Program-made: the position numbers and the translations under genes
Source of the DNA: Gammaproteobacteria bacterium
GTDB taxonomy: Bacteria > Pseudomonadota > Gammaproteobacteria > JAADJB01
Length of the DNA stretch: 40,935 bases
Assembly (NCBI GenBank): GCA_013151035.1
Contig: JAADJB010000019.1
Span: forward strand, 1 to 40,935
Direction: 5' to 3'
Shown here: in pieces, positions 1 through 40,935 of the stretch
How positions within the stretch are numbered: position 1 is the stretch's first letter
Layout: each line of letters opens with the position of its first letter
Notes under the pieces: generated by a model
Databases searched by the model: none
Told to the model about the DNA's origin: nothing
What the model saw: the letters and a program-made list of their open reading frames with translations, nothing else

Positions 1-69
1 GAAGTGTGGAAAGAATACATAAAGAACCAGAAGCCTAATGACCCTGATGATGACTTCAGTGTATTGTAG
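1..69 (+). CDS. C-terminal end of a probable REP-associated (IS200/Y1-like) transposase, partial
   Basis: Frame 1 is open from the window edge to a TAG at 67-69 and gives 22 residues ending in a DPDDDFSVL tail. The stretch EYIKNQ followed by an acidic DDDF tail resembles the C-terminus of Y1/IS200-like transposases of the RAYT type. The catalytic HUH and tyrosine parts would lie outside the window, so this rests on the tail and the context. Two REP-like hairpins follow at once, and the stop codon overlaps the GTAG tetranucleotide that typically precedes RAYT-associated REPs. Another small protein ending in an acidic tail cannot be excluded. Confidence 0.45.
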   Translation, partial: EVWKEYIKNQKPNDPDDDFSVL

Positions 70-133
70 CCCGCCTTCAGGCGGAATGAACAGCTTTCAG
101 CCGTAATTTGAAGCTACCGGCTTTAGCCGGTAG
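66..133. repeat. Pair of REP-like hairpins (REPIN/BIME-like)
   Basis: The first hairpin is ccgcc-ttca-ggcgg at 71-84, preceded by GTAG at 66-69. The second is ctaccggc-ttta-gccggtag at 114-133, an 8-bp perfect stem. A weaker agctt/aagct pairing lies between them. Two such stems within 70 bp directly behind a RAYT-like tail fit the known organisation of a RAYT gene flanked by its REPs. Confidence 0.7.
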
Positions 134-296
134 TCGTTCACATCTGGTGTAGGCGTAGAGTAGGCACTTTCGTTAAAATAAGGGCAAATTCGAACAAATT
201 TCTTCAAACAACTTACACCAAGAACATGGTGTAATTATATGATAATAAAAAGAATATACAAGACCTTAAAACAGCCTAAAAGTAACACTCAAAAAT

Positions 297-350
297 CTTA
301 AAATCCCTCGGTGGTAACACCGTGCCGGTTCGATTCCGGTCCTGGCACCA
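297..350 (+). other. 3' half of a tRNA-Leu(UAA), probable integration (att) remnant
   Basis: The anticodon loop cttaaaa (297-303, anticodon TAA) is followed by the 3' anticodon strand tccct (304-308). A long class-II variable arm pairs cggtg with caccg. The T arm is gccgg-ttcgatt-ccggt (324-340), then come the acceptor 3' strand cctggca, a discriminator C and CCA (341-350). The 5' half is absent: aaaat precedes the loop where aggga is needed, and no tgccagg acceptor strand occurs upstream. Similarity therefore starts exactly in the anticodon loop. Tyrosine integrases commonly recombine within tRNA 3' halves and leave such a duplicate at the far end of the element. The intact tRNA and the element would lie to the left, outside the window. 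Confidence 0.8.
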
Positions 351-576
351 TTTCTCAGTTGTTTTTAACAGATTTGGTTTTTTCGAAAATTTATAGCAGG
401 AACTATCTTTTATCACTGCTTAGCCTCTTACTCGTTCCTGTAATTTTCCCATCTATGACTATTCCGAGGTTAGATATAAAGAGGCTACATTCCAATCCTA
501 GAAAACTGATGTTTTTAGTGCTAGACTGTTTGATAGTATTTTATAAATAAGTGTTCTATCAACAGGTTGGCTCGAT

Positions 577-801
577 ATGCAAGATGTTTTCCATCTACAA
601 AAACCGAAGAAGCTTCCATTTTTGGAAGCTGTCTGTTGGGATTTGGGCAACATAAATCAGCTTGACCAGGATGAGATTCTCAACCGATATGAACGAGGTT
701 GGGAATATAGAGGTGTTTTAGCTGATCTTGAAGGTGATGAAAAAGCATTTTTAATACCGCTTGCCAAGGCTAAAGGATCTTGGTTGCAAGTGAATGTTTG
801 A
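577..801 (+). CDS. Small protein, probable partner (antitoxin-like) of an AbiEii-type nucleotidyltransferase
   Basis: 74 residues, hydrophilic, with no membrane segment. It contains the stretch ILNRYERGWEYRGVLADLEGDE. From memory, short proteins with a YRGVLADL-like core occur just upstream of AbiEii/AbiGii nucleotidyltransferase genes, but I cannot confirm the family here. Its stop (799-801) overlaps by 8 nt the ATG (794) of the broken toxin-like frame, as expected for a coupled pair. There is no strong ribosome binding site before the ATG. The surroundings are AT-rich and next to the tRNA remnant, which suggests accessory DNA. The frame is intact, but expression without a working partner is doubtful. 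Confidence 0.5.
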   Translation: MQDVFHLQKPKKLPFLEAVCWDLGNINQLDQDEILNRYERGWEYRGVLADLEGDEKAFLIPLAKAKGSWLQVNV

Positions 802-1235
802 TCACAAATATCATCAAAAAATCCTCCTTGGCCAGGATAACATTAAATGCTCCAGATGAATTTGACTGGGTACCTGTGCCATGCTTAAGCTTTGAAGATC
901 AGTGCACTGAAAAACTTTTAGCAAATGCTGATCGCTGGCCTGATACATCTATTAAGTCACGTGATTTGATTGATTTGGCCGTTTTAAGACTTCAAAATAA
1001 AATACCAGATGTAGCCGTGGCTAAAGCAGAAGCTGCGTATCCAGTTAAGTCGCCTTTGCAAGAAGCGGTAAGTAAGTTTCAAGGTTCTGCTAAGCATAGG
1101 AGAAAATGCTTTGCTGCCCTTGAAATCAAAAAGACTTCATTAATTATTGATGGAATTGATTTATTAGCTGATGGTCTTGGAATGAAGAAGACTGAAAGAA
1201 TGCCTGATGAAATGAATGATAGTAAAGCAAGTTGA
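794..1235 (+). pseudogene. Broken AbiEii-like nucleotidyltransferase toxin
   Basis: An ATG at 794 opens a frame beginning MFDHKYHQKILL, which looks like the N-terminus of AbiEii-family nucleotidyltransferases, but it stops at 857-859. The other end of such a protein continues in a different frame from about 820 to 1235. That part contains CLSFEDQCTEKLLANADRW and SRDLIDLAVLRL, matching the conserved C-terminal 'EKLLA...R..RDLIDLA' region. The central part, with the GS and D-x-D catalytic motifs of the nucleotidyltransferase fold, is missing. The simplest reading is an internal deletion plus a frame change. The remaining in-frame piece has only a TTG start (780) and is unlikely to be a functional toxin. 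Confidence 0.6.
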
Positions 1236-1285
1236 GGCAGGAAACGCAGTTAATAGCGAGCTATTGACAATTTTTCTAACGAAAA

Positions 1286-1981
1286 TCAGGCATAAAGGCT
1301 GGTACCAGCGGTGACCTGATAATTACGTTGCACATCTTCCATTAGCTTGAGGTTTTGCTGACGACTATTGGATACCTGAGGTTTTTCTGTGGCGGGATCG
1401 GCTTCTTTTTCTATACGTTTATTGCCCTGCGTCTCTGTTGGTGGATTGGTGGTGAGTTCAACGCGTGCTTCCTGTGCCATAGAGATTGCCCGGGCGGCGA
1501 CACGTCGATCCTGCTGCGAGGGTGTTGCAGGTGCGAGCGCAGCACGTTGAATCTGCTCGGCCTTGTTTATCGTTGCCTTGGGGTCGCCATTAATTTTGCC
1601 GGTATCAATGCTCACCTCACCACCTGTGGCATAGCGTTTGCCATTGGGGCCAACGCTGTAGCTGAAACTGGCTCCACCCTGGGCGAGGGTGCCGGCGGCA
1701 CTTAGATGGGCTTGTTCATGATTGCGAACTTCTCGATCACGGCTCTGTAGTGTTTGTACCTGGCGTAGTTCGGATTGGCTCAGTTCCTGTTCAATACTCT
1801 TGCTCGTGGGCTGGTTCTTTTGATCTGTTTTTACTGAGGCTTCATTGGTTTTTTTGTCGGCACTTGCCTGAATGTCTTTATTCGATGTCTGAGAGTCTGC
1901 GGGCTTATTATCATTAGACAAGGCAGGGGTGACCCCCGACTTGTAGAATGTATTAGTAGAACTCCCGACACCTGTGATCAT
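1286..1981 (-). CDS. Putative metalloprotease, SprA-related / CJM1_0395 family
   Basis: 231 residues. The first 75 are low-complexity, rich in Ser, Lys, Asn and Gln, and probably disordered. The central domain has REVRNHEQAHLSAAG, where HEQAH is an HExxH-type zinc motif, followed by a Gly-rich segment and YAVGPNGKRYATGGEVSIDT-like residues typical of SprA-related putative metalloproteases. The C-terminal tail is again low-complexity. No signal peptide or membrane segment is obvious. Its ATG (1979-1981) overlaps the TGA of the upstream MBL gene in an ATGA arrangement, so the two are translationally coupled. The substrate is unknown, and the protease role is known only from the family motif. 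Confidence 0.75.
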   Translation of the reverse strand: MITGVGSSTNTFYKSGVTPALSNDNKPADSQTSNKDIQASADKKTNEASVKTDQKNQPTSKSIEQELSQSELRQVQTLQSRDREVRNHEQAHLSAAGTLAQGGASFSYSVGPNGKRYATGGEVSIDTGKINGDPKATINKAEQIQRAALAPATPSQQDRRVAARAISMAQEARVELTTNPPTETQGNKRIEKEADPATEKPQVSNSRQQNLKLMEDVQRNYQVTAGTSLYA

Positions 1982-3378
1982 AGTTTAATCTTGTCTTTTA
2001 CAGTGGGAATGCTCGCATGCCAACCATAGCGTTCGTAGAGCTCATTTTGTAGAATCAACATCTTTTCCAGTTCGCCGTGTATTAGATAGAGTCGCGGTTT
2101 CTGGTCGTGAAACTGACCTGCCCAGGCCAATAGTTCATTTTGCCCGGCGTGAGCAGATAGGCCGCCAAGGGTGTGTGTTTGTGCCTGAACAACAAATTCT
2201 TCACCCATAATCTTGACGTGTTTAGCGCCTTCAACCAGTGCGCGACCGACTGTGCCTCGAGCCTGGAAGCCGGAAAAGATGATATGGCTTCTTTTGTGCC
2301 AGAGGTTATGTTTGAGATGATGCATGATACGCCCACCGGTACACATACCGCTACCAGCAATAATAATAGCACCACCACTGATTTTGTTCAGTGCCATAGA
2401 CTCTTCGGTGTTGTGGGTAAAGGTCAGGATGGGTAGCCATTTCTTCCAACCACCTTTGATCAGTTCATTAAAATGGGGGTGTTCATCATTGTATAGTTGA
2501 CTGTTATGGGCATAGATACCGCTCACGGCAGTTGCCATTGGGCTATCCAGATAGACCTTTTGTTGTTTCAGGGTGCCATGTTGATAGAAACGCCCGAGGT
2601 GGAAGATCAGATCCTGGGTTCGACCGACAGCAAAGGCAGGGATGAATACATTGCCGCCATCCTCCATCGCTTCATCGAGGATCTGCTGGAACTCGATCAG
2701 GGTATCTTCAAGGGGGCGGTGATTGCGATCCCCGTAAGTAGACTCCATTAATAACACATGAGCATCCTTGATTAACTCGGGATCTTGTAGCAGAGGATCA
2801 CTCTTGTTGCCAAGATCACCCGAGAAGACGATCTTGCGTTTATGTGGGCCATCCTTAACCCATAATTCAACAATGGATGAGCCAATAATGTGCCCGGCAT
2901 CATTAAAACAGACTTCAACATCCGGGTGGATCTGAGTTTTTTTGCCGTACTCAACGGTGTGAATCAGACCCAGGGTCTTTTCAACATCATCCAGATCATA
3001 AAGCGGTTCAACAGTTTCTTCGCCATGACGTTGAGAGCGGCGGTTTTTCCATTCGGCATTCTTTTGCTGGATAAAGGCGGAATCCTTTAACATGATCTCC
3101 ATTAATTCGAAGGTCTGCGGGGTGGTGTAAACGGGGCCATGGAAACCATCACGAATCAATTTGGGTAACAGACCCGAGTGATCGATATGTGCATGTGAGA
3201 TAACAACCGCATCAATGGTCTTAGGGTCAAATAGAAAGGTCTTGTCGGTGGTGGGTTTGCGACGTTGGTTTTCTTGCGTCATGCCGCATTCAAGCAGAAT
3301 ACGCCCCTGGTCGGATTCAATTAGATAACAGGAACCGGTTACCTGTCGGGTTGCGCCGAGAAATTGTAATGTAGCCAT
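1978..3378 (-). CDS. MBL-fold beta-CASP RNA metallo-hydrolase
   Basis: 466 residues from the ATG at 3378, which has a strong AAGGAGG site 5 nt upstream. A longer frame to 3468 exists but adds residues unlike the family. The metallo-beta-lactamase metal ligands are visible as SHAHIDHSG, DAGHIIGS and FSGDLG. The beta-CASP part carries ESTYGDR, IPAFAVGRTQDL and GSGMCTGGRIMHHL, and the C-terminal motif is LSAHAGQNELL. This is the architecture of CPSF/RNase J-related RNA processing nucleases, here in the bacterial family of about 460 residues found widely in proteobacteria. Likely a cytoplasmic nuclease. The RNA target is unknown. It is the first gene of a two-gene unit with the metalloprotease-like gene and is divergent from bioA (60 bp apart). 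Confidence 0.9.
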   Translation of the reverse strand: MATLQFLGATRQVTGSCYLIESDQGRILLECGMTQENQRRKPTTDKTFLFDPKTIDAVVISHAHIDHSGLLPKLIRDGFHGPVYTTPQTFELMEIMLKDSAFIQQKNAEWKNRRSQRHGEETVEPLYDLDDVEKTLGLIHTVEYGKKTQIHPDVEVCFNDAGHIIGSSIVELWVKDGPHKRKIVFSGDLGNKSDPLLQDPELIKDAHVLLMESTYGDRNHRPLEDTLIEFQQILDEAMEDGGNVFIPAFAVGRTQDLIFHLGRFYQHGTLKQQKVYLDSPMATAVSGIYAHNSQLYNDEHPHFNELIKGGWKKWLPILTFTHNTEESMALNKISGGAIIIAGSGMCTGGRIMHHLKHNLWHKRSHIIFSGFQARGTVGRALVEGAKHVKIMGEEFVVQAQTHTLGGLSAHAGQNELLAWAGQFHDQKPRLYLIHGELEKMLILQNELYERYGWHASIPTVKDKIKL

Positions 3379-3438
3379 GCCAACCTCCTTGTGGATAAAG
3401 GTTATCATTTCATTACCACATCTTTTAATATACACCTT

Positions 3439-4737
3439 ATGAGTTTTGATCACCATCATATTTGGCATCCTTATACCTCAATGACAAATCCTGGCCCGGT
3501 ATGGCCGGTGCGTTCGGCGAGTGGGGTGCGTTTATGCCTGGAGGATGGTAGAGAATTAATTGATGGCATGTCGTCCTGGTGGGCAGTTATTCATGGTTAT
3601 AACCATCCGCGATTAAATCAGGCACTACAGCAGCAGATGGAACAGATGAGTCATGTCATGTTTGGTGGGCTGATCCATCAGCCCGCTGTTGATCTGGCGC
3701 GGTTGTTGATTGATATCACCCCTGATTCGCTACAACATATATTTTTTGCGGATTCGGGTTCAGTGGCGGTTGAGGTTGCGATCAAGATGGCGACACAGTT
3801 CTGGTTTGCCCAGGGATATCCGCAAAAGTCGCGTCTATTGACTATCCGTCAGGGTTATCATGGCGATACCTTTGGTGCCATGGCAGTCTGTGACCCAGAG
3901 AGCGGGATGCACCATCAGTTTACCCATCTGCTGGCAAAACACTTTTTTGTTGCCGCCCCGGTTTGTCGCGATGATGACTCTTGGCAGGATAGCGAACTGG
4001 ATGAGATCAAGACGCGTCTGCAACAATCCCATAATGAGATCTCAGCCATTATTCTTGAGCCGCTGGTGCAGGGCGCGGGCGGTATGCGTTTTTATTGCCC
4101 GCAATATCTAACAGCAATACGTGCGTTGTGTGATCAATATGATATCTTGTTGATTGTGGATGAGATCGCTACCGGGTTTGGTCGTACCGGGACGCTATTT
4201 GCTTGTGAACAGGCGGCTATTGAACCGGATATTATGTGTCTGGGTAAAGCGCTGACCGGTGGTTACCTGACTCTCGCGGCAACGCTGACAAGTACACGGG
4301 TGGCAGAAGGAATATCGGCGGATGGTCAGGGCGTGTTGATGCATGGCCCTACCTTTATGGCAAACCCCCTTGCCTGTGCCGTCGCCATTGCCAGTGTCGA
4401 GTTATTGCTAGAGGGTGACTGGCAACAACAGGTCGCTAATATTGAACAACAGTTAACAGTTGGCTTGATGTGCAACCTTGATTTTGATCATGTGCGTGAT
4501 GTGCGTGTCAAGGGTGCTATTGGTGTGATCGAGTTCAAACAGAAGATTGATATGGCGTGGATGCAGCCCTTTCTGGTCGAGCAGGGGGTATGGATTCGAC
4601 CTTTTAATAATCTGCTCTATATTATGCCACCTTATATTATTGATAATAATGATCTCGGAATCTTGATCAGAGCGATGAATCAAGGGGTCAGAGCTCTTGA
4701 TTTTAAAATCAAGTGCTCTGACCCCTTGATTTTGTGA
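3439..4737 (+). CDS. bioA: Adenosylmethionine-8-amino-7-oxononanoate aminotransferase
   Basis: 432 residues from the ATG at 3439 (MSFDHHHIWHPYTSM). It makes 7,8-diaminopelargonate from KAPA with S-adenosylmethionine as amino donor, in biotin synthesis. Visible family motifs: HPYTSM, DGMSSWWAVIHGYNHP, GYHGDTFGAMAVCDP, the PLP-ring Asp in LLIVDEIATGFGRTG, and the Schiff-base Lys in CLGKALTGGYL. The class-III aminotransferase fold is complete. The last 18 sense codons before the final Leu and stop are encoded by a 54-bp inverted repeat (4678-4731), so the tail NQGVRALDFK...DPLIL is repeat-derived and replaces the native terminus. No other bio gene is in the window. Confidence 0.95.
   Translation: MSFDHHHIWHPYTSMTNPGPVWPVRSASGVRLCLEDGRELIDGMSSWWAVIHGYNHPRLNQALQQQMEQMSHVMFGGLIHQPAVDLARLLIDITPDSLQHIFFADSGSVAVEVAIKMATQFWFAQGYPQKSRLLTIRQGYHGDTFGAMAVCDPESGMHHQFTHLLAKHFFVAAPVCRDDDSWQDSELDEIKTRLQQSHNEISAIILEPLVQGAGGMRFYCPQYLTAIRALCDQYDILLIVDEIATGFGRTGTLFACEQAAIEPDIMCLGKALTGGYLTLAATLTSTRVAEGISADGQGVLMHGPTFMANPLACAVAIASVELLLEGDWQQQVANIEQQLTVGLMCNLDFDHVRDVRVKGAIGVIEFKQKIDMAWMQPFLVEQGVWIRPFNNLLYIMPPYIIDNNDLGILIRAMNQGVRALDFKIKCSDPLIL
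4678..4731. repeat. GGGGTCAGAGCTC-type inverted repeat, copy 1 (inside bioA 3' end)
   Basis: The left arm (4678-4704) and right arm (4705-4731) are 27 nt each and complementary at 26 of 27 positions, with no spacer. The arms begin aatcaaggggtcagagctct. The 54-bp element is exactly 18 codons and is read through in frame by bioA. Related copies lie at 19100-19184 and 34264-34349. Confidence 0.9.
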
Positions 4738-4751
4738 TCTAATAGCATCCT

Positions 4752-5999
4752 ATGTTCAAACCAATCGAATTATTTATCGGCTTACGCTATACGCGTGCCA
4801 AACGCCGCAATCATTTTATCTCCTTCATATCCATGACCTCGATGCTGGGTATTGCCCTGGGGGTGATGGCATTGATCACCGTGTTGTCGGTGATGAATGG
4901 CTTTGAGGAAGAGTTGCGTTCACGCATCCTGGGTATGGCGGCGCATGGCACCATCAGCGCCTCGGGTCGAGGGCTGGATAATTGGCAGGAGATTATTAAG
5001 CAGGTAAGGGCGCATGAAACAGTGGAGGGTGCGGCTCCTTACATTCGTGGTGAGGTGATGATTACGCACGGCAAACAGGTTGCCGGGGTTGTTCTGCGCG
5101 GCATCCTGCCACAACAGGAACCGGCTGTTTCTGATTTTGACAAGGTTATGAAAAAGGGTGAGCTAACTTCACTGGTGGCCGGGAAATACGGGATTATTAT
5201 GGGTAAGGAGTTGGCCTGGACGCTGGGTGTTGATGTCGGTGATCGGGTGACTATCGTGAGTCCGCAAAGCATTGTTACGCCTGCCGGTGGTTTACCGCGC
5301 TTACGTCGTTTTATAGTGACCGGTTTGTTTGAAGCAGGGATGTATGAATATGATCGCGGTGTTGTATTAACCCATATGGCTGATGCTGCACGCCTGTTTC
5401 GTATGCAGGATCAAGTGACGGGTATACGTCTTCGTTTTGACAACATGTTTGATGCGCCAGCAATCGTGCGTAATATTGCCAATGAGATGCAGGGTTATTA
5501 TCGAATCTCCGATTGGACGCAGCAGCATACTAATTTCTTTCGTGCGATTAAAACCGAGAAGCAGGTTATGTTTGTCATCCTTGCGCTGATTGTGGCAGTG
5601 GCAGCATTTAATATCGTTTCCACCCTGGTGATGGTGGTGACGGATAAGCAATCCGATATTGCTATTCTACGCACTCTGGGTCTGAGTCCGCGCTCGGTGA
5701 TGGGGGTGTTTCTGGTACAGGGGATCATTATTGGCCTGGTCGGCACCTTGCTTGGGGTATTGAGTGGTATCGCATTGGCTAATAATGTTGAGACTCTGGT
5801 GCCGGCTATTGAACGATTTTTTGGTGTGCAGTTTTTGCCGCCGGATGTCTACTATATTAGCCAATTACCATCGCAACTTGAGATGACTGATGTCGGGTCA
5901 ATTGCTGTGGTATCACTGGTGTTAAGTTTTTTAGCGACTTTATATCCAGCCTGGAGTGCGGCACGCACACACCCGGTTGAGGCATTACGTTATGAGTGA
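4752..5999 (+). CDS. lolC: Lipoprotein-releasing ABC transporter permease (LolC/LolE family)
   Basis: 415 residues, the length of LolC/LolE proteins. The N-terminus [20 protein letters not shown] leads into the first membrane helix (about residues 26-50) and then [21 protein letters not shown] large periplasmic domain follows, and three C-terminal helices (about 275-400) close the FtsX-like fold. With LolD it extracts mature lipoproteins from the inner membrane for handover to LolA. Only one permease gene is present next to lolD, so it may pair with a LolE encoded elsewhere or act as a homodimer (LolF-like). No good ribosome binding site is visible. The bioA repeat ends 20 bp upstream. It overlaps lolD by 8 nt. 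Confidence 0.92.
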
Positions 6000-6678
6000 T
6001 CAAGTGGTGCTTTCCTGCCGGAAATTGAGCAAGGTATTTGCACAAGGTGATGTCTGCGTTGAAGTGTTCAAACAGGTTGATCTGGAAGTACAGCAGGGTG
6101 AACGTATCGCGATTATTGGTGCCTCTGGTGCCGGTAAAAGCACCTTGTTACATCTGTTGAGTGGACTGGATCAGCCCAGTGCTGGTGAGGTGTTTATTGC
6201 GGGACATAATATCAGTCGGTTAACGGATGCTGAACGTGGGACGATACGGAATCAGTTGCTGGGTTTTGTTTATCAGTTTCATCATCTGTTACCTGAATTT
6301 ACTGCGCTGGAAAATGTTGCGATGCCACTCCTTATCGGTGGGCTATCCGGTCAACAGGCACAGGAGCGGGCACGAGCCATGTTGGCCAGGGTGGGGCTTG
6401 AACAACGTACCTTACATAAACCCGGAGAGCTATCCGGTGGTGAGCGTCAACGAGCCGCCGTTGCCCGGGCATTGGTGACGCATCCGCGTTGTGTGCTGGC
6501 GGATGAACCAACGGGTAATCTCGATCATCAGAATGCGGAACAGGTCTATCAATTGATGCTGGAACTCAATCAGTCGATGGGCGTGAGTTTTATTGTGGTG
6601 ACGCATGATATGACTCTGGCCCAGCGTATGGATCGTATCCTTGAACTGAGGGATGGGGTGCTTCATTTGGTAGAGTAA
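5992..6678 (+). CDS. lolD: Lipoprotein-releasing system ATP-binding protein
   Basis: 228 residues from the ATG at 5992, which overlaps the end of lolC by 8 nt. The longer frame from 5956 lies inside lolC and is not needed. Walker A is [11 protein letters not shown], the Q-loop region is [12 protein letters not shown], the ABC signature is [15 protein letters not shown], and Walker B is [12 protein letters not shown]. The [16 protein letters not shown] stretch is characteristic of LolD. It is the cytoplasmic ATPase that drives lipoprotein release by the adjacent permease. Confidence 0.95.
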
Positions 6679-6694
6679 CATTGTGTTCTGATAT

Positions 6695-7201
6695 TCATAT
6701 ATGTCTATTTTTGTATTTTTTGAGTACTTGGTAACCCCAGATCCAGAGTATGCCGTAGTAGGCAATGGTAGCGAGGATGGCTCCGGTAGCAAAGCTACCT
6801 AGTAGTAGAGGTTGCCATATCTGATCCATTACACTGACCAACCATTCAAAGGTGTTTTCTGAATCATATTCCAGTATCTGTGAGTTTAACATCCAGGCAC
6901 CCAGTTTATAGGTGGTGTAATATATGGGGCCCATGGTTAAGGGGTTGGTTATCCATACCAGTGCCACAGAAAAAGGCAGGTTGACGCGAAAAATAATGGC
7001 GAATCCTGCTGCAATTATCATTTGCAAGGGCATAGGGATAAAGGCACAGAAAATGCCGACAGCCCCGGCGCCCGCCAGTGAACGACGGCTTAGATGCCAA
7101 AGATGAGGGTCTAGTAGATGGTCGCCAAACCAGGATAGATACTTGTGTTCTTTTAATTGCTGATGATCGGGGAGATATTTTTTAAATAATCTTTTCGGCA
7201 T
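6695..7201 (-). CDS. DUF2062 membrane protein
   Basis: 168 residues. After a basic cytoplasmic N-terminus comes SRRSLAGAGAVGIFCAFIPMPLQM, then WITNPLTMGPIYYTTYKLG and a final hydrophobic segment near the C-terminus. Three or four membrane helices are likely. These are the hallmarks of the DUF2062 family, whose biochemical role is not established. It is often encoded near comEC and envelope genes, as here. Convergent with lolD (16 bp apart) and divergent from comEC. Confidence 0.85.
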   Translation of the reverse strand: MPKRLFKKYLPDHQQLKEHKYLSWFGDHLLDPHLWHLSRRSLAGAGAVGIFCAFIPMPLQMIIAAGFAIIFRVNLPFSVALVWITNPLTMGPIYYTTYKLGAWMLNSQILEYDSENTFEWLVSVMDQIWQPLLLGSFATGAILATIAYYGILWIWGYQVLKKYKNRHI

Positions 7202-7284
7202 AGCTGGAGGAACCTCTGATCAATTATATACTCTTACATGGGTAACAATAAAGATCTATAAGGACTTTTTATTCAAGGATGAAT

Positions 7285-9582
7285 ATGATTATCTACAGTC
7301 TGGCTCTATTGGCGGGTATTGGCAGCCTGCAATTTTTCTCACAATTACCTGAATATTATTTTCTATATGGTCTGTTATTGTTGCCATTGTGCCTTGTACG
7401 CACATCAACTCGTTGGCTAGCATGGATGATCTTTGGTTTCTACTGGGCATGGTTTAATGCCGCACAGGTGTTGGATAAACGTCTACCCAAAGAGCTTGAG
7501 GGTAAGGATCTATTGGTGCAGGGTTATGTTGCTTCCATTCCGGATCATAGTGCTCGTCGACAATCTTTTCTATTTGATGTCAAACAACGGTTGGAGGATT
7601 CTAACGGGCAGGACTTTCCGATACGCATCAAGATGTCGTGGTATTACAGTCAGGCATCGCTTGAGCCGGGGCAATTCTGGCAGTTCAGGGTGCGTTTGAA
7701 GCGACCTCACGGGATGTTGAATCCGGGTGGCTTTGATTATGAACAATGGATGTTCAGGGCTGGGATTCAGGCCAGTGGTTATGTGCGCAAGGATGCTATG
7801 AATCGGCTGTTACGAGAGGATAGGTGGGCTTATCCGTTGACCTACTGGCGTTATCATCTGGCAATGCGCCTGAATAAGTTGCTCTCGGACGATGCATCGG
7901 CGGCCTTTATTCCAGCGCTCACCATCGGTCAGCGTAGGGGTATTACTACCCACCAATGGGATGTGTTACGCATTACCGGCACTGGACACCTGATGGCGAT
8001 ATCAGGCTTGCATATTGGTCTGATATCCGGTTTTGTTTACCTATTAACCAGGCTGTTGATGAGAGGGCTTATTATAGGGCGATTATTGCAAAGACCATGG
8101 TCGGTCAACACCATCTCATCCCTTGCTGCAATGATTGTGGCCTTGATTTATGCTGCCCTGGCCGGTTTTTCTGTGCCGACACAACGTGCCTTGATAATGG
8201 TGTTGATGTTCTTTTCTGCGACGTTATTGAAACGTCATATCAATCCATTTCACATCTTGTCCAGCGCATTGATAATCGTTTTACTCATAGATCCAGCCGT
8301 TGTATTGTCCGCCGGTTTCTGGTTATCCTTCCTGGCGTTGTATAGTATCTTTTATTTGCTGTTGTCTGATTCAGGTGATGGCGGTAAGTGGTTAAAATAT
8401 GGTCGTCTTCAACTCATGTTGTCGACTGCATTGGTTCCTGCGAGTCTATTGTTTTTTCAACAGGCATCATGGTTGTCACCCTTGACGAATCTATTGGCAA
8501 TTCCGTGGATGACCCTACTGGTCGTGCCATTAAGTCTGATCGGCACGGCTCTATTACTGCTGGATGAAACGCTGGCAGGATTTATTTTACAGTTAGCGGT
8601 TCAGACTATGGACTGGATATGGGTGTTTCTTGAGTATTGTGCGCAAATCCCGTTATCACAGTGGTTTTCTCCCGCTCCTTTATTAGGATTGTTGCCCCTG
8701 GTTGTTGCCGGTTTATTGTTGTTATTATCCCCTCGAACGGTGCCGTTGCATCTATTAGGTCTATTCATCCTGTTGCCTCTTTTATTGATGGATCAACCAC
8801 GCCCCTCTGTTGGTGCGGTCTGGTTAACGCTGCTGGATGTGGGGCAGGGAACTTCGCTGGTGGTGCGAACAAAAACACACACGCTGGTGTTTGATGCCGG
8901 TGCTCGATATAGCGATAGCTATGATATGGGGCGTAGTGTTGTCGCCCCTTTTTTGACGGCCAAGGGGATTGATACGATTGATTATTTAGTAATCAGTCAT
9001 GGTGATAATGATCACATGGGTGGGGCGCGTTCATTGTATCAGTTGCTGGATATTAACAAAGTCTATTCTAGCGTAAACAAAGGACTGGAATGGATTAAAT
9101 ACACACATTGTCGTAAAGGTGATGGATGGCAGTGGGATGGTGTAAGCTTCCTGTTTTTGTACCCCTCTGATGAAGGTGGACTTTCGGGTAATAATGCCTC
9201 TTGTGTGCTCAGGGTTGAGGCATCGAATGGCGATGTAATGTTGTTGACAGGTGATATTGAAAAAGAAGCTGAAGAAATTCTATTGGCGACTAATAAAGCA
9301 TTGTTACAAGCACGTGTTTTAGTAGTGCCGCATCATGGCAGCAAGACTTCATCGGGCATACAGTTTATAGCGGCCGTTAATGCGGAGTATGCCTTGATCT
9401 CCTCTGGTTATAGAAATCGATTTCGTTTGCCCGCTGAAGAGGTGGTGAAACGTTATCAGGAACATGGGGTAACGGTGATGAATAGTGCCAGGGAAGGGGC
9501 GATTACGTTTTATCTGAATGAATCAGGACAGGCACTACGGATAGAACGTTATCGTGATGTTGCACAACGTTATTGGCATTAA
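7285..9582 (+). CDS. comEC: DNA internalization competence protein ComEC/Rec2
   Basis: 765 residues from the ATG at 7285, which has AAGGA 5 nt upstream. An ATG at 7279 is an alternative but overlaps that site. Order of parts: N-terminal membrane segments, a DUF4131 OB-like periplasmic domain (about 60-190), the Competence domain with GTGHLMAISGLHIGLISG and many helices (about 210-500), then a metallo-beta-lactamase-like domain with LLDVGQGTSLVV, SHGDNDHMGG, LLTGDIE and VPHHGSKTSS. It forms the inner-membrane channel for single-stranded DNA uptake, and the C-terminal domain is the proposed nuclease. In many gammaproteobacteria it lies just upstream of msbA-lpxK, as here apart from an inserted GGDEF-EAL gene. 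Confidence 0.95.
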   Translation: MIIYSLALLAGIGSLQFFSQLPEYYFLYGLLLLPLCLVRTSTRWLAWMIFGFYWAWFNAAQVLDKRLPKELEGKDLLVQGYVASIPDHSARRQSFLFDVKQRLEDSNGQDFPIRIKMSWYYSQASLEPGQFWQFRVRLKRPHGMLNPGGFDYEQWMFRAGIQASGYVRKDAMNRLLREDRWAYPLTYWRYHLAMRLNKLLSDDASAAFIPALTIGQRRGITTHQWDVLRITGTGHLMAISGLHIGLISGFVYLLTRLLMRGLIIGRLLQRPWSVNTISSLAAMIVALIYAALAGFSVPTQRALIMVLMFFSATLLKRHINPFHILSSALIIVLLIDPAVVLSAGFWLSFLALYSIFYLLLSDSGDGGKWLKYGRLQLMLSTALVPASLLFFQQASWLSPLTNLLAIPWMTLLVVPLSLIGTALLLLDETLAGFILQLAVQTMDWIWVFLEYCAQIPLSQWFSPAPLLGLLPLVVAGLLLLLSPRTVPLHLLGLFILLPLLLMDQPRPSVGAVWLTLLDVGQGTSLVVRTKTHTLVFDAGARYSDSYDMGRSVVAPFLTAKGIDTIDYLVISHGDNDHMGGARSLYQLLDINKVYSSVNKGLEWIKYTHCRKGDGWQWDGVSFLFLYPSDEGGLSGNNASCVLRVEASNGDVMLLTGDIEKEAEEILLATNKALLQARVLVVPHHGSKTSSGIQFIAAVNAEYALISSGYRNRFRLPAEEVVKRYQEHGVTVMNSAREGAITFYLNESGQALRIERYRDVAQRYWH

Positions 9583-9634
9583 GATCCCCCCGCGCGAGGA
9601 TGACAAAACAGGTAGGGTGCCGCACTGCGCACCA
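9583..9634. repeat. Degenerate CATTCCCGC-type and TAGGGTGCG-type palindromes after comEC
   Basis: A degraded gatccccccgcgcgaggatgac element (9583-9604) starts immediately after the comEC stop. It is followed by ggtagggtgccgcactgcgc + acca at 9611-9634, a divergent copy of the TAGGGTGCG palindrome. The same two families sit side by side again at 15594-15647. Confidence 0.6.
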
Positions 9635-9668
9635 TTCCAAGACGCAGAGGTACACAGAGAGCAGGGGG

Positions 9669-11576
9669 TTATATTGTTTTTTTGTTGATTGACTGTGGTA
9701 TTTCACTGGCTGGCATGGGGCGATCAATATAATAGCCTTGTGCCATATCACACCCCATATCCATCAGGGTGTTAAGAGTCTTAATATCTTCAATGCCTTC
9801 AGCGGTGACCAACATATCAAGGCTATGGGCTAATTCGATGGTGGATTGTATGATGACGTGATCTTTTTTACTGTCATGGATGTATTCTACGAAGCTGCGA
9901 TCAATCTTTAGTTCGTAGGCTGTTAATTTTTTAAGATGGCTCAGGGAGGAATAACCGGTGCCGTAATCATCAATAGAGAGTTGGATATTGAGTTGTTCCA
10001 GCTGCTTGAGGTTATCCATTATAATGCGCTGTTCATCCATCAGGGCACTCTCTGTGATCTCTAGAATGAGTTGCTTGGCCGGTATCTTCCATTTTTTCAG
10101 AAGGTCGTGAATCTCATTGCTCAAATTGGGGTCGCGCAGGTTTTGTACCGATAGATTAACAGAGACCGTTAGGTCGACTCCTTGTTGGTACCATAAGGTG
10201 TATTGTTCCATCGACTTGTTCAATGCCCAGGAGGTAAAGGACTGTATCAATCGTGTCTGTTCAATGATAGGGATGAAGTCATTGGGTGGAATAAACCCGT
10301 GAACAGGATGGTTCCAGCGACTAAGTGCTTCAACCCCGGTGATCTTTCCGCTGTGGAGATCCAGTTTAGGTTGGTAATATAGTTCCAGTTGATCTTCTTG
10401 TATGGCATCTCTCAGATCACTCATCAGGCTATGTCGGGAATGTTGAGCCTGATTCGCATCCGGGCAATAGGTGAAATAACCGTCCTTGTTTTGCTTAGCT
10501 GAATACATGGCAATATCAGCACATTTTAGTAATGTTGATACTTCGGAACCATGGTCAGGGTAAATGGCGATACCGATACTGGCATCCAGAAACAGGTGAT
10601 GGTTTTCAATCTCAAAGGCGGGTTCAAGAGCCATCAACAGGGCATTGGCGACATCTTGAGCTGATTCCTTATCTACATTATGTGAAACAACAGCAAACTC
10701 ATCACCACCGAGGCGGCCAATGGTATCACTGTTCCTGATGGCCTTTTGCAGACGTGTGCTAACCTGTTTGAGTAATTGATCACCGGTTTCGTGACCCAGA
10801 TTATCGTTCACTTCCTTGAATTTATTCAGATCAATCATTAGTACAGCAAGATGCTCATTGCTACGTGTTGCCTGCCGTAGATTTTGTTCCAGTCGATCCA
10901 GTAACAGAAAACGGTTGGGGATTCCGGTCAGGTGATCATACAGAGCCAGTTGTTTGAGTTCACGGTTGGCTTCTTCCAATTTAAAATTACTGGCCTTCAG
11001 GTTCTTCAGGTATTGCTCGGATAATTTTTGTGCCTCTTCCAGTTCCTCCACGGCCATTGCGTTTTCAATGGCAATGGCAACCTGGCTGGCGAAGATGGTT
11101 AGAATGCTTAGATCACGTTCATCAAATTTACCGCCGCCTTCCTTATGCATCCCGGTTAGTCCACCAAGCAGCCTTCTTTTACCAATTAAGGGGATCATTA
11201 TTATGGTTTCGGCATCCTTTCTCCATACCTCACGATCCTGTTCATTCATATCATCCAGGACACCGGTCCACCACGGGGCTTTGTGTTTCCATACCCAGCC
11301 ACAGACGCCGAAATTAACAGGAAGGGATTCGCCGATAATCTCTTCTGTATTTTCACCACAGCCAGCAGCATAAGTGTATTCGGTACAATCCTTGTTAAGA
11401 ATCGGGAGCAATACTGTTTTGGCGTTAATCAGGGCTTTGGTGTGTTGGGTAACAAGTTTAAGCACCACATCCAGCTTGAGTTGGCTGGTGATGGCATTGG
11501 AAGTATCCACCAGGAGCTGGATCTCGTGATCATCCAGATGTAGCATGTGCGGGTTGTTTATGAACGGGTTTTCCAT
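9669..11576 (-). CDS. GAF-GGDEF-EAL cyclic-di-GMP turnover protein
   Basis: 635 residues from the ATG at 11576. A TTG start at 11612 would add 12 residues. No membrane segment is seen. Order: GAF sensor domain (about 20-180), a helical linker rich in Glu, Lys and Leu (about 176-215), a GGDEF domain with intact GGDEF at about 290-294 and an RxxD inhibitory site (RNSD) five residues before it, then an EAL domain with intact EAL (about 416-418), LEITESALMD, IDDYGTGYSS and LKIDRSF. Both synthase and phosphodiesterase motifs are complete, so it could make or degrade c-di-GMP in response to a ligand bound by GAF. It separates comEC from exbB and runs against both. Confidence 0.92.
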   Translation of the reverse strand: MENPFINNPHMLHLDDHEIQLLVDTSNAITSQLKLDVVLKLVTQHTKALINAKTVLLPILNKDCTEYTYAAGCGENTEEIIGESLPVNFGVCGWVWKHKAPWWTGVLDDMNEQDREVWRKDAETIIMIPLIGKRRLLGGLTGMHKEGGGKFDERDLSILTIFASQVAIAIENAMAVEELEEAQKLSEQYLKNLKASNFKLEEANRELKQLALYDHLTGIPNRFLLLDRLEQNLRQATRSNEHLAVLMIDLNKFKEVNDNLGHETGDQLLKQVSTRLQKAIRNSDTIGRLGGDEFAVVSHNVDKESAQDVANALLMALEPAFEIENHHLFLDASIGIAIYPDHGSEVSTLLKCADIAMYSAKQNKDGYFTYCPDANQAQHSRHSLMSDLRDAIQEDQLELYYQPKLDLHSGKITGVEALSRWNHPVHGFIPPNDFIPIIEQTRLIQSFTSWALNKSMEQYTLWYQQGVDLTVSVNLSVQNLRDPNLSNEIHDLLKKWKIPAKQLILEITESALMDEQRIIMDNLKQLEQLNIQLSIDDYGTGYSSLSHLKKLTAYELKIDRSFVEYIHDSKKDHVIIQSTIELAHSLDMLVTAEGIEDIKTLNTLMDMGCDMAQGYYIDRPMPASEIPQSINKKTI

Positions 11577-11661
11577 GGTGATGAAGGTCTTCCTGGTATA
11601 AATATCGATCAAATTATAAGTGTTATGTGGACGAATAAACTGTTTTCTACCTTTTAAGGGA

Positions 11662-11667
11662 TATAAT
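11662..11667 (+). promoter_or_regulatory. Possible -10 box for exbB-exbD-msbA-lpxK
   Basis: A perfect TATAAT lies in the 177-bp gap between the divergent GGDEF-EAL gene and exbB, about 90 nt before the exbB start. No good -35 box stands 16-18 nt upstream, so this is only a candidate. Confidence 0.3.
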
Positions 11668-11753
11668 TTAGTTCCAGATCAGAGTCTATATCAGTATGAT
11701 ACCTGAAATCTTGAAGAAATATTAAGTGAAAGGAATATATCAGGTGAAAATAT

Positions 11754-12392
11754 ATGTTTGAGCTTATTCAGGCGGGTGGTCTGTTAATGTGGCCTATATT
11801 GATTTGTTCAGTGGTTGCCCTGGCTATTATAGGGGAACGTCTGTGGAGTTTGCAGGTTCAACGCATAGCACCACAGGATCTATTGCCTCAGATATGGACC
11901 TGGATACGTAATAATGAACTGAATAACGCACGTTTGCAGGATCTTCAATTATCTTCTCCTCTGGGTAAGATTATGGCCTCCGGTTTGACTAATAGAAGTC
12001 ATAGTCGAGAGATTATGAAAGAGGCCATCGAGGACTCAGGTCGTCATGTTATCCATGAACTGGAACGTTATCTGAATACTTTGGGTACCATTGCCGCAAC
12101 CACGCCTTTACTCGGTTTATTAGGTACAGTCATTGGTATGATCAAGGTGTTTTCAGCGATTACCACGCAAGGGGTCGGTGATGCAGCACCATTGGCGGGC
12201 GGGATCTCCGAAGCTTTATTGACCACGGCTGCTGGTTTGGTCGTTGCAATCCCTAGTCTGATGTTCTATCGCTATTTCCGTGGACGTGTAGAAATGTTGG
12301 TGATGTTGATGGAAGAAGAGGCAATGAAGATGCTTGAAATTATGCATGGTGAACGTGAGTCAGAAGACAATGCATTGGACATCAAAAAATGA
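11754..12392 (+). CDS. exbB: MotA/TolQ/ExbB proton-channel family protein
   Basis: 212 residues with an AGGTGA site before the ATG. It has an N-terminal membrane helix (about residues 8-28), a cytoplasmic segment, and two further helices (about 105-130 and 150-175). The conserved stretch is LGTIAATTPLLGLLGTVIGMIKVF, with GISEALLTTAAGLVVAIPSL near the end. Together with ExbD it forms a proton-driven motor in the inner membrane. The stop overlaps the exbD start by 4 nt, and msbA and lpxK follow directly, so this copy is linked to lipid A/LPS export genes rather than to a tonB gene. Confidence 0.9.
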   Translation: MFELIQAGGLLMWPILICSVVALAIIGERLWSLQVQRIAPQDLLPQIWTWIRNNELNNARLQDLQLSSPLGKIMASGLTNRSHSREIMKEAIEDSGRHVIHELERYLNTLGTIAATTPLLGLLGTVIGMIKVFSAITTQGVGDAAPLAGGISEALLTTAAGLVVAIPSLMFYRYFRGRVEMLVMLMEEEAMKMLEIMHGERESEDNALDIKK

Positions 12393-12802
12393 ATCTTCGT
12401 ATGAAAAAGAATGATGAGTTGGACGTTAATCTAACCCCTCTGATTGACGTTGTTTTTTTATTATTAATCTTTTTTATGGTGTCCACGACCTTTGAGAAAG
12501 AGGCCTTGATGCATGTGGATCTGCCCGAAAGTGTTACCGCACCTATCGAGAGTATTGATCAACCCCTTAGTATCACTATTAATGCAGAGGGACAATATAG
12601 TGTGAATGACAAGGATCTCGCTAGTACAGAATTATCGGTATTGTCTACCGCAATTGCTGCTGTTGCCGGTGAACAAAAGGATCTTCCGGTACTCATACGT
12701 GCTGATGCGCGTACCCCTTACCAGGCCGTAATTACGGCAATGGATGTTGTGAGTCGACAAGGTTTGTCAAAGGTCTCATTAGCAACCATGGCGGCAAAAT
12801 AA
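12389..12802 (+). CDS. exbD: ExbD/TolR family biopolymer transport protein
   Basis: 137 residues. The short cytoplasmic N-terminus leads into NLTPLIDVVFLLLIFFMVSTTF, the single membrane helix carrying the conserved Asp (DVVFLLLIFFM) that takes part in proton transfer. The rest is the periplasmic domain, ending in the usual VVSRQGLSKVSLAT stretch. It overlaps exbB by 4 nt and is followed 17 nt later by the msbA start. Confidence 0.92.
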   Translation: MNLRMKKNDELDVNLTPLIDVVFLLLIFFMVSTTFEKEALMHVDLPESVTAPIESIDQPLSITINAEGQYSVNDKDLASTELSVLSTAIAAVAGEQKDLPVLIRADARTPYQAVITAMDVVSRQGLSKVSLATMAAK

Positions 12803-12819
12803 TATTGGCAAAGTACGTA

Positions 12820-14595
12820 ATGACTAAACCGGATCCTGATTCTTCGATTATTTTATACCGTCGTTTATTAAGCTATGTCGTGCCGCATTGGCGTATCTTT
12901 ATCCTGGCAATCCTGAGTATGGTTGCTTATGCAGCAACGGATACGGCCTTTGCTGCATTAATGAAACCCATGCTGGATGGCAGTTTCGTCGAAAAGGATG
13001 CTGACACGATAAAGTGGGTGCCGGTCTGGCTGATACTAATTTTTCTGGTGCGTGGCCTGAGTGGTTTTGTCTCCAACTATGGGATGGCGTGGGTGGGCAG
13101 GCGTGTTGTTACAGAGATCAGGGCTGCAATGTTTAAACGTATGATGTTATTGCCCATGCGCTTTTTTGATGAAGGTAATAATGGTCAACTGGTCTCACAG
13201 TTTACCTACAACGTGGAACAGGTGGCACAGGCAACAACCAACGTTATTACGATTCTGATTCGTGATTCCATGACGATCCTTTTTTTACTGGGCTGGATGT
13301 TTTATATCAATACCTTTCTGGCAATGATATTTCTTTTTCTTGGGCCGGTGATTACCATTCTGGTTCGTTATGTCAGTAAACGCTTTCGTCGTATCAGTAA
13401 GGCAATACAGACTTCGATGGGTGAAGTGACTCAGATCACAACCGAGGCTATTGAGTCTCAGGAAGTAATTAAGGGCTTCTCCGGGCAGTCTTATGAAGCC
13501 GGGCAGTTTGATAAAGTCAATGAACGTAATCGTCAGCAACGAATGAAAATGGTGCTGACCAGTTCGGTTAGTGTCGCTAGTATACAGTTTATCTCTGCCT
13601 GTGCCCTGGCCGGGGTTATTTATCTTGCCACTCTTGATGCCATGCTGGAACAGATTACCCCAGGTGGTTTCATCTCATTTATTACGGCTATGTTGTTGCT
13701 ATTGCCACCGATTAAACGGCTAACGACGGTGACAGCGGGTCTACAGGCGGGTTTGGCGGCGGCCGCTAGTGTGTTTGCTTTACTGGATGCAGAACCGGAA
13801 CAGGATAGTGGTACGCAGTCATTAGTGCGGGCAAAGGGCTTGATTGAGATTCAACAACTGGGCTTCGCTTATAATGAAGATAAAGGTGAAGTGCTGCGCG
13901 ATATTAATCTGACCATTAAAGCGGGAGAGACGGTGGCACTGGTGGGGCGTTCAGGTAGTGGCAAGTCTACTTTGGCGCATTTGTTGCCGCGTTTTTATGA
14001 TGCTGGACGTGGTTCTATCTGTCTCGATGGTCTGGCCTTAAATGAATACAGGCTGGATGATCTACGTCGGCAATTCTCGGTCGTTGGCCAGCATGTTAGC
14101 CTGTTTAATGACACCATTATGCATAATATTGCCTATGGTAGTCTGGAACAGGCAACGGAATCTGCGGTGATTGATGCGGCAAAAAATGCTAATGCCTGGA
14201 GTTTTATTGAGGCCTTGCCTGATGGTCTGAATACCCAGGTGGGGAATCAGGGTGCCTTGTTATCCGGGGGACAGAAACAACGCATAGCGATTGCCCGTGC
14301 ATTGCTCAAGGATGCGCCTATCCTGATTCTGGATGAGGCAACATCGGCACTGGATACTGAGTCAGAGCGTATGATACAAGAAGCACTTGATCGCTTGATA
14401 AAAAATCGAACAACAGTGATTATTGCGCATCGTTTATCGACGATTGAAAATGCGGATCGTATCGTAGTGATGGATCAGGGCGCTATTGTAGAGACTGGCA
14501 AGCATCATGAATTACTGGAAAAAAATGGTTATTATGCGGCCTTGTATCGGATGCAGTTTGCATCTGGAGATATTGATGTTCAGGTGTCACCATGA
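12820..14595 (+). CDS. msbA: Lipid A export ATP-binding/permease protein MsbA
   Basis: 591 residues from the ATG at 12820. A TTG at 12805 would add five. Six membrane helices fill the first 320 residues, with a family-typical start (LLSYVVPHWRIFILAILSMVAYAATDTAF). The ATPase domain has Walker A GRSGSGKST, signature LSGGQKQRIAIARAL and Walker B ILILDEATSALD. It flips lipid A-core across the inner membrane. It overlaps lpxK by 4 nt (ATGA), the standard msbA-lpxK pairing. Confidence 0.96.
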   Translation: MTKPDPDSSIILYRRLLSYVVPHWRIFILAILSMVAYAATDTAFAALMKPMLDGSFVEKDADTIKWVPVWLILIFLVRGLSGFVSNYGMAWVGRRVVTEIRAAMFKRMMLLPMRFFDEGNNGQLVSQFTYNVEQVAQATTNVITILIRDSMTILFLLGWMFYINTFLAMIFLFLGPVITILVRYVSKRFRRISKAIQTSMGEVTQITTEAIESQEVIKGFSGQSYEAGQFDKVNERNRQQRMKMVLTSSVSVASIQFISACALAGVIYLATLDAMLEQITPGGFISFITAMLLLLPPIKRLTTVTAGLQAGLAAAASVFALLDAEPEQDSGTQSLVRAKGLIEIQQLGFAYNEDKGEVLRDINLTIKAGETVALVGRSGSGKSTLAHLLPRFYDAGRGSICLDGLALNEYRLDDLRRQFSVVGQHVSLFNDTIMHNIAYGSLEQATESAVIDAAKNANAWSFIEALPDGLNTQVGNQGALLSGGQKQRIAIARALLKDAPILILDEATSALDTESERMIQEALDRLIKNRTTVIIAHRLSTIENADRIVVMDQGAIVETGKHHELLEKNGYYAALYRMQFASGDIDVQVSP

Positions 14596-15566
14596 ATGGA
14601 CTTGAGGATGCGTGGTATCACCGTCGTAGCTGGCTGATTTTATTGACACCATTATCCGCATTATTTCGCTTGCTGGTGTTATTGCGGCGTAAGGCCTATC
14701 AATGGGGGTTACTAACATCCACTGCACTGGATGTGCCGGTGATTGTGGTTGGCAATATCACAGTGGGTGGCACTGGTAAGACGCCGTTGATTGTCTGGCT
14801 CTATCATTTTCTTATTGAACAGGGTTTTAAACCTGGAATTATCTCGCGTGGTTATAAGGGCAAGGCGAGTCAATGGCCGCAGCAGGTAAGGGCTGATAGT
14901 GATCCTTATGTGGTGGGTGATGAGTCGGTTATGTTGGCGCGTCAGACCGGTGCACCCATTGCAGTCGGTCCGAATCGAGTTGATACAGCACAGGCATTAC
15001 TGGAGTATCATGACTGTGATTTGATCATCAGTGATGATGGCCTGCAACACTATGCGATGCAGCGGGATATCGAGATAGCTGTAATTGATGGTGTGCGTCG
15101 TTTATGGAATGGTCGTTGTTTGCCTGCCGGGCCATTACGAGAACCACAGGAGCGTCTACAGGAAGTCGATATTGTGGTGGCTAATGGTCTTGCCGGGGTA
15201 CGCGAGTTTGCTATGAAGACATCAATTAATACCGCTTGTCGTCTGGATCAGCCTGATCAATGTCAGGCCTTAACGGCATTCGGGGCACAACCGCTGCACG
15301 TGGTTGCCGGTATAGGGCAACCGCAACGCTTTTTTCAAGCACTGGAAAAAAAGGGATTGTCTATTGATGTTCATGCCTTTCCTGATCATCATGCCTTTGT
15401 GCGTGAGGAGTTGGCATTTGATGATGATCAACCGATATTAATGACGGCTAAGGATGCCGTTAAATGCAGTCGTTTGGGACTTGAATGTGCCTGGTTTGTA
15501 CCGTTGCAGGTTGAACCAGACCCTCGTTTTGGAGAAAGGGTATTAAATTTGTTGAAGCGGGTTTAG
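14592..15566 (+). CDS. lpxK: Tetraacyldisaccharide 4'-kinase
   Basis: 324 residues. It phosphorylates the 4' position of the lipid A disaccharide precursor at the inner-membrane surface. There is one N-terminal hydrophobic segment (about 14-32), then the P-loop GNITVGGTGKTPL, followed by GIISRGYKGK, VGDESVMLARQTGAP and DLIISDDGLQHYAMQRDIEI, all typical LpxK motifs. Near the end, PILMTAKDAVKC is also conserved. Normally trm112 (ycaR) and kdsB follow closely; here they are 17 kb away. Confidence 0.96.
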   Translation: MNGLEDAWYHRRSWLILLTPLSALFRLLVLLRRKAYQWGLLTSTALDVPVIVVGNITVGGTGKTPLIVWLYHFLIEQGFKPGIISRGYKGKASQWPQQVRADSDPYVVGDESVMLARQTGAPIAVGPNRVDTAQALLEYHDCDLIISDDGLQHYAMQRDIEIAVIDGVRRLWNGRCLPAGPLREPQERLQEVDIVVANGLAGVREFAMKTSINTACRLDQPDQCQALTAFGAQPLHVVAGIGQPQRFFQALEKKGLSIDVHAFPDHHAFVREELAFDDDQPILMTAKDAVKCSRLGLECAWFVPLQVEPDPRFGERVLNLLKRV

Positions 15567-15593
15567 TATGTGGGTGGATTATGGATCAATAGG

Positions 15594-15647
15594 GGTAGGG
15601 TGCGTACTACGCACCACGGTTTTATGGATTCCCGCCTGCGCGGGAAT
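15594..15647. repeat. TAGGGTGCG-type and CATTCCCGC-type palindromes between lpxK and gnd
   Basis: A TAGGGTGCG element occupies 15594-15616 (stem tgcgta/tacgca). A second hairpin, attcccgc-ctgc-gcgggaat, lies at 15628-15647 followed by gacg. They sit at the left edge of the carbohydrate block. Confidence 0.8.
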
Positions 15648-15703
15648 GACGAGTTAACGGGATAGCAGTGGGTAGCAATAACCAATAAAGTGAGGATTAC
15701 TTA

Positions 15704-16636
15704 ATGAAGATAGCAATGGTTGGTTTGGGCAAGATGGGTGCCAATATGGTGCGTCGCCTGGTTCGGGGTGGACATGAGGTGGTGGCCTATGATGTGGATA
15801 CGGCGACGGCTGTCGCTCTGGCCGAGGAACTGGAGGCGGTATCCGCAGCAGATAGTTTATCATCCATGCTGGGCCAAATGTCTGGTTCTCGTTCTATCTG
15901 GTTAATGGTGCCGCATCAATTTGTTGATTCCAGTATCGACGCATTGCTGGAGGCGGGTCTAACTGCTGGAGATCTGGTTATTGATGGTGGAAATTCCAAT
16001 TTCAAACTCAGCCAACAACGTGCTGAACGTCTGCTGGAACAGGATATACACTTCGTCGATTCGGGTACCTCAGGGGGTGTCTGGGGGCTGGAGAATGGCT
16101 ATAGCATTATGGTGGGTGGTAGCAATCATGCGGTTGATATGATTCGACCTGTGCTGGAGACACTCGCCCCGGCGAGCGATCAAGGCTGGGGACATGTGGG
16201 CCCGGCGGGTGCAGGACACTATGTCAAGATGGTGCACAACGGGATCGAATACGGGATGATGCAGGCCTATGCCGAGGGTTTTGAGATGTTGGAGGCAAAG
16301 AAGGAAATGGAGCTGGACCTACATCAGATATCACAGATATGGCAGCATGGTAGTGTGGTGCGTTCCTGGTTGCTGGATTTGATTGCTGATGCCTTTGCCA
16401 GTGATCAGGCTCTCTCTTCACTGAGTGATTATGTTGATGATTCAGGTGAGGGGCGCTGGACGGTACAGGATTCAATTGATCTTGCTGTGCCAACACCGGT
16501 TTTAACCTTGGCATTACAAATGCGGTTTCGTAGTCGTCAATCCCCGGCCTTTGGCGGCAAGGTGCTTAATGCTATGCGCGCCGGTTTTGGTGGGCATGCT
16601 GTTCGCGCCAGCGATGATGAGGATGCTTCTTCATGA
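15704..16636 (+). CDS. gnd: 6-phosphogluconate dehydrogenase (decarboxylating), short form
   Basis: 310 residues, against about 470 in the E. coli enzyme. This is the short family, which is usually NAD-preferring. The Rossmann start is MVGLGKMGANMVRRL, substrate motifs are DGGNSNFK and DSGTSGGVWGLENGY, and the catalytic Lys region is GHYVKMVHNGIEYGMMQAY. It converts 6-phosphogluconate to ribulose 5-phosphate, CO2 and reduced cofactor. Its stop overlaps the zwf start by 4 nt, and pgl follows, so the whole oxidative pentose phosphate branch is encoded together. Confidence 0.95.
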   Translation: MKIAMVGLGKMGANMVRRLVRGGHEVVAYDVDTATAVALAEELEAVSAADSLSSMLGQMSGSRSIWLMVPHQFVDSSIDALLEAGLTAGDLVIDGGNSNFKLSQQRAERLLEQDIHFVDSGTSGGVWGLENGYSIMVGGSNHAVDMIRPVLETLAPASDQGWGHVGPAGAGHYVKMVHNGIEYGMMQAYAEGFEMLEAKKEMELDLHQISQIWQHGSVVRSWLLDLIADAFASDQALSSLSDYVDDSGEGRWTVQDSIDLAVPTPVLTLALQMRFRSRQSPAFGGKVLNAMRAGFGGHAVRASDDEDASS

Positions 16637-18129
16637 GTGATACCGATAATAGAGGTGCCTGTTATGGTGATCAGGCTGATCCTGCCAATATTGTAATCAT
16701 TGGCGCCGCTGGGGATCTGAGTAAGCGCAAATTGATGCCAGCATTATTTAAAATGGTGCGTTGTGGTCTTATTCATCCACAGAGTCGAATTATTGGTGTG
16801 GCCAATAGTCGCAGTATGGAAGAATGGCAAGCACTGGTCAGGGGCGGGCTGGATGACAACCTGGAAGAAGCGGCTACTGAGGAAGAATGGCTGGCCTTTG
16901 CTACGATGTTAAAGATCGTTGGCGGGAACCTGGAGGATGCCGAGACCTATCAACACCTGGCCGATAGCCTTGAGGTTTTGGAGGGGCGCAAGAACGCTAT
17001 GTTTTATTGTGCGATCCCTCCGCAGTGGTATGGCGTTACCGCGAATGGTCTGAAGGATGCCGGGCTGGTGGATGATACAGAGGGTTATCGTCGTATTGTT
17101 ATTGAGAAACCCATTGGTACTGATCTGGCATCAGCAAAGGCACTGAACCGGGAACTGCAAGAAGTATTTGATGAATCACAGATCTATCGTATTGATCATT
17201 ACCTGGGTAAGGAGAGTGTGCAAAATCTCCTGGTCTATCGTTTTGCCAACAGTATTATGGAACCTCTGTGGAACCGGAATTATATTGACCATATCCAGAT
17301 CTTCGCGGCGGAGACCCTGGGTATTGAGTATCGTGCCAATTATTATGAAAAGTCCGGTGCTCTGCGTGACATGATTCAGAGCCATCTGTTGCAGGTGATG
17401 ACCTTGGTTTGTATGGAGCCGCCGGTTGAATTTAGTGCCGATGCCATACGTGATGAAAAGATCAAGGTATTGCGTGCCGTGCGCAGGCTTGATCCAGACA
17501 ATGATGAATGTCAGGCAGTAGCGGCACAGTACGCATCGGGAACGATTGATGATGAAAAAGTGCCTGCCTATGTGAGTGAGGCCGATGTCTCGCCGGATTC
17601 GGCAACGGAAACCTTTGCCGCCGTGCGTTTTTATATCGACAACTGGCGTTGGCAGGGTGTGCCGATTATTCTGTGGACAGGTAAACGGATGCAGAGAAAG
17701 GCCTCTGAGGTGATGATTCGCTTCCGTAAGCCACCGTTTAACCTGTTCGATAGTCATGCGACTGAACCATTAGCCAATGCCCTGGTGTTCAGGTTACAAC
17801 CGGATGAAGGTATTGTATTGCGTATGAATGCGAAGATGCCTGGCCTATCGACCGATATTCAGCGTATGGTGATGCGCGCACCGTATGCCAAGGATGGTAA
17901 GGATGTATCAGAGGCCTATGAGATCTTGTTGCATGATGTATTGAACGGTGATGCCACCCTGTTTTCTCATGCCGACGAGATTGAGGAATCCTGGGATATC
18001 GTTGCCCCATTGATCGATAACTGGAAGGATCGTTTTTCGATTGAACGTTATCGTGCCGGCAGCTGGGATGTTCCTGATATGGATGATCTGTTGAAGGACT
18101 GTGTCGGTGGCTGGCACAAGCCGAGCTGA
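16633..18129 (+). CDS. zwf: Glucose-6-phosphate 1-dehydrogenase
   Basis: 498 residues, full length. The nucleotide-binding GAAGDLSKRKLMPALF lies near residues 24-39, EKPIGTD is at about 158, and the active-site stretch is YRIDHYLGKESVQNLL with the catalytic His two residues after Asp. It oxidises glucose 6-phosphate to 6-phosphogluconolactone. Expressed with gnd through the ATGA overlap. A TAGGGTGCG palindrome begins 8 nt after the stop. Confidence 0.97.
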   Translation: MSDTDNRGACYGDQADPANIVIIGAAGDLSKRKLMPALFKMVRCGLIHPQSRIIGVANSRSMEEWQALVRGGLDDNLEEAATEEEWLAFATMLKIVGGNLEDAETYQHLADSLEVLEGRKNAMFYCAIPPQWYGVTANGLKDAGLVDDTEGYRRIVIEKPIGTDLASAKALNRELQEVFDESQIYRIDHYLGKESVQNLLVYRFANSIMEPLWNRNYIDHIQIFAAETLGIEYRANYYEKSGALRDMIQSHLLQVMTLVCMEPPVEFSADAIRDEKIKVLRAVRRLDPDNDECQAVAAQYASGTIDDEKVPAYVSEADVSPDSATETFAAVRFYIDNWRWQGVPIILWTGKRMQRKASEVMIRFRKPPFNLFDSHATEPLANALVFRLQPDEGIVLRMNAKMPGLSTDIQRMVMRAPYAKDGKDVSEAYEILLHDVLNGDATLFSHADEIEESWDIVAPLIDNWKDRFSIERYRAGSWDVPDMDDLLKDCVGGWHKPS

Positions 18130-18137
18130 TATATCAT

Positions 18138-18160
18138 GGTAGGGTGCGTACCACGCACCA
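18138..18160. repeat. TAGGGTGCG-type palindrome between zwf and pgl
   Basis: The stem ggtgcgt (18143-18149) pairs with acgcacc (18153-18159) around a 3-nt loop. There is no T-run, so it is not a standard intrinsic terminator. It lies within a probable operon, 27 nt before the pgl start. Confidence 0.8.
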
Positions 18161-18186
18161 ATAAATTGAAGAGGACTAAGTTCTAG

Positions 18187-18864
18187 ATGCCCATGCAACA
18201 ATGGAACCGATTTGATGATGCCGACCAATTAGCGCAGGAAGCCGCCTGGTTTATTGCTGACCGGATTGAGGAGATATTGGCCTCTCGCCCACTCTGTCAT
18301 ATTGCCTTGCCTGGCGGTAGTACCCCTGCACAGTGTCTACGTTATCTTGCTGAAAAGTCATTGGAATGGGCGCGTATTCACTGGTATCTTACCGATGAAC
18401 GTTGTTACCCGCCGGGTCATCCCGAACGTAACGATCAAATGCTTGATGAAAACCTGTGGTCTTTAATCAATGCGGATAGTTCGACTATACATCGTATCCC
18501 GGCAGAACTGGGGCCTGAACAGGCAGCTTTGCAATACGCAGAAGAAATAGCGGCGATTAATGCGCTGGATATTGTCGTGCTAGGGATGGGTGAGGATGGT
18601 CATACCGCAAGCCTGTTTCCAAGAAACCCAGCCTTGAATGAACATGCGCTGGTGGTGCCAGTAGACGATGCGCCTAAGCCTCCCTCACAGCGTGTCTCGT
18701 TGGGGATGAATGCCTTACATGACGCTTCCTTCAGAATTGTGCTGGCGGCTGGGGAGGGCAAGGCTGAGGCGCTTGATCGTGTTAGAAAAAAGATTGCCTT
18801 ACCCATTAGCCAGGTAGGACATTTGATCTGGTTTGTGGATACATCCGCCTTATCGGAGTTATAA
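18187..18864 (+). CDS. pgl: 6-phosphogluconolactonase (DevB/SOL type)
   Basis: 225 residues. Motifs: ALPGGSTPAQCLRYLAE, WYLTDERCYPPGHPERN and LGMGEDGHTASLFP, all diagnostic of the DevB-type lactonase. It hydrolyses the lactone made by Zwf to 6-phosphogluconate for Gnd. An ATG at 18193 is a second possible start. A small SAP-like gene follows 31 nt after the stop. Confidence 0.95.
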   Translation: MPMQQWNRFDDADQLAQEAAWFIADRIEEILASRPLCHIALPGGSTPAQCLRYLAEKSLEWARIHWYLTDERCYPPGHPERNDQMLDENLWSLINADSSTIHRIPAELGPEQAALQYAEEIAAINALDIVVLGMGEDGHTASLFPRNPALNEHALVVPVDDAPKPPSQRVSLGMNALHDASFRIVLAAGEGKAEALDRVRKKIALPISQVGHLIWFVDTSALSEL

Positions 18865-18895
18865 TATGTCCCCGATACATTAGGAGATGATTGAT

Positions 18896-19090
18896 ATGAA
18901 GATGCCAGAGGTTCGTAGTATGGCTAAAGTACTCGGTATTAAAACTGGGCGCATGAGTAAATTAAAACTGATTCAGGCGATTCAGATGCGTGAGGGGAAT
19001 TTCCCCTGCTTTGCCTCAGCGCTGAATGGAGTGTGTGATCAGCTTGCCTGTGTTTGGCGTAGTGATTGTTTTATTGCGGCTAAAAAATGA
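18896..19090 (+). CDS. Small SAP/Rho_N-like protein
   Basis: 64 residues from the ATG at 18896. The in-frame ATG at 18887 abuts the TAGGAG site and is too close to it. The first 35 residues, MPEVRSMAKVLGIKTGRMSKLKLIQAIQMREG, form the helix-turn-helix pattern of SAP or Rho_N nucleic-acid-binding folds. A Cys-containing C-terminus follows (FPCFASA...CDQLACVWRSDCF) with four Cys. Small proteins of this shape exist in other gammaproteobacteria. A nucleic-acid or metal-binding role is possible but not shown. It sits between pgl and the convergent glgA, followed at once by an inverted repeat. Confidence 0.75.
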   Translation: MKMPEVRSMAKVLGIKTGRMSKLKLIQAIQMREGNFPCFASALNGVCDQLACVWRSDCFIAAKK

Positions 19091-19099
19091 ATCAAGGTG

Positions 19100-19184
19100 A
19101 ATCAAGGGGTCAGAGCTCTTGAAATTCACTCGTGGCTTAGGAAATAGGCTTAATGATTTTTTCAAGAGCTCTGACCCCTTGATT
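19100..19184. repeat. GGGGTCAGAGCTC-type inverted repeat, copy 2 (glgA 3' end)
   Basis: The left arm 19100-19124 and right arm 19160-19184 are perfect 25-nt reverse complements around a 35-nt spacer. The right arm encodes the last residues (SRGQSS) and the TGA stop of glgA on the minus strand. A tandem tgaatcaagg duplication (19088-19107) joins the left arm to the stop codon of the preceding small gene. Confidence 0.92.
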
Positions 19185-20631
19185 TGTCAAGCATAGCTTG
19201 TTGATAAAGCTGAATATATTTCTCGGCACTGGTCTTCCATGAGTAATCATGTTGCATGGCGGTGTGTTGCAGGCGATGCCAGCTTTCATCTTTTTTATGA
19301 TAGATGGTTAGTGCTTTTTCCAGTGTCTCTAACAAGGCCTGCGGGGTGTTATCCTTGACGTAGAAGCCGTTGGCAGTGTTATCAGCGAGGGTCTCTTGAG
19401 TGGCATTAACGATGGTATCGGCAAGACCGCCGACATTGCGTACCACCGGGATGGTGCCATAGTGCAGGCTGTAGAGTTGATTGAGTCCACAGGGTTCAAA
19501 TTTTGAAGGCATCAGATAAATATCGGCAGCGGCCTCGATCCTGTGAGAAAGAGCCTCATCGTAGCCGATGATAACCTTTAGTTTATCGGGATGTTGTTCT
19601 GCCCATTGTGTTAATTGTGACTCGTAGGTTTTATCGCCACTACCGAGTATGACGATCTGTAACGGCCACTGTAGTAACGTTGACAGACTATCCAGAATGA
19701 CATCGACACCCTTTTGTTCAACCAGACGACTGATCATACCCAACATCGGCACATCGGCGTCAACGGGAAGTCCTAGTTCAGCCTGTAGTGAAGTCTTGTT
19801 CTGGCTCTTGTGAGCGAGTGTCCGGTAATTGTAGTTATGCTCCAGATAAGGATCAGTGCCCGGATTCCAGATTTTGGTCTCGATACCATTGATGATGCCT
19901 GAGACTCGATCTTGTCGATGTTTGAGGAGACCATCCAGCCCGTAACCAAATTCAGGTTGCTGGATCTCAATAGCATAACCTGGACTAACGGTGTTAATGC
20001 GATCAGCATAGATGAGCCCACCCTTAATAAAAGATAACTGCTTGTGAAACTCCAGCCCATTCATGCCCCATAATGTATCGGGTAGACCCAGGTCAATAAA
20101 CGCCTGGTAATTGAATAGCCCCTGATAGGCTAGATTATGAATAGTAAAAACACTACCGGGACGCTGTTCATGCTGACTAAGAAGAGCGGGTATCAGTGCG
20201 GATTGCCAGTCATTGCAATGCACCACATCCGGTTGCCAAGCAGGGTGACCTTTACCGAGGGCAAGCTGTACCGCAACCTGTGAGAACAAGGCGAAACGAA
20301 AGGCGTTATCTGACCATGGATTACCATCCGTATCCACATAGGGGTTGCCAGGCCGGTCAAAGGCAGCAGGGCAGTCAACCAACCAGACAGTGACACGGCT
20401 ACCGGGTAGACGTGTCTCTAGAACTCTTACCTGATGACCATAATGTTCCTGTTCATCAATAAGTTTCACCTTACCCGCTTGCTGTTGAACCTGGGGATAA
20501 TAAGGGAGTAACAGGCGTACATCTTGTTTAAGCAGTTGTAGTGCACGCGGTAGACTGCCAGATACATCGGCGAGACCGCCGGTCTTGATTAATGGGTAGG
20601 CCTCACTGGTAATATATAAAATCTTATTCAT
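19162..20631 (-). CDS. glgA: Glycogen synthase (ADP-glucose type)
   Basis: 489 residues, GT5 family. The N-terminal ADP-glucose-binding motif [13 protein letters not shown] is at about residues 16-28. The C-terminal catalytic stretch [29 protein letters not shown] carries the conserved Glu. It adds glucose from ADP-glucose to growing alpha-1,4-glucan. It overlaps glgB by 8 nt, and the two run opposite to glgC. The final SRGQSS and the stop come from an inverted repeat, so the native end of the gene has been replaced by a short tail. Confidence 0.96.
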
Positions 20632-22837
20632 TTTTTCTCTTGATAATAATGCCTGATAGTGGAGGAAGGGTTAGGGTAATAGACCAGGGGTGCCCCATGC
20701 TGGCGGTGTGTTCTGCAACTATATTACCATTGTAGCCATGCTGACTGCCGTTGTAGACCTCGGCATCAGAATTAAAGATCTCATGGTAGTTCCCGGAATC
20801 GGATACACCGATACGATAGTGATTTCTAGGAATAGGGGTAAAGTTTAATACGGTAATAATGGTTTCATTATCGGTTTTTCTTTCATAGGATAATATGGAA
20901 TGCTGGCTGTCATCACAATTAAGCCATGAAAAACCTTTTTCCTCAAAGTCATGGCGATGCAATGCAGCCTCTTTTTTGTATAAATGGTTGAGGTCGCTGA
21001 GTAGTTGTTTAACGCCGTTATGACCAGGGTATTGCAGGGTATACCAGTCTAGTGCCTGCTCATGGTTCCATTCATTGCCCTGAGCGAATTCACAGCCCAT
21101 GAATAACAATTTCTTACCCGGGTAGGTAAACATGTAGGTATAAAGCAGCCTCAGATTAGCAAAGCGTTGCCATTCATCCCCCGGCATTTTGTTTATCATG
21201 GAACCCTTGCCGTGTACGACTTCATCATGAGAAAAGGGCAATACAAAGTTCTCGGTAAACAGGTAGAGCAAACCAAAGGTGAGTTGTTGATGGTGGTGCG
21301 TTCGATGCACCGGGTCTTTGGCAAAGTAGTTCAGAGTATCGTGCATCCAGCCCATATTCCATTTCATGGAAAAGCCCAGTCCACCGCTATCGGTTGGGTT
21401 GGTGACCTGTGGCCAGGCAGTCGATTCCTCAGCAATAATCATCGTGCCCGGATGGCGCTGATGGGTGAGTGCATTGAGTTCCCGCATAAAGGCGACCGCT
21501 TCAATGTTTTCATTGCCACCATGAATGTTGGGTATCCAGTCATTCGCTTCCCGTGAGTAATCTAGATAGAGCATGGAGGCGACAGCATCGACCCGTAGAC
21601 CATCTAAGTGCATCTCCTCAAGCCAGAACAAGGCGCTGGCAATGAGGAAGTTTTTAACCTCATTACGGTTGTAGTTATAGATCAGAGTGCCCCAATCACG
21701 GTGTTCCCCACGTCGAGGGTCTTCATGTTCATAGAGGGCGCTACCATCAAAACGGGCAAGACCATGTGCATCCTTGGGGAAGTGGGCGGGCACCCAATCA
21801 AGCAAGACCCCGATATGGTGTTGATGGCAATAATCAATAAAGTAGCGAAAGTCATCAACCGAGCCATGGCGACTGGTGGGGGCGTAATACCCTGTGGTCT
21901 GATAGCCCCAGGAGGCATCCAAGGGATGTTCGGTAATGGGAAGCAGCTCAATATGGGTGAAGCCAGTCTGCTGCATATGTGCCACCAGACGATGCGCCAG
22001 TTCTCGATAATTGAGGAAATCGCCTTGTTCATCCCGTTGCCATGAACCGAGGTGAACCTCGTAGATCGACATGGGTTGATGGAGCCAGTCATGTTGTGCG
22101 CGTGCCTGGATCCATTCCTGATCAGACCACTGGTAAGTCGATTGATGACAGATGATGGAGGCCGTTTCAGGTCGTAATTCAAATTGTCGACCATAAGGAT
22201 CAATCTTGCGCATGACCTCGCCCGATTGACGATTGCGTATCTCAAACTTATACAATGCCCCGGCGCATAGCTCCGGGATGAATATCTCCCATACACCGCT
22301 ACTGCCACGGCAGCGCATGGGATGGTTGCGACCATCCCAGCGGTTGAAATCGCCAATAACACTGACTCGTTCAGCATTCGGTGCCCAGGTAGCAAACAGG
22401 GTGCCTTCAATCCCGGCAACGCTATGTGCATTGGCCCCTAATGTATTGTAGACATACCAGTGTTTGCCCTCGGCAAACAGATAAATATCATTATCACTGA
22501 TCTGTGCGGGAAAGCAGTAGGGGTCGTGAAATTCTCTTGTTAGACCCTGTTTATCGATCATAGTGACCTGATAATGATCGCTTATAGCCTGATCATCACC
22601 GTGCCAGAAGAAAAAATCACTATTGGGGATGCGCGCCATTGGCAAAGTTCCGGAGCCAAGCGTAAGATGCTCACCATCAGGCGCATAGATACAGACGCTG
22701 GCTTGTCCAGCGTGACGGTGCAGACCTAATAGAGAGAAGGGGTCATGATGCCGGGCCGCAGCAATCTTTTTGAGATCATCACTTTTGTTTTTGATAAAAG
22801 TCGTCATGGTGGAGTCTGGATTGTGAGCGTTTTTCAT
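20624..22837 (-). CDS. glgB: 1,4-alpha-glucan branching enzyme
   Basis: 737 residues from the ATG at 22837. The frame is open to 22909, but the added residues are unlike the family, and ATG 22807 is also possible. No start has a strong ribosome site. Order: N-terminal carbohydrate-binding module including [11 protein letters not shown] and [22 protein letters not shown], then the GH13 barrel with [18 protein letters not shown] (nucleophile Asp), [10 protein letters not shown] (acid Glu) and [13 protein letters not shown], then a beta C-terminal domain. It introduces alpha-1,6 branches into the glucan made by GlgA. Confidence 0.96.
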
Positions 22838-22917
22838 TTTCTCGTCATAGTTCTCATATATAGTCGACAAATAGAACAGTTTATTCAATACTGTAGCTGG
22901 ATGAGACACTACTATAC

Positions 22918-22946
22918 TTGATGTGCTTGAGTTACGTGTACATTAT
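22918..22946 (+). promoter_or_regulatory. Candidate promoter for glgC operon
   Basis: TTGATG (22918-22923) and CATTAT (22941-22946) are spaced by 17 nt, 25 nt before the glgC ATG. The match to sigma-70 boxes is partial (4-5 of 6 each). The region is the shared divergent control region of glgB-glgA and glgC. Confidence 0.35.
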
Positions 22947-22970
22947 CAATGATATGTTTAGGGAAAGTTT

Positions 22971-24239
22971 ATGGATACACAACAATCTCCACGTTACATC
23001 AGTAACCTGACAAGAAATACTCTGGCACTGATCATGGCCGGGGGACGAGGTGAACGGCTGAAGAATCTAACCACCTGGCGAACCAAACCGGCGGTGCCTT
23101 TTGGTGGAAAGTTTCGTATTATTGATTTTCCGTTATCTAATTGTATTAACTCCGGTATTCGCAGGATAGGTGTCCTGACTCAGTACAAGGCGCATTCTTT
23201 GATCCTGCATGTGCAACATGGCTGGGGACATCTGCGCGGGGCATTTGGTGAGTTTATTGAATTGCTCCCCGCCCAGCAAAGAGTCAAGACTTCATGGTAT
23301 ACCGGTACCGCTGATTCGATTTATCAGAATCTGGATATTATTCGCCGACATGCCCCCGAGTTTGTATTGATCCTGGCGGGAGACCATATTTACAAGATGG
23401 ATTATGGTGCCATGCTGGCGAAGCACGTGGAGAGTGCCGCCGATATTACTGTTGGTTGTGTCGAGGTTTCGGCAGAGGCAGCAACCGGTTATGGGGTCAT
23501 GAGTGTGGATGAAAATAATCTGATCCACAAATTTACCGAGAAACCGGATAAGCCCGAATGTTTACCTGGTAAAGAAGGCATAGCATTGTGTTCGATGGGG
23601 ATCTACATCTTTAACCGGGATTTTCTGTTTGAACAGTTGATTCGTGATGCTGATATGACGACATCCAGTCATGATTTTGGTAAGGATATTATCCCGGCTG
23701 CGATCGAGAAATACCGGGTGTGTGCCTATCCATTCAATGACGCTGATAGTGGTAAACAGTCTTACTGGCGTGATGTGGGTACGGTCGATGCCTTCTGGGA
23801 GGCTAATCTGGAATTGATCGGAGTCACGCCTGAATTAAATCTATATGATGATGACTGGCCGATATGGACGCTTCAGGAGCAATTGCCACCGGCAAAATTT
23901 ATATTTGATGAGGATGACCGCAGGGGTATGGCGGTGGATTCAATGGTATCCGGGGGTTGTATTATCTCGGGTGCCGTCGTTCATCATTCCCTGTTATTCT
24001 CCAATGTGATGGTGCAGGATTATTCTACTGTTAATTCCTCAGTGATTCTGCCCGATGTGGTTATTGGTAAACATTGCCGAATCTCCTATGCCGTTATTGA
24101 CAAGGGCTGTAATATTCCGGACGGCATGGTGATTGGTGAAGAAACAGAAGAGGATAAACGACGTTTTCATGTCACCCCCAACGGGATCGTTCTGGTAACC
24201 CCCGATATGTTAGGACAGGATCGACACCATGTCCGATAG
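22971..24239 (+). CDS. glgC: Glucose-1-phosphate adenylyltransferase
   Basis: 422 residues with an AGGGA site before the ATG. Motifs: [43 protein letters not shown] at the N-terminus (the GGRG loop and the basic regulatory/catalytic region), [31 protein letters not shown], and a C-terminal left-handed beta-helix. It makes ADP-glucose from ATP and glucose 1-phosphate and is the usual control point of bacterial glycogen synthesis. First gene of a six-gene operon, overlapping the GH57 gene by 11 nt. Confidence 0.96.
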
Positions 24240-25938
24240 TGATGATCAGGAGCATCCCCTTAATCTGGTTATCTATTGGCATATGCATCAACCCGAGTAT
24301 CGTAACCTGGATACTGGGGAATACCATTTACCGTGGACCTATCTGCATACAATAAAGGATTATGTGGATATGGCTGCTCATCTGGAGGATTGTGAACAGG
24401 CGCGTGCCGTGGTTAATTTTGCGCCGGTCTTACTTGAGCAGATCGATGATTATAGTCAGCAGTTATCCAATTACCTGCATTATGGAAGAGATTTACGAGA
24501 TCCCCTGATGGCGGCTCTGGCCAATAGTGAAATGCCACAGGGTTCGAATGCGCGTATTCACATTATAAGATCTTGTTTGCGCGCCAATGAAGAACGCCTG
24601 ATTAATCGTTTCAAACCCTTCAAAAAACTGGCGGCAGTGGCAAAAAGTATCCTTGTCGATCATGCTATGGTTTCTTATTACACAGATCAGTTCCTGGCTG
24701 ACCTGCTGGTGTGGTATCACCTGTCATGGATTGCTGAAACGGTAAGAAGGCAGGACTCCAGAGTCAAAACCTTGATGAAAAAGGGGGGCTTGTATACACC
24801 ACAGGATCGACGGTTGCTGATTGAGTTAATGCATGAACTAATATCAGGCGTTATTGGTCGTTACCGGCATCTAGCGGAGCAGGGGCGTATCGAGTTATCG
24901 ATGACACCTTATGCTCACCCTATCGTGCCATTGCTGCTGGATATAAAAAGTGCAGAACAGGCAATGCCGGATGTGACCTTGCCGGAGGTGAACGACTATC
25001 CGGGTGGAAAACAACGTAGCCAATGGCATATGAAAAAGGGTGTAGAGGTGTTTAAGAAACACTTTGGCTTCCCTCCACAGGGCTGTTGGCCATCAGAAGG
25101 CAGCATTAGTGGAGAGATGGTCGAGTTGCTGTCCGATATGAATATAAAATGGATGGCCAGTGGCGAGACTGTATTGCGTAATTCATTAAGTCGTTCAAAT
25201 ATGAGTGATAGCGATTGCCGGCATCAGACCTATCAATATCGTGACACTTCCCCCAGCCTGTTTTTCCGTGATGATGGTTTGTCTGATCTGATCGGGTTTA
25301 AATACTCAGACTGGCATGCCGATGATGCGATTGCTAATCTGATACGTCATCTGGAAGACATTCATGAGAGTTGCAAAGATAAGCCAGAGGCCATTGTCTC
25401 GATTATTCTGGATGGGGAAAACGCATGGGAATATTATCCGGAAAATGCCTACTATTTCTTATCGACCCTGTATAAAAAGTTATCCGAGAACAAGGGCATT
25501 CGTATGACGACTTATAGCGAATATCTCCTGAATGTTAGTAACAAAACAACCTTACCGGAATTGGTGGCGGGTAGCTGGGTCTATGGAACCTTCTCTACCT
25601 GGATTGGTGAACGGGATAAAAATACCGCCTGGGAGATGCTGATTGCGGTAAAACAGGTTTATGATCGGGTGATGGCAGAAGACAATCTTTCACTTGATAT
25701 CAGGAAACGGGCAGAGATGCAGTTGGCGACCTGCGAGAGTTCAGACTGGTTCTGGTGGTTCGGGGAGTATAACTCAGCAGAATCGGTGGCATCATTTGAC
25801 AAACAATATCGTATGCATCTGGCCAATCTTTATCAGATCATGGATGAACCCGCCCCGGCTTATTTGCACAAGGCGTTTTCATTTGGTAGTGGTGATGCGC
25901 TGGCAAGTGGCACGATGTTGCCTGGCAAGAAGCAGTGA
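24229..25938 (+). CDS. Glycoside hydrolase family 57 alpha-glucan-acting enzyme
   Basis: 569 residues. The five GH57 conserved regions can be read: WHMHQPEY (about 17-24), [35 protein letters not shown] with the presumed nucleophile Glu, [10 protein letters not shown] with the presumed acid Asp, and [12 protein letters not shown]. There is no signal peptide, so it acts in the cytoplasm. Family members hydrolyse or transfer alpha-1,4- or alpha-1,6-glucan; exact specificity cannot be told from sequence alone. Position between glgC and malQ points to glycogen or maltodextrin remodelling. Its TGA overlaps the GTG start of malQ. Confidence 0.92.
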
Positions 25939-27455
25939 CAGATACAGTAAGGTCTGTTTTTTCTTTTAGTGATCAACGTCGTGCCGGTGTGTTGTTGCAT
26001 CCTACCTCATTGCCAGGCCCGTTGGCTAAAGGTGATCTGGGACATCAGGCCTACCGTTTTATTGAGTTTCTTGCGTCCTGTAGCATTACTGTCTGGCAGA
26101 TGTTGCCATTGGGCCCAACACATGAGGATGATTCTCCTTATCAATGTCTGTCAGCACATGCCGGTAATCCGCAATTGATCAGTCTGGACTGGTTGGCTGA
26201 TAAAGGCTGGTTTGATGCGAATGAAATCGATATTGATATGAAGTTAAAGGACTATCGTAGTGAAGCCCTGGTGCGAGCAAGCACACACTTTTATGCGCAG
26301 AACGATCAATTCTGGCTACAAAAGCTGGAGGCCTTTAAAGAAGAACATGCCTACTGGTTGCATGATTATGTCCTGTTTATTGCCCTCAAACAACATTTTG
26401 GTAATGCCCCCTGGTATCAATGGCCACATGATTTCAGGGATAAAGATCCAGTGGCACTGGAAAAGGTAAGGCTTAAATTATCAAGTCTTATTGCCCACAT
26501 TGAATTTGAACAGTTTGTTTTTTTTCAACAGTGGCAAGAGTTGCGTGAATATGCCCACCGCTATGGGATTAGTCTATTTGGTGATATGCCGATCTTTATT
26601 GCGCATGACAGTGCTGATTTGTGGTCACATCGGGAAAACTTTTTGATCAATGATCTGGTTGAGCTTGATGTCGTTGCCGGGGTGCCTCCAGACTGTTTTT
26701 CGGAGGATGGGCAGCGTTGGGGGAATCCTCTGTATGACTGGTCCTATATGTTAAAGGATGATTTTCAGTGGTGGAAGCAACGTTTCAGGACACAGTTATC
26801 CATGTTTGATCTGGTTCGTATTGATCACTTTCGAGGACTTGAGGCCTGTTGGCAGATTCCGGCTATGGAAGAAACTGCGGTAAATGGCTCATGGATCAAG
26901 GTGCCCGGCTATGAACTGCTCAGTGCATTAGTTGACAGTTATGGTGAATTGCCGGTGGTTGCCGAGGATCTGGGGATGATTACAAAAGAGGTGATTGATC
27001 TACGCAAATCTTTTCACCTGCCAGGCATGAAGATCCTGCAGTTTGCCTTTGATGGTAACCCCACCAATCCTTATTTGCCGCATAATCATGATGCCTGTAG
27101 TGTGATCTACACGGGTACACATGATAATGATACAACGTGTGGATGGTACCAAGCTCTGGAACCTTCATATCGGGAACAGTTGCTGGATTATCTGGGTGTC
27201 GATGCTATTAATGAAGACGATATTGCCTGGGTAATGAATCGGGTTGCCCTGGCATCCGTTGCGCCGTTGGTTATTTTACCGCTGCAGGATATTCTTTCGC
27301 TGGGTAGTGATCACCGTATGAATATTCCAGGTACGGTTGAGAATAACTGGCAATGGCGGTTTGAATGGCAACAGATTAAACCGGGTTTAAATGATCGTTT
27401 ATCACACATGATCAATTTATATGAGCGTAATGTCGGAGTATGCATTAATGAATGA
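25935..27455 (+). CDS. malQ: 4-alpha-glucanotransferase (amylomaltase)
   Basis: 506 residues with a GTG start at 25935 overlapping the GH57 stop (GTGA). GH77 motifs: GVLLHPTSLPGPLAKGDLG, LPLGPTHEDDSPYQCLSA, VRIDHFRGLEACWQIP with the nucleophile Asp, VVAEDLGMIT with the acid Glu, and YTGTHDNDTTCGWY. It transfers glucan segments between maltodextrins and releases glucose, which Glk downstream can phosphorylate. It overlaps glgP by 8 nt if glgP starts at 27448. Confidence 0.96.
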   Translation: MTDTVRSVFSFSDQRRAGVLLHPTSLPGPLAKGDLGHQAYRFIEFLASCSITVWQMLPLGPTHEDDSPYQCLSAHAGNPQLISLDWLADKGWFDANEIDIDMKLKDYRSEALVRASTHFYAQNDQFWLQKLEAFKEEHAYWLHDYVLFIALKQHFGNAPWYQWPHDFRDKDPVALEKVRLKLSSLIAHIEFEQFVFFQQWQELREYAHRYGISLFGDMPIFIAHDSADLWSHRENFLINDLVELDVVAGVPPDCFSEDGQRWGNPLYDWSYMLKDDFQWWKQRFRTQLSMFDLVRIDHFRGLEACWQIPAMEETAVNGSWIKVPGYELLSALVDSYGELPVVAEDLGMITKEVIDLRKSFHLPGMKILQFAFDGNPTNPYLPHNHDACSVIYTGTHDNDTTCGWYQALEPSYREQLLDYLGVDAINEDDIAWVMNRVALASVAPLVILPLQDILSLGSDHRMNIPGTVENNWQWRFEWQQIKPGLNDRLSHMINLYERNVGVCINE

Positions 27456-29922
27456 AGTAGATTTTTGTAAGGTTAGTTCTTATCCCATCCCTGAGCTGTC
27501 GACGGATCCTGAACATCTGGCGAATGATTTTTATCGTTATTTAACGCACCATCTTGGACGACATCCCGGTTGTGACCCGCTTTATTTTTATGAGGCGATA
27601 GCTCTGACTATCCGTGATCGGATTGTAGTGGACTGGGGTAATACCTGGCGGCGTTATGAACAACAGGGTGTGCGTAAGGCCTATTACATGTCCCTTGAAT
27701 TTTTGATTGGGCGGGCACTGGGTAATCATTTGTTGAATATGGATATCGCCAGTGATGTCAAGAAGGCGTTGCAAGGCTTTTGTCTGGGGTTGGAAGAGAT
27801 AACAGAAAAGGAAAAGGATGCGGGGTTGGGTAATGGTGGACTGGGTCGATTAGCCGCCTGTTTTATGGATAGTTGTGCCCGACTGCAACTGCCTGTTGTG
27901 GGTTATGGTATTCGCTATCAATACGGCATGTTCAGGCAAGAGATTGAAAATGGTTACCAACAAGAAGCACCGGATCATTGGTTACGTGATGGACACCCGT
28001 GGGAACTGGAACGTAGTGAGTTTACCCAGACCATTAAATTTGGTGGTTATGTAGGTGTGGCCTATGACACGGATGGTAATAAAAAAATTGCCTGGTTGGA
28101 TACCGCCGATATTCTGGCGATCCCCTATGATGTGCCGGTCTCCGGATATAAAAACAAGACGGTCAATACCCTGCGTTTATGGAGTGCCAGTGCCACCAAT
28201 ATCTTTGATCTGGACGATTTTAATGCCGGAAGTTATGCCGATGCGGTTGAGGCAAAGAATGATGCTGAACATATCTCGATGGTCTTGTATCCGAATGATG
28301 TCAGTGAGAATGGTAAAGAGTTGCGTTTGAAGCAACAGTATTTCCTTGCCTCTGCCAGTATTCAGGATGTGATTCGCATGTGGGAGCTGGGTGAGGGGAA
28401 AAATTACACCACCTTTGCCGAGATGAATGTATTTCAGATGAATGATACCCATCCTACAATCGCTGTAGCTGAGTTAATGCGTCTGTTGATGGATGAAAAA
28501 CATCTGGGTTGGGATGAGGCATGGGCCATCACCTCGCGTACTATGGCCTATACCAATCATACTCTATTGCCTGAGGCATTGGAAAAATGGCCGGTGTTCC
28601 TGTTTGAATCGTTGTTACCCCGCTTGCTACAGATTATTTATGAGATCAATGCGCGTTTCCTTAAACAGGTTGCTCAGAAATGGCCGGGAGATACTGCCAG
28701 ACAGAGCCGGATGTCGATTATTGAGGAAGGCGACGTAAAACATGTGCGGATGGCCTATCTGGCAATCGTTGGCAGCTTTTCGGTGAATGGTGTCGCCGCA
28801 TTGCATTCGCAACTTCTGATCGAAGGTCTGTTTAGTGACTTTTATGCATTATGGCCGGAGAAGTTTAATAACAAGACCAATGGGGTCACCCCTAGACGCT
28901 GGATCGCTTCCTCCAATCCAGAGCTTACCGAGCTGATCAACTCGCGCATAGGTGATGAATGGATCGCTGATTTATCGCATATATCACAGATCATAAAATT
29001 TGCCGATGATGAAGGGTTTTGTCAGCAGTGGCATCAGGTTAAGCAAGAGAAAAAGAAACAGTTGTCTGCACTGGTACTGGCACAGTGCCAGGTTGAGTTT
29101 AATGTTGATTCCATGTTTGATGTGCAGGTTAAACGAATCCATGAGTATAAACGTCAGTTGTTAAACCTGCTTCATGTGATTCATTTGTATGATCGCATCA
29201 AACGTAAGGATACCAAAAACTGGACCAATCGTTGCGTATTGATTGGCGGTAAGGCTGCACCCGGTTATCGTATTGCAAAATCCATTATCAAGCTGGTTAA
29301 TAATATTGCTGATGTGGTCAATAACGACCCGGATGTCGGTGATCTGTTGAAGGTTGCATTTATCCCGAATTACGGGGTGTCCAAGATGGAGATTATCTGC
29401 CCGGGTACCGATCTATCCGAACAAATATCAACAGCGGGTAAGGAAGCATCGGGCACGGGTAATATGAAGTTTATGATGAATGGCGCAGTGACGATTGGAA
29501 CCTATGATGGTGCCAATATAGAGATTATGGATGCTGTTGGTGAAGATAACTTCTTCCTGTTCGGGCTGAAGGCGGATGAGGTTGAGCAAGGTCGTAACAC
29601 TTATTCCCCACGGGACATCGTAGCGGCTGATACCGATTTGAAGTCGGTGATACATTTGCTACAGTGCGGGCATTTTAATCCCTTTGAGTCGGGTATCTTT
29701 GATGACCTGATTGGATCGATGCTGAATCCGCATGACCCCTGGATGACACTGGCTGATTTCAGGGCCTATGTTGATGCCCAGGAACAGGTATCACTGGCCT
29801 ATCAGGATAGAGCACGCTGGATTCGGATGAGTATTGAGAACACCGCTACTAGTGGCCATTTCTCAACCGATAGAACGATGCAAGAATATAATGATGATAT
29901 CTGGAAGCTGAAAAAAACCTAA
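27448..29922 (+). CDS. glgP: Glycogen/maltodextrin phosphorylase
   Basis: 824 residues from the ATG at 27448, chosen because GGAG lies 9 nt upstream (27435-27438). ATGs at 27421 and 27430 lie further inside malQ. GT35 motifs: EKDAGLGNGGLGRLAACFMDS, GYGIRYQYGMF, VFQMNDTHPTIAVAELMR, and the PLP-lysine region EASGTGNMKFMMNGAVTIGTYDGANIEI. It releases glucose 1-phosphate from glycogen ends. The N-terminal regulatory phosphorylation segment of animal enzymes is absent, as in bacteria generally. Confidence 0.96.
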   Translation: MNEVDFCKVSSYPIPELSTDPEHLANDFYRYLTHHLGRHPGCDPLYFYEAIALTIRDRIVVDWGNTWRRYEQQGVRKAYYMSLEFLIGRALGNHLLNMDIASDVKKALQGFCLGLEEITEKEKDAGLGNGGLGRLAACFMDSCARLQLPVVGYGIRYQYGMFRQEIENGYQQEAPDHWLRDGHPWELERSEFTQTIKFGGYVGVAYDTDGNKKIAWLDTADILAIPYDVPVSGYKNKTVNTLRLWSASATNIFDLDDFNAGSYADAVEAKNDAEHISMVLYPNDVSENGKELRLKQQYFLASASIQDVIRMWELGEGKNYTTFAEMNVFQMNDTHPTIAVAELMRLLMDEKHLGWDEAWAITSRTMAYTNHTLLPEALEKWPVFLFESLLPRLLQIIYEINARFLKQVAQKWPGDTARQSRMSIIEEGDVKHVRMAYLAIVGSFSVNGVAALHSQLLIEGLFSDFYALWPEKFNNKTNGVTPRRWIASSNPELTELINSRIGDEWIADLSHISQIIKFADDEGFCQQWHQVKQEKKKQLSALVLAQCQVEFNVDSMFDVQVKRIHEYKRQLLNLLHVIHLYDRIKRKDTKNWTNRCVLIGGKAAPGYRIAKSIIKLVNNIADVVNNDPDVGDLLKVAFIPNYGVSKMEIICPGTDLSEQISTAGKEASGTGNMKFMMNGAVTIGTYDGANIEIMDAVGEDNFFLFGLKADEVEQGRNTYSPRDIVAADTDLKSVIHLLQCGHFNPFESGIFDDLIGSMLNPHDPWMTLADFRAYVDAQEQVSLAYQDRARWIRMSIENTATSGHFSTDRTMQEYNDDIWKLKKT

Positions 29923-29932
29923 GGAGACAGGG

Positions 29933-31585
29933 ATGTCAAATATATTAGATTCAAAGAGTTGGGTTGAGTTATTAAAGCACTATGAGAAGATTAACCAGTG
30001 CCAGATGAGAGATTTATTTGCTCAACAAGCGGGGCGTTTTGATGACTTTTCTATTCAATTAAATGATATTCTATTCGATTATTCGAAGAATATTATTACC
30101 CCTGAAACAATGGACCTGCTGTTTTCTCTGGCGCAAGAGGCGGGGCTGGATCAATGGATCAAGGATCTCTTTGACGGCATGCCCATAAACCATACCGAGC
30201 ATCGTGCGGTATCACACATGGCACTTAGAAATCAGAGTGATACCCCGGTGATGATTGAGGGTGTGGATGTGATGCCCGAGGTTCGGCATGAGTTGAATCG
30301 AGTTAAGGCGCTTGCTGAGGCGATTCGAACACGCGTTTGGCGTGGCGTGGATAATCAAGCGATCACCGATGTGGTAAATATTGGTATTGGTGGTTCACAT
30401 TTGGGGCCATTGATGGTGAATGAGGCACTGCATCCTTATTCATTACATGATCTCAATGTGCATTATGTCTCCAATATTGATGAGAATCATATTAATGATA
30501 CGTTGGAGTTCCTTAACCCCGAGACCACCTTTTTTATTGTCGCCTCCAAGACCTTTACCACGCAGGATACTATGGTGAATGCCGGCACGGCACGGCAGTG
30601 GTATCTTAATAAGGTTGGGAACGATGCTAATATTCATCGCCACTTCGCGGCGGTGACTTCCAATGCAGGCTTGGCCAGAGAGTTCGGTATAGTTGACGGC
30701 AATATCTTCAAGATGTGGGATTGGGTTGGCGGACGTTATTCTCTGTGGTCGGCGATTGGTCTTTCTATTGTCATTATGATCGGTTCTGATAATTTTGATG
30801 AACTGCTGGCGGGTGCGCATGAAGTCGATGAGCATTTTAAAAACACGCCTTTCAGAGAAAATATCCCGGTGATTATGGCCCTGTTGGGGATCTGGTATAA
30901 CAACTTCTTTGAGGCGCAATCAGCTGCAATATTACCTTATGACCAGCATTTGCATCGTTTTCCTGCCTATCTGCAGCAGGCCGATATGGAAAGCAATGGG
31001 AAATCAGTTGATCGTGAAGGTGTGCCGGTATCTTATACAACGGGCCCTATTGTCTTTGGTGAGATCGGAATCTCTGCACAACATGCCTTTTTCCAGTTAT
31101 TACATCAAGGTACCAAGTTGGTGCCTGCGGATATACTGGCACCAGTCTATACCCAGCATTGTATTGCTCGCCATCATCGTGCGCTGATGTCGAATGTGTT
31201 TGCCCAGACCGAGGCGCTGATGATGGGCAAGACCAAACAGGAAGCTCAAGCTGAACTGGAGATGCTGGGTTTGAGTTATGATGAGGTTAAGGCATTACTA
31301 CCCTACAAGGTTTTCCCCGGCAATCGACCCACGAATACCTTACTATTTGATACCCTGAATCCAGGAACGCTAGGTTCTATTATCGCGTTGTATGAACATA
31401 AGGTCTTTGTACAAGGTGTGATATGGAATATCAACTCATTTGATCAATGGGGCGTTGAGTTGGGTAAAAAGTTGGCAAAAAACATTCTGGATGAGTTGAA
31501 TGATTCTGATTCGATTGATAGTCATGATAGTTCAACCAATGGTTTGATTAATTATTACAAGTCACATCGTCCACAGAGTCATTGA
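29933..31585 (+). CDS. pgi: Glucose-6-phosphate isomerase
   Basis: 550 residues with an AAGGAG site 6 nt before the ATG. Motifs: NIGIGGSHLGPLMVNEAL, VASKTFTTQDTMVNA, GGRYSLWSAIGLSI (signature), and QADMESNGKSVDREG with the active-site Glu region. It interconverts glucose and fructose 6-phosphate, tying glycogen turnover and the Zwf branch to glycolysis/gluconeogenesis. It follows glgP by 10 nt and shares one base with glk (TGATG). Confidence 0.97.
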   Translation: MSNILDSKSWVELLKHYEKINQCQMRDLFAQQAGRFDDFSIQLNDILFDYSKNIITPETMDLLFSLAQEAGLDQWIKDLFDGMPINHTEHRAVSHMALRNQSDTPVMIEGVDVMPEVRHELNRVKALAEAIRTRVWRGVDNQAITDVVNIGIGGSHLGPLMVNEALHPYSLHDLNVHYVSNIDENHINDTLEFLNPETTFFIVASKTFTTQDTMVNAGTARQWYLNKVGNDANIHRHFAAVTSNAGLAREFGIVDGNIFKMWDWVGGRYSLWSAIGLSIVIMIGSDNFDELLAGAHEVDEHFKNTPFRENIPVIMALLGIWYNNFFEAQSAAILPYDQHLHRFPAYLQQADMESNGKSVDREGVPVSYTTGPIVFGEIGISAQHAFFQLLHQGTKLVPADILAPVYTQHCIARHHRALMSNVFAQTEALMMGKTKQEAQAELEMLGLSYDEVKALLPYKVFPGNRPTNTLLFDTLNPGTLGSIIALYEHKVFVQGVIWNINSFDQWGVELGKKLAKNILDELNDSDSIDSHDSSTNGLINYYKSHRPQSH

Positions 31586-32640
31586 TGAGCAATAAGCGGA
31601 TTATTGCCGGTGATGTGGGAGGCACCAATACCCGTATCCTATCAGGTGAATGGGTGGATGGTGAAATCAGAGTGGATGCCATCAGACGTTATAGTAGTCA
31701 GGAATTTTCAGGTCTGTCCGCTATCATTGAACAATTTATGGTTGAGTTAAATTTGACGGTATCACCAGCCGCCTGTTGTTTTGCAGTCGCTGGCCCCGTT
31801 CATAATGGGGTTGCGAAGATTACCAATCTGCCTTGGGTGGTCGAAAGAAAGACCTTACAGACCTTGTTTGCTATTGAGCCGGTTGAATTGTTGAATGACT
31901 TTCAGGCCGTCACCTATGGTGTTTCCCGATTATCCGCTGATGAGATGGTGGGGCTACAGAGCGGTAAAGAGGAAGAGCAGGGGAATCGAGTTTTCCTGGG
32001 CGCGGGCACTGGGTTTGGCGTGAGTTATCAGTTGTGGCAAGAGGGGCGTTATGTTGCCCATGTCTGTGAGGCAGGGCATGTAGCCTTTGCCCCGACCAAT
32101 GAGCTGGAGGCAGATCTGCTTGTCTGGCTAATGAAACGACATGAGTATGTGAGTGTTGAGTTATTACTCTCGGGCAGTGGACTGCATCGTATCTACCAAT
32201 TCCTGGCAGAAAAATCAAAGGGCTCGGAATCAAAAAAAATTAATGATTTAATGCAACAGCAAGATCCTGCCGAGGTCATTACCCAATATGCACTGTCCAG
32301 AACGGATGAATTGTGTGTGCAGACAGTGGATTGTTTTCTGCATATTTATGGTGCCATGTGTGGCAATGTAGCACTGAATTATATGGCAAGAGGTGGAGTT
32401 TATGTTGCCGGTGGTATTGCCCCCAGGATAAAGGATTTATTATTGGCCTCTAATTTTATGACCGCCTTCAGGAACAAGGGAGCCATGCAAGGTTTGATGA
32501 ACGAGTTTAGTGTCAAACTGGTGATGCAACCCGATGTCGGTCTATATGGTGCCGCAGCCTATACCGAACAATGGTGCGCACCATACCCACCCCCGGTAGG
32601 GTGCGTACCACGCACCATTAAACCTGTACCGAATAAGTAA
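31585..32640 (+). CDS. glk: Glucokinase (bacterial hexokinase-fold, E. coli Glk type)
   Basis: 351 residues from the ATG at 31585, sharing one base with the pgi stop. Motifs: AGDVGGTNTRI (phosphate loop), CFAVAGPVHNGVAKITNLPW, LLNDFQAVTYG, GAGTGFGVSYQ and EAGHVAFAPTN. It phosphorylates free glucose from MalQ or GH57 activity. The C-terminal tail after AAYTEQ (WCAPYPPPVGCVPRTIK) is encoded by a TAGGGTGCG-type repeat at 32570-32619 and is not part of the family fold. Last gene of the glgC operon. Confidence 0.94.
   Translation: MSNKRIIAGDVGGTNTRILSGEWVDGEIRVDAIRRYSSQEFSGLSAIIEQFMVELNLTVSPAACCFAVAGPVHNGVAKITNLPWVVERKTLQTLFAIEPVELLNDFQAVTYGVSRLSADEMVGLQSGKEEEQGNRVFLGAGTGFGVSYQLWQEGRYVAHVCEAGHVAFAPTNELEADLLVWLMKRHEYVSVELLLSGSGLHRIYQFLAEKSKGSESKKINDLMQQQDPAEVITQYALSRTDELCVQTVDCFLHIYGAMCGNVALNYMARGGVYVAGGIAPRIKDLLLASNFMTAFRNKGAMQGLMNEFSVKLVMQPDVGLYGAAAYTEQWCAPYPPPVGCVPRTIKPVPNK
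32570..32619. repeat. TAGGGTGCG-type palindromic element inside glk 3' end
   Basis: The outer arms aatggtgcg (32570-32578) and cgcaccatt (32611-32619) are perfect complements. Inside are the palindrome atggtgc/gcaccat and a ggtgcgt-acc-acgcacc hairpin. The element lies within the coding frame of glk and marks the right edge of the carbohydrate block. Confidence 0.85.
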
Positions 32641-32679
32641 TAATCAGTATGATAAGTCCACCATAAATACAGAGAGCGA

Positions 32680-32862
32680 ATGATGGATAAAAAACTACTG
32701 GATATTCTTGCCTGCCCAATCTGTAAGGGCGCACTGGTCTATGATAAGACCAATAACGAGTTGATTTGCAAGGTTGATAGATTAGCCTATCCAATACGCG
32801 ATGATATCCCGGTTATGTTGGAAGAAGAGGCCAGGCAGCTACCCGCTGACGAAGAGGTTTAG
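32680..32862 (+). CDS. ycaR: Trm112 family small zinc-ribbon-like protein (YcaR)
   Basis: 60 residues. [16 protein letters not shown] with one CPxC pair, then [21 protein letters not shown], is the standard YcaR/Trm112 pattern. Bacterial members usually retain only this CPxC and one further Cys, as here. In eukaryotes Trm112 activates methyltransferases, while the bacterial role is unclear. It is encoded directly ahead of kdsB (9 nt), as in E. coli, where lpxK lies close upstream. Confidence 0.93.
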
Positions 32863-32871
32863 CCGAGCGCT

Positions 32872-33633
32872 ATGATGACTTCATTCAAGGTTGTAATACC
32901 GGCACGCTATGCCTCCACCCGTTTGCCCGGCAAGCCGTTATTGGATATTGCCGGTAAACCGATGATTCAACGCGTTTACGAGGCCGCCTGTGCTAGTGGT
33001 GCCGAACAAGTGGTGATTGCCACCGATGATGAACGCATCGAACAGGCTGCCCTGGGTTTCGGTGCCGAGGTCTGCATGACATCCACAGGACATACCTCAG
33101 GCACCGATCGTCTGGCTGAAACCAGTCGAAAAATGGCGTGGGCCGATGATGAGATTATTGTTAATGTGCAGGGTGATGAACCACAGATCCCCACCGGATT
33201 AATCAAGCAGGTTGCCAATGGTCTGGCGGATCATCCCGAGGCAGTGATTGCCACGCTATGTAGCTGTATCCAGTCCATGCAGGAATTGCAAGACCCCAAT
33301 GTGGTCAAGCTGGTCAGGGATACACAGGGCTTCGCCCTGTATTTCAGTCGCGCTCCTATCCCCTGGGCGAGAGATGACTTTGCCGCCAACATGGATGAAC
33401 TCCCAACAACGATTGATTATCTTCGCCACCTGGGTATCTATGCCTATCGTGCCGCCTACCTACAGGAATATACCCGCCTGCCATCCTGCGCACTGGAACA
33501 AGCCGAATCACTCGAACAATTACGCGTGTTATGGCATGGAGCCAGGATCTTTGTTGATGATGCCGTTGTTGAACCCGGACACGGGGTCGACACCGAGGAA
33601 GATCTGGAGCGGGTGAGGCAGGCCTACCTTTAG
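32872..33633 (+). CDS. kdsB: 3-deoxy-manno-octulosonate cytidylyltransferase
   Basis: 253 residues (or 252 from the second ATG at 32875). Motifs: [26 protein letters not shown] with the CTP-binding loop, [18 protein letters not shown], and [12 protein letters not shown]. It activates Kdo as CMP-Kdo for the inner core of lipopolysaccharide. It completes the split msbA-lpxK...ycaR-kdsB envelope set. Confidence 0.96.
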
Positions 33634-33763
33634 TCATGTTCACATGCACTTGAGCGAACGGGTAAGCATCTTACTATTAATGTGGCGTAGATGGATGTCC
33701 ACCACTGTTTTTTAAACCAACTTCACGTTCACTCCGAAGCAGTGGATAGAAAAAAACAGCCAT

Positions 33764-33796
33764 AAAAAAAGGCAAGATCAATAAGATCTCGCCTTT
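33764..33796 (-). terminator. Rho-independent terminator of cspA
   Basis: On the minus strand a 12-bp stem (aaaggcgagatc / gatcttgccttt, one G-T pair) with a ttatt loop is followed by a run of seven T. It lies 44 bp after the cspA stop. Confidence 0.9.
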
Positions 33797-33839
33797 TCAA
33801 TCCTCAAACCCAAGGGTTCAAGGTAGTAATAATCAGTAT

Positions 33840-34046
33840 TTAGATTACTACGATGTTTTCTGCCTGAGGACCTTTTTGACCCTGAGTAACAGTGAATTCA
33901 ACCTTCTGACCTTCAGCCAGAGTCTTGAAGCCTCCGCCTGCGATTGCACTAAAGTGAGCAAAAACGTCTGGGCCAGATTCCTGCTCGATAAAGCCAAAAC
34001 CTTTAGTTTCATTGAACCATTTAACAGTTCCAGTAGTAGTAGACAT
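33840..34046 (-). CDS. cspA: Cold-shock domain protein (CspA family)
   Basis: 68 residues from the ATG at 34046 ([20 protein letters not shown]). The frame extends upstream to 34064 but that start has no site. RNP1 is KGFGFI and RNP2 is VFAHFSAI. The domain fills the protein. It binds single-stranded RNA and DNA and acts as an RNA chaperone. It is a single-gene unit with a strong promoter, a leader of about 150 nt and an intrinsic terminator. Whether it is cold-induced cannot be read from the domain alone. Confidence 0.94.
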
Positions 34047-34200
34047 AATAATATTCCTAATCATTCAAGAGTAATTGAAGCCTTTTCTTTTGAAAGGGCC
34101 GTTTGGCTGAAATTATTGCATTACTTATGAAGAACAGAACGAGGTACTAAAGACGTGACATCGCAGTGGTGTACATAAATATAAAACTTATTTTCAAGCT
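34047..34200 (-). other. Long 5' leader of cspA
   Basis: The predicted start near 34200 gives a leader of about 154 nt, close to the roughly 160-nt leader of E. coli cspA that acts as a thermosensor. I see no convincing cold box. An AAAGGG/CCCTTT hairpin (around 34083-34100) is the main local inverted repeat. Confidence 0.45.
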
Positions 34201-34206
34201 GGATGA

Positions 34207-34234
34207 ATTATATCTGTTTTTATCGGCGAGTCAA
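34207..34234 (-). promoter_or_regulatory. Sigma-70-type promoter of cspA
   Basis: On the minus strand TTGACT (34229-34234) and a perfect TATAAT (34207-34212) are 16 nt apart. Transcription would start near 34200. Confidence 0.75.
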
Positions 34235-34263
34235 TGAGTATTTTCAATGAATATTTCCAGAGT

Positions 34264-34349
34264 AATCAAGGGGTCAGAGCTCTTGAAAACTTGATTTTGT
34301 AGATAAAAATTGGGGAGGGGAATATTTCAAGAACTCTGACCCCTTGATT
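34264..34349. repeat. GGGGTCAGAGCTC-type inverted repeat, copy 3 (between cspA and phosphatase gene)
   Basis: The left arm 34264-34288 and right arm 34325-34349 are 25-nt reverse complements with one mismatch, around a 36-nt spacer. The left arm is identical to that of copy 2. Confidence 0.92.
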
Positions 34350-34369
34350 ATCGTATAATTGGCGATATT

Positions 34370-34849
34370 ATGAAGAAAAAAAGTAAGGTTATTTTTGTTT
34401 GCATGGGCAATATCTGTCGTTCGCCAACGGCAGAGGGCGTTTTTTTGAGTCTGTTGGAGGCAGAAGGCATGCTGGATGTTGTTGAAGTCGATTCAGCGGG
34501 CACCCATGCCTATCATGTCGGGGAACAACCAGATCTGCGTTCGCAGGCGGCGGCTCGTGGACGTGGTATTGATCTGAGTAATCAGCGTGGTCGGCAATTT
34601 GAGGCAAATGATTTTATTGAGTTTGATTATGTGCTGGCGATGGATAGCGAAAACTATCGAGGCTTGAAGCATATCTGTCCGCCCGGGTATGAACATAAAC
34701 TACATCGTTTTCTTGAATATGCACGTTATACCAAGACCCTGGATGTACCTGACCCTTATTATGGAGCAGGTGATGGCTTTGAACAGGTGCTGGATTTGAT
34801 TGAAGATGCCTCGCAGGGTCTGCTTGAGACCCTGCGTAAGGAATCCTGA
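34370..34849 (+). CDS. Low-molecular-weight protein-tyrosine-phosphatase family protein
   Basis: 159 residues. The P-loop VCMGNICRSPTAEG has catalytic Cys11 and Arg17, and DPYYG near the end holds the general-acid Asp. The family dephosphorylates tyrosines (for example Wzb acting on a Wzc kinase) or arsenate. No kinase or arsenic gene is nearby, so the substrate is open. There is no Shine-Dalgarno site: a TATAAT at 34354-34359 ends only 10 nt before the ATG, next to the end of the third inverted repeat. Convergent with rne (6 bp apart). Confidence 0.93.
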   Translation: MKKKSKVIFVCMGNICRSPTAEGVFLSLLEAEGMLDVVEVDSAGTHAYHVGEQPDLRSQAAARGRGIDLSNQRGRQFEANDFIEFDYVLAMDSENYRGLKHICPPGYEHKLHRFLEYARYTKTLDVPDPYYGAGDGFEQVLDLIEDASQGLLETLRKES

Positions 34850-34855
34850 ATATTT

Positions 34856-37567
34856 CTAACTGGTTTCTGAATCCGGTTTTTTTGCCTTAGGCTTGTCTGT
34901 AACAGGCTTATCCACCTTCGGTTTGTCAACTTTAGGCTGCTCTGTCTTAGGCTTATCCACCTTCGGTTTGTCAGCTTTAGGCTGCTCTGTCTTAGGCTTA
35001 TCCACCTTCGGTTTGTCAGCTTTAGGCTGCTCTGCCTTAGGCTTATCCACTTTTGGTTTGTCGGCCTTAGGCTGCTCTGTCTTAGGCTTATCCACTTTTG
35101 GTTTGTCGGCCTTAGGCTGCTCTGTCTTAGGCGTATCCACTTTTGGTTTGTCGACCTTAGGCTGCTCTGTCTTAGGCTTATCCACTTTTGGTTTATCGGC
35201 CTTAGGCTGCTCTGTCTTAGGCTTATCCACTTTTGGTTTGTCGACCTTAGGCTGTTCAGCCTTGGGTTCCAATGGTAACGTATCCTGTTTCGGGACTAGC
35301 TCTGGTCTTTGAGCATTAACAGGATAAGGGGCAGGAGCAGGTGCCGATGATGTGGGCTCGATGTTCGTTGCAGGTGTTGGTTTGCTCTCACCTGATGCTG
35401 GGGCATTATCATCCTGTTGACTGCTTTCGCTAGGTTTACGCCATTTACCGGCACGACGGTTACGGCGACTGTTGCTGCGTTTTTCCTTATTTTCGCTATC
35501 ATTTGGCGTTTTATTGTCGTCATTATCTTCGCTTTTCTCTACTGCATTTCCTGTATCAGTTAAGCCTTCCTGGCCTTCATCGGTATTGTCGCGATTACGG
35601 TTGCGATTACGGTTGCGATTACGGTTACGGTTGCGATTACGATTGCGGTTACGATTCTTTCCGTCCTCACCTGTCTTTTCATCAGAAGGGGCGGTATCTT
35701 CGGTCTGTTTGTCAACATTGCTGTTTTCATTTTGTTTGTTGCGCGGCTCGTTATTTCTACGGCGATTATTACGATTACGATTGCCTGAGCGAGGGCCACG
35801 GCCACGGTTATTGCGATGGGTACGGGATTCCTCTTCTTCCTGTGCCTTTTTCTCATCTTCTGTAGGGCCAAACAATGAACTCCATAGCCGTTTGATAAAG
35901 CCTGGTTTTGCTATTTTTTCTGCTGGTTTTGCTGGGCTCTCTTCTTTATGAGCTGGGGCAGGTTGTGCTGGAACGACCATTTTGACAACAGGTTCTTCTA
36001 CCCGTGGTTTGTTTTCTTCGATCTCGGCAGTTGGATCTTCTTCACTATCAATCTTGATATCATAACTAGTCGCCGCATCTTCACCCTTTAGTTCATCGTT
36101 ACGAATCCTGCGGATATCAAAGTTGGGTGTTTCCATTTGTGTGGATGGAAGCAGGGCAATTGAAGTCTTGTATCGGGTTTCAATATTATGGATGATGTCG
36201 CGTTTTTCATTAGACAGAAAGGTCGCCACACTGACAGGTAATTTTGCCAGGATACGGGCGGTGCGTTCTTTCATTGCCTGCTCTTCGAGAATACGCAGGA
36301 TAGATAAAGATAATGATTCTACACCACGGATGGTGCCCTGACCGTTACAACGTGGGCAGGTGCTTTGACTGGATTCACCGAGCGATGGACGCAGACGTTG
36401 GCGGGACATCTCTAACAGACCAAAACGTGAGATTCGACCAATCTGAATACGGGCACGATCCATCTTTAGTGATTCGCGTAGACAATTCTCTACTTCGCGT
36501 TGATTTTTGGTGGGGGCCATATCGATAAAATCAATAACCACCAGTCCACCCAGATCACGTATCCGGAGTTGTCTGGCAACCTCTTCAGCAGCCTCCATAT
36601 TGGTATGGAAGGCGGTATCTTCAATATCGGTGCCCTTGGTGGCACGAGCCGAGTTAATATCAATCGCAATCAGTGCCTCGGTATGGTCGATGACAATTGA
36701 GCCACCGGATGGCAGGTTAACCTGACGCTGAAAGGCGGACTCAATCTGGCTTTCAATCTGATAACGGGAAAATAACGGGACAGGATCATCGTAGAACTTT
36801 AGTTTGCCCATATTATGCGGCATCACCTGTTGCATAAAGCCTTCGGCCTGACGAAAAATCTCTTTGTCATCAATCAAGATTTCACCGATGTCTTTGCGCA
36901 AATAATCACGCAAGGCACGGATGATAACATTGCTCTCTTGATAAATAAGGAGTGGGGCGGCGCGTTCATTGGCGGCACGTTCAACGGCATCCCAGAGACT
37001 TCTGAGGTAGTCCAGATCCCATTGTAGTTCTTCAGCGGAACGCCCAACGCCTGCGGTACGTACAATAAGACCCATACCATCAGGGATCTCTAGCACACTC
37101 AAGGCATCACGAATCAGGCTACGGTCTTCACCTTCAATGCGTCTTGAAACGCCACCAGCACGGGGATTGTTTGGCATTAAGACCAGATAGCGACCTGCCA
37201 GGCTAATAAAGGTTGTTAGTGCCGCGCCCTTGTTACCGCGCTCTTCTTTTTCAACCTGAACAATCAGTTCCTGGCCTTCTTTCAGTGCATCCTTGATACT
37301 TGGACGGTTGCTTTGTTTCAGGCTTTCTTCACTGAAATAACTGCGTGCAATCTCCTTCAGTGGCAGAAAACCATGACGGTTAGCACCATAATCAATAAAG
37401 GCGGCTTCCAGGCTGGGCTCTACACGGGTGATTTTACCCTTATAGATATTAGATTTTTTCTGTCCTCGCGATGGAACCTCGATATCCAGGTCGTACATTT
37501 TCTGACCATCGACCATCGCCACACGCAGTTCTTCCGGCTGCGTAGCATTCACTAGCATTCTTTTCAT
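34856..37567 (-). CDS. rne: Ribonuclease E
   Basis: 903 residues. The N-terminal catalytic half includes an S1 domain (about 36-125), the 5'-sensor/RNase H-like region, and the DNase I-like site with [12 protein letters not shown] and LVVIDFIDM (the metal-binding Asp pair). The zinc-link motif is CPRCNGQG. After about residue 510 the scaffold half is low-complexity: a helix with [11 protein letters not shown] (a membrane-anchor-like segment), an Arg-Asn run, and about eight copies of a 15-residue [15 protein letters not shown] repeat before the end. It processes rRNA, tRNA and mRNA. Divergent from rluC across 410 bp, the conserved gammaproteobacterial arrangement. Confidence 0.96.
34893..35258 (-). 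repeat. 45-bp tandem repeat in rne 3' part
   Basis: About eight near-identical 45-bp units encode KPK(V/A)DKPKTEQPK(A/V)D in the RNase E scaffold. Variants include K-to-T (VDTPK) and T-to-A (KAEQ) changes. The period is exactly 15 codons, so the frame is kept. Confidence 0.9.
35589..35659 (-). repeat. Short tandem repeat encoding an Arg-Asn run in rne
   Basis: A series of cgattacggttg-like hexamers encodes about 11 alternating Arg-Asn pairs in the scaffold region. The codons alternate between related forms, so it is a simple sequence tract that can vary in length in steps of two residues. Confidence 0.85.
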
Positions 37568-37977
37568 GGGTATATTCTCTTAAACGCTCAACCTCAATGT
37601 CTACGATTGCTATTATCCTGGTCACAAGCAGACGTAAAGAGATCAGTGGTGCGCAAAAAACCTGGTTTATTAGCCAGATAATTAATGGAGCACTGCTTTC
37701 TTTACTGTTTGATGACGTTAATTGCATAAGACATGGGAGCCGCTATGTTAATAATGAGTTGCTTGCATGATTAATATTGTCTTTATTAATCGATTTCGTC
37801 GTATGATCTTTATCATAGGAACAAAAAACTTAGACTTTGTTTGCTTTTTTTAATCTGCATTCAAAGGCTTATCTCCACTATATCAAGCTTCTCTGTAACC
37901 CGCAATTGTTTATTTATTAAGGTCTGTTTCAGGTAAACAATTCAAAGCCGTGGATTTAATTCTGGTATTATGGGCGG
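37568..37977. other. Divergent rne-rluC control region
   Basis: 410 bp without a gene. The length fits a long rne leader, which in E. coli mediates RNase E autoregulation, but I could not identify its conserved hairpins by eye. A weak minus-strand candidate (gataat near 37613) and AT-rich stretches on both strands are present. No terminator, tRNA or repeat from the other families was found. Confidence 0.5.
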
Positions 37978-38934
37978 ATGAGCGAATCACAAATACAGAT
38001 ATCGGCACAGGTTCAGATCAAGGCTGTTATGGAAGATGAGGCGGGTCAGCGCATTGATAATTATCTGATGCGTCAACTCAAGGGCGTGCCCCGTAGTCAT
38101 GTCTATCGTATTGTCCGTAAGGGGGAAGTCCGGGTTAACAAGGGACGTATTCGTCCTGAGTACCGCTTGAAAGCGGGTGATCAGGTGCGCATACCACCGG
38201 TAAGGATCAATAAGCCTGACGAGATAACGATTTCTCACCAACATCTTCAACAGGTACAGGATGTCCTGTATGAGGATGAGCGTCTGTTGATTATCAATAA
38301 ACCATCGGGTCTGGCAGTGCATGGTGGGAGTGGTCTGCAATATGGCCTGATTGAGGTGCTACGCAAGGCGCGACCAGATGCCCATTTCCTGGAACTGGTG
38401 CATCGTCTGGACCGAGGGACATCAGGTTGTCTGATGATTGCTAAAAAACGTAGTGAGTTGCGTAATTTGCATGAACTATTGCGCGAGACTCGGGTCGATA
38501 AACGATATCTGGCTATGGTGCGTGGTGAATGGCAAGGTGGTAAGCAGGTGGTTGAGGCGCCATTGAAAAAAGGGCAGTTACGCAGTGGAGAACGTATCGT
38601 ACGAGTGAGTGCTGATGGCAAATATGCGAAAACCCGTTTCTCTCCGGTTCTGGTGACTCCACAATTCAGTCTGCTTGAGGCGAGACCATCAACCGGGCGC
38701 ACACATCAGATTCGTGTTCATGCCGCGCATATTGGTTTTCCATTGGCAGGGGATGATAAATATGGTGATGAGACCTTTAATCGGTTGATGCATGAGGAAA
38801 AGGGTCTGAAACGGCTGTTTTTACATGCTCGTTCACTGGCCTTTCAACGCCCGGGTGCCGATAACCGAATTCAGGTTAACGCGCCCTTAAGTCCAGAGTT
38901 GGCACGTCTACTGGATGGCTGGAAGGGCGTGTAG
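37978..38934 (+). CDS. rluC: 23S rRNA pseudouridine synthase RluC
   Basis: 318 residues. The N-terminal S4 domain (about 22-80) has RIDNYLMRQLKGVPRSHVYRIVRKGEVRVN, and the RluA-family catalytic motif HRLDRGTSG has Asp145. Further motifs are RPSTGRTHQIRVHAAHIGFPLAGDDKYG. In E. coli RluC modifies 23S positions 955, 2504 and 2580; assignment to RluC rather than RluD rests on divergent placement with rne. The TAG stop is the first part of a TAGGGTGCG-type repeat. Confidence 0.93.
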   Translation: MSESQIQISAQVQIKAVMEDEAGQRIDNYLMRQLKGVPRSHVYRIVRKGEVRVNKGRIRPEYRLKAGDQVRIPPVRINKPDEITISHQHLQQVQDVLYEDERLLIINKPSGLAVHGGSGLQYGLIEVLRKARPDAHFLELVHRLDRGTSGCLMIAKKRSELRNLHELLRETRVDKRYLAMVRGEWQGGKQVVEAPLKKGQLRSGERIVRVSADGKYAKTRFSPVLVTPQFSLLEARPSTGRTHQIRVHAAHIGFPLAGDDKYGDETFNRLMHEEKGLKRLFLHARSLAFQRPGADNRIQVNAPLSPELARLLDGWKGV

Positions 38935-38981
38935 GGTGCGCATTGCGCACCAAAACCATGGTGTGTGATACAGCACCCTAC
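38931..38981. repeat. TAGGGTGCG-type palindromic element at the rluC stop
   Basis: gtagggtgc (38931-38939) and gcaccctac (38973-38981) are perfect inverted ends, with inner ggtgcgca/tgcgcacc-like and ccatgg palindromes. The rluC stop TAG (38932-38934) lies in the left end. Confidence 0.85.
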
Positions 38982-39017
38982 CTAAGAATATGTAGAAAGA
39001 AAAGGAAACGGATATAT

Positions 39018-39728
39018 ATGGATAAAAACAAGGTGTTAATGCGCGATTGTCGCTTGATTGTATTTGATTGGGATGGAACCTTGATGGATTCTGTCGCACA
39101 GATTGTTGATGCCATGCATGCCTCAATGCGAGACCTTAATCTTGAGGTTTTAGCGGAGGATCAGGTGAAGAATATTATTGGTTTGGGTCTGCGTGAGGCC
39201 ATTGATGCGCTTTATCCTGGCCGTGATGATGTGTTTTTACAGCGTTTTATTGAACGTTATCGACATTACTGGTTTGCTTTATCGGCACAATCAGAATTAT
39301 TCCCTGGTGCGAAGCAAACGCTGAAGTTATTGCAGGAGCAGGGTTTGATGTTGGCCATTGCAACGGGCAAGGGGCGACAGGGGTTGGATAAAGTTTTAGC
39401 CGATACCGGGCTGGCTGATTATTTTCAGGTCACCCGTTGTGCCGATGAAACGACCTCGAAGCCACATCCTCACATGTTACATGAAATTATGTCAGAACTG
39501 GATGTGAAACCCGAGCAAACAATCATGATCGGTGACACCATATACGATATGGAGATGGCGCGTAATGCCAATGTAGAACCCATCGCTGCGACCTATGGCG
39601 TTCATGAGTGGGAACGTCTGCTCCAGTTCAATCCTTTATTCCGTCTCGATGAACTGATCGAACTCGGTGACTGGGTTGCCGAGTATTGTGTCGACCGAGC
39701 GAATCAATCACTTTCAATAGCAGGGTAA
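39018..39728 (+). CDS. HAD-superfamily hydrolase (phosphoglycolate phosphatase-like)
   Basis: 236 residues from the ATG at 39018, preceded by AAAGGAAACG. An open frame back to 38943 runs through the repeat and is discounted. Motif I is VFDWDGTLMDS with nucleophile Asp17 and acid Asp19. A helical cap (about 30-95) follows, then motif II/III AIATGKGRQGLDKVL and CADETTSKPHP, and motif IV MIGDTIYDMEMARNANV. Genes of this type follow rluC in many gammaproteobacteria. The substrate is not known; phosphoglycolate is one possibility. Confidence 0.9.
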   Translation: MDKNKVLMRDCRLIVFDWDGTLMDSVAQIVDAMHASMRDLNLEVLAEDQVKNIIGLGLREAIDALYPGRDDVFLQRFIERYRHYWFALSAQSELFPGAKQTLKLLQEQGLMLAIATGKGRQGLDKVLADTGLADYFQVTRCADETTSKPHPHMLHEIMSELDVKPEQTIMIGDTIYDMEMARNANVEPIAATYGVHEWERLLQFNPLFRLDELIELGDWVAEYCVDRANQSLSIAG

Positions 39729-39735
39729 ATAAATA

Positions 39736-40698
39736 ATGGGACTGAATGACTTGGATAATAAGGATGAAGGGGATCAATGGGAACGAGATACCCTGGAGAA
39801 GGTGCTTTTTGCCTCTTTAAAGGAACAACGCCGGACTCGACGTTGGGGTATATTCTTTAAACTGCTTTTTTCTATTTATGTGTTTTTTATTATTTGGTCA
39901 TTCAATCCAATCGACATTGAAATGAAACCGGGTAAGTCGGATAGGCACGTTGCATTAGTCGAATTAACCGGAGTTATTGCTGATGGTGCGCCCGCTAATG
40001 CCCATCGCATTATTGCAGGCTTACAGGATGCCTTTGAGGATAAAAAGACGGCCGCTGTCATACTGGAAATTAATAGTCCTGGCGGTAGTCCAGTGCAATC
40101 AGGTTATATGAATGATGAGATCCGTCGCCTGCGTAAGCAATATACCGATATACCATTATATGTCGTGATTGAGGACATCTGTGCATCCGGGGGGTATTTT
40201 GTCGCCGTGGCAGCCGATCAAATTTATGCCAACAAGGCGAGTATTGTCGGTTCTATTGGTGTGCGTATGGATGGCTTTGGTTTTGTTGAGGCAATGAATA
40301 AACTGGGTGTAGAACGCCGTCTGTTAACCGCAGGTGAACACAAGGGCTTTCTTGATCCGTTCTTGCCTCGGCGTGAAGAAGATGAGGCGCATATTAAAGG
40401 TTTGTTGAATAATATTCATCAACAGTTTATTACTGTGGTGAAGAATGGTCGAGGTAATCGATTAGAAGATGATCCGATGATCTTTAGTGGCATGGTGTGG
40501 ACCGCAGAACAGGCACTTGAGAAGGGCATGATTGATGGCTTCGGTAGTTCGGAATATGTTGCGCGTGAGATTGTCGGTGTGGATAACCTGGTTGATTTTA
40601 CACCGCAACCGGATCTGTTGGAACAATTTAGTGCGCGTTTTGGGGCATCGGTGGCAGCAGGTCTTAGTGAGTATATAGGATTATCAGGTATTCATTAA
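39736..40698 (+). CDS. sppA: Signal peptide peptidase SppA, short S49-family form
   Basis: 320 residues, one S49 domain as opposed to the doubled 618-residue E. coli SppA. The N-terminal cytoplasmic tail is followed by one membrane anchor (about 38-56). The catalytic dyad is readable: Ser151 in CASGGYF and Lys203 in GEHKGFLDPF, with the substrate-binding EINSPGGSP at about 111. It degrades cleaved signal peptides on the periplasmic face of the inner membrane. It lies 7 nt after the HAD gene, a probable operon. Confidence 0.94.
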   Translation: MGLNDLDNKDEGDQWERDTLEKVLFASLKEQRRTRRWGIFFKLLFSIYVFFIIWSFNPIDIEMKPGKSDRHVALVELTGVIADGAPANAHRIIAGLQDAFEDKKTAAVILEINSPGGSPVQSGYMNDEIRRLRKQYTDIPLYVVIEDICASGGYFVAVAADQIYANKASIVGSIGVRMDGFGFVEAMNKLGVERRLLTAGEHKGFLDPFLPRREEDEAHIKGLLNNIHQQFITVVKNGRGNRLEDDPMIFSGMVWTAEQALEKGMIDGFGSSEYVAREIVGVDNLVDFTPQPDLLEQFSARFGASVAAGLSEYIGLSGIH

Positions 40699-40701
40699 TC
40701 T

Positions 40702-40728
40702 GTCATTCCCGCCTTCGCGGGGATGACT
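40702..40728. repeat. CATTCCCGC-type palindrome after sppA
   Basis: cattcccgc-cttc-gcggggatg hairpin (40704-40725), starting 5 nt after the sppA stop. There is no T-run. It lies between the convergent ends of sppA and maf. Confidence 0.8.
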
Positions 40729-40755
40729 AGTTGTTGCGGGGATGGTCAGTCATAG

Positions 40756-40935
40756 CTAAATTACGCATACTCCTTCATTTTCCAACATGCGTGTAAGACG
40801 AATTAGCGGCAGACCAATGAGTGCGGTGGGGTCATCACCTTCAAGACGATCAAACAAGGCAACACCCATCGCTTCTGATTTGAAACTGCCGGCACAGTTA
40901 TAAGGTGTTTCGGCTCGTAGATAATTTTCGATCTG
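40756..40935 (-). CDS. yceF: Maf/YceF family nucleoside triphosphate pyrophosphatase, 3' end only
   Basis: The last 59 residues plus TAG on the minus strand; the gene runs off the window. The readable stretch [38 protein letters not shown] matches the C-terminal half of Maf proteins. The CAGSFKSE and [12 protein letters not shown] forms fit the YceF subgroup, which hydrolyses 7-methyl-GTP in E. coli. The yceF gene lies next to rluC in E. coli, and here it is three genes away. Convergent with sppA. Confidence 0.92.

Follow-up and report, generated by a model that had tools for sequence, protein, structure and literature searches.

Does the fragment of a tRNA-Leu(UAA) gene near the left end of this DNA mark the edge of an integrated element, and, if so, where do the intact gene, the rest of the element and its integrase lie? 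The window (the whole stretch of DNA that was analysed) comprises the first 40,935 bases of a 121-kb contig, C19, of a 2.40-Mb genome assembled in 54 contigs. Its left end carries the following features:

1 to 69, plus strand: last 22 codons of a predicted IS200/IS605 TnpA gene, truncated where the contig begins (alignment with residues 120-141 of a Nitrobacter TnpA of 141 aa)
70 to 142, plus strand: right end of an IS200-type element, with hairpins (matches the end of contig C30, then diverges)
148 to 166, plus strand: putative P-side arm-type integrase site, TGTAGGCGTAGAGTAGGCA (one of a unique pair in the genome; 0 expected in the window; position kept in relatives)
167 to 296, no strand: putative element DNA that separates the arm site from the crossover core (length matches the attR of relatives; no match to the tRNA 5' half)
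297 to 353, plus strand: displaced 3' half of tRNA-Leu(UAA), the putative attR core (tRNA to 350, plus TTT; 95% identity with the intact copy on contig C31)
780 to 1235, plus strand: AbiEii remnant to the right of attR, not counted in the element (Pfam AbiEii, 9e-7; PADLOC AbiEii, 8e-28)

The orphan tRNA-Leu half and the intact gene

Positions 297 to 353 (CTTAAAATCCCTCGGTGGTAACACCGTGCCGGTTCGATTCCGGTCCTGGCACCATTT) align with an intact tRNA-Leu(UAA) gene that lies in the same genome on another contig (C31:18158-18244, equal to L009:6158-6244), over 57 to 58 columns (E value, 8e-19 to 2e-19). The match begins in the anticodon loop (CTTAAAATC) and stops 3 bases beyond CCA, and the two copies differ by two C-to-T substitutions and the loss of one G. 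The 5' half of tRNA-Leu is absent here, with the alignment of 230 to 296 at background; ARAGORN called no tRNA in the window, and Rfam gave no match at the fragment. The tRNA-Leu half is thus real and not a chance match, and the initial annotation had described it correctly, both in its coordinates and in its lack of a 5' half. The complete tRNA-Leu(UAA) predicted there was also found, on C31 and in the orientation expected, but its 3' half is near-identical rather than identical to the orphan. Fragment and intact gene belong to the same tDNA and agree in orientation, which is part of the definition used by Islander, where island ends are marked by a regenerated tRNA gene and a displaced fragment and where anticodon-centred (A) sites form a large class (PMC4383910).

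Upstream of the intact gene lie two 90-bp tandem repeats, 96% alike (L009:5972-6151), each of which starts with the tRNA-Leu 5' part (GCCCAGGTGGCG...GGTAGACG) and continues into a different hairpin. These repeats indicate that the locus duplicates pieces of itself, so could the orphan half have arisen by chance or by a rearrangement unrelated to integration? We consider this hardly credible. The boundary in the anticodon loop, the paired arm motifs and the spacing are all as in complete elements, and the presence of paired arm sites contradicts such an origin.

A putative arm-type motif at both ends of the probable island

The sequence TGTAGGCGTAGWGTAGGCA occurs, with up to 2 mismatches allowed, at only two places in the 2.4-Mb genome: at C31:18324, ~80 bp past the intact tRNA-Leu, and at window position 148, ~130 bp before the orphan half (149 bp from the start of the motif). 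Each copy consists of two GTAGGC units with an 11-bp spacing, roughly one helical turn, which is the repeat spacing expected of arm-type integrase sites. The exact 12-mer GTGTAGGCGTAG, contained within TGTAGGCGTAGWGTAGGCA, is shared between the right side of the intact tRNA and the left side of the orphan half. When the flanks were compared by best window without gaps, the score was 19/25, against 14 to 19 in shuffles, which is not significant alone; the likeness of the flanks is counted as evidence because of the shared 12-mer, which is exact and occurs nowhere else in the genome, and not because of the ungapped score. From its position, the paired repeat is best read as the putative arm-type binding site of the integrase. 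A literature search on the motif returned nothing relevant.

Is the same arrangement present elsewhere? We searched 369 genomes of the same class for the generalised motif WGTAGRC-N4-TGTAGRCA, using the reversed motif as a control. The motif was present in 25 genomes, and the control gave a handful of matches. A tRNA T-loop lay 69 to 103 bp upstream of the motif at 18 of 30 loci (tRNA genes for Met, Thr, Phe, Lys and Leu-UAA) and 159 to 171 bp downstream at another 6; with a T-loop background of 0.11 per kb, taken from viral contigs, ~0.04 would be expected per site, or about 1 case in 30. All 6 motifs with a downstream T-loop stood before or at the start of an "LTK"-type integrase gene, one of them broken. 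In these genomes the motif either adjoins tRNA 3' ends at fixed distances or stands just before an Arm-DNA-bind_3 tyrosine integrase that is followed by an orphan tRNA half. Arm-DNA-bind_3 and Phage_integrase domains were found in both integrases of the motif set that were tested. In viral contigs, 84 of 90 motif matches were away from any tRNA T-loop, and the motif alone is therefore not specific there; one viral contig carries motif, tRNA 3' half and motif in a single stretch, the form expected of attP.

Whole elements could be read in three genomes, G326, G356 and G335, in the order tRNA, motif, cargo, integrase, motif and orphan 3' half. The distances from motif to orphan half were 136, 136 and 149 bp, respectively, and the orphan halves, which start in the anticodon loop, share 100%, 98% and 82% identity with the intact tRNA. 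In the present island, too, the motif flanks the core on either side with the spacing that relatives keep, which characterizes this Arm-DNA-bind_3 group. These complete elements provide a strong positive control for reading window positions 148 to 353 as a predicted attR.

The fragment is thus very probably the attR of a small island inserted into tRNA-Leu(UAA) by a tyrosine integrase. The intact gene on C31, the restriction of the arm motif to the two ends and the same layout in relatives all bear out the earlier proposal of an integrase crossover in a tRNA gene. The crossover would have fallen in the part of tRNA-Leu(UAA) that runs from the anticodon loop to the 3' end, with the integrase presumably gripping the ends through the paired arm sites. 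The 3' half that the island brought with it would have restored the gene, now on C31, and the 3' half first present in the host would have been displaced to the far end, at window positions 297 to 353; the two copies would since have diverged by three changes.

Several other tRNA loci are of a related kind. In this genome, a tRNA-Met (C44:10397; L112:7265-7415) has the same arm motif behind it, then TIGR04255-family cargo and a GPA gene that is broken, and represents another relative of the island; a tRNA-Arg(ACG) on C27 (L060:9278-9396), whose 3' part recurs at 98% identity on C30 (L054:10728-10814), with integrase remnants near both, is probably a second tRNA island. In genome G127, tRNA-Met, arm motif, the defence genes IetA and IetS and an orphan tRNA-Met half (95%) follow one another (L150:12321-16392), with no integrase in these ~4 kb. 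At the related loci L149, L150, L152 and L155, the genes that adjoin the tRNA arm sites often resemble defence genes (AbiD, IetAS, SLFN AlbA_2 and AAA proteins).

A probable IS200 junction, the search for an integrase and the right-hand boundary

Where does the element continue to the left of the window? The plus strand of C31 ends in residues 1-42 of an IS200/IS605 TnpA, with a Y1_Tnp match on that stub, and the window begins with residues 120-141, on the same strand and in the right order. The C terminus and the hairpins are in the window, and the middle of the gene is unassembled; a join would leave a gap of ~231 bases. The "RAYT-like tail" of the initial annotation is a real feature but very probably the C terminus of an IS200/IS605-type TnpA and not a strict RAYT. 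Since TnpA is split between the end of C31 and the start of the window, the two are probably adjacent, with ~230 bases missing between them. The order and orientation of the two pieces agree with the claim that the element and the intact tRNA lie to the left, albeit across a contig gap.

Contig C30 also ends in this TnpA C-terminal stub, matching the left end of the window over 142 to 146 bp at 98.6 to 99% identity before diverging. The IS is therefore multi-copy and has broken the assembly, and C31 could in principle join C30 instead. The window's left neighbour would then be a missing contig with an integrase, and the island would exceed 7 kb. Two C-terminal stubs (window and C30) were assembled against one N-terminal stub (C31), and an integrase is expected just left of the arm site, both of which fit such a longer island. 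We nevertheless find it unlikely, in that the tRNA core, and also the arm motif in its rarer GTAGGC form, are present in both C31 and the window, the stub on C30 is followed by what we take to be IS21-like sequence, and no integrase with the right features was found in a genome that is 97.65% complete.

If C31 joins the window, the island would extend from C31:18245 to window position 296, or ~7 kb. Its order would be tRNA-Leu, arm site, NACHT gene (containing an assembly gap), ORFs, a Phage_GPA replication protein gene and an HTH_17 gene (both on the minus strand), a cyclophilin with a PEP-CTERM-like tail, IS200, arm site and orphan half. The adjacent tyrosine integrase that the initial annotation led one to expect did not turn up. 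The island (C31:18245-24658 and window 1-296) holds no integrase gene, and neither contig carries an Arm-DNA-bind_3 integrase or an integrase remnant. The ~230-bp gap would be too short for an integrase if the join is direct. In relatives, int adjoins the right arm motif; here the IS200 end lies only a few base pairs from it. The sole Arm-DNA-bind_3 integrase of the genome is frame-broken and beside mutS on C51. It was rejected as the island's own, as were those on C48 (which looks integron-type), C40 (phage-type) and C45/C51 (Xer-length), on the same grounds: no motif or tRNA-Leu half nearby and weak similarity. The simplest reading is that IS200 inserted beside the right arm site and that int was lost during or after this insertion. 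With its integrase missing, the island is probably immobile, or "stuck."

To the right, the original chromosome had been proposed to resume at about 351. In the strict sense this is likely, since no second tRNA-Leu half or arm motif was found between 354 and 1240. However, an AbiEii remnant fills 577 to 1235 (its frame broken from 577 to 801), and GC is low up to ~1250 and higher beyond, so that an older insertion is possible there. Would the window half then be an internal boundary of a tandem array, with the older element to its right and the chromosome resuming near 1240? A degraded defence gene directly to the right of the half and the GC profile are consistent with this, as are the tandem att sites of relatives (a tRNA-Thr with a tRNA-Asn half at L105, and L157), but no second half or motif was found in that stretch, and we regard it as a possible but doubtful arrangement. 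An order-level search returned this genome alone. A direct scan of the genome contigs with the MBL-fold protein of the window found nothing, and the MBL loci of class relatives have no tRNA-Leu nearby and therefore provide no empty site.

Known islands and a putative shared arm-site code

The orphan half in itself is an ordinary footprint of a well-known kind. As in Islander islands (PMC4383910), the tRNA is regenerated, the 3' fragment is displaced in the same orientation and the crossover is in the anticodon loop; here, however, no integrase gene was found, the ends are on two contigs and the length of the interval depends on their join. The island works like an Islander-type island but falls outside the database's strict definition of an intact, putatively active one. 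Compared with the Arm-DNA-bind_3 (P4-type) elements of G326 (tRNA-Phe), G356 (tRNA-Phe) and G335 (tRNA-Met), it has TGTAGRC-N4-TGTAGRC to either side of the core with matching distances, in the GTAGGC form instead of the GTAGAC of most others, and IS200 where those have int directly beside the right arm site. It is a known kind of tRNA-gene island, apparently without its integrase.

The closest gene order is that of an HTH_17, Phage_GPA and NACHT element beside a tRNA-Thr in the class relative G128 (contig C15, L105), in which the genes have the same order relative to the tRNA, the GPA protein is 53% identical and an arm motif likewise follows the tRNA. That element differs in its tRNA (Thr and not Leu), and its contig is too short to show an integrase. 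An orphan tRNA-Asn 3' half, accompanied by a terminator and an arm motif (~4985-5035, minus strand), lies there ~110 bp past the intact tRNA-Thr, which bears its own arm motif. Are such HTH_17, GPA and NACHT islands integrase-less satellites, with arm and core sites only, that are moved in trans by other elements' integrases with the TGTAGRC arm code and carry defence genes to many tRNA genes? This would be a long shot.

What deserves following up is the shared arm-site code, which is more useful than the orphan half. In many families of the class, and regardless of the tRNA used, a set of islands has WGTAGRC-N4-WGTAGRC at both ends, at set distances from tRNA 3' ends. The paired repeat may thus be used to locate island ends on fragmented assemblies, as well as islands that have lost their integrase, and through it the arm-site specificity of a group of Arm-DNA-bind_3 integrases can be tested directly.
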